From Sphingomonas sp. KRR8 (GTDB taxonomy: Bacteria > Pseudomonadota > Alphaproteobacteria > Sphingomonadales > Sphingomonadaceae): 64,000 nucleotides of DNA. The notes beneath the pieces are model-generated. The model saw only the letters and a list, made by a program, of their open reading frames with translations. It was not told the DNA's origin and did no database searches. This document shows positions 1 to 64,000 of this stretch, in pieces; within the stretch, counting starts at the first letter, position 1; every line of letters starts with the position of its first letter. The position numbers and the translations under genes were made by a program. The DNA lies in NCBI RefSeq assembly GCF_023559245.1, contig NZ_CP097462.1, positions 1,488,001 through 1,552,000 of the forward strand. The letters run 5' to 3'.

Positions 1-1077
1 CGGGAGCCGCTGCACGAGGGTTACCTCACCACGAAGGTCCGCAAGCACGGCGATCCGGTCGCCCGCGAAGCTTCCGTTCGTCTTTTCCGCGCCGACCCGC
101 AGCACTGGCTGCTGACCGGCCGCCTCACCGGCGATGAGATGGCCGTACGAGAGATCCTCGAACGGTCATTGCTGATCGGCCTCGCCATCGCGGTTCTGCT
201 CGGGCTGCTGACCGGCGGCCTTCTCGCGCAATTCGTCGAGCGTCGCGTCCGCGACATCGTGGGGATCACCAGCGCGTTCGGCGCCGGCGACTTCGCCCGC
301 CGACTGCCGGTGCAGGCCAAGGGCGGGGACGCCTTCGCCGGCCTGTCGCGTCAGATCAATCAGATGCTCGACCGCATCGCCACTCTGATGGAAGAGCTTC
401 GGATGCTCACCGACAGCCTGGCGCACGACCTGCGCTCCCCGGTCAGCCGCCTCCGCTCCGCCGCCGACGCCGCGGTCAGCGCCACCGACGAGCAGGAACG
501 CGACCTGCTGCTCGGCAACGTCATCGCCCAGGCCGACTCGCTGATGCGCGTGCTCACCACCGTGCTCGAAATCGGCCGCTCCGAATCGAGGACCGCGCGA
601 AGCCAGTTCACCCGCTTCGACCCCGACGAGCTCGGCCGCGAGCTGGTCGAGATGTACGAACCGGTCGCGGAAGAGCAGGGCGTCACCCTCTCCTTCGGCA
701 GCGCGGCCCATCCCGCCACCGTCTTCGGTCACCGCCAGTTGCTTGCCCAGGCGCTCAGCAACCTCATCGAGAATTCCCTTAATTACGGCGCTTCGGGCGG
801 AGAGATCCGCGTCTTCATCGCCGCCGACGAGGATACGCTTCGGCTTGGCGTCGCCGACCGAGGGCCTGGCATCCCGGCCGAGCGCCGTGAAGAGGCGCGC
901 CGCCGCTTCGGCCGGCTCGATCCCAGCCGCTCGCGCCAGGGCGCCGGGCTTGGCCTACCGCTGGTGCAGGCGATCGCCCACCTTCATGACGGCGAGCTGG
1001 TGCTGCGCGACAATCGCCCGGGGCTAAGCGCGGAGCTGGAGCTCCCGCTGGACCCGCCGGCCGAAGCGACAGCCTAA
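1..1077 (+). CDS. Sensor histidine kinase, C-terminal part (5' end outside window)
   Basis: Frame 1 is open from the first base of the window, so the gene begins upstream; an ATG at 139 is internal. The visible 358 residues show the end of a periplasmic segment, a membrane helix (about window residues 52-78, ILERSLLIGLAIAVLLGLLT), a HAMP linker, a HisKA dimerisation helix with the H-box SLAHDLRSPVSRL, and a HATPase domain with N-box NLIENSLNYG, G1 VADRGPGIP and G2 GAGLGLPLV. It is therefore an inner-membrane two-component kinase that autophosphorylates on the H-box histidine. Its response regulator is probably upstream, outside the window. The signal sensed cannot be read from this fragment. 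The stop codon overlaps the end of a convergent small gene. Confidence 0.93.
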   Translation, partial: REPLHEGYLTTKVRKHGDPVAREASVRLFRADPQHWLLTGRLTGDEMAVREILERSLLIGLAIAVLLGLLTGGLLAQFVERRVRDIVGITSAFGAGDFARRLPVQAKGGDAFAGLSRQINQMLDRIATLMEELRMLTDSLAHDLRSPVSRLRSAADAAVSATDEQERDLLLGNVIAQADSLMRVLTTVLEIGRSESRTARSQFTRFDPDELGRELVEMYEPVAEEQGVTLSFGSAAHPATVFGHRQLLAQALSNLIENSLNYGASGGEIRVFIAADEDTLRLGVADRGPGIPAERREEARRRFGRLDPSRSRQGAGLGLPLVQAIAHLHDGELVLRDNRPGLSAELELPLDPPAEATA

Positions 1078-1262
1078 AGCACGAAGGGCGGCGGCTCGAC
1101 CGCTTGGCGTGGCCCCGCCTGAAGCTCGATCTCCCGCATCTTTCGGAAGTGCAGCGAACTTAGCTGCAGGTGCGCTCGCGCCACCCGGATGGAGCTGCAG
1201 GCCAACCCCAGGTTCAGCTCGCGGTTGGCTCGCTCGCGGTGATAGTCGAGGTCCTTGTCCAT
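1074..1262 (-). CDS. Small conserved hypothetical protein, 62 aa
   Basis: A short, charged, probably helical protein starting MDKDLDYHRERANRELNLGL. I do not know its function. The ATG at 1262 is chosen because the 18 residues upstream of it, from a possible start at 1316, are Arg/Gly-rich and look like read-through. Similar small proteins that begin with an acidic stretch and an HRERA-like motif are, from memory, common in sphingomonad genomes. It is convergent with the histidine kinase, and the two stop codons overlap by a few bases. A weak GGTGG precedes the start. Codon use is like that of the neighbours. Confidence 0.55.
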   Translation of the reverse strand: MDKDLDYHRERANRELNLGLACSSIRVARAHLQLSSLHFRKMREIELQAGPRQAVEPPPFVL

Positions 1263-1322
1263 GCCGCCACCATGACCCGCGCGGATGGCGCTGCGGTGCC
1301 GGACTCGTGACGGCACGAAGAC

Positions 1323-1604
1323 TCAGTTGATCAGCCACTCGGTATCGACGTTGCGCCACTCCGACGCGCCCACCAGCGCCTGATGGTTCATCCGGATCGA
1401 ATGGATGGTCGCCTCGATCTCGCGCCGCCAGTGATCGAGGAAGTGGCTCAGCGCGGGATATTTGGGCGCGATGTCATATTGCTGGAAGGAGAATAGCTGC
1501 AGCAGGCTCGGATGATCCGGCATGAAATAATGCACTTCGACGAGGCTCAGCCCATAGCCTTGCAGCTGAAGCTCAAGGTCGGGGGTGACGAGGCCCTTGC
1601 GCAT
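1323..1604 (-). CDS. usg: Usg-family protein, 93 aa
   Basis: The sequence matches the Usg-like family of alphaproteobacteria: a short protein with a core of LQLQGYGLSLVEVHYFMPDH, then HPSLLQLFSFQQYDIAPKYP, SHFLDHWRREIEATIHSIR and an acidic C-terminus. Usg proteins were named from a gene beside tryptophan-biosynthesis genes and have no established biochemical role. The ATG at 1604 has a good ribosome-binding site (GGAGAGGAG) immediately upstream, so I prefer it to the longer frame that would start at 1637. The length is normal for the family. The gene lies alone on the minus strand next to the other small conserved gene, away from the trp genes at 12-15 kb. Confidence 0.85.
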   Translation of the reverse strand: MRKGLVTPDLELQLQGYGLSLVEVHYFMPDHPSLLQLFSFQQYDIAPKYPALSHFLDHWRREIEATIHSIRMNHQALVGASEWRNVDTEWLIN

Positions 1605-1709
1605 TGCTCCTCTCCGTTGCTCTCCTTGTCGACGCATATGGTTGCGATTGCGTTCCCAACGTCAAGCTGCGCCACTATGCAGGTGAACTTCTCAATCCAG
1701 AGGGCAGGA

Positions 1710-2147
1710 ATGAACCGCGACGAACCTTTCGGTCCCGAGCCGCTGGCCCGCTGGTATTATGCCGGCGCGGTGGCGTCGTTTCTCGTCATGGCGATGGGCT
1801 GCTGGACCTACGTCCTCCAGGTCACCGCTGACCCCGCCCGCCTGTCGCTCGACGAGAGGCAGCTGCTTGCCATCACCCCCTGGTGGCAGACGGCGGCCTT
1901 CGCGATCGGCGTGTGGGCCGGGCTGGCAGGAAGCGTCGGCCTGCTGCTCCGCCGCCGCTGGGCCGAGCCGCTGCTGGGGATCAGCCTGACCGGTACCGCC
2001 TTGTGGTTCGCCGCCTTCATCCTCGTTCGCCAGATCCGCGAGACCGCGTCGTCCGACGTCCTCCTGGTGCCGGGCGTCATCCTGGTCCTGACCTGGACCA
2101 TCTTCTGGTTCGCCCGGCATAGCCGCCAGCGCGCCTGGCTGCGCTAG
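1710..2147 (+). CDS. Four-helix inner-membrane protein of unknown function, 145 aa
   Basis: Four hydrophobic segments are visible at about residues 14-35, 58-80, 85-105 and 112-132, with short loops and a basic tail (RHSRQRAWLR), consistent with a polytopic inner-membrane protein. The ATG at 1710 follows an AGGGCAGGA ribosome-binding site. The frame remains open further upstream, but that part overlaps the divergent usg gene and is ignored. Proteins of this size and pattern (aromatic first helix, then LAITPWW and GLAGSVGLLLRRRWA) are often labelled sugar transporter in automatic annotations, without experimental support that I know of. The stop codon forms part of the ribosome-binding site of panB, suggesting co-transcription. 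Confidence 0.7.
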   Translation: MNRDEPFGPEPLARWYYAGAVASFLVMAMGCWTYVLQVTADPARLSLDERQLLAITPWWQTAAFAIGVWAGLAGSVGLLLRRRWAEPLLGISLTGTALWFAAFILVRQIRETASSDVLLVPGVILVLTWTIFWFARHSRQRAWLR

Positions 2148-2156
2148 GAGCCTGCC

Positions 2157-3026
2157 ATGAGCACCTACACCCTCGACACCGCCACCAGCCGGGCCACGCC
2201 GTCGCCGGTTCCGGGCAAGCGCATGACCGTTCCTGGGCTCAAGGGCCGCAAGGCCGACGGCACCACCGCCGAGCCGATCGTCATGCTGACCGCCTACACC
2301 ATGCGGATGGCGCAATTGCTCGATCCCCATTGCGACCTGCTGCTGGTTGGCGACAGCCTCGGCCAGGTGATCTACGGCCTGCCCTCCACCGTGCCCGTGA
2401 CGCTCGACATGATGTGCGCCCATGGCGCCGCCGTTGTGCGGGGCAGCTGGCACGCGCTGGTCGCCGTCGACATGCCGTTCGGCAGTTACGAGGCGTCGCC
2501 CGAAGCCGCCTTCGCCAGCGCCGCCCGGATCATGAAGGAGACCGGCTGCGCAGCCGTGAAGCTGGAGGGCGGCGAAGCCATTGCCCCCACCATCCGATTC
2601 CTGACCGAGCGCGGCATTCCCGTCATCGGTCACGTCGGCCTCACCCCCCAGGCGGTGAATGCGCTGGGCGGCTATGGCGCGCGCGGCCGCAATCAGGCGG
2701 AAGCCGCCAAGATCAAGGCCGACGCCAGCGCCGTTGCCCAGGCCGGCGCCTTCACCATCGTGGTCGAGGGCGTGTTAGAGGACATCGCCACCGAGGTCGC
2801 GCAGGCAGTCGAGCCGCCCGTCATCGGCATCGGCGCTTCCGCCAGGTGCGACGGCCAGGTGCTGGTTACCGAGGACATGCTTGGCCTGTTCGAACGGACC
2901 CCGCGGTTCGTGAAGCGCTATGACGACCTTGCCGCCCGCATCTCGGCCGCGGTCGAGACCTACGCCGGCGAAGTCCGCAACCGCAGCTTTCCCACCGCCG
3001 ATCAGACCTATCGCCCCAAGGCCTGA
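2157..3026 (+). CDS. panB: 3-methyl-2-oxobutanoate hydroxymethyltransferase (PanB)
   Basis: PanB transfers a hydroxymethyl group from 5,10-methylene-tetrahydrofolate to alpha-ketoisovalerate, giving ketopantoate, the first committed step of pantothenate and CoA synthesis in the cytoplasm. The 289-residue length is normal for the family. Conserved blocks are visible: the metal-binding loop [20 protein letters not shown], then [41 protein letters not shown] and PPVIGIGAS. About 25 residues precede the usual family start and look disordered. The ATG at 2157 has TAGGAG six bases upstream, overlapping the previous stop codon, so it is probably translated from the same mRNA as the membrane-protein gene. 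No panC or panD is present in the window. Confidence 0.96.
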
Positions 3027-3158
3027 GCCGCCGCTTGTCCGCCGCTCTTTGCCTCGCGCGCAAAAGCTTCTAGACGCGCGTGCTGCCAAGCTTCTGTTCA
3101 TCCGCCATCGGGTGAAGGGGCAAGGCAGGCGTCATCACCACTTCGAAAGTCCGCATCC

Positions 3159-3860
3159 TTGGCTCTGGCTCCCGGCGAAACGCACGAAAGCTTCATTCGC
3201 GAGGTCGACGAGAATCTTCGTCGCGACCAGGCCGAGAATTTCGTCAAGCGCTACGGCAGCTGGCTGATCGCGGCGCTGGTCCTGTTCATCGTCGCCGCTG
3301 GCGCCACCCTCTGGTGGCAGGAGCACAAGCGTCAGCAGGCCGCCGAGCATAGTGAGCAGCTGCTCGCCGTCCTCAACGACGTTGCCGGAGGCCGCAACGG
3401 CAAGCCGGTGCAGGACAAGCTCCAGGCGATCGCGGACCAGAGTGACGATGAGTTCGCCGCTCTGGCGCAGATGACGCAGGGCGCACTGGCGCAGGGCAAT
3501 GGTGACCGCGCCAAGGCGCTTGCCGCCTACATGGCGGTGGCCGCCGACAAGGGCCAGCCGCAGTCCGTCCGCGACGCTGCGCTCATCCGCCAGACCGCGG
3601 TCGAGTTCGACAGCATGAAGCCGGAGGACGTGATCGCCCGCCTGCAGCCCTTCACCGAACCCGGCAACCCGTGGTTCGGAACCGCCGGCGAAATGACTGG
3701 CGCCGCCCTGCTCAAGGCCAATCGCAAGGCGGAAGCGGGGCGCCTGTTCGCCCGCATCGCCGAGGACAACAACGTGCCGGGCGGCATTCGCTCGCGGGCG
3801 CAGCAGCTTGCCAGTTCGCTGGGGGTGGACGCCGCGACCGGGCTCGCCGGCGGCCAGTAA
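3159..3860 (+). CDS. YfgM-like membrane-anchored TPR protein
   Basis: A 233-residue protein with a cytoplasmic N-terminus (ESFIREVDENLRRDQAENFVKRYG), one membrane helix at about residues 33-51 (WLIAALVLFIVAAGATLWW), then an alpha-helical periplasmic domain with TPR-like repeats. This is the TPR_21/YfgM pattern. In other proteobacteria YfgM is an ancillary SecYEG translocon factor beside periplasmic chaperones. The start appears to be TTG at 3159: no ATG or GTG gives the conserved N-terminus. It sits 23 bases upstream of bamB, the usual yfgM-bamB order, so envelope protein export and outer-membrane assembly are probably co-expressed. Confidence 0.85.
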   Translation: MALAPGETHESFIREVDENLRRDQAENFVKRYGSWLIAALVLFIVAAGATLWWQEHKRQQAAEHSEQLLAVLNDVAGGRNGKPVQDKLQAIADQSDDEFAALAQMTQGALAQGNGDRAKALAAYMAVAADKGQPQSVRDAALIRQTAVEFDSMKPEDVIARLQPFTEPGNPWFGTAGEMTGAALLKANRKAEAGRLFARIAEDNNVPGGIRSRAQQLASSLGVDAATGLAGGQ

Positions 3861-3883
3861 GGTTCCAAAGGATCGTGATTCAC

Positions 3884-5203
3884 ATGAAGAAGAGCATCGT
3901 CGGGGTGATGATCGCGGCCGCCCTGCTTGGCGGCTGCAACCCCTTGAAGGGCCGGGTCAAGAAAACCCCCGTGGTGGGCGAGCGGACCTCGGTCCTCACC
4001 CGTGACGCGGACATCGCGGTTGATCCTGCCACCGCCTCGGCGCCCTTCTCGCTGCCCGGCGCCACGACCAACACCGACTGGCCGCAGCCGGGCGGAACGC
4101 CGAACAAGGCCATTGGCCATGTCGCGCTGCCCGCCAGTTTCAGCCCCGCCTGGACCGCCAGCGTTGGCGGCGGTGACCGCCCGAACGAGCGGCTCGCCGC
4201 GGCTCCGGTGGTCGAGGGTGGCAAGGTCTTCACCATCGACACCAGCTCCACCGTGCGCGCCTTCGACGCCGCCAGCGGCCGCCAGCTGTGGGCGACGCAG
4301 TTCGGCACCAACAAGCGCAACGCCGCCTCGCTGTTCGGCGGCGGCGTGTCGGTCGGCGGCGGCCGGGCCTTCGCGACCAATGGCCTCGGCTATGTCGCGG
4401 CGCTCGACACGACCAATGGCGGGGTCGTCTGGACCGTCCGCATGGGCGGCCCGCTGCGCGGCGCCCCCTCGCTCGACGGCACCAACGTCTACATCATGAG
4501 CCAGGACAACCAGATCACCTCGCTCAAGGCATCGGACGGCACCACCAACTGGACCAATCCGGCCAGCCTGGAGATCGCCGGCGTGTTCGGCACCGGCGCT
4601 CCGGCCATCGCCCAGTCGACCGTGGTCGCGGGCTTCAGCTCGGGTGAGCTCAACGCCTACCGGGCGGAGAACGGCCGCAACGTCTGGCAGGACGCGCTTG
4701 CCCGCACCTCCATCTCCACCTCGGTCGCGACCCTGTCGGACATCGACGCCTCGCCGGTGATCGACAATGGCCAGGTCTTCGCGGTCGGCCAGGGCGGCCG
4801 GATGGTCGCGATCGACCTGCTCTCGGGCCAGCGCATCTGGGAACTCAACATCGCCGGCATCTCGACTCCGGCCGTGGTCGGTGACTGGGTGTTCGTGGTG
4901 ACCGACGACGCCCGCCTCGTCGCCATCGCGCGCGCCTCGGGCAAGATCCGCTGGATCACCCAGCTGCCCGGCTACGTGAAGCAGAAGAGCAAGTCGGGCG
5001 TCATCACCTATGTCGGCCCGGTCGCCGCCGGTGGCCGCCTGCTGCTCGCCAGCTCGACCGGTGCGCTGGTCAGCGTCAATCCGGACAATGGCGCGGTGCT
5101 GGGACAGGTCAACGTCGGCGCCGGTGTTCACCTGGCCCCGGTGGTCGCCAACAATGCGCTCTACATCCTCGATGATCGCGCCCGGCTGCACGCCTACCGC
5201 TAG
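3884..5203 (+). CDS. bamB: Outer membrane protein assembly factor BamB
   Basis: A 439-residue lipoprotein. The signal peptide MKKSIVGVMIAAALLGGC ends in a lipobox with Cys18 as the acylated residue. The mature part is an eight-bladed PQQ-type beta-propeller: repeated GxVxAxDxxxGxxxW units are seen, for example VRAFDAASGRQLWATQFG, YVAALDTTNGGVVW and MVAIDLLSGQRIWELN. BamB is the scaffold lipoprotein of the BAM complex on the periplasmic face of the outer membrane. The frame extends upstream inside the preceding gene, but the lipoprotein signal fixes the ATG at 3884. In many proteobacteria der follows bamB; here a sulfotransferase gene follows after three bases. Confidence 0.95.
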   Translation: MKKSIVGVMIAAALLGGCNPLKGRVKKTPVVGERTSVLTRDADIAVDPATASAPFSLPGATTNTDWPQPGGTPNKAIGHVALPASFSPAWTASVGGGDRPNERLAAAPVVEGGKVFTIDTSSTVRAFDAASGRQLWATQFGTNKRNAASLFGGGVSVGGGRAFATNGLGYVAALDTTNGGVVWTVRMGGPLRGAPSLDGTNVYIMSQDNQITSLKASDGTTNWTNPASLEIAGVFGTGAPAIAQSTVVAGFSSGELNAYRAENGRNVWQDALARTSISTSVATLSDIDASPVIDNGQVFAVGQGGRMVAIDLLSGQRIWELNIAGISTPAVVGDWVFVVTDDARLVAIARASGKIRWITQLPGYVKQKSKSGVITYVGPVAAGGRLLLASSTGALVSVNPDNGAVLGQVNVGAGVHLAPVVANNALYILDDRARLHAYR

Positions 5204-5206
5204 GTC

Positions 5207-6220
5207 ATGACCGCAACGCCGGCCCGCCGATGGCCTCCACTGGCCGCGATCGTCGGTGCGCCGCGCTGCGGCACGACCAGCCTCGCCAATTACCTGATGA
5301 CGCATCCAGCGGTGACCTTCTCGTCGCCGAAGGAACCGCATTACTTCACGATCTTCGACCTCGACGGCCTCGGCGATGCCGAGCTGCGCGAAACGGTTGA
5401 GCAGGGCTATCTCGACCGCTTCTTCGGCGCTGACTGGCGCGATGCCGAGCTGTTGATGGAAGGCTCGGTGTCCTACCTGTTCGGCGCCGACAAGCTGAAG
5501 CCGCTGCTGCGGCTCTGGCCCGACGCCAGGTTCATCATCGCCGTCCGCGACCCGATGACGATGCTCCCGTCATTGCATCAGCGCTACCTCGTCACGGGCG
5601 ACGAGACCGCCACCAGCTTCGTCGAAGCCTGGCAGCTGGTGCCCGAACGAGCCGCCGGCCGCCGAATCCCGGCAAGCTGCCTCGACCCCCGCATGCTGCG
5701 CTACGACATCGCCGGCAGGCTCGGGGATGCGGTGGAGCATTTCTTCGACGTCGTCGGCCGCGAACGCTGCCACGTCGTCGTCCACGACGATCTCATCAGC
5801 CGCCCGGCCGACGTCTATGCCGGAATGCTGAACTTCCTCGACCTGCCCCACGACGGCCGCACCGACTTCCCGCCGATGCGCGCCGCTGCCGGGGTCCGCT
5901 GGCACTGGCTCCAGCGCCTCCTTCAGCGCCCGCCGCTGGCGAAGCGGCTCCTCGCCGGCCGCCGCTTCCGGGCGAAGCTTGCCAAGGGCTCGGCCAAGCC
6001 CACCCCCGCGCCGGTCACCGCCATCATGCGCGCCCGCAAGCAGCTCATCCGCTTCAACGAGGTGCCGGCCTCCAAACCCCACCTCGACCACGCCCTTCGC
6101 CAGCAGCTGCACGAGGCGTTCGCCGCCGACACCGCCAAGCTCGGCCGCCTGATCGGCCGCGACCTCTCGCACTGGCTGGCCGTGGAACCCGCCGGCGAGG
6201 CTAAGCCTCGGCGGGCCTGA
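5207..6220 (+). CDS. PAPS-dependent sulfotransferase family protein
   Basis: A 337-residue protein with the two PAPS-binding elements of the sulfotransferase superfamily: the 5'-phosphosulfate loop GAPRCGTTSL at residues 17-26, and the 3'-phosphate-binding strand-helix ARFIIAVRDPMTMLPS near residues 107-122, followed by a histidine and LHQRYL. It should transfer sulfate from PAPS to a hydroxyl or amine acceptor. The acceptor is unknown and could be a glycan, lipid or small molecule. There is no signal peptide, so it is probably cytoplasmic. It starts three bases after the bamB stop and is probably translated from the same message. No PAPS-synthesis genes are nearby. Confidence 0.85.
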   Translation: MTATPARRWPPLAAIVGAPRCGTTSLANYLMTHPAVTFSSPKEPHYFTIFDLDGLGDAELRETVEQGYLDRFFGADWRDAELLMEGSVSYLFGADKLKPLLRLWPDARFIIAVRDPMTMLPSLHQRYLVTGDETATSFVEAWQLVPERAAGRRIPASCLDPRMLRYDIAGRLGDAVEHFFDVVGRERCHVVVHDDLISRPADVYAGMLNFLDLPHDGRTDFPPMRAAAGVRWHWLQRLLQRPPLAKRLLAGRRFRAKLAKGSAKPTPAPVTAIMRARKQLIRFNEVPASKPHLDHALRQQLHEAFAADTAKLGRLIGRDLSHWLAVEPAGEAKPRRA

Positions 6221-6336
6221 TGTCATTTGACTCGCCGCGCGCTTGAGCCCAGCCCTTGCACTCGCGCTGGGGGCCTTCGGGATCGCGCGACGTACATTCC
6301 CTGGTGAGCGTCAACGCCAAGCCAATGGGGACCCAT

Positions 6337-6765
6337 ATGAAGCAGATCATCAAACTGGCTGTTGCAGCGGCCGTGGGCGCGCTTGCGTCCGGCACCGTCG
6401 TCTATGCGCAGGCCGGCGCACCGGAACCGCCCAAGGCTCGCGTCGCCCTCTACCGGGCAGCGCCGGGACAGCAGATCGCCATGCTGAAGTATTTCGCCGC
6501 ACAGGACCGCGCGGCGCAGGCCGCGGGCGTCCCGACCGGCAAGCTGTACGCGCACACGGACGGCGACAGCTGGGATTATCTGGCGATCGACCCGGTCACC
6601 ACGCCAGCGCAGGATGCCGCTGTCGACGCCGCGGCCAAGCGGATGGGCCTGCCAACCGGCCCCGCCGCCTCGCTCGAGCTGCGCAAATTTATGGCTTACC
6701 ACACCGACACGTTCGTCATCGGCCCGGTGACCGCAGCCGACTATCTGCGCATGGCCGGACAATAA
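6337..6765 (+). CDS. Secreted hypothetical protein, 142 aa
   Basis: The protein begins with a clear Sec signal peptide (MKQIIKLAVAAAVGALASG, likely cleaved after VVYAQA). The mature domain of about 115 residues has alternating beta and alpha predictions: RVALYRAAPGQQIAMLKYFA, then AAGVPTGKLYAHTDGDSWDYL, then HTDTFVIGPVTAADYLRMAG. This could be a small ferredoxin-like fold of the dimeric alpha/beta-barrel type, but I do not recognise a family and assign no function. The ATG at 6337 is chosen for the signal peptide, although the frame is open from 6256. It is followed by a strong hairpin that probably ends the transcript. Confidence 0.7.
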   Translation: MKQIIKLAVAAAVGALASGTVVYAQAGAPEPPKARVALYRAAPGQQIAMLKYFAAQDRAAQAAGVPTGKLYAHTDGDSWDYLAIDPVTTPAQDAAVDAAAKRMGLPTGPAASLELRKFMAYHTDTFVIGPVTAADYLRMAGQ

Positions 6766-6775
6766 GGAAAAGCGG

Positions 6776-6804
6776 CGGCCCGGCGCCAAGCGTGCCGGGT
6801 CGCT
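6776..6804 (+). terminator. Hairpin after the secreted-protein gene
   Basis: CGGCCCGGC (6776-6784) pairs with GCCGGGTCG (6794-6802) around a nine-base loop, allowing one G-U pair. No T-run follows, so it is either a weak intrinsic terminator or a 3'-end-stabilising stem. Confidence 0.45.
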
Positions 6805-6821
6805 ACTGCTTGTGTGAGCCC

Positions 6822-6851
6822 AACGTCCGCTTTCGACCCATTGCGGACATT
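6822..6851 (+). repeat. REP-like hairpin repeat, copy 1
   Basis: A 30-base unit: arm AACGTCCGC, a 12-base loop TTTCGACCCATT, arm GCGGACATT. The arms pair over nine bases with one wobble. An almost identical unit in the same orientation lies at 7387-7416. The two flank the minus-strand hypothetical gene, whose stop codon falls inside this copy. I associate this unit with intergenic regions of sphingomonads, where it is often mistranslated as short peptides. Confidence 0.75.
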
Positions 6852-7365
6852 AGAGGGGCGGAGGCCGAGTGTCGGTCCAGCATGAGGTTAGGCGACCTTG
6901 AGCTTTGCGCCACCAGCTCGCCAGTGGCCCGATATACTCGGCAAGGCGCTCCGTTCGCATGCCCTCTCCCTCGTATGTAATCAGGGACAACAGCGGCGTG
7001 TCGGACACGATTGGGTGCGAAGCGTTGCGCTCCTGCGACCTGACCTGCGGAAGCTGGCTCATCTCACTTCGAAGTGCCGGGCAGTCGTTCCCGTCGATGT
7101 ATCGATGAAACTTCAAGGTCGTCGCCTCGCACTTACCTGCGCTTTGACGACCGCACCGATCGCTTTCCTCGTCGTAGGTCTCGGCAAACCAGTGGGCATT
7201 TGCCCCTACTCCGCTTGAGAGGAACGAGGTGGAGTTATGGCTTTCGATACCCAACCCGCCGCCTTCTTCGAGAAGAGCAAAGCGCGGCATCGCACGATCA
7301 CTGCGCGGCTGCTCGCTTGCTGCCGTGGTAAGAGCGAGAGCGCCGGTAACTAGAACCTGCCACAT
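6850..7365 (-). CDS. Hypothetical protein, possibly secreted, 171 aa
   Basis: I do not recognise this protein. It starts with a short hydrophobic stretch (MWQVLVTGALALTTAAS) that could be a signal peptide. It then has a polar domain with three cysteines (RCGRQSAGKCEATTLKF and DGNDCPALRSEMSQL) and a Trp-rich C-terminus. The amino-acid composition is balanced, unlike the Arg/Pro-rich translations of spurious frames in this GC-rich DNA, which is why I list it. The Cys-Pro-Ala-Leu block resembles secreted hypothetical proteins I have seen in sphingomonads. No convincing ribosome-binding site precedes the ATG at 7365. The whole gene is bracketed by two copies of the hairpin repeat, and the stop codon lies in one of them. 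Confidence 0.45.
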   Translation of the reverse strand: MWQVLVTGALALTTAASEQPRSDRAMPRFALLEEGGGLGIESHNSTSFLSSGVGANAHWFAETYDEESDRCGRQSAGKCEATTLKFHRYIDGNDCPALRSEMSQLPQVRSQERNASHPIVSDTPLLSLITYEGEGMRTERLAEYIGPLASWWRKAQGRLTSCWTDTRPPPL

Positions 7366-7386
7366 GAGCCGGCCACTACGCTACGC

Positions 7387-7416
7387 AATGTCCGCTTTCC
7401 ACCCATTGCAGACATT
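7387..7416 (+). repeat. REP-like hairpin repeat, copy 2
   Basis: Arm AATGTCCGC (7387-7395), loop TTTCCACCCATT (7396-7407), arm GCAGACATT (7408-7416). It differs from copy 1 at three positions and has the same orientation. The arms pair over nine bases with one wobble. I found no third copy in the window. Confidence 0.75.
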
Positions 7417-7772
7417 CGCCCGCACTCTTGCACAATAGGATAACGCCTGCTGGACTGCGGATGCGGGCTGTCGCGTCTTTGACCAACGAACCCAATATGG
7501 CTGCTGGCAGGCGTGGTGAACAGAAGACGCCGGCACTACCCTCACCAGGGAAACATGGAAACTTCGGTCCACCGAACCTTCCTCTTCACCCCCGAAGTAG
7601 GGAAACTTGGCAACTTGTCGCCCCGCGACGTCGGACGATTGCTGGCGGGCAGCGCTCTTGCCCCAGCGGCCCTCCTCCGCTAAGGGCCCGCCACTCCAGA
7701 AAGCACTGGAACAGCCTGCGGGAGGATGCCTCGTGCATCCGTCTGGACCGCTCAACTTGAAACGAGAGTGAC
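7417..7772. other. Non-coding region upstream of rplK
   Basis: I see no convincing gene in these 356 bases. The region holds two units of the GGGAAAC-type repeat (7545-7618) and then the leader of rplK. A possible promoter for the ribosomal genes is TTGCCC (7658-7663), 17 bases, TAAGGG (7681-7686); this is weak. The last bases before the start (AACGAGAGTGAC) supply the ribosome-binding site. An L1-binding leader would be expected here from other bacteria, but I cannot identify it with confidence. secE and nusG, often directly upstream of rplK, are absent. Confidence 0.5.
7545..7618 (+). repeat. Two units of a GGGAAAC(A/T)TGGAAACTT-type dispersed repeat
   Basis: Unit one at 7545-7564 reads CCAGGGAAACATGGAAACTT. 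Unit two at 7598-7618 is a diverged copy (GGGAAACTTGGCAACTTGT). The same unit occurs twice at 46996-47074. All four are in the same orientation on the plus strand. They lie outside genes and are A-rich compared with the surrounding DNA. Confidence 0.65.
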
Positions 7773-8204
7773 ATGGCCAAGAAAATTACCGGCTATATCA
7801 AGCTGCAGGTGCCGGCCGGCGCCGCCAATCCCTCCCCGCCGATCGGCCCAGCCCTGGGTCAGCGCGGCGTGAACATCATGGAATTCTGCAAGGCGTTCAA
7901 CGCGTCGACGCAGGAGATGGAAAAGGGCATGCCGATTCCGACGGTGATCACCGTCTATGCGGACCGCTCCTTCTCCTTCGCGACCAAGAGCCCGCCCGCG
8001 AGCTTCCTCATCAAGAAGGCCGCCGGTCTGAAGTCGGGCTCGAAGGAGCCGGGCAAGGTCAGCGCGGGCACCATCAAGCGCTCGGCTCTGTCGCAGATCG
8101 CCGAGACGAAGATGAAGGACCTCAATGCCAACGACATTGAGGCCGCGACCAAGATCATCGAAGGCTCGGCGCGCGCCATGGGCCTCCAGGTTGTGGAGGG
8201 CTAA
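7773..8204 (+). CDS. rplK: 50S ribosomal protein L11
   Basis: L11 is a 143-residue protein of the 23S rRNA GTPase-associated region, to which it binds together with L10 and L7/L12. The family signature is plain: the N-terminal [38 protein letters not shown], and the C-terminal rRNA-binding domain with [15 protein letters not shown] and the terminal [10 protein letters not shown]. The length is normal. The ATG at 7773 is supported by an upstream GAGAG. rplA follows after three bases, so the two are co-translated, as in the L11 operon elsewhere. Confidence 0.98.
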
Positions 8205-8207
8205 GCA

Positions 8208-8903
8208 GTGGCCAAGCAGACCAAGAAGCAGAAGAACAGCGTCGGTCAGGTCGACCGTGAGAAGCTGTACGGTGTCGACGAGGCGATCAGCCTCGCCAAG
8301 AGCCTCGCCACCTCGAAGTTCGACGAGACCCTCGAGGTCGCGCTGAACCTGGGCGTTGATCCGCGCCACGCCGACCAGATGGTCCGCGGCGTCGTCAACC
8401 TGCCCAAGGGCACCGGCAAGACCGTCCGCGTGGCGGTGTTCGCCAAGGGCGCCAAGGCCGAGGAAGCCACCGCGGCCGGCGCCGACGTGGTTGGGGCCGA
8501 GGACCTGATGGAGACCATCCAGGGCGGCCAGATCGACTTCGATCGCGTGATCGCGACCCCGGACATGATGGGCGTCGTCGGCCGTCTCGGTAAGGTGCTG
8601 GGCCCCAAGGGCCTGATGCCCAACCCGAAGCTCGGCACCGTCACCATGGACGTCACCAAGGCGGTCACCGACGCCAAGGCCGGCCAGATCGAGTTCCGCG
8701 TCGAGAAGGCGGGAATCATCCACGCCGGCATCGGCAAGTGCTCGTTCGACGCCGCTGACCTGCGCGCCAACTTCGACGCGTTCGTCGACGCCATCCAGCG
8801 CGCCAAGCCGGCGGGCGCCAAGGGCAAGTACCTCCAGAAGGCGGCGCTCAGCTCGACCATGGGCCCGGGCATCAAGGTGCAGCTCGACGAGGGCGTTGCC
8901 TGA
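8208..8903 (+). CDS. rplA: 50S ribosomal protein L1
   Basis: L1 is a 231-residue protein that forms the L1 stalk of the large subunit and in other bacteria represses translation of its own operon. Visible signatures are [39 protein letters not shown], then [18 protein letters not shown] and [17 protein letters not shown]. Translation starts at GTG 8208, three bases after the rplK stop codon. A well-formed intrinsic terminator follows at 8929, so rplK-rplA form a two-gene unit that does not run into rplJ. Confidence 0.98.
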
Positions 8904-8928
8904 GGCAATACCCCGAACGAAACAGCGA

Positions 8929-8957
8929 AGGCCGGGGCGGCAACGCCTCGGCCTTTT
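8929..8957 (+). terminator. Intrinsic terminator of rplK-rplA
   Basis: AGGCCGGGGCG (8929-8939), four-base loop, CGCCTCGGCCT (8944-8954): eleven pairs with one G-U, followed by TTTT. It ends 15 bases before the start of the next gene. Confidence 0.85.
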
Positions 8958-8972
8958 CTGTAGGATGCTGCC

Positions 8973-10145
8973 GTGAGCGAATTTGACGCCATCATCCTTG
9001 GCGCCGGCGGTGCCGGGCTGATGTGCGCGAGCGTCGCAGCCCAGCGCGGCCGCCGGGTCGCGGTGATCGACCATAATGACGAGCCGGGCCGCAAGATCCT
9101 CATCTCCGGCGGCGGCCGGTGCAACTTTACCAACCTCGGCGCGGCGCCCGACCGCTACCTCTCCGCCAATCCCCACTTCGCCCGCTCGGCGCTCAGCCGC
9201 TACACCGCCCAGGATTTCCTTGCCTTGGTCGAGGCGCACGGCATTGCCTGGCACGAGAAGACGCTCGGCCAGCTGTTCTGCGACGGCTCGGCCCGGCAGA
9301 TCGTCGCCATGCTGATGGACGAGTGCGCCAAGGGCGACGTGATCTTCCGCTTCGGCGCTCCCATTCGTGACGTCGCTCATGCCGACGGCCATTTCCGGGT
9401 CACCGCCGGTGAGTGCACGCTAACCGCTCCCGCGCTGGTGATCGCCACCGGCGGCCCCTCCATTCCCAAGCTTGGCGCCACCGGTTTCGCCTACGACCTC
9501 GCCCGCCAGTTCCGCCTCAAGGTGGTCGAGCCGCGCCCCGCGCTCGTTCCCCTGACCCTCAGCGGCGATGACGCGCTGTTCCGCACCCTGTCCGGCGTCG
9601 CCGCCCCCGTGGAGGCGCGCTGTGGCGGTGCGGCCTTCCGCGAAGCCGCGCTCTTCACCCATCGCGGCATGAGCGGTCCCGCCATCCTCCAGGTATCCAG
9701 CTACTGGCGGCGCGGCCAGGCCGTCGCCATCGACTTCCTGCCGCAGGCCACAAAGGGGTGGCTCCGCGAGGCCAAGCGCGAGCGGCCACGCAGCCGCGTT
9801 TCCACCCTCCTCAACCAGCAGCTCCCCGCCCGCCTCGCCGAGACGCTGGCCGAGCGCCTCGCCCTTGACGGTGAGCTCGCCAACCTTGCGGACAAGGCGC
9901 TTGAGACGGCCGAACAGCGGCTCGCCGACTGGACTTTCATGCCCAACGGTTCCGAAGGCTATGCCAAGGCCGAGGTGGCCGCCGGCGGAATCAGCACGGC
10001 CGAGCTGTCGCAAAAGACCATGGAAGCGCGCACCGTCCCCGGCCTGTTCGCGATCGGCGAGGCAGTGGACGTCACCGGCTGGCTCGGCGGCTACAATTTC
10101 CAGTGGGCGTGGGCGAGCGGTTACGCGGCGGCGCAGGCCCTTTAA
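8973..10145 (+). CDS. FAD-dependent oxidoreductase, HI0933-like family
   Basis: A 390-residue flavoprotein. Near the N-terminus is a Rossmann FAD-binding motif ([19 protein letters not shown]), then the family signature [16 protein letters not shown]. The C-terminus holds [21 protein letters not shown] and [15 protein letters not shown], the second FAD contact. These belong to the HI0933-like group (including BaiN-type proteins), most of which have no defined substrate. It is predicted to be cytoplasmic. The start is GTG at 8973, preceded by TAGGA. It lies just downstream of the rplA terminator and is presumably transcribed separately. An acidic small protein gene follows after 37 bases. Confidence 0.9.
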
Positions 10146-10182
10146 CGGGTTCGTGCGTTCAGGCCGGCGAAGGAGACCAGCA

Positions 10183-10449
10183 ATGACCGACCGCGACCCG
10201 CCCGTTGACCAGACCGCCGACCTTGAGGACGACAAGGAGTTTGGCGACGAACACCCGTTGAGCAGCCCCAGCGAACTGGCCGGCACCGCCTTCGACTCGA
10301 TCAACGCCGAACTCGCCGCACATGAAGTCGAGGCGCAGGGCGATGCCGCCGGAGCAGCCGCCGGCGCGGACCTCGAAAGCGACCGGATCGAAGAGCTTAA
10401 TGCCGATGACCCCGGCCGCCGCGACAGCCTGCCCCTGAACGGGCAGTAA
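10183..10449 (+). CDS. Small acidic hypothetical protein, 88 aa
   Basis: A very acidic, Ala/Asp/Glu-rich protein beginning MTDRDPPVDQTADLEDDKEF and ending in a DDPGRRDSLPLNGQ-like tail. No domain is recognised; much of it is probably disordered. The ATG at 10183 has an excellent ribosome-binding site, AAGGAGA, six bases upstream, which fixes the start; the frame is open upstream only because it overlaps the flavoprotein gene. It is followed by a perfect 14-pair hairpin. I assign no function. Confidence 0.7.
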   Translation: MTDRDPPVDQTADLEDDKEFGDEHPLSSPSELAGTAFDSINAELAAHEVEAQGDAAGAAAGADLESDRIEELNADDPGRRDSLPLNGQ

Positions 10450-10457
10450 ACTCTTGT

Positions 10458-10492
10458 TTCGCCGCGCCGATTTCTCTGATCGGCGCGGCGAA
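10458..10492 (+). terminator. Perfect 14-bp hairpin after the acidic-protein gene
   Basis: TTCGCCGCGCCGAT (10458-10471) pairs perfectly with ATCGGCGCGGCGAA (10479-10492) around a seven-base loop. There is no T-run, but the stem is very stable and directly follows the stop codon, so it is a likely transcript end or 3' protective stem. Confidence 0.6.
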
Positions 10493-10578
10493 CAGAGCAC
10501 CTTTCTGGTCGCCCTGGACGTTAACAACCCTGACCGCGCCGTCCCCCGAGCGCGGACGTCCAAAGGAGGAGTAATTCC

Positions 10579-11127
10579 ATGGATCAGAACAGCAGCAGCA
10601 TGAGCAGCAGCGGCGGCGGCAGCAGTGAGAGCAGCGGAACCCGCGACAGCACCTATGACGTGGTGTCGGTCCTCTACCACGCCCTTAAGGGCGCCGACCT
10701 TTGCCAGAAGTTCCTCGGCGACGCGAACAGCGATCCGCAGCTCCGCGAGTTCTTCCAACAGGCGCAGCAGATGCAGCGCCAGCTTGCCGACCAGGCCAAG
10801 CAGCGCCTGCAAAGCACCATGAGCGGGAGCGAAGGTGGCCAGGGCGGCGGCTCCAGCAGCGGAAGCGCGTTCAGCCAGTTCGGCTCGGGCGGCAGTTCCT
10901 CCTCATCGATGGGCAGCAGCAGCGGTCAGTCCGGCATGAGCAGCGATTCCATGCAGCGCATGGGCAGCAACAACGACCGCGAAGGCGGCAGCGCCTACAC
11001 GTCAGGCCAATCGGTCAGCGCCCAAGGCGAGGACCAGTCGATGAGCCAGTTCGGCCAGAGCCCGACCGGCGGTGGCCAGCGTCACGACGAAATGTCGACC
11101 GGCGGTGGCGGAACCTCCAGCTTCTAA
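10579..11127 (+). CDS. Ser/Gly-rich low-complexity protein with a short helical domain
   Basis: 182 residues in three parts. A Ser/Gly-rich N-terminus of about 22 residues is followed by a helical stretch of about 60 residues (TYDVVSVLYHALKGADLCQK, then a DPQLREFFQQAQQMQRQLAD region) that resembles the four-helix proteins of the DUF2383/ferritin-like type. The remaining half is almost only Ser, Gly, Gln, Met and Asp, so it is disordered. I do not know the function; the domain mix suggests a stress-associated protein. The ribosome-binding site AAGGAGGAG is unusually strong, which suggests high expression. An intrinsic terminator lies 24 bases downstream. Confidence 0.75.
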   Translation: MDQNSSSMSSSGGGSSESSGTRDSTYDVVSVLYHALKGADLCQKFLGDANSDPQLREFFQQAQQMQRQLADQAKQRLQSTMSGSEGGQGGGSSSGSAFSQFGSGGSSSSSMGSSSGQSGMSSDSMQRMGSNNDREGGSAYTSGQSVSAQGEDQSMSQFGQSPTGGGQRHDEMSTGGGGTSSF

Positions 11128-11150
11128 GCCGTTCAACCCACGTGATTTTG

Positions 11151-11183
11151 CTCCCCCGCGGCGCCCGCCGCGGGGGAGTTTTT
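11151..11183 (+). terminator. Intrinsic terminator
   Basis: CTCCCCCGCGGCG (11151-11163) and CGCCGCGGGGGAG (11166-11178) form 13 perfect pairs with a very tight turn, followed by TTTTT. It ends the Ser/Gly-rich gene. Confidence 0.9.
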
Positions 11184-11420
11184 GCATGGGCCAGCCCCAT
11201 TCTGGCCATTCGTCGTCGCTTTGCCTGCGCCCACCGTCCGTTCGTCGGCTGGCCTCCGTTCGTCGAAGTGCCGCGCACATCGGTCGTGCCAGCACCGCCC
11301 ATTCGCCGCTCCGCCGATGGTGGGCGTTCCCCGCCGAGCTCGACGGGAAAAGGTGCTTACGGCGCCGTACAACGCTTCTCACCCCACTCCTGCCGGGGGA
11401 TCGAAACAAGGAGTGTTGCC

Positions 11421-11828
11421 ATGTTCAAGACCAAGCTGCTGTTCGGCGCCGCCGCCGTTCTCACCGCCGGATGTGGCGTGCTGCTCGCCGCTGGCCCTGC
11501 CGCCGCCAAGGACGTGACGGTCGTCGCCCAGATGGAGAATGACGTGCCGGTCGCGCGGGTCAGCTTTGCCGACCTCGACCTCGTTCATCGCGCTGGGCAG
11601 AAGACACTGAACCGCCGCGTCGCGTCCGCCGTCCGCACGGTCTGCGCGCCGTCCTACGAGGGCACCGATACTTCGCGCTACACGCAGTGCCAGAACGCCG
11701 CCTGGGACGACGCCAAGCCGCAGATCGCAGCGGTTGTCGCTCGCGCGGAACGCCTCGCCAGCGGCAATGCCACCGCGCAGGATCGGGCGCTGGCGCTCAA
11801 CACCACCATCCGTTTTGGCGCTCAATGA
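11421..11828 (+). CDS. UrcA family protein
   Basis: A 135-residue secreted protein. A signal peptide of about 29 residues (MFKTKLLFGAAAVLTAGCGV, cleavage near AAAK) precedes a mature domain with the UrcA pattern: a beta strand with VSFADLDLVHRAGQKTLNRR, a Val-Arg-x-Val-Cys motif (VRTVCA), a second Cys (QCQNAAWDDA) and a helical end. The two cysteines probably form a disulfide. UrcA-family proteins are periplasmic and widespread in sphingomonads and relatives, with no proven function. The ATG at 11421 is chosen by the signal peptide and the AAGGAG just upstream. Confidence 0.85.
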   Translation: MFKTKLLFGAAAVLTAGCGVLLAAGPAAAKDVTVVAQMENDVPVARVSFADLDLVHRAGQKTLNRRVASAVRTVCAPSYEGTDTSRYTQCQNAAWDDAKPQIAAVVARAERLASGNATAQDRALALNTTIRFGAQ

Positions 11829-11838
11829 GCTCCATCAC

Positions 11839-11873
11839 GCGGGAGCGACGCCAACTTGCGGCGCCGCTCCCGC
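11839..11873. terminator. Hairpin between convergent genes
   Basis: GCGGGAGCG (11839-11847) pairs with CGCTCCCGC (11865-11873), and an inner CGCC/GGCG extends the stem. It lies between the urcA-like gene and the convergent small gene, so it can serve both strands. No long T-run. Confidence 0.5.
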
Positions 11874-11874
11874 T

Positions 11875-12054
11875 TCAATGCGCGGCTCGCTCCTCGACTT
11901 CGCGCCGGGCACGCTCCTCCTGACGGCGGCTTTCGATCGCCGTGTCGATCAGCAGGGCCAGAGCCCGCTCGTCGCGAGCCTTCATCGCGAGCTTGAGGCT
12001 GTCGCGAGCGTCCTGGTGGTGACGCCTCGCGCGATATTCAGGGGACAGAATCAT
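11875..12054 (-). CDS. Small charged hypothetical protein, 59 aa
   Basis: A short helical, highly charged protein (MILSPEYRARRHHQDARDSL, then KARDERALALLIDTAIESRR and an Arg/Glu-rich tail). The heptad-like spacing in the second half suggests a coiled coil. The start at 12054 is chosen because the preceding codons up to 12111 lie in the trp promoter region. It has no recognised family and no strong ribosome-binding site. It is divergent from the trp leader and convergent with the urcA-like gene. Confidence 0.4.
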   Translation of the reverse strand: MILSPEYRARRHHQDARDSLKLAMKARDERALALLIDTAIESRRQEERARREVEERAAH

Positions 12055-12097
12055 CTGGAGCGAACGCCTTTCGACCCACCCTGTTGCAAAGGCCCGC

Positions 12098-12125
12098 TTG
12101 ACGCCTTCCACGTGCCGACTAAGAG
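12098..12125 (+). promoter_or_regulatory. Candidate promoter of the trp operon
   Basis: TTGACG (12098-12103), 16 bases, then TAAGAG (12120-12125). The -35 matches five of six consensus bases; the -10 is poor. Transcription would start near 12132, almost at the leader-peptide ATG (12134), implying a leaderless or nearly leaderless trpL, as is known in rhizobia. Confidence 0.4.
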
Positions 12126-12133
12126 TGGCGCCG

Positions 12134-12202
12134 ATGACCCACGCAGTTCTTCCGACCCGTCGTTGGTGGCGCTGGCATTCCCATTGCGGCGTGCCGGCCT
12201 AG
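12134..12202 (+). CDS. trpL: trp operon leader peptide TrpL, 22 aa
   Basis: A 22-residue open frame starts MTHAVLPTRRWWRW and ends at TAG 12200-12202. Three Trp codons in four positions (residues 11, 12 and 14) make it a classic tryptophan-sensing leader peptide. The tandem Trp codons TGGTGG (12164-12169) are complementary to CCACCA at 12213-12218, as expected if a stalled ribosome changes leader folding. An intrinsic terminator follows at 12233, then the DAHP synthase gene and trpE-trpG. Ribosomes stalled at the Trp codons when charged tRNA-Trp is scarce would prevent termination. The candidate promoter would place the transcript start at the ATG. The peptide is too short for most gene callers. 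Confidence 0.88.
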   Translation: MTHAVLPTRRWWRWHSHCGVPA

Positions 12203-12257
12203 ACTCGTTTTTCCACCAGACGAGTTCATCCGACCCGCCGCTCCGGCGGGTTTTTTT
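12203..12257 (+). terminator. trp attenuator
   Basis: Two successive stems. ACTCGT (12203-12208) pairs with ACGAGT (12220-12225). The terminator is CCCGCCG (12234-12240), loop CTC, CGGCGGG (12244-12250), followed by seven T. Alternative pairings are visible: TGGTGG of the Trp codons with CCACCA (12213-12218), and GCGGCG (12187-12192) with CGCCGC (12236-12241), which would break the terminator. The exact antiterminator is not resolved by eye. Confidence 0.85.
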
Positions 12258-12301
12258 GTGCCTGCCGAGTTCCTCATCCCCTCGCAGGAAATCCCCACAC
12301 C

Positions 12302-13315
12302 ATGATCATCGTTCTCAAGCCCGACGCCCCCGCCGACAGCGCCCAGCGACTGCTCGATCGTATTCAAGGCGCCGGCCTCAAGCCGCTGCATATGCCGGGC
12401 AGCGAACGTGTCGTGCTCGGCGCCCTCGGCGACGAACGCGTCCTTGCCGAACTGGCGCTCGACAGCGATCCGGCGGTCGAAAGCGTCAAGGAAATCCTCG
12501 CTCCCTACAAGCTCGTCAGCCGGGAGCTTCACCCGCACGATACGGTCGTCGACGTCGGCGGCGTTCCGGTCGGCGGAGATCGCCTGGCGGTGATCGCCGG
12601 CCCCTGCGCGGTAGAGGATCGCGACCAGCTTTACGACAGCGCGCTGGCCGCCAAGAAGGCAGGCGCGACCCTGCTTCGCGCCGGCGCCTACAAGCCGCGC
12701 ACCAGTCCTTATGGTTTCTCGGGCCACGGACCCGCCGGCCTGTCCATCCTGCGCGAGGTCGGTGACGAGCTTGGAATGCCGGTCGTCACCGAAGTCATGG
12801 ACACCGCCGACCTCGACGCGGTCGCCGCCCAGGCCGACGCGCTGCAGATCGGCGCGCGCAATATGCAGAACTTCGCGCTGCTCCGCGCGGTCGGCCAGAC
12901 CCGCCGCCCGGTGGTGCTCAAGCGCGGTCTCTCCGCCACCATCCAGGAGTGGTTGCTGGCCGCCGAATATCTGCTCAGCGCCGGGAACGATCAGGTGATC
13001 CTGTGCGAACGCGGTATCCGCACCTTTGAGACCGCCACCCGCAACACGCTCGACCTCAATGCCGTGCCTTACGTCAAGGCGCGCACCCACCTGCCCGTGA
13101 TCGTCGATCCCAGCCACGGCACGGGGCTGCGGGAGCTCGTTCCCGCCATGGCAATGGCCGGAATCGCTGCCGGTGCCGACGGCCTGCTGATCGAGGTTCA
13201 TCGCGATCCCGCCAAGGCGCTGTCCGACGGCGCGCAGTCGCTATACCCCGACCAGTTCGCCATCCTCATGGGCCGCCTCAAGCCACTGGCCGCGGCGGTC
13301 GGGCGCAGCCTGTGA
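12302..13315 (+). CDS. aroF: 3-deoxy-7-phosphoheptulonate (DAHP) synthase, type I-beta with N-terminal regulatory domain
   Basis: DAHP synthase condenses phosphoenolpyruvate and erythrose 4-phosphate, the first step of the shikimate pathway. The 337 residues show an N-terminal ferredoxin-like regulatory domain (residues 1-70, [20 protein letters not shown]) and a catalytic TIM barrel: [76 protein letters not shown] and IEVHRDP. This is the type found in Thermotoga and Bacillus, where the N-terminal domain mediates feedback inhibition. It lies behind the trp attenuator and overlaps trpE by four bases, so entry into aromatic synthesis here appears to be tied to tryptophan supply. Confidence 0.95.
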
Positions 13316-14814
13316 TCCGACTGGTTCAGCGGCGGCTTGGCGAGCGGCTTGACCCGCTTGGCTTTTATGTCGCCGCCACCGCCGGCGGAACGCGGCCAGA
13401 CACCGGCCTGTTCGAAGCCAATGATGGCCGCACGCTCGTCATGACGGCAGCGGCCGTTCGGGTCACGGCCCGCGACGGCCGGGTGACGCTGGAGGCGCTC
13501 ACCGCTAATGGCGCGGCACTGGTGGCGGAGGTTGCGCGGCGGGCAGGCCAGCCCTTCGCGCCGGCCTTGGTGCTCGACTATCCGGTCCCGACCACCAACG
13601 ACGCCGAGGAACGGCTCGCCGCGCCCGCCCCGCTCCATGCCCTTCGCGCACTGCTCGCCGCCGCGGGCCACCCCGCCGACCCATTCGGCGCTATGGTGCT
13701 GGGGGTCAGCAGCTTTGACCAGGCCGGCTTCGGTGAGGCCATCGCGCCTGCCGCCGCCGACCCGCTGGGCTTTCCCGACTATCTCTTCTGGGTACCGGAA
13801 GGCCTCGCGGTGATCGAGCCGACCGGGGCAGCCCGCCTGGTCTGCGCTGCCTTTGGAGCCGACGAGCGGCAATCCAACGACGCCGCTCGGCGCCTGGAGG
13901 AGATGCTGCACCTCAGCACTTCGCTGCCCTCGGGTGCGGCGACGAATGCTGGACAGGCCAATAGGCCGGTCGAAGCGGTCGCCGCCGACCTCGACGACAG
14001 CGCTTATGCCGCCATCGTCGCGCGGGCCAAGGAAGCGATCGCGGCAGGTGAGGTCTACCAGATCGTCCCGTCGCGGACCTTCTCCGCACCCTGCCCCGAC
14101 CCGCTCGCCGCCTACGCCCGCCTTCGCACGATCGAGCCTTCAAGCTATCGCTTCTACCTTCGTGGCGCGGAATTCACGCTGCTCGGCGCCAGCCCCGAGA
14201 CCAGCGTCCGCCTCTACCGCGACGCCGACGCTGGCGGGGCCCTCACCGTCGAGGTCAAGCCGATCGCCGGCACCCGCAGGCGCGGCGCCAGCCCCGACGA
14301 GGATGACCGGCTCGAGGCCGAGATGCGGCTCGACACCAAGGAGCTCGCCGAGCACATGATGCTGGTCGATCTCGCGCGGAACGACGTTGCCCGAGTATCA
14401 CTCCCGGCCACCCGCCGGGTGGCGAAGCTGCTCACCGTCGAGCGCTATTCGCGCGTCATGCACCTCGTGTCCTCGGTTACCGGCAAGCTGCGCATCGGCC
14501 TCGACGCCTTCGACGCCCTCGCCGCCTGCCTCAATGTCGGCACGCTGACCGGCGCGCCCAAGATCCGCGCCATGCAGTTGCTGCGCGAGCTCGAGCAGAC
14601 TCGCCGTGGCCCTTATGGCGGAGCGGTCGGCTGGGTGAACGGTGGCGGCGTGATGGACACTGCCGTGGTGATCCGCACAGCTTTGGTCATCGACGGCACA
14701 GCCCACGTTCGCGCCGGCGCCGGCGTCGTCCACGACAGCGATCCCATGGCCGAGGCCGCCGAAACCCGGGCCAAGGCGTCGGCCCTTCTGGGCGTCCTCA
14801 GGAGCGCCGCATGA
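13312..14814 (+). CDS. trpE: Anthranilate synthase component I (TrpE)
   Basis: TrpE converts chorismate and ammonia to anthranilate, with ammonia delivered by TrpG. The 500 residues include the chorismate-binding domain signatures [98 protein letters not shown] and IRTALVIDG. The start is GTG 13312, overlapping the upstream TGA. The N-terminal domain, where the LLES motif of other TrpE proteins binds feedback tryptophan, reads LFEA at residues 33-36. If that alignment is right, the conserved Ser is replaced by Ala, and feedback sensitivity could differ. trpG overlaps by four bases. Confidence 0.96.
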
Positions 14815-15389
14815 CCCCTGTTCTCCTGATCGACAATCTCGACAGCTTCACCTTCAACCTGGTGGAAAGCCTGCAGCGGCTGGGAAGCAAGGTCCGGGTT
14901 CTCCGCAACAGCATCGCGGCGGCGGATGCGGTGGCGGAAGCGGAGCGGACGGGTGCCGCCATCATGCTCTCGCCCGGGCCGGGCGCGCCCAGGGAGGCGG
15001 GCTGCTGCCTCGAGCTGATCGCCCTCGCGCTGGGCCGCGTGCCCGTGATCGGCATCTGCCTTGGCCACCAGGCCGTCGTGGAGCAGGCGGGCGGCCGGGT
15101 CGAGCGAGCGGCCGACCCGGTCCATGGCAAGGCGACCGTGCTCGACCATGACGGCGCCGGCCCGTTCGAGGGGCTACCCGATTCCTTACGGATCGGGCGT
15201 TACCATTCGCTTTGCACCCGTGACCTGCCCGCGCGCTTCACCGTGCACGGACAGGTCGACGGAATGGCCATGGCCTTCAGCGATCCCGAGGCTCGTCAGT
15301 GGGGCTTGCAGTTCCACCCGGAGTCGATCCTGACGACCCACGGCGACGCGATGCTTGCGAACCTGCTACGCCTGGCTGCTCGGCCGTAA
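14811..15389 (+). CDS. trpG: Anthranilate synthase component II, glutamine amidotransferase (TrpG)
   Basis: A class I glutamine amidotransferase of 192 residues that hydrolyses glutamine and passes ammonia to TrpE. Motifs: the N-terminal LLIDNLDSFTFNL, the oxyanion segment MLSPGPGAP, the nucleophile Cys in GICLGHQAV, and the catalytic His-Glu pair in LQFHPESILTT. The ATG at 14811 overlaps the trpE stop codon (ATGA), indicating translational coupling. No trpD or trpC follows in this window: the next gene is on the other strand and overlaps the 3' end of trpG by 113 bases. The rest of tryptophan synthesis must be encoded elsewhere. Confidence 0.96.
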   Translation: MTPVLLIDNLDSFTFNLVESLQRLGSKVRVLRNSIAAADAVAEAERTGAAIMLSPGPGAPREAGCCLELIALALGRVPVIGICLGHQAVVEQAGGRVERAADPVHGKATVLDHDGAGPFEGLPDSLRIGRYHSLCTRDLPARFTVHGQVDGMAMAFSDPEARQWGLQFHPESILTTHGDAMLANLLRLAARP

Positions 15390-15960
15390 CGGGCGTTCCG
15401 AGCGAGGTCGCATGGGCGGCGTCGCTCAGCTCCAGTGCAGGCATCTCGTCGGGCTGCTGCTGGCTCATCGTTGAGCCCTGCCGCCGCTGCGAACGCCAGC
15501 TGTCGAAGTCGCGCTGGAACTCCTGCTGCCGGTCCTGCCGCCACGCGTCATAGTCGCGATCCATCTCGTCCAGATGCTTCTGCCTGAAGCTGCGGTAGGG
15601 CTCGTCGTGCTGATGCTGGGCGTAGCTGCCCTCATAACCCTCGCGGCCGAAATGACGGTCCCAATCACCGGCCGCCCGCCTCGCCCGCGGGTCCTGTCCC
15701 GGCCGGCCTTGATCGAAGTGGCCGCCCTCGGTCCATTCCCGCACGCGCTGCTCGGCCCGGCCCATCAGGTTGCCATGGGCTGCTCCATGCTCGGGCTCGT
15801 CACGGCGCTCGTCGCGGAAGAATCCGCGCTCCTGCCCATGCTCAGGCTCCCTGCCGCGCTGCTTCTCGCGATCGTCGCGGCCGCGCTCGTCGCCGAAGCG
15901 GAAATCGTCGTCGCCATGATCGCCATATTGGCCATAACCGTCGCCGCGATAGCCTGCCAT
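15277..15960 (-). CDS. Hydrophilic Gly/Asp/Arg-rich protein, 227 aa
   Basis: The protein begins MAGYRGDGYGQYGDHGDDDF and is rich in Gly, Asp, Arg, Tyr and Gln, with RGFFRDERRDEPEH and a Trp/Tyr-containing block (RSFRQKHLDEMDRDYDAWRQ) about 110 residues in. This matches a family of hydrophilic sphingomonad proteins that usually carries a C-terminal DUF2171 domain. That domain is not visible; instead the frame runs through a Ser/Gly/Thr-rich tail into the antisense strand of trpG, so the C-terminus may be truncated or altered. AAGGAGGAG precedes the start at 15960, a very strong ribosome-binding site. The function is unknown; the composition suggests a disordered, possibly stress-related protein. 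Confidence 0.65.
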   Translation of the reverse strand: MAGYRGDGYGQYGDHGDDDFRFGDERGRDDREKQRGREPEHGQERGFFRDERRDEPEHGAAHGNLMGRAEQRVREWTEGGHFDQGRPGQDPRARRAAGDWDRHFGREGYEGSYAQHQHDEPYRSFRQKHLDEMDRDYDAWRQDRQQEFQRDFDSWRSQRRQGSTMSQQQPDEMPALELSDAAHATSLGTPVTAEQPGVAGSQASRRRGSSGSTPGGTASPTDEPRDR

Positions 15961-16068
15961 CTCAACTCCTCCTTCAGCTGGCACTTGCGTGCGCATCAAC
16001 GCACGAGGCCGTCTGGCGAGCCAGCAATTCACCTTGGCGTGGGCGCGGACCGGCCGCATTGAAGCCCC

Positions 16069-16596
16069 GTGAGCAAGACTGATCTGGTCATCCGCACCGC
16101 GTCCCTGCACGACGCCGCTGCCGTGGCCCGCATCTATGCCCATCACGTGCTTCACGGCACCGCCTCTTACGAGATCGACCCTCCGGACACCGCGACCATG
16201 GCGGCCCGCATGGACGCGGTGCTTGCCGCCGGATGGCCGTGGCTCGTGGCCGAGCGCGACACGGACGTGGTGGGCTGGGCAAGCGCCAGTCAGTTCCGGC
16301 CGCGACCAGCCTACGCCCATGCGTGTGAGGACAGCATCTACGTCGCCCCCGGTGCGATGAAGGGCGGAATTGGCACCGCCTTGCTCACGGCCCTGATCGC
16401 CGCGGCCGAGCAATGCGGCTTCCGTCAGATGGTGGCGGTCATCGGTGGAGCGGAGCCAGCGTCGATTGCCCTTCATGCGCGCTGCGGCTTCAGCGAAGTG
16501 GGCCGTTTGTCGGGGCTCGGGTGGAAGCACGGCCGCTGGCTCGACAATGTCTACATGCAGCGAGCGCTGGGGGCCGGCGCCTCGTCACCCCCTTGA
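16069..16596 (+). CDS. GNAT N-acetyltransferase, phosphinothricin-acetyltransferase-like
   Basis: A 175-residue acetyl-CoA-dependent N-acetyltransferase of the PAT/MddA type, which acetylates phosphinothricin, methionine sulfoximine or related amino compounds. Visible features: RTASLHDAAAVARIYAHHVL at the N-terminus, the GTASYEIDPPD segment, VGWASASQFRPRPAYAHACE, the acetyl-CoA loop (VAPGAMKGGIGTALLTALI), and IALHARCGFSEVGRLSGLGWK. The start is GTG 16069. The true substrate cannot be told from sequence, and family members often protect against several amine compounds. It stands alone between the minus-strand hydrophilic protein and the rplJ leader. Confidence 0.85.
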   Translation: MSKTDLVIRTASLHDAAAVARIYAHHVLHGTASYEIDPPDTATMAARMDAVLAAGWPWLVAERDTDVVGWASASQFRPRPAYAHACEDSIYVAPGAMKGGIGTALLTALIAAAEQCGFRQMVAVIGGAEPASIALHARCGFSEVGRLSGLGWKHGRWLDNVYMQRALGAGASSPP

Positions 16597-16870
16597 ACGG
16601 GCGGCGTTTTCGCGTATAGGCCCGCCCACGTTCCGGTTCGCCGGACCGCCGTCCGAGACAGCTGCTGAGGGCTTGCCCTCTTAATTCGCGGCCTAGACGG
16701 GGAAGAGAGATCATCCGGGCATCGGCCATGCCGCCTGCCCGCTCGTGCGTTGATACGCACCGATCGCCCAACCCCACGGACATTCGTACGCCTGGCTGCG
16801 GGGCTCGCCCCGCGACAGGTCTTTGCAGCCGGCCGGAGTGGCGACACCCCGGCCAATGTTTGGAGTTGGC
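16597..16870 (+). promoter_or_regulatory. rplJ leader region (L10-leader candidate)
   Basis: 274 bases with no gene precede rplJ. Several stems are visible: GCGGGGC with GCCCCGC around 16798-16813, inside CTGC/GCAG, and GGCCGG (16831-16836) with CCGGCC (16849-16854) just before the start codon. Such a structured leader is where L10 (with L12) represses its own synthesis in other bacteria. A weak promoter candidate is TTGCCC (16673) with TAGACG (16694), only 15 bases apart. The leader assignment rests on position and stems, not on a matched covariance model. Confidence 0.45.
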
Positions 16871-17386
16871 ATGGATCGCAATGAAAAAGCGGATCTGGTT
16901 GCCGAGCTGAAGCAGGTCTTCGCCGAGACCAGCGTGGTGGTTGTCACCCGCAATCTCGGTCTGTCGGTGGCGCAGTCCACCGACTTGCGCCTGCGGATGC
17001 GCGACGCCGGGGCGCAGTTCAAGGTTGCGAAGAACCGCCTTGCTCTCATCGCGCTGGACGGAACGCAGTACCAGCCCATCGGCGATTTGCTGAAGGGTCC
17101 CACTGCGATCGCCACCTCGCTCGATCCCGTCGCGGCCGCCAAGGTCGCCGTGGATTTCGCCAAGACCACCGACAAGTTCGAGGTTCTTGGTGGAGCGATG
17201 GGATCGACCGTCCTCGACGTGAATGGGATCACGGCGCTCGCCGAGCTGCCCTCGCTCGATCAGCTGCGTGCAACCCTCGTGGGCCTTATTCAGGCGCCCG
17301 CGAGCAAGATTGCCCGCACGATCAACGAGCCAGGTGCGATGCTCGCCCGGGTCTTCGGTGCCTATGCTGCGGCGGAAGCCGCCTAA
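16871..17386 (+). CDS. rplJ: 50S ribosomal protein L10
   Basis: L10 anchors the L7/L12 stalk to 23S rRNA. The 171 residues show the N-terminal rRNA-binding part ([20 protein letters not shown]), [42 protein letters not shown], and the C-terminal helix that binds L12 dimers ([14 protein letters not shown]). The ATG at 16871 is preceded by GGAG; the frame is open further upstream but without conserved sequence. rplL begins 57 bases downstream. Unlike the common rplKAJL order, rplA is nearly 8 kb away. Confidence 0.98.
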
Positions 17387-17443
17387 GCTTACCTTTTCAA
17401 CGCACGATCAAGTCGGGCCTGCTTGCCCGCACAGGAGTATAAA

Positions 17444-17818
17444 ATGGCTGACATCAACAACATCGTCGACCAGCTGTCGGCGCTCACCGTTCTCGAAGCC
17501 GCCGAGCTCGCCAAGGCGCTCGAAGAGAAGTGGGGCGTTTCGGCCGCCGCTGCCGTCGCCGCCGCTCCGGCCGCTGCCGGCGCCGCTGCCCCGGCCGCTG
17601 AAGAGAAGACCGAGTTCGACGTGATCCTCACCGGCGACGGTGGCAAGAAGATCAACGTCATCAAGGAAGTCCGTGCGATCACCGGCCTGGGCCTGGGTGA
17701 GGCGAAGGCCCTCGTCGAGGGTGCGCCGAAGCCGGTCAAGGAAGGTGTCAACAAGGACGAGGCCGAGAAGATCAAGAAGCAGATCGAGGAAGCCGGCGGC
17801 ACCGTCGAGCTCAAGTAA
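17444..17818 (+). CDS. rplL: 50S ribosomal protein L7/L12
   Basis: L7/L12 is the multi-copy stalk protein that recruits translation factors. The 124-residue protein has the N-terminal dimerisation domain ([20 protein letters not shown]), an Ala/Pro-rich hinge (residues 37-55), and the C-terminal factor-binding domain ([20 protein letters not shown], then [18 protein letters not shown]). The ATG at 17444 has AGGAG upstream. A strong intrinsic terminator follows, so transcription does not obviously continue to rpoB, which lies more than 2 kb away behind two minus-strand genes. Confidence 0.98.
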
Positions 17819-17865
17819 GCTTCTTACCAAGCTTTTGCGGGTGTCTTGAAGCGCCCGTGATCGGG

Positions 17866-17895
17866 AAGGGCGGCGTCGCAAGACGTCGCCCTTTT
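17866..17895 (+). terminator. Intrinsic terminator after rplJ-rplL
   Basis: AAGGGCGGCGTC (17866-17877), loop GCAA, GACGTCGCCCTT (17882-17893): twelve pairs with one G-U, ending in TTTT. It lies between convergent genes and may also serve the minus-strand membrane-protein gene. Confidence 0.85.
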
Positions 17896-17899
17896 CGCG

Positions 17900-19321
17900 T
17901 CAGTGTACCCGCACGTGGACCACGGCGTTCGTGTCCGAGGCCAGTCGCTTCCAGCCCGGCTCCCGGTCCAGCTTCTTCGCCAGCGGCGACTCGCGCGTCA
18001 GGATGGTCCAGCGGACACCCCAGCGCGCGGCGAAGGGGCGAAACACCTTCATGTCGCCCTTCTGCATCGCCAGGTGCGCGAAGGTGAAGTCGTCGCCGTA
18101 CATGTCGGCCCGACCATCGATCGCCGGCGCGATCCCCTGCATGATCAGCGGCCCGCCCATGCTGTAGTCGTTCAGGACCGGAGTGCTCCGCAGCGGCGCG
18201 GGAATTCGGGCGATCAGCGCCAGCGGATAGACGGGCGTGTCGTGCATCTGCCACGGCACCGCTAGCCGCACCGCCGCCAGCACGGCAAGCACGCCCGCCA
18301 CCCAGCCCCAGCGCAGGTCCGGGCGAACGCTGGGCTGCCCCTGCAAAGGCGCCGCCACCAAGGCCGCCGTAATCGCGAACAGGGCCTGGTGCCGAACATG
18401 GCTCATGGCCAACGCGAACATCACGCCCAGCAGCAGCAGCCTGAGCGGCGGCAGCCGCCGCCAGCGCACCGCCACGAACACCCAGAACAGCGCCGCGTAG
18501 AACAGGAAGGGCGCATCGTCCCGCAGGCGGGTCGGCCGCCATTCGTTGATGATCGCAAGGACTTTCATGTCCTTGACCTGGAATGGGTAGAGGAAGCCCT
18601 GCAGGCCGTGCGGGGTCACCGCGGTCGCGGCCACGGCACACAGCCCCCACAGCGCCCAGCGCAGAGCCGCCCGGGGTTCGCGGCGATGGTCGATCAGCGC
18701 TTCGAGCGTGAAGATGCCGGCGATCCCGAGCCCAAGGATATAGCTGGCGTGCAAGTTCGCCCACACGACCATCAGGAGCAGTGCCCACCAGGGTGGGGCC
18801 TGCCGCCGCTCGCGCGCATGGAGCAGCAGGATCAGCCAGGCGGTGAACAGCAGCCAGCCCAACATGTGCGGCCTGGCGTGAACCATCGGCGCCGCGGAAC
18901 AGGCGACCGCGAACAGCGCCGCGCCGGCCCAGCGCTGCGGGAGCCACCGCAGCAATTCGCGGCCGATCAGCAGCATGGTCACCGCCCCGGCAAGCGCGAA
19001 CAAAAGGGCAAGGCCGGTCCACCCGCCAAGCCGGAAGGCCCCGCTCATCAGCAGTTCGGCAAGCCACTCGTGAGCCGTCCACGGCGCCCCCCGGAAAGTG
19101 AACGAGAACGGGTCCACCTTGGGGATTGTGCCGGTCCGAAGCATGAACTCGCCGGCGCCGAGGTGCCAACCGGTGTCGCCGTCGCCGAATAGCCGGCCGG
19201 GGAAGATCAACAGGATGGCGAGGCCCAGCAGCGCCACCGACCATACCGCCACCGAATGGCGCCATTCGCCCGGGGCACTGGTGCTATGCTGAGGGGTGGT
19301 GTCGAGGACTGCCGTTGCCAT
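17900..19321 (-). CDS. Polytopic membrane protein, GT-C glycosyltransferase-like
   Basis: A 473-residue protein with about ten membrane helices. After the first helix comes GDGDTGWHLGAGEFMLRTG, then IPKVDPFSFTFRGAPWTAHE and WLAELL. An acidic first periplasmic loop (Asp-x-Asp) followed by an HxxxG and a DPFS/W-x-HEWL pattern is typical of GT-C-fold, polyprenyl-phosphate-sugar-dependent enzymes and their relatives. No specific donor or acceptor can be named. The C-terminal 150 residues are soluble and probably periplasmic. The ATG at 19321 gives the first hydrophobic helix at about residues 27-42. It is convergent with rplL and is divided from rpoB by a small lipoprotein gene on the same strand. 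Confidence 0.75.
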   Translation of the reverse strand: MATAVLDTTPQHSTSAPGEWRHSVAVWSVALLGLAILLIFPGRLFGDGDTGWHLGAGEFMLRTGTIPKVDPFSFTFRGAPWTAHEWLAELLMSGAFRLGGWTGLALLFALAGAVTMLLIGRELLRWLPQRWAGAALFAVACSAAPMVHARPHMLGWLLFTAWLILLLHARERRQAPPWWALLLMVVWANLHASYILGLGIAGIFTLEALIDHRREPRAALRWALWGLCAVAATAVTPHGLQGFLYPFQVKDMKVLAIINEWRPTRLRDDAPFLFYAALFWVFVAVRWRRLPPLRLLLLGVMFALAMSHVRHQALFAITAALVAAPLQGQPSVRPDLRWGWVAGVLAVLAAVRLAVPWQMHDTPVYPLALIARIPAPLRSTPVLNDYSMGGPLIMQGIAPAIDGRADMYGDDFTFAHLAMQKGDMKVFRPFAARWGVRWTILTRESPLAKKLDREPGWKRLASDTNAVVHVRVH

Positions 19322-19377
19322 CGACGCACTGATAAGCGCGTCGTGGTTAAGACACCATCAAGCTCGACGATTGCCCC

Positions 19378-19758
19378 CTAGCGCTGCCCGCCGCTCGCCT
19401 CCGGGAACTTGGGCTCACCACCCATCTGCTTGCCCGGCACGTCCGTATGGCCAGTGCCCTTCTTCGGCGGCTGGGTGCCGTCCGGGCGATTGGGCGTCTG
19501 CACGGTGTTGGGCACGGCCTGCACCGGCCCGCGTTGCGCCCGCTGCGCCGCCGCCTGGTCGTTCAGCGCCGCCGCGTTGCCGGCCGCCTGCAGCGCCGCC
19601 TGCTCGTTGGCACCATTCTTGTCGGCTTGCTCCAGCACGGCGGCGGCAGCGGGGTCCGACTGATTGGCCGCATCGCCCAGGTCCTTACCCGCCGGGTTCT
19701 GGCTGTTGGAGCAGGCAGCGAGCGAAACGGCGAGGGCGGCGATCGGCAGCAAGCGCAT
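19378..19758 (-). CDS. Small lipoprotein of unknown function, 126 aa
   Basis: The signal peptide MRLLPIAALAVSLAAC ends in a lipobox with Cys16. The mature protein is Ala/Gln/Asn-rich: a helical stretch (AANQSDPAAAAVLEQADKNG, then ANEQAALQAAGNAAAL) is followed by a proline-rich, Gly/Lys-rich tail, suggesting a short coiled-coil and a disordered end. The start at 19758 is fixed by the lipobox and the ribosome-binding site GGAAGGA. No family is recognised. It lies divergently just upstream of the rpoB promoter region. Confidence 0.7.
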   Translation of the reverse strand: MRLLPIAALAVSLAACSNSQNPAGKDLGDAANQSDPAAAAVLEQADKNGANEQAALQAAGNAAALNDQAAAQRAQRGPVQAVPNTVQTPNRPDGTQPPKKGTGHTDVPGKQMGGEPKFPEASGGQR

Positions 19759-20041
19759 GGGGCGGTCCTTCCAGACTAGTCGCCGGTCCAATCGCTCGGT
19801 CGTCGTTTTGGTTGCTTCCCCCTCTTGCAATCGGCGCTGCGATGCGTAGATGGGGTCAATCCAACAAACATAACGGCTCCGCCGCACCTTGTCGTGCGCC
19901 AGGGGCCTTTCCTGTCCCCGCCGGGACACGGGCCGCACCGCGCATCGGCCCGCACGTATGGCGGGGAACTTAACAGGAGCCGCGCCGGAACCACGAACAG
20001 GGCCCGCGGCGATGTCGCGCGTCCCGAGCGCAGGAAGAACC
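19759..20041 (+). promoter_or_regulatory. Intergenic region carrying the rpoB promoter
   Basis: 283 bases separate the divergent lipoprotein gene from rpoB. The best promoter candidate on the plus strand is TTGCAA (19825-19830), 16 bases, TAGATG (19847-19852), leaving a 5' UTR of about 180 bases. The frame continues open upstream of the rpoB ATG but carries no conserved sequence. I see no other gene here. Confidence 0.4.
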
Positions 20042-24211
<4,170 letters not shown>

Positions 24212-24254
24212 GGGGCAGCGACCCTCACTACCCGCCCAAATTATTCGAACTCGA

Positions 24255-24270
24255 AGCCCCGCTCGGGGCT
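24255..24270 (+). other. Small hairpin just before rpoC
   Basis: AGCCCCG (24255-24261) and CGGGGCT (24264-24270) pair perfectly and end two bases before the rpoC ribosome-binding site (AGGAG, 24272-24276). It could modulate rpoC translation or be a processing site; only the stem is seen. Confidence 0.35.
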
Positions 24271-24282
24271 CAGGAGTAAGTG

Positions 24283-28557
<4,275 letters not shown>

Positions 28558-28563
28558 CCGGTC

Positions 28564-28594
28564 GGGGCCCCTCCCCGTTCAATGGAGGGGCCCC
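28564..28594 (+). terminator. Perfect 11-bp hairpin after rpoC
   Basis: GGGGCCCCTCC (28564-28574) pairs perfectly with GGAGGGGCCCC (28584-28594). It has no T-run and precedes the true terminator at 28634; it may protect the rpoBC mRNA 3' end. Confidence 0.55.
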
Positions 28595-28633
28595 GAACGC
28601 GGGGCCGGCAGTGCATCGCCTTCAACTCACAAG

Positions 28634-28670
28634 AAAACCCCGCCGGAGCCTTGGCTCCGACGGGGTTTTT
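28634..28670. terminator. Bidirectional intrinsic terminator between rpoC and the entericidin-like genes
   Basis: AAAACCCCG (28634-28642), one mismatch, CGGAGCC, two-base loop, GGCTCCG, one mismatch, CGGGGTTTTT (28661-28670). The T-run on the right serves rpoC; the A-run on the left gives a T-run on the minus strand and serves the convergent lipoprotein genes. Confidence 0.9.
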
Positions 28671-28699
28671 CTTTTGCAGATTGCTGTCCGGCGAGGCCG

Positions 28700-28840
28700 T
28701 TAGCAGCGCGCCCCGTTGATCGTGTTCTGGGTGCAGTTGGCGGCCGAGTTGATATCGGCGGCCGCACCCCGAACGGTATTGCAGGCGGCAAGCGCCAGCG
28801 AACCCGCGATCAGGCCGAGTGCAACAACAGTCTTCACCAT
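28700..28840 (-). CDS. Entericidin-like lipoprotein, 46 aa (copy 1)
   Basis: A tiny lipoprotein: signal MVKTVVALGLIAGSLALAAC with lipobox Cys20, then NTVRGAAADINSAANCTQ and a Cys-terminated tail. The Cys-Asn-Thr-Val-x-Gly-x-x-x-Asp pattern is that of the entericidin EcnA/EcnB family, small membrane lipoproteins linked in enterics to stress and programmed lysis. Here no toxin or antitoxin role is shown. Two additional cysteines in the mature part (residues 36 and 46) are unlike copy 2. AAGGGA precedes the start. It is the last gene of a minus-strand pair 42 bases downstream of its paralogue. Confidence 0.8.
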   Translation of the reverse strand: MVKTVVALGLIAGSLALAACNTVRGAAADINSAANCTQNTINGARC

Positions 28841-28882
28841 GGTCATCCCTTTCTTACGAACCCGAAATGACCATGGCCGAAA

Positions 28883-29008
28883 TCAGATCGCGTTGTCGAC
28901 CGCGTTTGCAGCCGAGTTCACGTCCTTGGCGGCACCGCGAACGGTGTTGCAAGCCGCGATCGCCAACGAACTGCCGATCAGGGCCAGAGTCACTACCTTG
29001 CGAAGCAT
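28883..29008 (-). CDS. Entericidin-like lipoprotein, 41 aa (copy 2)
   Basis: Signal MLRKVVTLALIGSSLAIAAC with lipobox Cys20, then NTVRGAAKDVNSAANAVDNAI. It is a paralogue of the gene immediately downstream, sharing the Cys-Asn-Thr-Val-Arg-Gly-Ala-Ala core, but it has no Cys in its mature part after residue 20. CAGGAGAATTG provides the ribosome-binding site. In enterobacteria ecnA and ecnB are likewise adjacent and encode an antidote-like and a toxin-like lipoprotein; whether the same division applies here is not known. thyA lies upstream on the same strand. Confidence 0.8.
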   Translation of the reverse strand: MLRKVVTLALIGSSLAIAACNTVRGAAKDVNSAANAVDNAI

Positions 29009-29062
29009 CGTCAATTCTCCTGTCTGACCGCTGAACAACCGTTGCGGGAGCGGTTAGTTTCG

Positions 29063-29857
29063 TCAGACCGCGACGGGCGCCGAGATATGTGGGTGGGGGT
29101 CGTAGCCCACGACCTCGAAATCCTCGAGTTCGTAGCCGAACAAGTCCTGACCTCGGTCCTTGATCCTGAGCTGCGGAAGCGAGCGCACGTCCCGCGTCAG
29201 CTGCAGTCGCGCCTGGTCGAGGTGGTTGGAGTAGAGATGCACATCCCCACCGGTCCACACGAAGGTGCCCGGCTCCAGCCCGCATTCGCGCGCCAGCATG
29301 TGGGTCAGCAGTGCATAGGAAGCGATGTTGAACGGCACCCCCAGGAACAGGTCGGCGCTGCGCTGATAGAGCTGCAGATTGAGGCGCCCAGCCGCCACCT
29401 GCGTCTGGAACAGGCAATGGCACGGCGCCAGCGCCATTCGCCCGATCTCGCCCGGGTTCCAGGCCGTGACGATCTGCCGCCGGCTCGCCGGATCGCGCCG
29501 GATCAGCTCCACCAGCTCGCGGATCTGGTCGATGTGCCGGCCGTCCGCGGCCTCCCAGTCACGCCATTGCTTGCCATAGACCGGGCCCAGGTCGCCCTGC
29601 TCGTCCGCCCACTCGTCCCAGATGCTGACCTTGCGCTCCTGCAGCCAGCGCACGTTGGTGTCGCCATTGAGAAACCACAGCAGTTCGACGATGATCGACC
29701 GCAGGTGCAATTTCTTGGTGGTCACCAGCGGAAAGCCGTCCGCCAGGTCGAACCGCATCTGCGCTCCGAACAGGGAAAGCGTACCGGTGCCAGTGCGATC
29801 CTGCTGCGGTACGCCTTGGTCGAGCACCCGCTGCATCAGCTCATGATAGGTCTGCAT
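29063..29857 (-). CDS. thyA: Thymidylate synthase
   Basis: ThyA methylates dUMP to dTMP using methylene-tetrahydrofolate. The 264-residue length equals that of the classic enzyme. Visible: [20 protein letters not shown], the fold segment [26 protein letters not shown], the active-site region [10 protein letters not shown] with the nucleophilic Cys, [18 protein letters not shown] and the C-terminal [17 protein letters not shown]. The start is ATG 29857. The usual partner folA (dihydrofolate reductase) is not in the window. Confidence 0.97.
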
Positions 29858-29977
29858 GGCCCGATGCTAGCCGCCGGGCCCTGCCAAGGCGAGAGGCGGC
29901 GATACGTCCGAAATGGATAAGGAAGTGGACTCGACTTCGCTTCGGGACGGTGCGCCGGGGACCTATGACAAGGGCAG

Positions 29978-30376
29978 ATGCTTCAGCGTGCCGAAACGCC
30001 AGCCACCCTCGCCGGGGTCGACGCAGCCAGGGCCTTCTTCGCCGGCTGTGTCGATCCGCTCGCCGGTCATGAAACGCTTTGGGTCGCCCACCTCGACGAG
30101 GGTGCCCGCTGCATCCATCTTCAGGCCTACCCCGATGCGGCGGGTATTGGTGAGACTCCGCTACCGGAAATCCTTGCCGATGCCGCAGAACAGGGCAGCG
30201 CCGGCTTGCTGCTCGCCCACCGCCAGCCAGGCCGCGACAGCAGCCCGCGCCGCACCGACCGCGCCGCCACCCATCGCCTCGCCCTCGCCGCGGAGGCGTG
30301 CGACATCACGCTGGTCGACCACCTGATCTTCGCCGGCGACACCTGCACCAGCATGCGCCGGATCGGACTTCTTTAA
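29978..30376 (+). CDS. RadC/JAB-like protein with a degenerate metal site
   Basis: A 132-residue protein that matches the C-terminal JAB/MPN domain of RadC-type proteins: the core LLLAHRQPGRDSSPRRTDRA is followed by LALAAEACDITLVDHLIFAG and CTSMRRIGLL. The RadC signature HNHPSGDPxPSxxD binds zinc; here His81 and Asp94 remain, but the second His is Gln83 and the Ser is Arg91. The protein also lacks the helix-hairpin-helix part of full RadC. It is therefore a shortened and probably metal-poor or inactive member. The start at 29978 is not well supported by a ribosome-binding site. No mobile-element genes are nearby, although such small RadC-like genes are often accessory. Confidence 0.65.
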   Translation: MLQRAETPATLAGVDAARAFFAGCVDPLAGHETLWVAHLDEGARCIHLQAYPDAAGIGETPLPEILADAAEQGSAGLLLAHRQPGRDSSPRRTDRAATHRLALAAEACDITLVDHLIFAGDTCTSMRRIGLL

Positions 30377-30468
30377 GCCGTTCGGACTGGATCGCTCCAC
30401 CGGACACCGGCAGGAGGGTGGCCAGTTTCGCTTTCTCTCATGCAAACTATTCAACAGCGGGCACTGCA

Positions 30469-30999
30469 AGGCGGGGCTACGACGTGGTAGGCCAGGACAT
30501 CGCTTCCAGCATGATCGACCTGGCGCGGGAGCGGGCGTCGGCGGAGGTCGAGGGACGTCTTTCCTTCATCTGCGGCGACTTCGAGAGCGGCGGCTTCGTC
30601 GATGAGTTCGACGCCGTGATCTTCGATTGCCTGCACCACGCTGAGGACGAGCGCGCAGCGATCGCAAGCGCCTATCGTGCACTCAAGCCCGGCGGTGTGC
30701 TGATCGCCCACGAACCGGGTGAGGGGCATTCCACAGCGCCCGGTTTGATCGAGGCGATGCGGCTCTATGGCGTGGCCGAGCGGGACATGCCCCCGCACCT
30801 CATCTGGCGCCACGCTCAGGAGATCGGATTTCGCTCCTTCCGTGTGTTTCCCATGCTGCAGGAGCTGCTGGAGGTGTTCTATCACCAGCCGCCGCTCAAG
30901 ACCCTCCGCAAAGGCTGGCGCCACCGGGCCAAGCGCATCTGGAAGATGGCCTTTGCCCCGTCCGATCGCGCCAGCGCCATCATGGTGCTGATGAAATAG
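30469..30999 (+). pseudogene. 5'-truncated class I SAM-dependent methyltransferase
   Basis: The conserved part begins in mid-domain: RRGYDVVGQDIASSMIDLAR is strand 2 of the Rossmann fold with its acidic residue, followed by LSFICGDFESGGFVDEFDAV, LHHAEDERAAIASAYRALKP and GGVLIAHEPG. The first strand and Gly-rich motif I (GxGxG), needed to bind SAM, are absent. The open frame continues upstream to 30298 but there overlaps the RadC-like gene and shows no methyltransferase sequence. The C-terminus is complete, ending DRASAIMVLMK. I read this as a remnant that lost roughly 60-80 N-terminal residues. Internal starts (GTG near 30484, ATG at 30511) could still give a protein, but not a normal enzyme. 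Confidence 0.7.
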
Positions 31000-31029
31000 C
31001 GGCCGCTGGCTCGCGGCGCGCCGTAGGCC

Positions 31030-31839
31030 TCAGCGCGGGCGTCCATCCCGGCACGGCCTGATCGCACCCGGTTCGGGCCGGGCGCTTGTCTGGCGGAAGG
31101 TCATCAGGAAGCTGTCGCCGCCGTGCAAGGGCACGAACTTCACGGCGCTCAGCCCAAGGGCCGCGAACTCGCACTTGAGCTCGGGCGGCGGCATCCCGTG
31201 CCGCTTCACCGGCCGCAGCGCATCGACCACCACCACCTCGCCGCCCGGCTTCAGCCCGCCCGCAAGGTGCCACAGAAACTCGTAAGGCTGGGTCACCTCA
31301 TGGTACATGTGCACCAGGAAAATTCGATCGAAGCTTGCGGGCGGGAGCATCGGGTTCGCCGGCTGGCCAAGCCGCACCGCGACATTGTCCAGCTTCTCGC
31401 GCTGCACCCGCTGCGCCAACTCATCACGCGTTTCGGCGACCACGTCCTGCGCCAGCACCCGCCCGGTCGGCCCGACGAGCGGAGAAAGTCGCACGGTGTA
31501 ATAGCCCTCGCCCGCGCCGACATCGGCGACCGACATTCCGGCCCGCACATCGGCCTGCGCCATCACCTGCTCGAACTCGCCAATGCGGTCGCGCGCGTCC
31601 TCGGTTGAGTAGGCGCCCGAGACGATCGGCGCGACGTCACGCTCGGCTGGCGGAAAGGGGTTCTCGGCGCTGGCGTTGACGCGGCAGGCCGTGAGAAGCA
31701 AAAGCGGAAGGAGGAGCGAGCCCGCACCCCGCTTCTCCCTCTTGGGGGAGCCGTCGTGCGCAGCATGACAAGGGGATGCAGCCGACCCCTCAGTCGGCCG
31801 CTGGCGGATACCTCCCCAAAGGGGGAGGAGCTGGCTCAA
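31030..31839 (-). CDS. Class I SAM-dependent methyltransferase, probably lipoprotein-anchored or exported
   Basis: The core has motif [21 protein letters not shown], the acidic strand 2 (RVLAQDVV), [20 protein letters not shown] and [17 protein letters not shown], a normal class I methyltransferase. Before it, around residues 40-52, is [13 protein letters not shown], which looks like a lipobox, then [20 protein letters not shown]. The frame extends to TTG 31839, overlapping the prfB stop as TTGA, but its first 40 residues come from a repetitive CCCCAAAGGGGG-type sequence and may not be coding. No ATG or GTG lies in frame before the lipobox, so the true start is unresolved. The substrate is unknown. 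Confidence 0.7.
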
Positions 31840-32963
31840 TCCACGTCCTCCACGTCGATTTTCTCGCCCGTCACCCGCTGGCTCAGCGCGGCCGCCATGA
31901 AGCGATCGAGGTCGCCGTCGAGCACGTCGTTCGGGGCGGTGGACGTCACTCCCGTGCGCAGGTCCTTCACCAACTGATAGGGCTGCAGCACGTAGGAGCG
32001 GATCTGGTGGCCCCAGCCGATATCCGTCTTGCTGGCGGCGCTGGCGTTGGCCTCGGCCTCCCTTTTCTGCAACTCCAGCTCATACAGGCGTGCCTTCAAT
32101 TGCTTGAAGGCCTCGGCCCGGTTCTTGTGCTGGCTCCGCTGATTCTGACATTGCACGACGATGTTGGTCGGCAGGTGGGTGATGCGGACCGCGCTGTCGG
32201 TCGTGTTGACGTGCTGCCCGCCCGCGCCCGACGCGCGATAGGTGTCGATGCGAAGCTCGCTTTCGTTGATCTCGATGTCGATGTCGTCGTCGACCTCGGG
32301 ATAGACCCACACGCTGGCGAAGCTGGTGTGCCGCCGGGCCGAGCTGTCGTACGGGCTGATCCGGACCAGCCGGTGAACCCCGCTTTCGACCTTGAGGTTG
32401 CCGTAGGCGTTCTCGCCCTTGATCAGCAGGGTCGCCGATTTGATGCCGGCCTGCTCGCCGGCGTGGAAGTCGACCAGCTCGACCTTCATCCCGTGCCGCT
32501 CGGCCCAGCGCGAATACATTCGCTGCAGCATCCCGGCCCAATCCTGACTCTCGGTCCCGCCTGCGCCTGAATTCACTTCGACATAGCTGTTGTTGGCGTC
32601 GGCCTCCCCGGCCAGCAGCGCCGCGACCTTGTCCTTTTCCGCCCGCTCCGCGAGCTCCGCCAGGCTTTTCACGCCATCGTCGACGAGCTCGTCGTCGCCC
32701 TCGGCCTCGGCCATCTCGATCAGCTCGACGGTGTCGGTCAGCTCGGTCTCAAGCTTGCGGGTGGCGCCGATCGCTTCTTCCAGGCGCCGCCGCTCGCGCA
32801 TGACTTCCTGCGCCGCCTTGGGATCGTCCCACAGCGTCGGGTCCTCGACCTTGCCGTTCAGTTCCTCAAGGCGGCGGTGCGCGCGGTCCCAGTCCAGGAA
32901 GCGGCGCAGCAGCTGCGTGGCGGCGTTGATCTGGTCGATATGAGCCTGCGCTTCGGCGCGCAT
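31836..32963 (-). CDS. prfB: Peptide chain release factor 2
   Basis: RF2 recognises UGA and UAA stop codons. The 375 residues include the GGQ peptidyl-hydrolysis motif in [20 protein letters not shown] and the anticodon-mimic loop, which reads SPY rather than SPF ([16 protein letters not shown]); SPY is, as I recall, usual in alphaproteobacterial RF2. The gene is one uninterrupted frame from ATG 32963, so there is no in-frame UGA programmed frameshift as in E. coli. It lies 67 bases downstream of the PBP1A gene on the same strand, and the methyltransferase frame overlaps its stop. Confidence 0.97.
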
Positions 32964-33030
32964 GGATAATCCTTACTGAAGCGTCGGGTGCGTGGCCGCG
33001 CACCGAAAAAGCGAAAAGCCGCTACCGGCG

Positions 33031-35610
33031 TTAGTAGATGGTGCCCCGCCTCTGCAAGAAGTCGTCCTGCGACGGCTGGGTCGCCGCCTTGGCGCGAGCA
33101 ACAGATGGGCGCTGGCGAGCGGCGGCAACCCGGCGCGGCGCGGTCGCGGGCGCGGACGCCTCGGAATCCTCTTCCTCGTCTTCGCCACCACGCCGGAACG
33201 AACGCCTCGGCTCGGTCTCCGGCTTGAACGCTTCCCAGATGACCGCCGCCTTTGGATCCTCCTGGGTGGGGAAAGTGCCGAACACCTTGCGGCCGCTGAC
33301 CCGGTCGATCCGGACCATCCGTATGCCCGGCGGAGCGACGAACGGCACTGGCGGTACGTCCTTGAACGCGGCCTGCGCGAACTGCTTGAAGATCGGCGCG
33401 GCGATCCGGCCGCCCTGCGCACCGCCTCCCAGCGAGCGGGGCTGGTCGTAGCCGAGGTAGGTACCCGCGACCACGTCCGGGGTCCCGCCCACGAACCACA
33501 CGTTGGTCGGGCCTGAGGTGGTGCCGGTCTTGCCGAACAGCGGGCGATTGAGGTCACGCAGCACCACCGCCGTGCCGCGCTGGATCACGCCCGTCATGAT
33601 GTGCACCATCTGGAACGCCGCCTGCGGATCGAGGATCTGGCGGGAGCGGAGCGGCGGCCGCGGCATGATGCCGCCATTCCAGTCGTTGCAATTGCCCATC
33701 ACCTGACAGCGGTTGTCGGTGCGGTAGATGACCTTGCCGTTGCGGTCCTGGATGAAGTCGATCAGCGTCGGCGTGACCGCCCGACCGTGATTGGCCAGGA
33801 TCGCATAAGCGTTGGTCAGCTTCTGCACCGTGGTGTCGCCGGCTCCAAGCGCGATCGACAGGTAGTTGGGATAATCGCCAACCCCCAGCCGGCGCGCCGT
33901 GTCGGTGATCTTGGGCATTCCGATCTGGCTTGCGGTGCGCACCGTCATCAGGTTGCGCGACTGCTCCACGCCCCAGCGCATCGTCTTGGGCCCATAATAT
34001 TTGCCGTCGAAGTTGCGGAAGCATTTGTTGCCGAGGCCGGCGCCCTGCCACACGCAGAAGGGGGCGTCGGGAACGATGCTCGCCGGTGTCATGCCGTTCG
34101 CCAGCGCGGTGTAATAGACGATCGGCTTGAAGGTCGATCCGGGCTGGCGGTTCGCCTGCGTCACCCGATTGTAGGACGACCCGCGCGAGTCGAACCCGCC
34201 CTGCATCGCCAGCACCCGGCCGGTGCGCACTTCCTCCGCGGTGAATCCGCCGCCGATCTCCGGCGCCGAGCGGAGGAAATAGCTGCCGTTTCCGCCATCC
34301 TTGACGATGATCACCATGCCAGGCTGGAGGAAGTTGAACGCCGCGCCGCCCACTCCGCGTTTGGGCTGGGAAGCGTTGCCGGCTGGCAGCCGACCGGTTG
34401 AGCCGTTCTCAAAACCGATGTCGGCGACACCGTCGCCCTTCCGCAGGACCACGGCCTTGCGCCAATCCTTGAACCCGGTGCCCACCGGCGTGCGGTCGAG
34501 TGCCGCCTGCCAACCGTCTCCGTCGACATCGATCTTCAGTCCGCTGTCGCGCCAGCCGCGGCCGCCGTCGAAGTTCGCCATCCCTTCCTGCAAGGCCGCC
34601 GCCGCCGCGTCCTGCATCTTCGGGTCCATCGAGCTTCGCACCCACAGCCCCCCGGCATACAGGCTGTTCGGCCCGTCCGCAGGCTTCTCGCCATAGCGGC
34701 GGATGAGGTCGCGGCGGACCTCCTCCATGAAGTAGCCGCCCTGATCCTGGAACTTCTGGTTCGAGCCATAGGGGATGGTGCCGAGCGGGGTCGCCGCCGC
34801 CTGCTTCCAATCCGCTTCGCTGATGTAGCCGTTGCGGTACATCTCGCGCAGCACATAGTTGCGCCGGTCCAGCGCCTTCTGCGTCGCGCGGATCGGATCG
34901 TAGTTGCTCGGCGCCTTGGGCAGCACCGCCAGATAGGCCGCCTCCGGCAGCGTCAGGTCGCCGATATCCTTGTCGAAATAGGCGCGTGCAGCAGCCTGGA
35001 TGCCGTAGGCATTCCGGCCAAGGAAGATCTGGTTGAGATACAGCTGCAGGATCTGCGGCTTGCTCAGCGTCGACTCCAGGCGGAAGGCGAGGATCGCCTC
35101 GCGGATCTTGCGCCCGACATTGTAGCTGTTGTCCTGAAGCAGGTTCTTGGCGACCTGCTGGGTGATGGTCGAGCCGCCGCGCGCGCGCCCGCCGCCCGTG
35201 ACCTTCTTGGTGCCATAGTCGAACACCGCCCCGAGCAGGCCGGTGTAGTCGATCCCGCCGTGGGTGAAGAAGTTCTTGTCCTCGGCCGAAGTGAAGGCCT
35301 CGACCACCAGCTTGGGCATCTCGTCAAAGCTGAGCTCGACCCGCCGCTCGCGGGCGAAGGTCTGGATCGGCTGCCCATCATAGCCGCGCACGTTGGTGGG
35401 CAGCGGGTTCTGATAGGCGAGCAGGCTTTCCGAACTCGGGATTTCCCGTGCGAACACCGCCCACACCAGCAGGAAACCGAAATAAAAGGTGACGGCCGCA
35501 TAGGTCAGCCAGCGAAACCACCGCTGCCCCCACCAGCCGCGCACACGGTCGGCGGCGCGGTGGTGACGCTCAAGCCACGGGGACGAGTGGGAAGTCGCAA
35601 CGGCGTCCAT
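33031..35610 (-). CDS. mrcA: Penicillin-binding protein 1A (bifunctional transglycosylase/transpeptidase)
   Basis: A class A PBP of about 859 residues that polymerises and crosslinks peptidoglycan in the periplasm. In order: short cytoplasmic part, membrane helix near residues 38-55, GT51 domain with SAEDKNFFTHGGID and GGSTITQQVAKNLL, linker/OB region, and transpeptidase with SxxK (PGSTFKPIV), SxN (EQSRNLM) and KTGT (FGKTGTTSG). The C-terminus is a charged, Arg/Ala-rich disordered tail after residue 800. Start: ATG 35610 or, three codons upstream, GTG 35619. The amidase gene lies 46 bases upstream on the same strand, so a cell-wall unit amidase-mrcA-prfB is likely. Confidence 0.95.
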   Translation of the reverse strand: MDAVATSHSSPWLERHHRAADRVRGWWGQRWFRWLTYAAVTFYFGFLLVWAVFAREIPSSESLLAYQNPLPTNVRGYDGQPIQTFARERRVELSFDEMPKLVVEAFTSAEDKNFFTHGGIDYTGLLGAVFDYGTKKVTGGGRARGGSTITQQVAKNLLQDNSYNVGRKIREAILAFRLESTLSKPQILQLYLNQIFLGRNAYGIQAAARAYFDKDIGDLTLPEAAYLAVLPKAPSNYDPIRATQKALDRRNYVLREMYRNGYISEADWKQAAATPLGTIPYGSNQKFQDQGGYFMEEVRRDLIRRYGEKPADGPNSLYAGGLWVRSSMDPKMQDAAAAALQEGMANFDGGRGWRDSGLKIDVDGDGWQAALDRTPVGTGFKDWRKAVVLRKGDGVADIGFENGSTGRLPAGNASQPKRGVGGAAFNFLQPGMVIIVKDGGNGSYFLRSAPEIGGGFTAEEVRTGRVLAMQGGFDSRGSSYNRVTQANRQPGSTFKPIVYYTALANGMTPASIVPDAPFCVWQGAGLGNKCFRNFDGKYYGPKTMRWGVEQSRNLMTVRTASQIGMPKITDTARRLGVGDYPNYLSIALGAGDTTVQKLTNAYAILANHGRAVTPTLIDFIQDRNGKVIYRTDNRCQVMGNCNDWNGGIMPRPPLRSRQILDPQAAFQMVHIMTGVIQRGTAVVLRDLNRPLFGKTGTTSGPTNVWFVGGTPDVVAGTYLGYDQPRSLGGGAQGGRIAAPIFKQFAQAAFKDVPPVPFVAPPGIRMVRIDRVSGRKVFGTFPTQEDPKAAVIWEAFKPETEPRRSFRRGGEDEEEDSEASAPATAPRRVAAARQRPSVARAKAATQPSQDDFLQRRGTIY

Positions 35611-35656
35611 AGGGCGCACGCTCTAGCCGCTTGCTCTCACTCGGGAAAGCGGCTCG

Positions 35657-36502
35657 TCAGCGGGCCGTCGCCTTCAGCGCCATCTCCGTCTCGATCGCCC
35701 GCGCCAGCGCCGCGACCATCCGTGCCCGCTGAGCCGGATCGCGCAGCATCGCCTCGTCCCCGGCGTTGGATAGGTACCCGACCTCTACCAGCACCGCCGG
35801 CGCTTCCGTCCGACGAAGCACGCGAAACGCCGCAAAGCGGTGCGGCTCGGGGCGCAGCGTCATCGTACCCTTGGCCTGCCCGATGAGGCGCACCGCGAAA
35901 TCGGCCGACGCGCTCATCGTGTCGCGCATGGCGAGGTCGGCAAGCAGCGCCCGTACCCCGCCACTGGCAGCGGCCGGCACCCCGGCGCTGGCGTCCTGCT
36001 GTGCCGCCATGCGCGCCGCATCGGCGTCCGACGCCACCTCCGACAGCGAATAGACGGTGGCTCCGCGCGCTTCCGGATCATTGGAGCTGTCGGCGTGAAG
36101 CGAGACGAACAGCGCCGCGCCCAGCCGCCGCGCAATGTCGGAGCGGTTGTCGAGTCCGATCGTGCGGTCGTCCTCGCGGGTGAGCGCGATCCGCACCCGA
36201 CCGTCCTTGGCCAACCGGTCGCGCAGCTCGCGCACTACCGCCAGCGTCAGTTCCTTTTCCTTGATCCCGGTGACGATCCCCGCGGCTCCCGGATCGCGCC
36301 CGCCATGCCCGGCGTCGATCACTACCAGTGGCCGCCCGGGCACTCTCGCCTCGATCACCCTGACGTCGGTCAGCGGGTCGGACAGGCTCAGAGTGAGGCT
36401 TCCGCCCTGCTCCTCGCCCGGCAACGCGTCGCCGCCCGCGTCATGCCGCGTGCAGCCGGCCAGCGCCGCCAGCGCGATCAGTCCTGCTCCCCGCAACTTC
36501 AT
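35657..36502 (-). CDS. N-acetylmuramoyl-L-alanine amidase, lipoprotein form
   Basis: An Amidase_3 zinc enzyme that cleaves the amide bond between MurNAc and the stem peptide. Metal ligands are visible: His66 in VVIDAGHGGRDPG, the Glu of GIKEKELTL, and His in VSLHADSSND; the catalytic Glu lies in VLVEVGYLSN. Starting at ATG 36502 (281 residues), the N-terminus is MKLRGAGLIALAALAGC, a lipoprotein signal with Cys17. AmiC-type enzymes normally carry an AMIN domain and a Tat or Sec signal; here AMIN is absent and membrane anchoring may replace it. The ORF is open upstream to 36556, but the lipobox favours 36502. Confidence 0.88.
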   Translation of the reverse strand: MKLRGAGLIALAALAGCTRHDAGGDALPGEEQGGSLTLSLSDPLTDVRVIEARVPGRPLVVIDAGHGGRDPGAAGIVTGIKEKELTLAVVRELRDRLAKDGRVRIALTREDDRTIGLDNRSDIARRLGAALFVSLHADSSNDPEARGATVYSLSEVASDADAARMAAQQDASAGVPAAASGGVRALLADLAMRDTMSASADFAVRLIGQAKGTMTLRPEPHRFAAFRVLRRTEAPAVLVEVGYLSNAGDEAMLRDPAQRARMVAALARAIETEMALKATAR

Positions 36503-36883
36503 CAGCTCAGGCTTAGAGGCTTGTTGACCACGGTTAAAGTCGGCCACTGCTGCCATTGCGGCGGCGCTGCGGCGGTGCTAGGCCGATGACCGGTCCCGCT
36601 TGTCCTCGCAGTTCGAGGAAAAGTGAGCGGACCAGCCCCGGGTCGGCCGTCCATCAGGACTCAAGCTGTCCTGGGTTCAAACAGGTTGACGCTGCAATGA
36701 CACCATCCAACGCCCGTCGGGAGCTCTTCGCAGAGCTCGACGGCGCGTCTTCGCGGGTGGCGCACGCAGCAGCAGCAGATTTCATCATCCTTCCCAGCGC
36801 CCGCGGCCCCGCCGCGCCGGCGCTGGAATCATCACGCGCGCGCCGCCCCGAGGGGGTTCAGGCGCGCCAGCGGAGACTTTTTC
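36503..36883. other. Divergent intergenic region: amidase promoter and rne 5' UTR
   Basis: 381 bases with no convincing gene between the minus-strand amidase and rne. A plus-strand frame runs through it but has neither a ribosome-binding site nor conserved sequence. A long, GC-rich, potentially structured 5' UTR before rne is expected, since RNase E commonly autoregulates through its leader. A TTGACG at 36687 lacks a good -10. Several short inverted repeats are present (for example GAGCTC/GAGCTC near 36720-36740), but no clear regulatory element can be named. Confidence 0.4.
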
Positions 36884-39517
36884 ATGACAATGCGCATGCT
36901 GATCGACGCGCGCCACCCGGAAGAAACCCGGGTCGCGGTCGCCAAGGGTAACCGGATCGAGGAATTCGACTTCGAATCCGCTGAGCACAAACAGCTCAAA
37001 GGCAATATCTACCTCGCCAAGGTCACCAGGGTCGAACCGTCGCTCCAGGCGGCGTTCGTCGATTACGGCGGAAATCGTCACGGCTTCCTCGCCTTCAGCG
37101 AAATCCACCCCGATTATTACCAGATTCCGCGCGAGGATCGCGAGGCGCTGCTCCGTGAGGAAGCCGAGCACGCCGCCGAGGAAGAGCGCCTGCGCGCCCA
37201 GGCGGACGAGGATTATCCGCTCGACACCCACCACGACGACGACGGTTCGGACGACCGCCCCGACGACTATGACGATGAGGCCGAAGGCCACGGCGACGAG
37301 GAAGACGGCGAAGAGCCCGCGCAGCGCGCCGAGGAAACCGGTGGCGGTGGCCGCCGCGCCGCGGTTGACGAGGCCGACGACCTGCGCCGCCGGCGCCAGA
37401 ATCTGCGCCGCCGCTACAAGATCCAGGACGTCATCCATCGGCGGCAGGTGCTGCTGGTCCAGGTCGTCAAGGAAGAGCGTGGCAACAAGGGCGCCGCGCT
37501 GACCACCTACCTCAGCCTCGCCGGCCGTTATTGCGTGCTGATGCCCAACACCTCGCATGGTGGCGGGATCAGCCGGAAGATTTCCAACGGGGCGGACCGC
37601 AAGCGCCTGAAGTCGATCATGGCCGACCTGTCGCTGCCCAAGACGATGGGCCTGATCGTCCGTACCGCCGGCCTCCAGCGCACCAAGACCGAGATCAAGC
37701 GCGACTTCGACTATCTCGCCCGCCTGTGGGACGAGATCCGCGAGGTGACGCTCAAGTCCAGCGCCCCGGCGCTGATCTATCGCGACAGCGACCTCATCAA
37801 GCGCGCAATCCGCGACCTCTACCATCGTGAGATCGAGGAAGTGATTGTCGAGGGCGAGGCCGGCTACAAGGCCGCCCGCGGCTTCATGAAGCTCCTGATG
37901 CCCAGCCACGTGCGCCGGGTCACCTGCCACACCGAAGCGACGCCCCTGTTCCAGCGCTACGGCGTCGAGGAGCAGCTTGGCGCCATGTACCAGCCGCTCG
38001 TCCAGCTGAAGAGCGGCGGCTATCTGGTGATCAACCCGACCGAGGCCTTGGTCTCGATCGACATCAACTCCGGCCGTTCGACCCGCGAGCATAACATCGA
38101 GCAGACCGCCTTCCAGACCAACCTGGAAGCCGCCAACGAGATCGCCCGCCAGCTGCGCCTGCGCGACATGGCCGGCCTCGTCGTCATCGACTTCATCGAC
38201 ATGGAACAGAACGGCCATGTCCGGAAGGTCGAGAAGGCGATGAAGGAGGCGCTGAAGAACGATCGCGCCCGCATCCAGGTCGGTCGCATCTCCAGCTTCG
38301 GCCTGATGGAAATGAGCCGCCAGCGCCTTCGCACCGGCGTGCTCGAGGCCTCGACCAAGCCCTGCGCCCACTGCGACGGCACCGGCCTGATGCGCACCGC
38401 ATCGTCGGCCGGCCTTCAGGCGCTGCGCCTGATCGAGGACGAAGCCGCCCGCGGCCGTGGTGAGAAGGTCTGCCTTCGCGCCGGCGCCGAAGCCGCCATC
38501 TACGTCCTCAACAAGAAGCGGACCGAGCTGGCCGACATCGAGGCACGCTACGGTGTCTCGATCGAAGTGCTGGTCGATCCGGGCCTTGAAGGTGCGCGGA
38601 TGAGTGTCGACAGCTCGGGCCCGCGCCCGATCGCCCGGCCGCAGCCGCAGTCCCTCCCGGCGCCGATCGACGCCGTCGAGGACGACGAATTCGAGGACGA
38701 GGAAGAGTTCGAGGACGAAGCCGAGGAGCAGGAGGAGCGCTCCGGTCAGCGTTCGGAGCGTGGTCCCCGCGAGGAGCGCGGTTCCGAGGACGAGGGCGAA
38801 GGTGGCAAGCGCCGCCGCCGTCGCCGCCGCCGCGGCGGTCGCAATCGCCGCCGCGATGGCGAGCCGCTCGAGAATGGTGAAGCGACCCTGGAAGGCGATT
38901 CCGAGGAGGGCGAGCCGCAAGACGGCAGCCAGGAAGCCGAGCAGGTCGAGGCCGAGGCTCCGCGCGATGAGGAGGAGCAGCCGCGTGGCCGTCGCCGCCG
39001 TCGTGGCGGTCGCCGCGAGCGTGGTGACGAGCGGCCGGAGGGTGAGCAGCCCGTCGACCTGCCCGCCCCGGACGAGGCACCGATGAAGGAACCGGTCCCC
39101 TCGCAGGATCCGTCACCCGACACCGTCGAAGCACCGGCCGAGGACCAAGAGGGCAAGCCCAAGGCTCGCCGCCGCCCCCGCGCCCGCAAGGCCGAGGCCG
39201 TTGCTCCCGAGGCTGCTCCGGCACTGGAGATCGTGGCGCCCGAGGCTCCGGCCGACGTCGCCGGCGAAGATGCGGCGGCCGAAGCACCCGCCAAGCCCAA
39301 GCGCCGCAGCCGTGCCAAGAAGGCGGACGCGACCCTGGCCGTCGAAGCCGCGCCGGTGGTCGAGGCAGCTCCGGAGCCTGCGCCGGAACCGGTCGCCGAA
39401 GCGGCGCCGGAACCGGCTCCAGAACCAAGCAACGACTCGGCACCGACCGGCCAGTCCGCTCCCGCCGAGGACAGCGGCCCCCGCCGGCAAGGCTGGTGGC
39501 AGCGCACCTTCGGCTGA
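36884..39517 (+). CDS. rne: Ribonuclease E/G family endoribonuclease
   Basis: RNase E is the single-strand endonuclease that starts mRNA decay and processes rRNA and tRNA. The 877 residues contain a split S1 domain: the N-terminal half ends about residue 90 (FVDYGGNRHGFLAFSEIHPD) and resumes near 180 (YKIQDVIHRRQVLLVQVVKE), with a roughly 90-residue acidic insert rich in Asp/Glu between them. Catalytic Asp393 (ALVSIDINSGRST) and Asp436 (VVIDFIDMEQNGH) and the Zn-link CAHC at 494-497 are present. The C-terminal 300 residues are Arg/Gly-, Glu- and Pro/Ala-rich, disordered, the region where degradosome partners would bind. Start: ATG 36884 or 36890. Confidence 0.95.
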   Translation: MTMRMLIDARHPEETRVAVAKGNRIEEFDFESAEHKQLKGNIYLAKVTRVEPSLQAAFVDYGGNRHGFLAFSEIHPDYYQIPREDREALLREEAEHAAEEERLRAQADEDYPLDTHHDDDGSDDRPDDYDDEAEGHGDEEDGEEPAQRAEETGGGGRRAAVDEADDLRRRRQNLRRRYKIQDVIHRRQVLLVQVVKEERGNKGAALTTYLSLAGRYCVLMPNTSHGGGISRKISNGADRKRLKSIMADLSLPKTMGLIVRTAGLQRTKTEIKRDFDYLARLWDEIREVTLKSSAPALIYRDSDLIKRAIRDLYHREIEEVIVEGEAGYKAARGFMKLLMPSHVRRVTCHTEATPLFQRYGVEEQLGAMYQPLVQLKSGGYLVINPTEALVSIDINSGRSTREHNIEQTAFQTNLEAANEIARQLRLRDMAGLVVIDFIDMEQNGHVRKVEKAMKEALKNDRARIQVGRISSFGLMEMSRQRLRTGVLEASTKPCAHCDGTGLMRTASSAGLQALRLIEDEAARGRGEKVCLRAGAEAAIYVLNKKRTELADIEARYGVSIEVLVDPGLEGARMSVDSSGPRPIARPQPQSLPAPIDAVEDDEFEDEEEFEDEAEEQEERSGQRSERGPREERGSEDEGEGGKRRRRRRRRGGRNRRRDGEPLENGEATLEGDSEEGEPQDGSQEAEQVEAEAPRDEEEQPRGRRRRRGGRRERGDERPEGEQPVDLPAPDEAPMKEPVPSQDPSPDTVEAPAEDQEGKPKARRRPRARKAEAVAPEAAPALEIVAPEAPADVAGEDAAAEAPAKPKRRSRAKKADATLAVEAAPVVEAAPEPAPEPVAEAAPEPAPEPSNDSAPTGQSAPAEDSGPRRQGWWQRTFG

Positions 39518-39523
39518 TCGGGA

Positions 39524-39554
39524 AACCTCCCCGTTGCGGCGCAACGGGGAGGTT
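39524..39554 (+). terminator. Perfect 14-bp hairpin after rne
   Basis: AACCTCCCCGTTGC (39524-39537) pairs perfectly with GCAACGGGGAGGTT (39541-39554) around a three-base loop, seven bases after the rne stop. No T-run follows, so it may be a terminator or a 3' stabilising stem. Confidence 0.65.
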
Positions 39555-39603
39555 CCTGCGTCCTTTCACCGCCCATTCAGCCCAGCCCTCTCAGAGGCGC
39601 TCC

Positions 39604-40974
39604 ATGCGACGCCTGACCCTGTTCGCCCGCTGGCTGATGCTGGCCCTGGTCCTGTCCTTTGCCGCGGCCCAGCCGGCTGCGGCGCAGGCCATTCTTCGCG
39701 ACAGCGAATCCGAAGCGCTCTTCAATGACCTGTCCAGACCGCTGATCCAGGCGGCGGGGCTCGATCCCAAGGTGGTCAGGGTCGTCCTGATCAACGACCC
39801 CGAGATCAACGCCTTCGTCGCCACCGGCCAAACCGTCTACATCCACTCGGGCCTGCTGACGGCCGCGGACAACGCCAACCAGCTCCAGGGCGTAATCGCG
39901 CACGAGCTCGGCCACGTCGCGGGGGGCCATTCCATCCGGGTCTATGAAGGCGTCCGCAAGGCAACCGCCATCCAGATCCTCAGCCTCGTGCTTGGTGGGC
40001 TGGCGCTCGCAGCGGGCAGCGGCGACGCGGCGATGGGCGCCATGGCGCTCGGGCAGCAGGCCGCCGAAGGCACCTTCCTGTCCTTTTCGCGGACGCAGGA
40101 GACCAGCGCCGACCTCGCCGGCGCCTCCTACCTCAGCAAGGCTGGGATCAGCGGGCGCGGCAGCCTCGAATTCTTCAAAAAGCTGCAGAACCAGGAATAT
40201 CGCCTGGCGCAGTATAAGACCGACAGTTACGGCCAGACCCATCCGCTCTCGTCGGAACGCATCCAGACACTCCAGACCCTTTACCAGAAGGACCCGGCCT
40301 GGACTCAGCGTACCGATCCCAAGCTGGAAGAGCGCTTCCAGCGGGTCCGCGCCAAACTGATCGGCTTCATCTCCGAACCGCAGGCGGTCCTCGCTTCCTA
40401 TCCGCCCAGCGACCAGTCCATCCCGGCCCATTATGCTCGGGCCTACGCCTACCATCGGCAGGCCTTTCGCGATCAGGCGCTGGCCGAGACCGACGCCCTG
40501 CTGAAGGCCCGGCCGGGCGATCCCTACTTTCTCGAACTCAAGGGCCAGGTCCTGCTCGAATCGGGCAAGCCCAAGGACGCGCTGGAACCGCTTCGCCAGT
40601 CGGTCGCCGCCGCCCCCGACAAGCCGATGATCGCGGCCATGCTCGGCCATGCCCTCATCGCGACCGAGCAGGAGAGCAATTACCCGGAGGCGGAGCGGGT
40701 GCTCAAGGCCGCGGTCAACCGCGACAACGATAATCCCTTCGCCTGGTACCAACTCGGCATGGTCTACGAGCATAAGGGCGACCTCGCCCGCGCCGCCCTG
40801 GCGACGGCCGAGCGCTACAATCTCGAAGGCGATCCCAAGCTTGCGCTGGTCAGCGCCGAGACCGCCATGCGTGGGATTCCGCCGGGCACGCCGGACTATC
40901 TTCGGGCGCAGGATATCGCCATGGTGTCACGCGCCGAAGTCGACAAGAACAAGAAGGGCAATCGAAGCAAGTGA
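39604..40974 (+). CDS. M48 metalloprotease with TPR domain (BepA-like)
   Basis: A periplasmic protease-chaperone of 456 residues. A signal peptide of about 28 residues (ARWLMLALVLSFAAAQ, cleavage near AAA-QA) is followed by an M48 peptidase domain with the zinc motif HELGH at residues 100-104 and the third-ligand Glu in QETSADLAGASYLSK. The C-terminal half has TPR repeats (ARAYAYHRQAFRDQALAETD, LEPLRQSVAAAPDKPMIAAM and so on). This is the BepA/YfgC arrangement, which degrades or assists stalled outer-membrane proteins at the BAM complex. It overlaps the following DsbA-like gene by four bases, forming a periplasmic protein-folding pair. Confidence 0.93.
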   Translation: MRRLTLFARWLMLALVLSFAAAQPAAAQAILRDSESEALFNDLSRPLIQAAGLDPKVVRVVLINDPEINAFVATGQTVYIHSGLLTAADNANQLQGVIAHELGHVAGGHSIRVYEGVRKATAIQILSLVLGGLALAAGSGDAAMGAMALGQQAAEGTFLSFSRTQETSADLAGASYLSKAGISGRGSLEFFKKLQNQEYRLAQYKTDSYGQTHPLSSERIQTLQTLYQKDPAWTQRTDPKLEERFQRVRAKLIGFISEPQAVLASYPPSDQSIPAHYARAYAYHRQAFRDQALAETDALLKARPGDPYFLELKGQVLLESGKPKDALEPLRQSVAAAPDKPMIAAMLGHALIATEQESNYPEAERVLKAAVNRDNDNPFAWYQLGMVYEHKGDLARAALATAERYNLEGDPKLALVSAETAMRGIPPGTPDYLRAQDIAMVSRAEVDKNKKGNRSK

Positions 40975-41690
40975 GCGAACCGAACCGGGCGCCGTCACCG
41001 CTCCCCGCCGCCCTCCTCGGAGCATTGGGGGGCACGCTCCTGACGCTCCTCGTCCTTGCTTTCGGCGCGCACGCCGGCTGGTTCGATCGCTATGTCCGCC
41101 AGTCCTTGACCCGCGACCCGGACATGCTGATCGCCGCCTCCGAAAGCCTCAAGCAGCGGCAATATGCACCAACGCTGGCGGCCAACCGGACCGCACTCGA
41201 AACGCCGTTTGGCTCATCTTGGCAGGGCGCCGCCAACCCGGACGTCACCTTGGTCGAATTCTACGACTACGCCTGCGGCTACTGCAAAGCCTCGCTCCCG
41301 GTGCTCGATCGCCTGCTCAAGGAAGATCCGAAGCTACGCATCGTCTACCGCGATTTCCCGATTCTCGGCGAAGGCAGCGTCGCCGCCGCGCGGATGGCGC
41401 TGGGCGCCAGCAAGGCCGGCAAGTTCACCCAGTTCCACGATGCCCTCTACGCCGCCGGCCGCCCGGACCAGCAGACGCTGACCCAGGCCGCACAGGCTGC
41501 CGGCATCCCGGCCGGGATTCCTCAAAGCCCCGAGTTCGAGACCGAGCTCAAGCGCAACTACCAGCTCGCGACCGAGCTTGGTGCCACCGGCACGCCGCTG
41601 TTCGTGGTCGGCAATCAGGTGCTGAACGGTGCTGTCGGTTACGACTCGCTCAAAGCCGCCATCGCCGCCGCCCGCGCCGCCAAGTCCTAG
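40971..41690 (+). CDS. DsbA-like thiol-disulfide oxidoreductase, membrane-anchored
   Basis: 239 residues. A membrane anchor at 12-34 (PAALLGALGGTLLTLLVLA) and a short helical linker precede a thioredoxin-fold domain with the active-site Cys102-Gly-Tyr-Cys105 (LVEFYDYACGYCKASLPV) and the cis-Pro loop GATGTPLFVVG. The CGYC motif and the extra helices place it among Com1/ScsC-like DsbA relatives, which oxidise or isomerise disulfides in the periplasm. Start GTG 40971 overlaps the upstream stop codon (GTGA), so translation is coupled to the M48 protease. The stop shares a CTAG with the convergent gene. Confidence 0.92.
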   Translation: MSEPNRAPSPLPAALLGALGGTLLTLLVLAFGAHAGWFDRYVRQSLTRDPDMLIAASESLKQRQYAPTLAANRTALETPFGSSWQGAANPDVTLVEFYDYACGYCKASLPVLDRLLKEDPKLRIVYRDFPILGEGSVAAARMALGASKAGKFTQFHDALYAAGRPDQQTLTQAAQAAGIPAGIPQSPEFETELKRNYQLATELGATGTPLFVVGNQVLNGAVGYDSLKAAIAAARAAKS

Positions 41691-43438
41691 TTGACGAGCC
41701 CCAGCTTGGCGGCTCGCTCCGCTGCGGCCGGCGTGATCGCCATGGCCGCGGCCCGGTCCGCCTCGCCACCTGCTGCGTCGCCCATCCTCCGCTTGACCAA
41801 GCCGCGCATCAGCAAACTCCACGCGTTCCTCGGGCTGAGCCGGATGGCGGCATCATAATCGGCCAGCGCCGCCGGCAGGTTGTTCTGTCGAAGCCGCACC
41901 AGCGCCCGGCTGTCGAGATACGCCGCCGTGTTCGGCCGTGCCTTCAATGCCGCGTTGCAGTCGCTCAGCGCCTGGTCCAGCGAACGGTTGAGTTGCGCCA
42001 GCGCCCAGCAGCGCCCGTTGAGCGCGGACGGCCGCGCTGCGTCCTCCGAATGCGTCTTGAGCCAGGCGTCGTAGTTGGTCAGCGCCAGCTCGGGCTGCTC
42101 GGCGGCATTGGCCATGCCGGCCAGCTGCAGCCGCTGCCCCGCCGCCGCCGGCAGGATCCGGTCGAGCGCCCGCAGGTCCTCCGCCGCGCCCTGCGGGTCG
42201 CGCCCGACGAGCTTCATGGCCGCCCGCATCTGCCGCGCTTCCGTGTCGTTCGGGTCGAGTGACAGCGCCTTGTCGAGGTCGGCCGCGGCCAGCAGAGGCT
42301 GGCGATTGACCATCCGCGCCGTCGCTCGCTGGCGAAGGAAGCCGGCGTTGGTCGGAGCCAACGCCACCGCCTTGTCGAAGTCCGCCAGCGCCTCCGCCAC
42401 CTTCTGCTTGCTTAGCAGCGCCGCCCCGCGCCGGGCGAACCCTTCGGCGTCGGTCGGCACCGCTGCCCGGTCCGTCAGGTCGAGCCGCTCGCCATTCGCC
42501 AGCCGCGCGCCCGTCGGAGCGATTCCGAACACAGGGCCGCCTTCGTAGGTGATCAGCATCTTGTTTGCGCTGTTGGCGACATAAACATGGTGAGTGAGGA
42601 AGAAGTCCGCGCCAATCAGCATGTCCGCATTGCTGAACTGGGCCTCGCTGAAGCGGATTTGCGGATGCGGAATGCTCTCGCCCCCAATCTGCAGCCTGTC
42701 GAACTTGCCCATCCAGCTCCGCAGCGTCCTGGTGCCAAGGCCCGTCGCCGGTCCGCTTGCCTCCACCCCCGGGCTCGTTGGAGTGACCCCCGCCCGCCGC
42801 GCCGCCGCCATGGTCAGCAGCGAACTTGGCGCTCCGGTATCGAACAGGGCGCGGAGCCGAACGCCGTTCAGCGTCACGGTCCCGATCGTATGGCTCTGGT
42901 TCGCCGAACGCTCCTCGATCGGGATGATCGTCAGCGGCTGCTCGCTCGGCCAATAGCCCAGCTCCTCGACCTTGCAGCCGCTGGGCTTGAGCACCCGGAC
43001 GACGCCATGGCCAAGATCATATTCGGCATCGAACAGCCCAAGGAGGTTCTGCCCCAGCAGGCCGACCTGTCCGATGTCCGTTCCGCCGACGATGAACTGC
43101 ACGTTGGGAATGTCGATTCCACCCACCGTGAACCGCTTGACGGTGGTCAGGCTCGCACTGGCCGAGCCGTTGATCCCGCGCAGGTAGAAGCCCGGCGGAA
43201 GATCGTTCAGCTTGAGGTTGAAGGTCTGGGCGGTGGCAGGTGACAGCGTGCTGAAGAAGGCGCCACTGTCGAGGATGAACCGCGCATCGCGTCCATCGAT
43301 CTTGGCGTTCACCAGCGGCCGGGCGCCGACCATTGTGATCGGCAGTTCGAAATATTGCGTCAGGTGGCAGGCCGCGCCGGCCATGGTGGAACAGCCCAGC
43401 GCCGCCGTTCCGAACGCCAATCGAATACGCAGACGCAT
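41687..43438 (-). CDS. Retropepsin-like aspartic protease with two protease domains and TPR repeats
   Basis: 583 residues. A signal peptide (LRIRLAFGTAALGCSTMAGA) is followed by two retropepsin-like modules: Asp57-Ser-Gly in ARFILDSGAFFSTL and Asp200-Thr-Gly in RALFDTGAPSSLLT. Each is followed by the hydrophobic GLLGQNLL- or MLIGADFF-type strand characteristic of these folds. The C-terminal 240 residues hold at least five TPR units (for example AEALADFDKAVALAPTNAGF and LDQALSDCNAALKARPNTAA). Two such half-domains can pair like the two lobes of a pepsin. It is likely periplasmic; the substrate is unknown. The start at 43438 is chosen because it gives the signal peptide directly. Confidence 0.85.
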   Translation of the reverse strand: MRLRIRLAFGTAALGCSTMAGAACHLTQYFELPITMVGARPLVNAKIDGRDARFILDSGAFFSTLSPATAQTFNLKLNDLPPGFYLRGINGSASASLTTVKRFTVGGIDIPNVQFIVGGTDIGQVGLLGQNLLGLFDAEYDLGHGVVRVLKPSGCKVEELGYWPSEQPLTIIPIEERSANQSHTIGTVTLNGVRLRALFDTGAPSSLLTMAAARRAGVTPTSPGVEASGPATGLGTRTLRSWMGKFDRLQIGGESIPHPQIRFSEAQFSNADMLIGADFFLTHHVYVANSANKMLITYEGGPVFGIAPTGARLANGERLDLTDRAAVPTDAEGFARRGAALLSKQKVAEALADFDKAVALAPTNAGFLRQRATARMVNRQPLLAAADLDKALSLDPNDTEARQMRAAMKLVGRDPQGAAEDLRALDRILPAAAGQRLQLAGMANAAEQPELALTNYDAWLKTHSEDAARPSALNGRCWALAQLNRSLDQALSDCNAALKARPNTAAYLDSRALVRLRQNNLPAALADYDAAIRLSPRNAWSLLMRGLVKRRMGDAAGGEADRAAAMAITPAAAERAAKLGLVN

Positions 43439-43651
43439 GAACCCTCCACCGACCGCTTCGCGGGACACTGGCCGCCCGAAGCGAGCCTAGCCATCCGGAC
43501 GAACTTAACAACAGTTACAATGCGCTACGCCTTACCGGAAGCCAGCCAATTCCCGTCCGTTGTGGCTTGCCAGCCGCCCAAAGCGAAGTATGTGTCCGCT
43601 TCAGGGGGGTCCTCGGTCGCCTGAGCTTTGTTGGCGTTTTCTCCAATAAGC
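43439..43651. other. Divergent promoter region before the photoreceptor gene
   Basis: 213 bases between the retropepsin gene (minus) and the photoreceptor gene (plus). It is less GC-rich than its surroundings near 43500-43525 (AACTTAACAACAGTTACAAT), where promoters for either gene may lie; TACAAT at 43516-43521 is a fair plus-strand -10 without a clear -35. No obvious operator palindrome is seen. Confidence 0.35.
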
Positions 43652-46303
43652 ATGCTCTCGCTCCGTACGCAGCGAGGTAGTTTGTTGGTTCACGGTGACA
43701 CGGCCCAAGTCCCGCTTGACGGCCTCGGCGACGAGCAACTCGATGCGCTGCCGTTTGGCGTCATCCAGCTCGACGGTCAGGGCACCATCCGGAAATATAA
43801 TGCGGCCGAGAGCCGATTTTCGGGCCGCGCGCCCGAGCGGGTGATGGGCCGCGATTTCTTCCGCGACGTCGCGCCCTGCACCAACCTGCCAGCGTTCCGC
43901 GGCCGGTTCCTCGACGGGGTCCGCCGCGGCCACCTCCATTCGGTGTTCGGCTTCGTCTTCGGCTTCGATGAACTGGCGCGAGTCGAGGTTACGATGCGAG
44001 CTGCGGCCGAGCCCGACCGTTACTGGCTCACCATCCACCAACTCGGCCGTCTCAACTCCAGCCCTCAGCGCCGCGCCAGCAGCGTCGCGGCGGATGCCGT
44101 CGACCGCCGCGTCCGGGCAGAACCGGTCGATTCCGACGTCTGCGCGCTGGAGCCCATCCATATTCCCGGCGCGGTCCAACCACACACCGCCACTGTCGTG
44201 CTCGATCCCGCAACGCTCGAGGTCGTCGCCTGCAGTGACAATATCGCCGACGCGCTCGGCCTTCCGCCGACGGCGGTGATCGGCGCCCCGGCCGATGTAC
44301 TGTTCCCGGCCGACGTTCTGGCGGGGCTCGCGTCCGTCGTCTCCAGCCAGGCGCAGGCCGTTCCCGGGCGACCGTGGCGGTTGACGGCTCCGCTCGGCCC
44401 GGAGCAGCGCGACTTCACCGTCGCCGCCCACCTCAACGACGGCCACCTCATCCTCGAGATTGAGTTGCTCCCCGCCCGCCCCGGCGATTTCGCGGAGGCC
44501 TCGGCCGATGAGGCGCTGGACGCGGTCCGCCAGATCCGCGCCGCCGATAGCCTCCACACGGCGGCCGGCGAATGTGCCCGCCACATCCGCGACATGACGG
44601 GGTTTGAGCGGGTGCTGGTCTATCGCTTCGACGAGGACTGGAACGGCGAAGCGCTCGCGGAGTGCCGGGACGAGGACGCCTATCCTTCCCTGCTCGGCCT
44701 GCACTTTCCCGCTTCCGACATTCCGGCGCAGGCGCGGGCCCTCTACGTCAACGCGCCCGCGCGCTTCGTGATCGATCGCGACGCCGTGCCCGCGACCCTG
44801 GTCGCTCGCCCCGAGGCGGGCAACGCGCCCGTCAACCTCAGCCTTGCTTATTCGCGGGCGTTGTCGCCCATCCACCTCGAATATCAGCGCAACCTCGGCG
44901 TGAACGGGTCGATGTCGATTTCGATCGTGGTCGATGGCAAGCTGTGGGGCCTTGTCATCGGTCATTGCCGCCGACCGCATTACGTCACCCCGCAGACCCG
45001 CGCCCTCGCCACCCTGGTGACCGACGCCTTCGCCCTGCGCGTTCACGAACTTGCCACCAGCAGCGCCTGGCGGGAGCAGCAGCTCGGCCTCCAGCAGCAG
45101 AACGAGTTGCTGCGCGATCTGGCCGGCTCCGACGATTTCGTCGCGACGCTCGCTCCACCGGATGACAAGGGGCCGGGCCTCAGCCGGCTGTTCCGAAGCA
45201 GTGGCGCGGCGGTCATCAGCGGCGACCGCGTTGCCACCGTCGGGCAAACCCCCGACCAACCGTCGCTTCGCGCCCTCGCCGACTGGCTTCGCGGCGCCGT
45301 CTCCTCCGACACCCGCTCCTTCGCGACCGCCGACCTCTCCGCGCACTGGCCCGACGCCCAGGCGTGGCGCGCAGTCGCCAGCGGGCTTCTCGCCGTGTTC
45401 ATCGACGCGGATCGCAGCAATCTCCTCCTCTGGTTCAAGCCGGAAATCGCCTCCACCGTCGTGTGGGGCGGCGATCCCAACAAGACCGTGCTGGCAGATA
45501 CGACCACCGGCACCATCCTTCCCCGCCGCTCCTTCGAGCGCTGGGTCGAGGAGCGCGCTGGCCAGTCCGAACGCTGGGATAACTGGCAGGTCGACGCCGC
45601 TAGTGCCTTTGCCGCCGCCGTGGACGGCGTGGCACTCCGTCAGGGGCGCACCATCGCCGAGCTGCGACACACGGGGCAGGAGCTCGCCGACGCGCTCGAG
45701 AAGAAGGACCTGCTGGCGCGCGAGATCGACCATCGGGTCAAGAACTCGCTCCAGATCGTGGCCAGCGTGATGCTCCTGCAGTCGCGCGCAGTTGCCGACG
45801 AAGACGCCAAGGCAGCGTTCCAGGACACCTATGCCCGGGTGATGAGCGTCGCCCGGGTGCACAACAGCCTGCAGGCCAGCGAAGACCAGCAGGTCGACCT
45901 GGGCGAATCCCTTCGCCAGCTGTGCGGCGACCTCACCCACGGCGTGCTCGCCCGCGAGGACATGGTGGAAGTCGACGTCGACGACGGGTTGATGGTGCCG
46001 AGTTCGACCGCCGTGGCGGTCAGCCTGATTGCGACCGAGCTGGTCACCAACGCGATCAAATACGCCTATCCGGGCGATAAGACCGGGCCGGTATCGCTCA
46101 CGCTGCGCGGCGATGCTCCGGGCAAGCTCACGCTGACCGTCTGCGACGAAGGTGAAGGCCTCGCCCCGGACTGGGAGACGCGCCAGCGCGAGGGCGGCGG
46201 GCTCGGCATGCGGGTCATCCGCGCACTTCTGAAGCAGATCGACGGCGAACTCGAGGTGATTTCCGATCGCCGCCAGGGTGCCTGCTTCACGGTACGCACC
46301 TGA
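43652..46303 (+). CDS. ppr: Hybrid photoreceptor kinase: PYP domain + bacteriophytochrome (PAS-GAF-PHY) + HisKA_2 histidine kinase (Ppr-like)
   Basis: 883 residues. Residues 24-130 align with photoactive yellow protein: LPFGVIQLDGQGTIRKYNAA contains Tyr49 (PYP Tyr42), Glu53 (Glu46) follows, then Ser57 for Thr50, Arg59 (Arg52), and Cys76 in RDVAPCT (the Cys69 that binds p-coumarate). Residues 160-470 are a bacteriophytochrome: Cys164 before EPIHIPGAVQPH (biliverdin attachment), then the GAF motif FPASDIPAQAR (Asp356), SPIHLEYQRN (His408) and GHC (His438). The PHY tongue has PRRSF (624-628). The kinase is HisKA_2-type with EIDHRVKNSLQ (His694) and a HATPase ending GGGLGMRVI. A heme oxygenase gene follows after one base. 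The ATG at 43652 is preferred over TTG 43628; both lack a good ribosome-binding site. Confidence 0.93.
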   Translation: MLSLRTQRGSLLVHGDTAQVPLDGLGDEQLDALPFGVIQLDGQGTIRKYNAAESRFSGRAPERVMGRDFFRDVAPCTNLPAFRGRFLDGVRRGHLHSVFGFVFGFDELARVEVTMRAAAEPDRYWLTIHQLGRLNSSPQRRASSVAADAVDRRVRAEPVDSDVCALEPIHIPGAVQPHTATVVLDPATLEVVACSDNIADALGLPPTAVIGAPADVLFPADVLAGLASVVSSQAQAVPGRPWRLTAPLGPEQRDFTVAAHLNDGHLILEIELLPARPGDFAEASADEALDAVRQIRAADSLHTAAGECARHIRDMTGFERVLVYRFDEDWNGEALAECRDEDAYPSLLGLHFPASDIPAQARALYVNAPARFVIDRDAVPATLVARPEAGNAPVNLSLAYSRALSPIHLEYQRNLGVNGSMSISIVVDGKLWGLVIGHCRRPHYVTPQTRALATLVTDAFALRVHELATSSAWREQQLGLQQQNELLRDLAGSDDFVATLAPPDDKGPGLSRLFRSSGAAVISGDRVATVGQTPDQPSLRALADWLRGAVSSDTRSFATADLSAHWPDAQAWRAVASGLLAVFIDADRSNLLLWFKPEIASTVVWGGDPNKTVLADTTTGTILPRRSFERWVEERAGQSERWDNWQVDAASAFAAAVDGVALRQGRTIAELRHTGQELADALEKKDLLAREIDHRVKNSLQIVASVMLLQSRAVADEDAKAAFQDTYARVMSVARVHNSLQASEDQQVDLGESLRQLCGDLTHGVLAREDMVEVDVDDGLMVPSSTAVAVSLIATELVTNAIKYAYPGDKTGPVSLTLRGDAPGKLTLTVCDEGEGLAPDWETRQREGGGLGMRVIRALLKQIDGELEVISDRRQGACFTVRT

Positions 46304-46304
46304 C

Positions 46305-46847
46305 GTGCCGGCGGGTATCGCCAACACCTTGCGCGAACGCACCCGCGCGGAGCACGATCGGATCGAGGAGGCTCTCGACTGGCAGTCCCGCGCCGCCGAC
46401 CGCCAGTCCTACGCCGATTGGCTGGAACGGCTGCAGGGCTTCTATTCGGGTTGGGAGCCGGCGCTGGCCGAAGCGGTCGATGACCCGCTCTTCTTCGACG
46501 AGCGCCGCAAGCTGCCGCTGCTGGAACGCGATCTGGCGGCGCTCGGGCGGCCGGTCGGCCCTGGGCACGAAGCTCCGCTCTACCCCTTCACCACTCAGGC
46601 GGAGGCGCTCGGGGCGCTTTACGTGCTCGAAGGCTCGACGCTCGGCGGGCTTCTGATCGCGGCGCACGTTCGCGGCCATCTCGGCTTCGAACCTGCCTTT
46701 CACGGCGGCTACGGCAAGCAGACTGCTCAGCGATGGCAAAGCCTCCGCGCCCGTCTCGACCACGCGATCGGCGCGGACGAGCTTGACGCGTCCGTCGCCG
46801 CCGCCCGGCGCACCTTCACAACGCTCGGCGAGCAACTGACCGCCTGA
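46305..46847 (+). CDS. bphO: Biliverdin-producing heme oxygenase (BphO)
   Basis: A 180-residue bacterial heme oxygenase that opens heme to biliverdin IX-alpha, releasing CO and iron. The proximal His is His17 in LRERTRAEHDRIEEAL. The distal-helix glycine motif is in LGALYVLEGSTLGGLLIAAH. The start is GTG 46305, one base after the photoreceptor stop, so the two are translationally coupled; an ATG at 46278 inside the upstream gene is in frame but would overlap it by 26 bases. Pairing bphO with a bacteriophytochrome gene is well established and supplies the chromophore where it is used. No biliverdin reductase or PYP chromophore-synthesis gene is adjacent. Confidence 0.93.
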   Translation: MPAGIANTLRERTRAEHDRIEEALDWQSRAADRQSYADWLERLQGFYSGWEPALAEAVDDPLFFDERRKLPLLERDLAALGRPVGPGHEAPLYPFTTQAEALGALYVLEGSTLGGLLIAAHVRGHLGFEPAFHGGYGKQTAQRWQSLRARLDHAIGADELDASVAAARRTFTTLGEQLTA

Positions 46848-46995
46848 GCGCGCGTGGGCAGGCTTGAACAATAGGATTTGGGCTGCTCGTCTGGCGCCTG
46901 CGGACAGCCGCTTCTTTGACAACGACAAGCTCTCGCCAACGGCCGTTGGTCGAACACCCCCGAAGCGCGGAAACTTGCCCGGTTCAACCAGGGAA

Positions 46996-47074
46996 CCAGG
47001 GAAACTTGGAAACTTGTTCAGGAAGTTCGGGCCCGTTCGACACCCGAACCAGGGAAACATGGAAACTTGTTCAG
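46996..47074 (+). repeat. Two units of the GGGAAAC-type dispersed repeat
   Basis: Unit one (46996-47021) and unit two (47049-47074) are 26-base sequences identical except at one base, each containing GGGAAAC(T/A)TGGAAACTTGTT. They match the units at 7545-7618. A further partial unit (CCAGGGAA) lies just before unit one. The region 46848-47084 between bphO and rlmE has no gene; it holds only these repeats. Confidence 0.75.
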
Positions 47075-47084
47075 CTTCGAAGCG

Positions 47085-47741
47085 CTACTCGGCGGCGGCT
47101 TCGGGCCGGCCCTTGAACCCCTGCGCCACCACGTACCATTCGCTCGAATCCTTGCGGCTGGCGGGCGGCTTGGCGTGCTTCACGGTGGTGAAATGGCGCT
47201 TCAGTTCGGCCAGCAGCTGGTGGTCGGTTCCGCCGGCAAGCACCTTGGCGACATAGGCTCCGCCTGGCTTCAGCACGTCCTTGGCAAACTCCAGCCCAAG
47301 CTCGACCAGCCCCATCGTGCGCAGGTGGTCGGTCTGCGGATGGCCCACGGTGTTCGCCGCCATGTCGGACAGCACCAGGTCCGCCTCGCCGCCCAACGCC
47401 GCCTTCAGCTGCGCGTCGGCGGTCTCGTCGGTGAAGTCGAGCTGCAGGATCGTCACCCCATCCAGCGGATCGACCGGCAGGAAGTCGATCCCCGCCACCC
47501 GCGCCTGCGGTGCCTTCTTGCGCACCACCTGGCTCCATCCGCCCGGCGCAATGCCGAGGTCGACCACCGCCTTGACGCCCTTCAGCAGGCTGTATTTCTC
47601 GTCGAGTTCGATGAGCTTGTAGGCCGCGCGGCTGCGATAGCCCTCGGCCTTGGCGCGCTTGACGTAGGGGTCGTTGAGCTGCCGCTGCAGCCACTTGGTC
47701 GACCCGACCTTGCGGCCCTTGGCGGTTTTCAGCCGGGTCAC
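47085..47741 (-). CDS. rlmE: 23S rRNA (uridine-2552-2'-O)-methyltransferase
   Basis: RlmE (FtsJ/RrmJ) methylates the ribose of U2552 in the A-loop of 23S rRNA, late in 50S assembly. 218 residues. Visible: the N-terminal [20 protein letters not shown] with the first catalytic Lys, the SAM motif [35 protein letters not shown] with the catalytic Asp, GGAYVAKVL with the second Lys, and the terminal [11 protein letters not shown] with the Glu, forming the KDKE tetrad. The start is ATG 47741, overlapping the ppx stop codon by four bases, so the two genes form an operon. Confidence 0.95.
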
Positions 47742-48796
47742 AGGACATACCCGTCGCGGGCCATCAGGGCGCGCAATATGCCTTCGCGAATCCCGCGGTC
47801 GGCAACCCCCAGCTGTGCCGCCGGCCAGATATCCAGGATCGCTTCTAGGATCGCGCAGCCGGCGACCACCAGGTCCGCGCGCTCCGCCCCGATGCAGGGC
47901 AGCGCCGCGCGCTCCTCGCCGTCCATCTCCGAGATGGCGGTGCTGATCTCGCGCATCGCCTCGATCGGCACATGCAGCCCGTCCACCGCCCGCCGATCAT
48001 AGCTCGGCAGCGCCAGGTGGACCGAGGCCAGCGTCGTCACCGTGCCGCTGGTGCCGAGGAGGCGGATGTTCTCCTCGTCGCTCGGCAGCAGCTCGGCGAA
48101 GCGCGCGAAGCTGTGCCGTGCCCGCTCGACCATGCGGCGGTAAGCAGCCACCCGGTCCGGCCCCTCCAGTGCGGCCCTGCCCTCGCTTTCGGTCAGGCTG
48201 ACCACGCCCCAAGGCGCGCTCCACCAGGCCTTGATCCGCGGCGGCGCGCCCTCCTCTTCGTCGCCCGGCTCCACCAGCACCAGCTCGGTAGAGCCGCCGC
48301 CGATGTCGAAGATCAGCGCCGGTCCGTCACCCGGCTCCAGCAATTTGTGGCAGCCGAGCACGGCCAGCCGCGCTTCTTCCTGCGGAGGGATGATTTCCAG
48401 CGCGATGCCGGTTTCGCGGTGCACCCGCTCGATGAAGTCGCGGCCGTTGGCGGCACGCCGGCAGGCTTCCGTCGCTACCGAGCGGGCGAGGCTCACCCGC
48501 CGCCGCCTCAGCTTGTCGGCGCACACGCCGAGCGCCTCGACCGCGCGGTCCATCGCCTCCGCCGACAGCCGTCCGCTGTTCGCCAGCCCCTCGCCCAGCC
48601 TGACGATCCGGCTGAACGCGTCGACCACGACAAAGCCGTCGTCGCTGGGGCGCGCGATCAGCAGCCGGCAGTTGTTGGTGCCAAGATCAATCGCGGCGTA
48701 GGTGTGGCGTGACGCGCCGGTCGGCGGGAGCTTGGCGTTGGCCGCTGCACCCGAATGGCGGGGCTGCGGCGCACTGGCAGCCGGTATCGACGCCAT
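47738..48796 (-). CDS. ppx: Exopolyphosphatase / guanosine pentaphosphatase family protein
   Basis: A 352-residue Ppx/GppA phosphatase of the actin-like ASKHA fold. It hydrolyses terminal phosphate from polyphosphate or pppGpp. Motifs: phosphate-1 [29 protein letters not shown], the [15 protein letters not shown] segment with the second phosphate-binding loop, and [18 protein letters not shown]. The N-terminal 30 residues before the domain are low-complexity. The frame is open upstream to 49045 through the tRNA gene, which is not coding; ATG 48796 is chosen as the first start before the domain. It is translated into rlmE through a four-base overlap. Confidence 0.93.
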
Positions 48797-48886
48797 GAAT
48801 GAGCCTGTCTTCTTTCCTTCGCCGCCACCCAAGGGCAAACGGCTGACTTGCCGCCGTTTTAAGCGGAAGTTGCCGCTCCCCGCAAG

Positions 48887-48915
48887 TTGACAGGCAAGAA
48901 GGCCGGACCTAGGTG
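48887..48915 (+). promoter_or_regulatory. Promoter of tRNA-Gln
   Basis: TTGACA (48887-48892), 17 bases, TAGGTG (48910-48915). The -35 is a perfect consensus match with optimal spacing; transcription would start about 15 bases before the mature tRNA. It is one of the clearest promoters in the window. Confidence 0.65.
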
Positions 48916-48937
48916 GGCGCCCGCACCGCAAGCGCGC

Positions 48938-49011
48938 TGCCCGATCGTCTAATGGTAAGACTACGGACTCTGACTCCGTCAATCGTGGTTCGAATCCACG
49001 TCGGGCATCCA
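48938..49011 (+). tRNA. tRNA-Gln (anticodon CTG)
   Basis: A complete cloverleaf: acceptor TGCCCGA/TCGGGCA, D-arm with AATGGTA, anticodon stem ACGGA/TCCGT with loop CTCTGAC (anticodon CTG at 48970-48972, reading CAG), T-arm GTGGTTCGAATCCAC, and an encoded CCA at 49009-49011. The glutamine tRNA commonly begins with T (U1) in bacteria, as here. Confidence 0.95.
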
Positions 49012-49120
49012 CTCCCAGAGCGCCGAGCATAGCGGAGCTTCTCAAGAGACGCGGCCCGACGGTGGGCGGGTTGCACCAGCAAGCAGGTCCGGCGGCGCAG
49101 CCGATTTACTCCAGTGTCGC

Positions 49121-49357
49121 CTACTTCCCAGCCGACCGCTTCCGCCGAGTGACCCATCCCTTTTTCGCCGCTTCCGACCGGCTCGACTTTCGACCCGAAC
49201 CGTTTTCCTTGCCTCCGCCCTCATGGGCGTTGACCGTGCGCCAGGCGCGCTCCTCCGCTTCCTTTCGGCTGACGCCCCGCTTCAGGTAGCCGTCCGCGAT
49301 ATGGGCCGCCTCACGGCGCTGCTTGTCCGTGTAGGCGCTCTTGTCTCCTTGCGGCAT
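49121..49357 (-). CDS. Small charged protein of the GDKSxYTDKQ type, 78 aa
   Basis: The protein starts MPQGDKSAYTDKQRREAAHI, continues with GYLKRGVSRKEAEERAWRTV and NAHEGGGKENGSGRK, and ends in a basic SEAAKKGWVTRRKRSAGK tail. Short proteins with this pattern are widespread in proteobacteria and are often annotated as plasmid-stabilisation or stress proteins; I know of no proven role. The basic Gly/Lys/Arg tail suggests nucleic-acid contact. The ATG at 49357 is chosen for its spacing from AGGAG (eight bases); an ATG at 49363 would be too close. It is divergent from typA, with a palindrome between them. Confidence 0.75.
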   Translation of the reverse strand: MPQGDKSAYTDKQRREAAHIADGYLKRGVSRKEAEERAWRTVNAHEGGGKENGSGRKSSRSEAAKKGWVTRRKRSAGK

Positions 49358-49410
49358 GATCATTTCTCCTCTCGGCTCATGAACGCGAGAAAGCCAAACG
49401 GGATGCGAGT

Positions 49411-49425
49411 TGCTGCATTGCAGCA
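49411..49425. promoter_or_regulatory. Palindrome in the divergent typA region
   Basis: TGCTGCATTGCAGCA: seven-base arms around one central base, halfway between the small charged-protein gene and typA. The size fits an operator for a dimeric regulator or a tiny hairpin; no known consensus was recognised. Confidence 0.3.
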
Positions 49426-49465
49426 GTTCCGCTAAGGGCGGCGCGACTTTTCCAAGGACATTCAA

Positions 49466-51289
49466 ATGACTTCTCGCAACGTGGCGATCATTGCCCACGT
49501 CGATCACGGCAAGACCACGCTCGTCGACCAGCTCTTCCGTCAGTCCGGCACCTTCCGCGACAACCAACGCGTCGAAGAGCGAGCGATGGACTCGAATGAC
49601 CTCGAGAAAGAGCGCGGGATCACCATTCTCGCCAAGTGCACCTCGGTCGAGTGGCAGGGCACCCACATCAACATCGTCGACACCCCCGGCCACGCGGACT
49701 TCGGCGGTGAGGTCGAGCGCATCCTCTCCATGGTCGACGGCGTCATCCTGCTGGTTGACGCAGCCGAAGGCCCGATGCCGCAGACCAAGTTCGTCACCGG
49801 CAAGGCCTTGGGCCTCGGCCTCAAGCCGATCGTCGTCGTGAACAAGATCGACCGTCCCGACGCCCGCGCGGCTGAAGTGCTGGACGAGGTGTTCGACCTC
49901 TTCGTGACGCTGGACGCAAATGACGAGCAGCTCGACTTTCCGGTGCTCTATGCCTCCGGCCGCAACGGCTACGCCGGCACCACGGACGACGTTCGTTCGG
50001 GCGATTTGACGCCCCTGTTCAGCACCATCGTCGACCATGTCCCGCCGCCGTCGGCGGATCCGGATGGACCGTTCAAGTTCCTGGTCACCCTGCTCGACCG
50101 CGACAACTTCCTTGGCCGCATCCTGACTGGCCTGGTGTTCTCGGGCTCGATCAAGACCAATGCGCCGATTCATGCCCTCAATCCCGACGGGAAGATTGTC
50201 GAGACTGGCCGCGCGTCCAAGATCATGGCGTTCCGCGGGCTCGAGCGCGTCCCTGTCGAGGAGGCCTCGGCCGGCGACATTATCTCGATCGCGGGCCTGA
50301 CGACCGCCACCGTCGCCGACACTATTGCCGATCCGTCGGTGACCGAGCCGCTGCACGCGCAGCCGATCGATCCGCCGACTTTGTCGATGCGCTTCGCCGT
50401 GAACGACTCACCGATGGCCGGCCGTGAAGGCAAGAAGGTCACCAGCCGCATGATCCGCGACCGCCTGTTTCGCGAGGCGGAGTCGAACGTGGCCATCAAG
50501 GTGACCGAGAGCGAGGACAAGGACAGCTTTGAGGTTGCTGGCCGCGGCGAACTTCAGCTTGGCGTGCTGATCGAGATGATGCGCCGCGAGGGCTTCGAGT
50601 TGGGGATCAGCCGGCCGCGTGTGCTGTTCCGCGAAGATGAGAATGGCAACAAGACTGAGCCGTATGAAACGGTCGTGATCGACGTGGACGACGAATATTC
50701 GGGCACCGTCATCGACAAGATGGCGATCCGCAAGGCCGAGATGACCGACATGCGCCCGTCGGGCGGTGGCAAGACCCGGATCACCTTCTCGGCCCCGTCG
50801 CGTGGCCTGATCGGCTACCATGGCGAGTTCCTGAGCGACACGCGCGGGACCGGAATCATGAACCGAATCTACGAGAAATATGGTCCCCACAAGGGCAAGA
50901 TCGAAGGCCGCAAGAATGGCGTGCTCATCTCCAATGGCGCGGGCGAGGCGAACAGCTACGCCCTCGGTCCGCTGGAAGAGCGCGGCATCCTCTTCGTAGG
51001 GCACCAGGAGGCGCTCTACGAAGGAATGATCGTCGGCGAGAATGCCAAGACGGACGACCTTGAAGTCAACCCGATGAAGGCCAAGCAGCTGACGAACTTC
51101 CGCGCGAGCGGAGGAAAGGACGATGCCATTCGCCTCACCCCGCCGAAGCGGATGACGCTGGAGCAGGCGATCGCTTATATCGACGATGACGAGCTGGTCG
51201 AGGTCACGCCCTCGTCCATCCGCCTGCGCAAGCGGTTCCTGGACCCCCATGAGCGCAAGCGCCATTCGCGCAAGGCTGAGGCAGCCTGA
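49466..51289 (+). CDS. typA: Translational GTPase TypA/BipA
   Basis: TypA is a ribosome-binding GTPase of the EF-G/LepA group, needed for growth under stress and low temperature and implicated in 50S assembly. 607 residues. G1: [12 protein letters not shown]2/G3: [12 protein letters not shown] and [14 protein letters not shown]4: [11 protein letters not shown]. The C-terminal TypA-specific domain has [20 protein letters not shown] and RRNGVL-like [20 protein letters not shown]. It ends in a basic tail ([13 protein letters not shown]). The start is ATG 49466. A 12-pair hairpin follows the stop. Confidence 0.97.
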
Positions 51290-51594
51290 TCGATTCGGCA
51301 TTCACCCGCGACGACCGTTTTCGGTTCGTCGCGGGTGGTGCTCGGCTCGTCCAACGCCCTGTCTGAAAATGGGAAAGTTCCTGCCTTTGGTCCGGGCGGG
51401 GGCTCGGTTCGCCGCTAGTCGGGTTGTGGCTTGGGCGGCATCGCGTATCTGAACGCTACTGAATTCGAGAGCGAGTGAGCGGTTGGCGAGGCCACGCTCC
51501 AGGGCAAGTCGGATGGCGGAAGCGAGGCCGGCACCCTCCCCAGTGGAGGAGCCCGGGCCGAAGTCGGAGGCCCGCCGCACAGATACGAGACAGA
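51290..51594. other. Intergenic region with a hairpin after typA
   Basis: 305 bases. A stem CACCCGCGACGA (51303-51314) with TCGTCGCGGGTG (51326-51337) follows the typA stop and may be its terminator, though no T-run follows. The rest shows no gene I trust: a minus-strand frame exists but has neither a ribosome-binding site nor a family match. The last bases before the cell-wall-hydrolase gene (GACAGA) give a weak ribosome-binding site. Confidence 0.5.
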
Positions 51595-52293
51595 ATGACC
51601 CGTTTCTTCGGGGCCGGCGGTGCTTCGGCCATTGTGACAACCTGCATCATGGCCATGAGCGGCGCCACTCCAGCCGCTGCCGAGGTTGCCAACGCGGCCG
51701 TGACGCCGCTGGCCACAACCACCGCTTACTCGATTGCGACACCGGTCAAGGCCGTCAGCGTTTCGCCCTCTACTCCCAGTGTCGCCGTTCTTCCCAGCAC
51801 GAGGGCGATGCCCGCGTCCGGCGTGACCACTCCTCCCGCCGGCGCCGTACCAGTCCGACCGGCCGTTACCCATGAAAGTCTGTGGCCCATGATCTGGGCC
51901 AACATGAACGGCCCGGCGCTCGACGAGGAACTAAGCTGTGTCGCCACCGCCGTCTATTTTGAAGCGCGGGGTGAGCCGTTCGACGGCCAGCTTGCCGTGG
52001 CGGACGTGGTTCTCAACCGTGCGCGCTCTGGCCGCTATCCATCGACCTACTGCGGCGTGGTCAAGCAGCCGGCGCAGTTCAGCTTTGTGCGCGGCGGGCA
52101 GTTTCCGCGCATCAACACGCAAAGCGCCGCCTGGGGGTACGCCCAGTCGATCGCGCGTATCGCGCAGGCCCGGCAAGTGCAGGCGCTTCCTGACGACGTT
52201 CTCTGGTATCATGCCGACTATGTGGCTCCCGGCTGGGGTCACCGGTTGAGCATGGTCGAAAAGATCGGCGCTCACATCTTCTATCGTTCCTGA
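51595..52293 (+). CDS. Cell wall hydrolase, SleB family (Hydrolase_2)
   Basis: 232 residues. A signal peptide of about 29 residues (TRFFGAGGASAIVTTCIMAM) is followed by a Thr/Pro/Val-rich linker of about 75 residues, then the SleB-type domain: the catalytic-like LSCVATAVYFEARGEPFDGQ with the conserved Glu, LAVADVVLNRARSGRYPSTY, CGVVKQPAQFSFV and DVLWYHADYVAPGW. SleB is a lytic transglycosylase or amidase of spore cortex in Bacillus; homologues without sporulation are common in alphaproteobacteria and act on peptidoglycan. The linker would let the enzyme reach across the periplasm. The start at 51595 fixes the signal peptide. Confidence 0.88.
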   Translation: MTRFFGAGGASAIVTTCIMAMSGATPAAAEVANAAVTPLATTTAYSIATPVKAVSVSPSTPSVAVLPSTRAMPASGVTTPPAGAVPVRPAVTHESLWPMIWANMNGPALDEELSCVATAVYFEARGEPFDGQLAVADVVLNRARSGRYPSTYCGVVKQPAQFSFVRGGQFPRINTQSAAWGYAQSIARIAQARQVQALPDDVLWYHADYVAPGWGHRLSMVEKIGAHIFYRS

Positions 52294-52454
52294 GAAAGCC
52301 GCACTGAATTCGGGCAGGGCTCGCTTGGCAGGGCTCGTCCTTCTTGATTCTGCGTTTACCTTTAGGCAGGCCAGAGCGTTCCGGCGCTTTAACGAGTCGG
52401 TTCGCCGATAATGCGGGGACGGGACGATTCTCATCCGCAGGGTTTTCCGCAAGC

Positions 52455-52463
52455 TTATCCACA
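52455..52463 (+). other. Consensus DnaA box
   Basis: TTATCCACA matches the DnaA-box consensus exactly. It lies in the 193-base gap before the response-regulator gene, 23 bases from its ribosome-binding site. It is single, so not an origin; it could be a regulatory DnaA site or chance. Confidence 0.4.
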
Positions 52464-52486
52464 GCGGCAGAACCGTGGGGGGTGAG

Positions 52487-52999
52487 ATGCTGAAGATCTT
52501 GATTGTCGAGGACGACCGCCAGCTCGCCACGACCTTGCAGTATCTAGTCGAGGACAATCCGCGTTACCGTGTCGTCGGCTTGGCCGAGGATGCAGCCGGG
52601 GCGACCGCCATCGCCGACCGGGAGGACCCGGATCTCGCCTTGATCGACCTTCATCTGGCCCGCGGAACCACCGGCTTCTCGGTCGCCGCGCACCTTAATG
52701 GCGCTGGCATTCCCTGCCTGTTCGTCACTGGCAAGTCGCCGGGTTTCCCGATGCCCGACCTCGCGCTCGGCTGCCTGATGAAGCCATTCACCGGCGACGA
52801 TGTGCACCGTGCCTTGGCCATGGCCGAAGACATGATGCGCGGCCGCGAGACGCTGCGCCCGCGGATGCCCAAGAACCTGACTTTCTATGAAGCGGATGAG
52901 GCACCCGTGGCCGCGACAACGGAGCAGACCAGCTTCGTTCCCGAGCGTCTGTCGTTCAGCCGACGTATCGGCGCCTGGATCACCGGCACCTCGCACTAG
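52487..52999 (+). CDS. Single-domain response regulator
   Basis: 170 residues with one receiver (REC) domain: acidic pair in ILIVEDDRQ, phospho-accepting Asp54 in DLALIDLHLARG, Thr/Ser at FVTGKSPG and Lys99 in LMKPF. No DNA-binding or enzymatic output domain follows; the last 60 residues are a short, polar tail. Such regulators act by protein contact. It lies about 6 kb from the photoreceptor kinase, with no histidine kinase adjacent, so the kinase partner is unknown. ATG 52487 is chosen over GTG 52475 because GGGGGTGAG between them is the ribosome-binding site. Confidence 0.88.
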   Translation: MLKILIVEDDRQLATTLQYLVEDNPRYRVVGLAEDAAGATAIADREDPDLALIDLHLARGTTGFSVAAHLNGAGIPCLFVTGKSPGFPMPDLALGCLMKPFTGDDVHRALAMAEDMMRGRETLRPRMPKNLTFYEADEAPVAATTEQTSFVPERLSFSRRIGAWITGTSH

Positions 53000-53036
53000 G
53001 GTTGCATGTCGGGTCAATTGCCGGAAGGCAGAGTCC

Positions 53037-54209
53037 ATGACCCGTCCGCGCCTTCCACGTTCCGTTTGGGTGCTCGGTTTCGTCAGCCTGCTGATGGACC
53101 TGTCCAGCGAGATCATCCACGCCCTGCTGCCCTTGTTCATCACCGTCACGTTGGGCGCGTCGGTGACCATGTTGGGTGCGATCGACGGAGTGGCCGAGGC
53201 CACCGCGGCATTCGCCAAGTTGGCGGCTGGGCGCCTGAGCGATCGTAACCAGCGGCGCAAACCTTGGATTCTCCTGGGCTATGGCCTTGCGGCCGCGACC
53301 AAGCCGCTCTTCGCGCTCGCCGGCTCCCCGCTGACCGTGCTTGGCGCTAGGCTTGTTGACCGCACTGCGAAGGGCATCCGCGGCGCCCCGCGCGATGCGA
53401 TGGTCGCCGATGAAACGCCGGCCGAAATCCGCGGCGCGGCTTATGGGCTACGCCAGGGGCTCGACACCGTCGGAGCATTCCTGGCGCCGCTCGCCGCGGT
53501 CGCGCTGATGTGGGTGTTTGCCCAGAATGTCCGCACCGTTTTCTGGATCGCGGTGCTTCCCGGCCTGGCCAGCGTCACTTTAGCCTGGCTCGCCCTACGG
53601 GAGCCCGCGCGTCACGTCGACACTGGCAAGCTGCAGCCGCTGCTGAGCGGCTTTCGGGACATCGACCCCTCCTGCCGACGATTGATCTTGGTCGCGTCGC
53701 TGTTCACCCTCGCGCGTTTCTCGGAAAGCTTTCTTATCCTCAAGGGGGCCGAGGCGGGGCTGTCCCTCACCTTCGCGCCGCTCACGCTGGTGCTCTTCAA
53801 TCTTGCTTACCTGCTGCTGAGCTACCCGGCCGGCGCGCTCAGCGACCGCTTCGATCCGCGCACCATATTGGCGGCTGGCATCGGCTTGCTGGTCCTTGGG
53901 GACTTGGTACTCGGCAAGACGAGCGGTCTGGCCTGGGCAGCCGTCGGCATATTCCTGTGGGGCGGTCACATGGCGCTAACCCAAGGGCTGTTTGCTCGAA
54001 TGGTCGCCGATGTTGCTCCAGTAGATGAGCGCGCCACGGCGTTTGGCCTTTTTCACTTCGCGACAGGGATCGCGACTTTGCTGGCAAGTCTTGGTGCCGG
54101 TTGGTTGTGGGACCGGCAGGGCCCAGAGGCGACCTTCACCGCCAGCGCGCTGGTCGCCTTCTTCGCAGGGTTCATGCTGCTCACCCTTCCCAAGGCGGTG
54201 CGCGACTAG
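53037..54209 (+). CDS. Major facilitator superfamily transporter
   Basis: A 390-residue, 12-helix inner-membrane transporter. The cytoplasmic loop motif between helices 2 and 3 reads AAGRLSDRNQRRKPW, and the corresponding motif in the second half is AGALSDRFDPRT. A basic loop after helix 4 contains RTAKGIRGAPRDAMVADETP, a pattern found in a sphingomonad/proteobacterial MFS group of unknown substrate. ATG 53037 is preceded by GGAAGG. Its stop codon shares a CTAG with the convergent cytochrome gene, so there is no room for a terminator between them. Confidence 0.85.
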   Translation: MTRPRLPRSVWVLGFVSLLMDLSSEIIHALLPLFITVTLGASVTMLGAIDGVAEATAAFAKLAAGRLSDRNQRRKPWILLGYGLAAATKPLFALAGSPLTVLGARLVDRTAKGIRGAPRDAMVADETPAEIRGAAYGLRQGLDTVGAFLAPLAAVALMWVFAQNVRTVFWIAVLPGLASVTLAWLALREPARHVDTGKLQPLLSGFRDIDPSCRRLILVASLFTLARFSESFLILKGAEAGLSLTFAPLTLVLFNLAYLLLSYPAGALSDRFDPRTILAAGIGLLVLGDLVLGKTSGLAWAAVGIFLWGGHMALTQGLFARMVADVAPVDERATAFGLFHFATGIATLLASLGAGWLWDRQGPEATFTASALVAFFAGFMLLTLPKAVRD

Positions 54210-54838
54210 GCCCGTGCCGCCTCGATCGGAGTAGCGCCGTGGCCCTGGCCGACGACCGTCTCCTCGCCATGCGGAGGGCGGAACGGCGGCATCCGTCCGC
54301 TTGCCGGCGCATGATTGATGAACTGGTGCTTCATGGCCGCCAGGAAGTGAACGGCGATGAGCGCGATCAGGCCCCAAGCAAGCGCGCCATGCGCTTCCCC
54401 GGCCAGCTCACCCATCTGCTTCGAGATACCCGGAAGCGTCGGGACGGTGATCCCGCCGACCAGCGTGGTGGGCTTTCCCCCTACAAAGCCGGACACGGCG
54501 ACATAGCCGCCAATCGGAAGCCCGATCAGCAGCAGGTAGAAGAGACGGTGGTTCCACACGGCTGCGATGCGCTCCCAGCTGGGAACGTCGGGCGAAAATG
54601 CGGGCGGCGGGTTCGAGAGGCGGTAGGTGAGGCGACCTATCGTCAGCAGCAGAATGGTGACACCGATGGTCTTGTGCCAGTCGAACGTGTTCGCCCGCGC
54701 CGCCCCCTTGAGGTCGTCGAGGCTGAGCCCCAACCAGATTTGTAACAGCACAAGGGCGACGGTTGTCCAGTGAATGGCGACTGTCACATTCGAATAGCGC
54801 CGGATCGGGTCCTGCGGGACGGCATCAGTCTCGGCCAT
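54206..54838 (-). CDS. Cytochrome b561
   Basis: A 210-residue di-heme membrane cytochrome with four main helices. The heme-ligand His pairs are visible as His23 (VAIHWTT), His55 (DWHKTIGV), His150 (GEAHGALAW) and His164 (IAVHFLAAM). Bacterial b561 proteins (YodB/CybB type) pass electrons from the quinone pool or superoxide across the inner membrane. The C-terminal 40 residues are a polar tail rich in Pro and Gly. It starts at ATG 54838. It is convergent with the MFS gene, sharing CTAG at the stop codons. Confidence 0.92.
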   Translation of the reverse strand: MAETDAVPQDPIRRYSNVTVAIHWTTVALVLLQIWLGLSLDDLKGAARANTFDWHKTIGVTILLLTIGRLTYRLSNPPPAFSPDVPSWERIAAVWNHRLFYLLLIGLPIGGYVAVSGFVGGKPTTLVGGITVPTLPGISKQMGELAGEAHGALAWGLIALIAVHFLAAMKHQFINHAPASGRMPPFRPPHGEETVVGQGHGATPIEAARA

Positions 54839-54917
54839 CGGCCATTCTCCTGCTTGGCTTCACCAGCGAAAAGCATGAGCAGCGGTTTCGGGTCCGCCGC
54901 CCCGCCCAAAGGCCAGC

Positions 54918-56975
<2,058 letters not shown>

Positions 56976-56990
56976 TGAAGTCTCCGTGGT

Positions 56991-57770
56991 TTAGATGGCC
57001 GTGCGGCCGTAATCCTGACGATTGAACGGGTGGGAGGAAGACAGACCTCCGTCCACCACCAGCGCATGACCGTTCACGTAGCTCGACTCATCGGAGGCGA
57101 GGAATAGCGCCGCGTGCGCAATCTCTTCGGGATGTCCGCCACGCCGCAGCGGATTCAGGTGGCCCAAGCGGTCCTCCATGCCCTTGGCGCGAGCGCGTTC
57201 GTAGACGAACTCGGTCATGCCGGTTTCGATGAGGCCGGGGCAGATGGCGTTGACCCGCACATTGGAGCCGCTGAGCTGCTGCGCGGCGGTCTTCACCAGG
57301 CTGATCACTCCAGCCTTGGAAGCGGAGTAAGCCGGTCCCCCCGCCCCCGAGCGCAGACCCGCCACGCTCGCGGTGCAGATGATCGATCCGCCGCCCTGCT
57401 CCTTGATGACCGGCGCGGCATGCTTGATCGCCAGGAACGGTCCGATCAGGTTGACCCGCAGGATCTCCTGCCAGTCACCGACAGATTGTTCGAAGATGGA
57501 GTCCAGCCCGCCCGAGATGCCGGCGTTGGCGAAGAAGCCGTGCAGCGCACCATGCTCCTCGCGTGCCATGGAGACGAGGCGACTGACGTCCTCTTCCTCG
57601 CCCGCATCCGCCTGGTGGTCGGCACCCCTCAGGTCGGCGGCGATCACAGTGGCACCATGGTCGGTGAACAGGCGGGCCGTGGCCCTGCCAATGCCCGATC
57701 CGGCTCCGGTCACGACGATCACCTTGCCTTCGAGGCGGGGATGGTGACGATGTGCGGGTTCGACGGACAT
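56991..57770 (-). CDS. SDR family oxidoreductase
   Basis: A 259-residue classical short-chain dehydrogenase. The NAD(P)-binding motif is [17 protein letters not shown], followed by NAG in [10 protein letters not shown], the catalytic Ser in [11 protein letters not shown], Tyr-x-x-x-Lys in AYSASKAGV, and [20 protein letters not shown] after strand 2 (Asp) favours NAD over NADP. The substrate is not indicated; within this cluster a 3-hydroxyacyl-CoA or a related alcohol is plausible. It starts two bases after the preceding SDR stop codon, so translation is coupled. Confidence 0.9.
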
Positions 57771-57772
57771 GG

Positions 57773-58549
57773 TCAGAAGCCCGCGCCGAACGTGCTGCCG
57801 CCGTCCACTACCAGCGTCTGGCCGGTCACGAAGCTGCCGGCCTGGCTCGCCAGAAACACCGCAGCCCCGGCGATTTCGCGCGGTTCACCAATACGCTTGA
57901 GGGCCGACACGGCCGTCACCCGCTTGAGAATCTCGGGATTTTCCCAGAGGGCCCGCGCGAAGTCAGTTCGGACCAGGCCGGGTGCAATGGCGTTCACCCG
58001 CACGCCCTTGGGTCCGAACTCGGCGGCGAGGTTCCGGACCAGCTGCAGGTCGGCGGCCTTCGAGATGTTGTAAGCGCCGATCACGGTCGAGCTGGTGATC
58101 CCGCCGACCGACGATACGATCACGATGGACCCCTCGCCCCGTTCCAGCATTTCCGGCGCGACCATGCTGGTCAGCCAGTGGTTGGACAGGACGTTGTTGT
58201 CCATGATCTTGCGGAACTGGTCGTCGGTAATTCCGGCCATCGGCCCGAAATAAGGGTTGGACGCGGCGTTGCAGACCAACACGTCGATTCGTCCGAGCTG
58301 CCGACGGGTCTCGTCGACCAAGTGCTGTAGTGCCTCCTTGTCGGAGATCGACGCCGCGACGGCGATCGCCTTGCCCTTGCCTGCCGCGTTGATCGCGTTC
58401 GCCACTTCCTCGCAGGCGTCCTGCTTGCGGCTGGAGATCACCACGTTCGCGCCGTGCGCCGCCATCTCCTCGGCAATGGCGCGCCCGATCCCGCGGGAGC
58501 TGCCGGTGACGATGGCCGTCTTGCCGGAAAGGTCGAACAACGAATTCAT
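57773..58549 (-). CDS. SDR family oxidoreductase
   Basis: A 258-residue short-chain dehydrogenase. Motifs: [24 protein letters not shown] in [11 protein letters not shown], the catalytic Ser in [11 protein letters not shown], Tyr-x-x-x-Lys in [11 protein letters not shown] and [12 protein letters not shown]. Ser-Arg-Lys after strand 2 (VISSRKQDA) favours NADPH. It is paralogous in fold but not close in sequence to the SDR that follows. The ATG at 58549 is chosen over the longer frame to 58645, because the extra codons come from an inverted repeat at 58575-58622. It lies downstream of an acyl-CoA dehydrogenase gene on the same strand. Confidence 0.9.
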
Positions 58550-58574
58550 GCAATCTCCTCCAGTCCGTTCGCCT

Positions 58575-58622
58575 CGAGCGGAGTCGAGGGACCCTTGGCC
58601 GCCCGTGCCTCGACTGCGCTCG
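58575..58622. repeat. Inverted repeat CGAGCGGAGTCGAGG / CCTCGACTGCGCTCG
   Basis: Arms of 15 bases (58575-58589 and 58608-58622) pair at 14 positions around an 18-base spacer, in the gap between the acyl-CoA dehydrogenase and the SDR genes. Units of this type are dispersed in intergenic regions of sphingomonads, from memory. It could fold in the mRNA and affect expression between the two genes. Confidence 0.6.
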
Positions 58623-58641
58623 GCACGAGCGGAGAAAGGGT

Positions 58642-59898
58642 TCAAGGCACCTGTGGATCGTCGGGCAGATGCTTGCCATATTCCATCAGCGCGATGGAAC
58701 GGTTATGGACCTCGTCAGGCCCGTCCGCCAGCCGCAGCGTGCGAATGCCAGCCCACATGTGCGCCAGCGGCGTGTCCTGGCTAACGCCGGCGCCGCCAAA
58801 TGCCTGGATGGCATCGTCGATCACCTTGAGCGCCATCTGCGGCGCCTTGACCTTTATCATCGCGATCTCGGCCTTGGCGGCCTTGTTGCCGGCCTTGTCC
58901 ATCATGTCCGCAGCCTTGAGGCACAGCAGGCGCGTGGCCTCGATCTCGATCCGGGCCTCTGCGACGCGCTGTTCCCAGACGCTGTGCTCGGCGATCCGCT
59001 TGCCGAACGCCACCCGGCTCTGGATTCGCTTGACCATCAGCTTGAGTGCCTCCTCGGCCGCGCCGATGGTGCGCATGCAGTGGTGGATGCGGCCCGGTCC
59101 GAGACGGCCCTGCGCGATCTCGAACCCGCGACCTTCGCCGAGCAGCAGGTTGTCGGCAGGAACGCGCACATTCTCCAGCCGGATTTCCATATGCCCGTGC
59201 GGCGCATCGTCGAAGCCGTAAACGCTGAGGTAGCGCTCAATGGTGATCCCGGGCGCATCCATGGGCACCAAGATCATCGACTGCTGCTGGTGCTTGCGGG
59301 CCTCCGAGTCGGTCTTGCCCATGAGGATGGCGACCCTGCAGCGCGGATCGCCAGCGCCGGAGGACCACCATTTCTTGCCGTTGATGACATAGTCGGCGCC
59401 ATCCCGATCGATCCGGCACTGGATGTTGGTCGCGTCGGAGCTGGCGACGCCTGGCTCGGTCATCAAAAAGGCGGAGCGGATTTCGCCGCGCATCAGCGGA
59501 GCAAGCCACTGATCCTTCTGCGCACGGGTGCCGTAGCGGTGCAGCACCTCCATGTTGCCGGTGTCAGGCGCCGAGCAGTTGAACACTTCGGAGGCGTGGC
59601 CGACCCGGCCCATCTCCTCGGCGCACATCGCGTATTCGAGGTTGGAGAGCTGCTCACCTTCGAACGGAAAGCTCTCGTCGACATGTTGAAGCGCGCCGCC
59701 CGGTGGCATGAACAGGTTCCACAGGCCTGCCGCTTTGGCTTTTGCCTTGAGCGGCTCCAGTCCCTCAAGATGGTGCCAGCGATTGCCGTTGTTGAGCTCG
59801 GCCTGCAGATCCGGGACGGCGGGGCGGACATGCTCGTCGATGAAATCGCGAACGCGGTCGCGGAAATGAGCCTGGCGGTCGGTAAGGTCGAAATCCAT
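58642..59898 (-). CDS. Acyl-CoA dehydrogenase
   Basis: A 418-residue FAD-dependent acyl-CoA dehydrogenase for the first oxidation of acyl-CoA. Visible: the helical N-terminal domain ([20 protein letters not shown]), the middle strand domain with [20 protein letters not shown] and [17 protein letters not shown], and the C-terminal domain ending [20 protein letters not shown]. The last block carries the Glu typical of the ACAD10/11-like group; the catalytic base itself is not clearly identified. It is the most upstream gene of the minus-strand acyl-CoA cluster. The start is ATG 59898. Confidence 0.93.
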
Positions 59899-60000
59899 CG
59901 GGGACCTTTCGAATGGGACGCTTGAGTGCCGCTCTGTCAGATTGCCGGGCGCCGCGCCAGCCTGTCGGAACGGCTAGTGCCGACGGCTCGTTTCCGTGTG

Positions 60001-60627
60001 ATGCGCAAATTTCTGATCATGGGGGCCGGCCTGCTCGGCGCCTGCTCCGTCCAGTCCTCATCCACCAGCAACGCCGCCAACGTGACGACCGACGAGGTCG
60101 CCGCGGCCAACGCGCCGGCCGTGGCGGGCGGGAGCGGCGGCGCCGGCGAGCCGACCAACGGGACCGAACCCGCACCGGCCCCTCCCCCGACGAACACCGC
60201 GGCCCCGGCTGCTCCCGCGAAGCCGGAGCGCGAGGTGGTCAGCGAGGCGCCGTTCACCGCGACTAGCGCGCAGGGCGCTGCCAATGTCGTGCAGACCTAT
60301 TATGCGCTGATCGAGGCGAAGAAGTATGCGGAGGCGCACAAGCTGTGGGGTCCGTCGAGCGATCTAGCCGACGCGACCTTTGCCGCGCCTTACCGGCAGT
60401 ACCGCGAGTATCACGCCGAGGTGTACGCGCCCGGCCGGATCGAAGGCGCGGCGGGCTCGCTCTACGTCGAGGTGCCGATCAAGAGCTACGGCGTGACGAA
60501 CAAAGGTGAGCGCTTTGAGGAGCCGGGTACCGTCACGCTGCGCCGGGTCAACGATGTCGACGGCTCGACGGCCGAGCAGCGCCGCTGGCACATCGCCAAG
60601 ATCGACCTGCCCCCCGGCCCGCATTGA
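60001..60627 (+). CDS. Lipoprotein with a possible NTF2-like domain
   Basis: 208 residues. Signal MRKFLIMGAGLLGACSVQ has the lipobox Cys15. Residues 20-85 are Ala/Pro/Thr/Gly-rich and disordered. The C-terminal domain (VVQTYYALIEAKKYAEAHKL, then YVEVPIKSYGVTNKGERFEE and WHIAKIDLPPG) has the strand-rich pattern of NTF2-like folds, though this is a judgement by eye. Function unknown, presumably membrane-bound. Start ATG 60001 is fixed by the lipobox; the frame is open upstream without a signal. An acyl-CoA dehydrogenase gene follows 46 bases downstream on the same strand. Confidence 0.75.
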   Translation: MRKFLIMGAGLLGACSVQSSSTSNAANVTTDEVAAANAPAVAGGSGGAGEPTNGTEPAPAPPPTNTAAPAAPAKPEREVVSEAPFTATSAQGAANVVQTYYALIEAKKYAEAHKLWGPSSDLADATFAAPYRQYREYHAEVYAPGRIEGAAGSLYVEVPIKSYGVTNKGERFEEPGTVTLRRVNDVDGSTAEQRRWHIAKIDLPPGPH

Positions 60628-60673
60628 CGAGCGCGGCGTGACCGTTGCATCGCTGCGCTAAGAGGAGTGCACC

Positions 60674-61837
60674 ATGGCCGAAGCCGCTGACCTGACACAG
60701 TTTCGCGAGGAAACCCGCGCTTGGCTGGAGGCGAACTGCCCGCCCGAGATGCGCCAGCCGGTGAAGTCGGAAGAGGACGTCTGCTGGGGCGGGCGCAACT
60801 TCAAGTTCCAGTCCGACGCGCAGAAGCGTTGGCTCGAAGTGATGGCACAGCGCGGCTGGACAACTCCGGACTGGCCCAGGGAAGTCGGCGGTGGCGGCCT
60901 TACTCCGGCCGAATCGAAGATCCTGAAGGAAGAGATGCGCCGTATCGGCGCACGCAATCCGCTCAACAGCTTCGGCATCTCGATGCTCGGGCCGGCGCTG
61001 CTCAAGTACGGCACTGAAGAGCAGAAGCAGCGATTCCTGCCGCCGATCGTGCGTGGCGAGATTCGTTGGTGTCAGGGCTATTCCGAACCGGGCGCTGGCA
61101 GTGACCTCGCCGGCCTGCAGACCAGGGCCGAGGACATGGGCGACCATTACCTCGTCAACGGCCAGAAGGTCTGGACGAGCTACGCCGACCAGGCCGACTG
61201 GATCTTCTGCCTAGTCCGCACCAGCACCGAGTCGAAGCACGGTGGCATCAGCTTTCTGCTGTTCGACATGGAGTCGGAAGGCGTATCAACCAAGCCGATC
61301 CTGCTGATCAGCGGCTACTCGCCCTTTTGCGAGACCTTCATGGACAATGTGAAGGTGCCCAAGGATCAGGTCGTGGGCGAGGTCAACAAGGGCTGGGACG
61401 TCGCCAAGTATCTCCTCGGGCATGAGCGTGAGATGATCAGCGGCATGGGGCTGGGCGGCGGCACTGCCCTGCTCGGCAAAACGCTTGGCGAAATCGACGA
61501 CCCGGCCCTCCGCGCCGAAGTCGCCGCCTTCGATGTCGACGCGCTGGCCTTCGCGGCAATGAGCGAGCGGTTCATCGACCAGCTCAAGGCCGGCGAAGCG
61601 CACCCGGCGATGCCGAGCATGATGAAATATGCAGGTACCGAGCTCAACAAGAAGCGGCATGAGCTGATCATGGCCGGCGGCGGCTCCGACACGCTGGAAT
61701 GGGAGAGCGAGCGCACCCGCAAGGGCAAACCGGCTCGCGAATGGCTCCGCACCAAGGCCAATTCGATCGAGGGCGGTACCAGCGAAGTCCAGCTCGGCAT
61801 CATCGCCAAGCACATCCTCCGTCTTCCGGGAGCGTAA
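60674..61837 (+). CDS. Acyl-CoA dehydrogenase (first of a pair)
   Basis: 387 residues. Motifs: RWCQGYSEPGAGSDLAGLQT, YLVNGQKVWTSYADQADWIF, HGGISFLLFDMESEGV and the C-terminal SIEGGTSEVQLGIIAKHILR. It lies immediately before a second acyl-CoA dehydrogenase gene (three-base gap), an arrangement found in bacterial degradation operons where two different subunits form a heterotetramer. The N-terminal region (FREETRAWLEANCPPEMRQP) resembles that paired group, including the FadE28-type subunits of actinobacteria. The acyl substrate is unknown. Start ATG 60674. Confidence 0.93.
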   Translation: MAEAADLTQFREETRAWLEANCPPEMRQPVKSEEDVCWGGRNFKFQSDAQKRWLEVMAQRGWTTPDWPREVGGGGLTPAESKILKEEMRRIGARNPLNSFGISMLGPALLKYGTEEQKQRFLPPIVRGEIRWCQGYSEPGAGSDLAGLQTRAEDMGDHYLVNGQKVWTSYADQADWIFCLVRTSTESKHGGISFLLFDMESEGVSTKPILLISGYSPFCETFMDNVKVPKDQVVGEVNKGWDVAKYLLGHEREMISGMGLGGGTALLGKTLGEIDDPALRAEVAAFDVDALAFAAMSERFIDQLKAGEAHPAMPSMMKYAGTELNKKRHELIMAGGGSDTLEWESERTRKGKPAREWLRTKANSIEGGTSEVQLGIIAKHILRLPGA

Positions 61838-61840
61838 GCG

Positions 61841-62971
61841 TTGACCCTACTGACCGACGACCAGCGCCAGCTACACGACATGGCGAAGTCCTTCCTTGCC
61901 GAGGAGGGCACGATCAAGAAGCAGCTGCGCCACTGGCGTGACACCGGCTGCAAAGACGGCTTTGGACACGGCCTATGGAAGCAGTTCGCCGAGCTCGGCC
62001 TGACCGGCATCGCCATTCCCGAGGACAACGGCGGCCTGGGTCTCGGCGCGACCGAGGCAGCGCTGGTGCTCGAGGAGGTCGGCCGCAACCTGACCCCCTC
62101 GCCCTTCCTGACCACTGCCGTTGCTGCGGCGCGGGCACTCGAAGGCACCGCCCAGGGGAACCGCTGGTTCCCAGGCATTCTCGCGGGCGACACTGTCGCC
62201 GCACTGGCGATCGACGAAGGCAAGCATCATCGGCCCGGCGCGGTCGCGACGACCGCCACCCGCTCGGGCAACGGTTTCACCCTCAGCGGGGCCAAGCAAT
62301 TCGTGGTCCACGGCGCGTCCGCCGACGTGATCCTGGTTGCGGCACGGACCGGCGGTTCGGTGGGAGAGCGCGAGGGCGTCACCCTCTTCGCGGTGGAGCG
62401 GGACGCCAACGGCCTCGACATTGAGAACGTCACCCTCGCCGACCACAGCAAGGCCGCGCGGCTGACGTTCAACGACGTCGTCGTGGATGCCGACGCGGTG
62501 GTGGGTGAGGTCGACAATGGCTGGGCGCCCCTGTCCCGCGCGCTCAACGCCGGCCGCGCCGGCTCGGCCGCGGAGCTGGTGGGGGTCGCGGCGGGTTCGG
62601 CCGACATGACCACAGACTATCTCAAGCAGCGCAAGCAGTTTGGGAAGCTGATCGGCGAGTTCCAGGCCCTCCAGCACCGCGCCGCCCACCTGTTCAGCGA
62701 GATCGAGATCGCCCGCGCCGCTGCCTACAAGGCGGCCGAACTGCTCGACGCCGGCTCCGACCGGGCCGAGCTCATGGTCCATGTCGCCAAGGCGAAGGCC
62801 GGCCGCGCTGCGGCGCTCAGCGTCCAGGAAGGCGTGCAGATGCACGGCGGCATCGGCATGACCGACGAGCATGACATCGGCTTCTACATGAAGCGGCAGG
62901 CGGTCCTCGACCGGCTGTTCGGCGACTGGCGTTTCCACGCCGGCGAAGTGGCGCGGCTAGCCGGCTACTGA
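61841..62971 (+). CDS. Acyl-CoA dehydrogenase (second of a pair)
   Basis: 376 residues, starting at TTG 61841 three bases after the first member of the pair. Visible: the N-terminal LTDDQRQLHDMAKSFLAEEG, FGHGLWKQFAELGLTGIAIP, a middle domain without the usual TExxAGSD motif (GNGFTLSGAKQFVVHGASAD instead), and the C-terminal QEGVQMHGGIGMTDEHDIGF. In heteromeric pairs one subunit often lacks FAD-binding or catalytic residues; the absent TE-type motif fits that picture but needs alignment. Together the two would oxidise a specialised acyl-CoA. The stop codon overlaps the convergent thioesterase gene by seven bases. Confidence 0.93.
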   Translation: MTLLTDDQRQLHDMAKSFLAEEGTIKKQLRHWRDTGCKDGFGHGLWKQFAELGLTGIAIPEDNGGLGLGATEAALVLEEVGRNLTPSPFLTTAVAAARALEGTAQGNRWFPGILAGDTVAALAIDEGKHHRPGAVATTATRSGNGFTLSGAKQFVVHGASADVILVAARTGGSVGEREGVTLFAVERDANGLDIENVTLADHSKAARLTFNDVVVDADAVVGEVDNGWAPLSRALNAGRAGSAAELVGVAAGSADMTTDYLKQRKQFGKLIGEFQALQHRAAHLFSEIEIARAAAYKAAELLDAGSDRAELMVHVAKAKAGRAAALSVQEGVQMHGGIGMTDEHDIGFYMKRQAVLDRLFGDWRFHAGEVARLAGY

Positions 62972-63354
62972 CGTTCCAGCAGGAAATTGATCCGCGCCGT
63001 TGCGATCGGCGTGGCTCGACTATCCTGCCAGGCGAATGCGTCAACATTGGCGACATTCCGGCCAAGCCGCTCGACAATCGCTTCGGCATAGGTCTCGCGA
63101 TCGCGCCCGCCGAGGAGATAATTCACCGTCACGGTGATGGGCTTCATCGTCGGAATCGTGCCATCCTCCGCCGCGAGCGCGCGCCGCAATGTGGCGAAGG
63201 CGGCGAACTCGAGCAGCCCGGCAATCGCCCCGCCGTGCAGCATCTGCGGCCGGCCCATTACGTCATCGTGCCACGGCATGACGAAGCGCAAGCCGCCATC
63301 CACCTCCTCGGAGTGGAGGCGGAGCAACGCGGCATAGGGCGGAAGCACGGTCAT
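62965..63354 (-). CDS. PaaI-family (hotdog) thioesterase
   Basis: A 129-residue single-hotdog protein. The signature is RPQMLHGGAIAGLLEFAAFA, with the catalytic-helix region starting at His-Gly-Gly; MKPITVTVNYLLGGRDRETY and VDAFAWQDSRATPIATARIN complete the fold. PaaI-type thioesterases hydrolyse aryl- or acyl-CoA, releasing CoA, and are useful in acyl-CoA pathways for recycling stalled intermediates. It is convergent with the acyl-CoA dehydrogenase pair and starts at ATG 63354. The true substrate is unknown. Confidence 0.85.
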   Translation of the reverse strand: MTVLPPYAALLRLHSEEVDGGLRFVMPWHDDVMGRPQMLHGGAIAGLLEFAAFATLRRALAAEDGTIPTMKPITVTVNYLLGGRDRETYAEAIVERLGRNVANVDAFAWQDSRATPIATARINFLLERQ

Positions 63355-63441
63355 CGATGAAACCCTAAGAGGATGAAGCGGCGCAAGGCAATCGGCGGCC
63401 TAACGCTGCGTCCATCCGCTGACCTCAGGCGTAACTGCCGG

Positions 63442-64000
63442 ATGATCCGTCCCCTGCTTGCTGCTGCGCTTGGCCTCGCTTCCCTCACCGCCTGCTCGCC
63501 CACGGGGCTGCTGAGCGGCCTCGACCGGGTGACCGCGCCCGGCGCTCCGGGCAGGGTGGCGAGCGGCATTTCGTTCGGCGAGGACCCACGGCTCAAGCTC
63601 GACGTCTATTCGCCCGAGGGCCGTCGCCGGCCCGGCGCACGCCTGCCCGTCGTGGTGTTCTTCTACGGCGGCGGCTGGGTCGGCGGCGCGCGGGGCGATT
63701 ACGCCTTCGCGGGCCGTGCCTTCGCCAGCAAGGGCTTCGTTGCGATCATTCCCGACTACCGCCTCGTGCCGACCGTACGTTTTCCGACCTTCATCGAAGA
63801 TGGCGCGCTGGCGGTCAGGTGGGCCCGGGACCATGCGGCGGAGTTCGGCGGCGACCCGCGCCGGCTCACCTTATCCGGCCATTCCGCTGGTGCCTACAAT
63901 GCCGCGATGCTGGCGCTCGACCCCCATTTCCTGCGCGATGCCGGGGTCGATCCCCGCACCGTGCGCGCAGCGGCACTGCTTGCCGGGCCTTATGATTTCT
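63442..64000 (+). CDS. Alpha/beta hydrolase, carboxylesterase-like lipoprotein (3' end outside window)
   Basis: 186 complete codons are visible before the window ends. The signal MIRPLLAAALGLASLTAC has lipobox Cys18. The esterase motifs are VVVFFYGGGWVGG (oxyanion-hole region, with Tyr-Gly-Gly-Gly in place of His-Gly-Gly-Gly), PDYRLVP, and the nucleophile elbow LSGHSAG with Ser148. The remaining Asp and His of the triad must lie beyond 64000. It resembles BD-FAE/Hsl-type esterases that cleave short acyl esters. It is probably anchored to a membrane in the periplasm. ATG 63442 is chosen for the lipobox. Confidence 0.88.
   Translation, partial: MIRPLLAAALGLASLTACSPTGLLSGLDRVTAPGAPGRVASGISFGEDPRLKLDVYSPEGRRRPGARLPVVVFFYGGGWVGGARGDYAFAGRAFASKGFVAIIPDYRLVPTVRFPTFIEDGALAVRWARDHAAEFGGDPRRLTLSGHSAGAYNAAMLALDPHFLRDAGVDPRTVRAAALLAGPYDF

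Follow-up and report, generated by a model that had tools for sequence, protein, structure and literature searches.

A Ppr-type PYP-bacteriophytochrome-histidine kinase beside a heme oxygenase gene in Sphingomonas, with a blue-light input that may depend on external p-coumarate

For decades photoactive yellow protein (PYP) has served as a model, and both the message it passes to the cell and the source of p-coumarate in many PYP-bearing bacteria are unsettled. Hybrids that join PYP to a bacteriophytochrome and a kinase are known: a recent survey counts 37 PYP-phytochrome-kinase proteins (Dohmen 2025, PMC12826048). The only Ppr with a reported partner, that of R. centenum, is coupled to CheW, which its kinase domain binds with a Kd of 0.13 µM (PMC2993699); this Ppr is described as PYP-Phy-HisKA in the survey and in a figure legend of Xing 2022 (PMC9664959). 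The latter paper also describes a heme oxygenase neighbour of PYP-phytochromes, reports Cys69 losses in methylobacterial Ppr for which redox sensing is suggested, and suggests that p-coumarate might also be made by histidine or phenylalanine ammonia-lyase. HWE/HisKA_2 kinases of Sphingomonas melonis Fr1 that carry an HRxxN motif are reported to phosphorylate SdrG and PhyR (PMC5898713). The sequence-only reading of the locus described here had given a few purple phototrophs as the known bearers of PYP-phytochrome hybrids. That picture is out of date, given the 37 proteins of the survey, the occurrence of such proteins in Roseomonadaceae, Methylobacterium and sphingomonads, and a host in which we found no Photo_RC gene.

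The window, a 64,000-nucleotide stretch of the Sphingomonas sp. KRR8 genome, carries on its forward strand an open reading frame (43652..46303, no internal stop codons) for an 883-residue protein that, on its sequence, is a Ppr and thus a further member of an already known, if uncommon, photoreceptor class. Six Pfam domains, all scoring above the curated cut-offs, follow one another from the N to the C terminus: PAS fold (residues 27–93, the PYP), PAS_2 (164–271), GAF (301–463), PHY (481–664), HisKA_2 (691–763) and HATPase_c (790–882). This order, the uninterrupted frame and alignments to solved structures bear out the earlier claim that PYP, bacteriophytochrome and HisKA_2 kinase form a single polypeptide. 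The structural modelling proposed with that claim agrees. An AlphaFold2 (AF2) model built from a 44-row alignment has a mean pLDDT of 80.3 and a pTM of 0.66, and its top match in the PDB is 9EUT, the P. aeruginosa bacteriophytochrome at full length (E 1e-46). As judged by sequence comparison, the match in domains and residues is far beyond chance; a chance reading frame or a misaligned PYP is ruled out by the Pfam domains, the PDB alignments and conservation among relatives. The start is ambiguous: no ribosome-binding site is evident ahead of ATG 43652, TTG 43682 and TTG 43685 are preceded by 'gagg', and a public protein 99% identical to the window Ppr has 872 residues, which would fit TTG 43685.

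The PYP domain (residues 24–130, 43721..44041, +) has as its closest solved structure the PYP of Ppr, 1MZU (E 1.1e-38). It aligns with Halorhodospira PYP (Hh-PYP) without gaps, residues 24–108 corresponding to Hh-PYP residues 17 to 101, so that the residues named in the sequence-only reading fall at PYP positions: Tyr49 is Tyr42, Glu53 is Glu46, Arg59 is Arg52, and Cys76 (codon 43877-43879, +) is the chromophore Cys69. Ser57 takes the place of Thr50, and Glu107 that of Met100, which is Met in 1MZU. The model covers the domain well, with pLDDT of 78–96 in ten-residue blocks and at least 89 in 10 of 11.

The bacteriophytochrome part is likewise as described earlier. Residues 159–673 match the solved bacteriophytochrome 4R6L (E 8.5e-88), and PAS_2 (44141..44464, +) begins with the biliverdin-type Cys164 (codon 44141-44143). 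GAF (44552..45040, +) contains PASDIP (Asp356), His408 and His438, and PHY (45092..45643, +) the PRRSF tongue (Arg625, Ser627). Each of these six residues is present in all 44 aligned proteins.

That alignment comprises the window protein and 43 of 46 search matches, including P0002, which is 99% identical to it; P0044, P0045 and P0047 have other architectures and were excluded. Identity to the window protein is 63% for the Sphingomonas lenta protein and 51–59% for Roseomonadaceae and Methylobacterium proteins with a named source. Averaged over the 43 relatives, it reaches 65% in PYP compared with 57% in PHY and 48% in PAS_2, which argues that PYP is under constraint. The PYP Cys is kept in 41 of the 44 proteins. 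It is missing from 5 of the 63 rows in a tree of relatives (56 distinct rows, P0002 excluded, several long branches, quick method only), and five separate changes are needed to place these losses, so that PYP input is dispensable in some lineages. The phytochrome pocket is intact in the three Cys-less relatives that belong to the alignment and, by eye, in a fourth, from genome G084; the fifth is L091. Cys-less relatives are under-counted, as one of the two patterns in our contig scan for hybrids includes the PYP Cys. A second tree, of 36 rows, holds 19 of the 22 named loci and omits L068, L075 and L077; the PYP frame of L068 ends early, at 381 residues, and L068 is still part of the counts of 22 and 24 given below.

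A heme oxygenase gene, bphO (46305..46847, +), directly follows ppr. Read from GTG 46278, its frame scores 39.1 bits against Pfam Heme_oxygenase (cut-off 23); read from GTG 46305, it has no match among NCBIfam models at E 0.001. The coupling proposed earlier holds, and the start one base past the ppr stop applies only if GTG 46305 is used; GTG 46278, which overlaps ppr, is an alternative. A Pfam search of the genome finds no other heme oxygenase, a count that is uncertain because the same search missed the S. lenta gene. Of 24 alphaproteobacterial genomes with a hybrid, 15 have heme oxygenase adjoining ppr: the window genome, G084 and those of 13 among the 22 named loci. The gene lies directly downstream in S. 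lenta and in 11 of 12 Methylobacterium loci. It is absent from the fetched flank (reaching no further than 6 kb on the upstream side of ppr and roughly 3.7 kb on its downstream side, shorter at contig ends) in 9 of the 22 named loci, among them three Roseomonas, one Paracraurococcus and three Belnapia. The statement that heme oxygenase lies near every PYP-phytochrome (Xing 2022, PMC9664959) does not hold in this sample.

The site itself is variable. Between a DsbA-like thioredoxin protein (40971..41690, +) and an RlmE/FtsJ-like methyltransferase (47085..47741, −), both conserved flanks by Pfam and synteny, lies a three-gene block of ppr, bphO and a divergent gene for a retropepsin-like aspartyl protease/TPR protein (41687..43468, −). 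None of the ten genus mates sampled has any of the three between dsbA and rlmE, and synteny suggests either gain of the block in this lineage or its loss from the genus mates. We rejected odd composition as a flag of recent transfer, because ppr (GC 0.685, GC3 0.842) matches its neighbours. A tie to a photosynthesis cluster was also rejected: Photo_RC, the photosynthetic reaction-centre gene, was found in none of 12 genomes (the window genome, the ten genus mates and G084).

Where would the blue-light pigment come from? A search of the genome for tyrosine ammonia-lyase, suggested alongside the earlier claims, found none by family search, NCBIfam or PDB comparison. The single aromatic ammonia-lyase of the genome is of the hutH class (655 bits against the NCBIfam hutH equivalog, cut-off 539). 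It scores 503 bits against histidine ammonia-lyase 1GKM and 227 bits against 2O6Y, which we take to be the R. sphaeroides tyrosine ammonia-lyase, and it carries the Ser-His selectivity pair, presumably the mark of histidine ammonia-lyase. Read by eye, a urocanase-like open reading frame adjoins hutH. The picture is similar elsewhere. Among 24 alphaproteobacterial hybrid-bearing genomes (22 named genomes of unstated completeness, most of them drafts, with the window genome and G084), 19 of 19 Ser-His lyases pass the hutH cut-off, five genomes have no lyase of the family, and two have a further MIO-motif lyase, neither identified as tyrosine ammonia-lyase. We rejected the idea that this absence is peculiar to hybrids: of 13 genomes with other PYP proteins, six have a lyase, all Ser-His by motif alone, and seven have none, so the absence is general in the sample. 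Nor did a p-coumarate CoA ligase emerge. None of the eight AMP-binding ligases of the window genome passes an NCBIfam cut-off for a hydroxycinnamate ligase among the 25 best models for each, a kind of model that the library may lack; for the three ligases compared with the PDB, the top match is feruloyl-CoA synthetase (195–221 bits, with 4CL at 181–210 bits), scores that assign nothing. The genome seems unable to make the pigment of its blue-light part. With HutH as its sole lyase and tyrosine ammonia-lyase identified in none of the hybrid genomes, the cell probably scavenges p-coumarate, or else its PYP carries no chromophore. The proposed integration of blue and red/far-red light through one kinase is favoured by the intact site residues of both sensors; a p-coumarate supply is not supported, and the PYP may or may not be loaded in vivo.

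An empty PYP, which we judge unlikely, would leave Ppr to work as a bacteriophytochrome kinase only, its N-terminal domain having a structural or redox-sensing role. The missing lyase, the five losses of Cys, the pocket kept in three Cys-less proteins by alignment and in G084 by eye, and the methylobacterial losses (Xing 2022, PMC9664959) all fit such a protein. However, the window protein retains Tyr, Glu, Arg and Cys, the Cys persists in nearly every aligned relative, and PYP is more conserved than PAS_2 or PHY, where a vacant site would be expected to drift. We give little credence to the opposite idea, that a side activity of HutH or an unrecognised pathway makes p-coumarate in the cell and keeps PYP always loaded. 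HutH is indeed encoded here, and histidine ammonia-lyase is among the alternative routes that have been suggested (PMC9664959), but the enzyme lies well above the hutH equivalog cut-off with its Ser-His pair in place, and five hybrid genomes lack the lyase family altogether.

The output side invites a similar comparison. The kinase combines HisKA_2 (45722..45940, +), with phospho-acceptor His694 in HRVKN, an instance of the HRxxN motif seen in general-stress-response kinases, and HATPase_c (46019..46297, +). The window genome encodes PhyR, NepR and an EcfG-like sigma factor with an adjoining HisKA_2 protein (Pfam), about 95 kb from ppr; no response regulator and, by Pfam, no che gene was found among the scanned immediate neighbours of ppr. 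We infer that phosphate most likely passes to the general stress response through PhyR, directly or via SdrG/PhyT. With six HisKA_2 proteins in the genome, PhyR coupling offers no specific evidence. Output through CheW to chemotaxis, as in R. centenum, strikes us as quite improbable. Its submicromolar affinity there (PMC2993699) and eight CheW-domain matches in the window genome speak for it; the absence of neighbouring che genes and the kinase type, HisKA_2/HRxxN here versus HisKA in R. centenum (PMC12826048, PMC9664959), speak against it. Moreover, 41 of the 44 aligned proteins have HisKA_2, and PF00512 occurs only in P0028 and P0042 (P0021 is cut short).

We therefore favour, with moderate confidence, a Ppr-type hybrid photoreceptor kinase with self-made biliverdin, a conditional blue input and a stress-response output, in a block gained or lost. 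Biliverdin from the adjacent bphO product would enable the phytochrome part to act as a red/far-red switch, consistent with its intact pocket. PYP loaded with p-coumarate at Cys76 would add a blue input that modulates phytochrome and kinase, on the model of R. centenum Ppr. Because the family search found no tyrosine ammonia-lyase, this p-coumarate would most likely be external, for example from plant matter, and the blue input conditional on it. More speculatively, and with considerable doubt, the PYP-phytochromes of non-photosynthetic sphingomonads, Methylobacterium and Roseomonas might all be conditional two-colour stress receptors, which make their own biliverdin, take p-coumarate from plants, report blue only amid plant phenolics, signal through PhyR and repeatedly lose the PYP Cys where supply is unsteady. 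The window genome suits direct tests of both PYP questions. It is small and a single contig, and Ppr is the only PHY-domain protein found in it, hence its one phytochrome. In addition, bphO sits beside ppr, the stress-response locus is of the standard kind, and neither a reaction-centre gene nor a tyrosine ammonia-lyase was found.

Compared with known systems, the window protein shares its domain order with Rhodocista (Rhodospirillum) centenaria Ppr, which provides the closest PYP structure, 1MZU, and is almost identical in length (884 residues, PMC2993699). The two differ in kinase type, in the residue at the Met100 position and in the window host's want of a reaction-centre gene. Ppd of Thermochromatium tepidum and other Chromatiaceae has the same PYP and bacteriophytochrome sensor, with a GGDEF/EAL output in place of a kinase (PMC12826048). 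Conversely, the Pak kinases of S. melonis Fr1 share the HWE/HisKA_2 family and the HRxxN motif, as reported, and have a different sensor part. The Ppr-type proteins of Methylobacterium, Roseomonas and Belnapia and the S. lenta protein combine PYP, phytochrome and HisKA_2 just as the window protein does.

The ppr gene is a single open frame of 883 codons (43652-46303, forward strand). As the sequence-only reading had proposed, PYP, a full bacteriophytochrome and a HisKA_2 kinase lie in one polypeptide: the Pfam domains, all above cut-off, run PAS fold (PYP), PAS_2, GAF, PHY, HisKA_2 and HATPase_c. Residues 159-673 align with solved bacteriophytochromes, and a genome search found no second PHY-domain protein besides Ppr. 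The AF2 model (mean pLDDT 80.3, pTM 0.66) defines the PYP well; pLDDT is below 50 at the N-terminus, in the linker between PYP and phytochrome, in the tongue of the PHY domain (601-635) and in the hinge preceding the kinase. Foldseek ranked bacteriophytochromes, full-length and core, highest against this model.

Among solved structures, the PYP domain matches that of Ppr best (1MZU, E 1.1e-38), with photoactive yellow protein entries next. The alignment is free of gaps across Tyr42, Glu46, Thr50, Arg52 and Cys69, whose equivalents are Tyr49, Glu53, Ser57, Arg59 and Cys76; the Cys, Tyr, Glu and Arg are thus where the earlier reading had placed them. Glu107 occupies the Met100 position. Because H. 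halophila PYP recovers more slowly in the dark once Met100 is lost, we predict a slow photocycle here.

We aligned 44 proteins (our protein and 43 of 46 database matches). Cys164, His170, Asp356, His408, His438, Arg625 and Ser627 are invariant in all 44, and the PYP site is kept almost as widely (Tyr49 in 42, Glu53 in 42, Arg59 in 40, Cys76 in 41). The 43 relatives share on average 65% identity with our protein in PYP, 48% in PAS_2, 73% in GAF, 57% in PHY and 68% in HisKA_2, values that show clear constraint on the PYP domain.

Directly after ppr lies the heme oxygenase gene, bphO, ending at 46847. The suggestion that it starts one base past the ppr stop fits a GTG at 46305; an overlapping GTG at 46278 is the alternative. 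For biliverdin supply, bphO is present in the genome and was the sole heme oxygenase from a Pfam family search, which is not fully sensitive because it missed the S. lenta gene. It probably serves Ppr. Of 22 named alphaproteobacterial loci, 13 have a heme oxygenase frame adjoining the photoreceptor: it lies downstream in 11 of the 12 Methylobacterium loci and in Sphingomonas lenta, and upstream in Aerophototrophica. Another member of the Sphingomonadaceae, G084, adds a further case.

Supply of p-coumarate is a different matter. The sequence-only reading had pointed to tyrosine ammonia-lyase (TAL) as a gene to look for; none was found in the single-contig genome, where the sole aromatic ammonia-lyase found is histidine ammonia-lyase, HutH. 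It scores 655 bits against the hutH equivalog (cut-off 539), and 503 bits to the histidine ammonia-lyase 1GKM versus 227 to 2O6Y, which we take to be a TAL. We also take a Ser-His pair to mark histidine ammonia-lyases. Across 24 alphaproteobacterial genomes with a hybrid (our own and 23 of 27 others searched), five had no lyase of this family, 14 had Ser-His lyases only and five had a second lyase in addition to a Ser-His one; all 19 Ser-His lyases exceed the hutH cut-off. Of the five second lyases, three have no Ala-Ser-Gly (MIO) motif; the two that keep it, in Aerophototrophica (L123) and Methylobacterium sp. WSM2598 (L124), fall below every NCBIfam cut-off and could conceivably be TALs. The HutH-like proteins of Methylobacterium sp. 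DB0501 (L125), M. terricola (L126) and Arenibaculum (L127) probably do not act by the usual lyase mechanism, since the MIO motif is missing from them in the alignment. No lyase was found in the four remaining genomes, three Chromatiaceae with a PYP-phytochrome fusion (L084, L086, L088) and one with a standalone PYP (L080). Among 13 genomes with other PYP proteins, six have a lyase, with Ser-His in all six.

Nearly all sampled genomes thus yielded no TAL anywhere, rather than one placed away from the photoreceptor. In Dohmen 2025 (PMC12826048), 5% of pyp operons contain TAL, and environmental uptake of the chromophore precursor is raised as one possibility. Our genome-wide result favours such uptake of p-coumarate.

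Among 397 family genomes scanned, eight gave a PYP at E <1e-9: our genome and G084 carry it in hybrids, and six (L019-L024) carry short PYP-like ORFs of 117-158 codons that stand alone; no aromatic ammonia-lyase was found in five of these six. Four weaker matches, at E values between 3.5e-4 and 6.8e-4, probably represent ordinary PAS domains. PYP was found in none of the 10 other genus members scanned. In all 10, dsbA adjoins rlmE, the gap being roughly 0.5-2.2 kb of other DNA in four and <0.1 kb in six, and tblastn (E 1e-15) found no aspartyl protease, ppr or heme oxygenase in the 14.6-14.7 kb around rlmE. The protease sharing the ppr accessory block (41687-43468, reverse strand) fuses a two-repeat retropepsin-like domain to TPRs; other retropepsin-like genes are present in all 11 genus genomes searched. 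Either the lineage gained ppr or its genus mates lost it, and the sample does not separate the two. Base composition of ppr is ordinary. The closest relatives are P0003-P0006 from the database search (77-81% identity), one with a source label beginning 'Sphingo'; the S. lenta protein is more distant, yet in the same broad group of the tree. The main texts of PMC12826048 and PMC9664959 do not contain 'Sphingo'. Literature searches turned up no openly available paper that carried every searched term, and the ten best-ranked of 150 matches and the ten best-ranked of 375 were silent on photoactive yellow protein, which is weak evidence of absence.

The kinase carries the phospho-acceptor motif HRVKN, and a Pfam scan found no response regulator among the immediate neighbours of ppr. 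An EcfG-like sigma factor, PhyR, NepR and a membrane HisKA_2 protein, PhyT-like by position, lie about 95 kb away (~C1:1.433-1.437 Mb); in S. melonis Fr1, kinases of such type are described as feeding SdrG and PhyR (PMC5898713). Output to CheW, the route described for R. centenum Ppr (PMC2993699), seems unlikely here, and is entertained because the genome has CheW domains. At ~1.606 Mb (L003, 1144-2175, reverse strand), a receiver-like N-terminus, recognized by eye, is fused to a HisKA_2 kinase, an unusual regulator-kinase order.

Our protein retains all PYP site residues, unlike relatives that have lost the Cys. That Cys is missing in five of 63 tree rows (L091, G084, P0027, P0040, P0046), and on a tree made without the PYP columns five changes are required. 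In L091 (Methylobacterium sp. NEAU 140), the equivalents of Tyr42, Glu46 and Cys69 are Phe, Ala and Gly, and no aromatic ammonia-lyase was found in that genome. The G084 Ppr (L176, 6067-8892, reverse strand) has His, Ile and Gly for the Tyr, Glu and Cys, with phytochrome, kinase and adjoining heme oxygenase intact; judged by these residues, it is a natural PYP-blind version. Loss of Cys69 is already described for methylobacterial Ppr (Xing 2022, PMC9664959), and G084 extends it to a sphingomonad.
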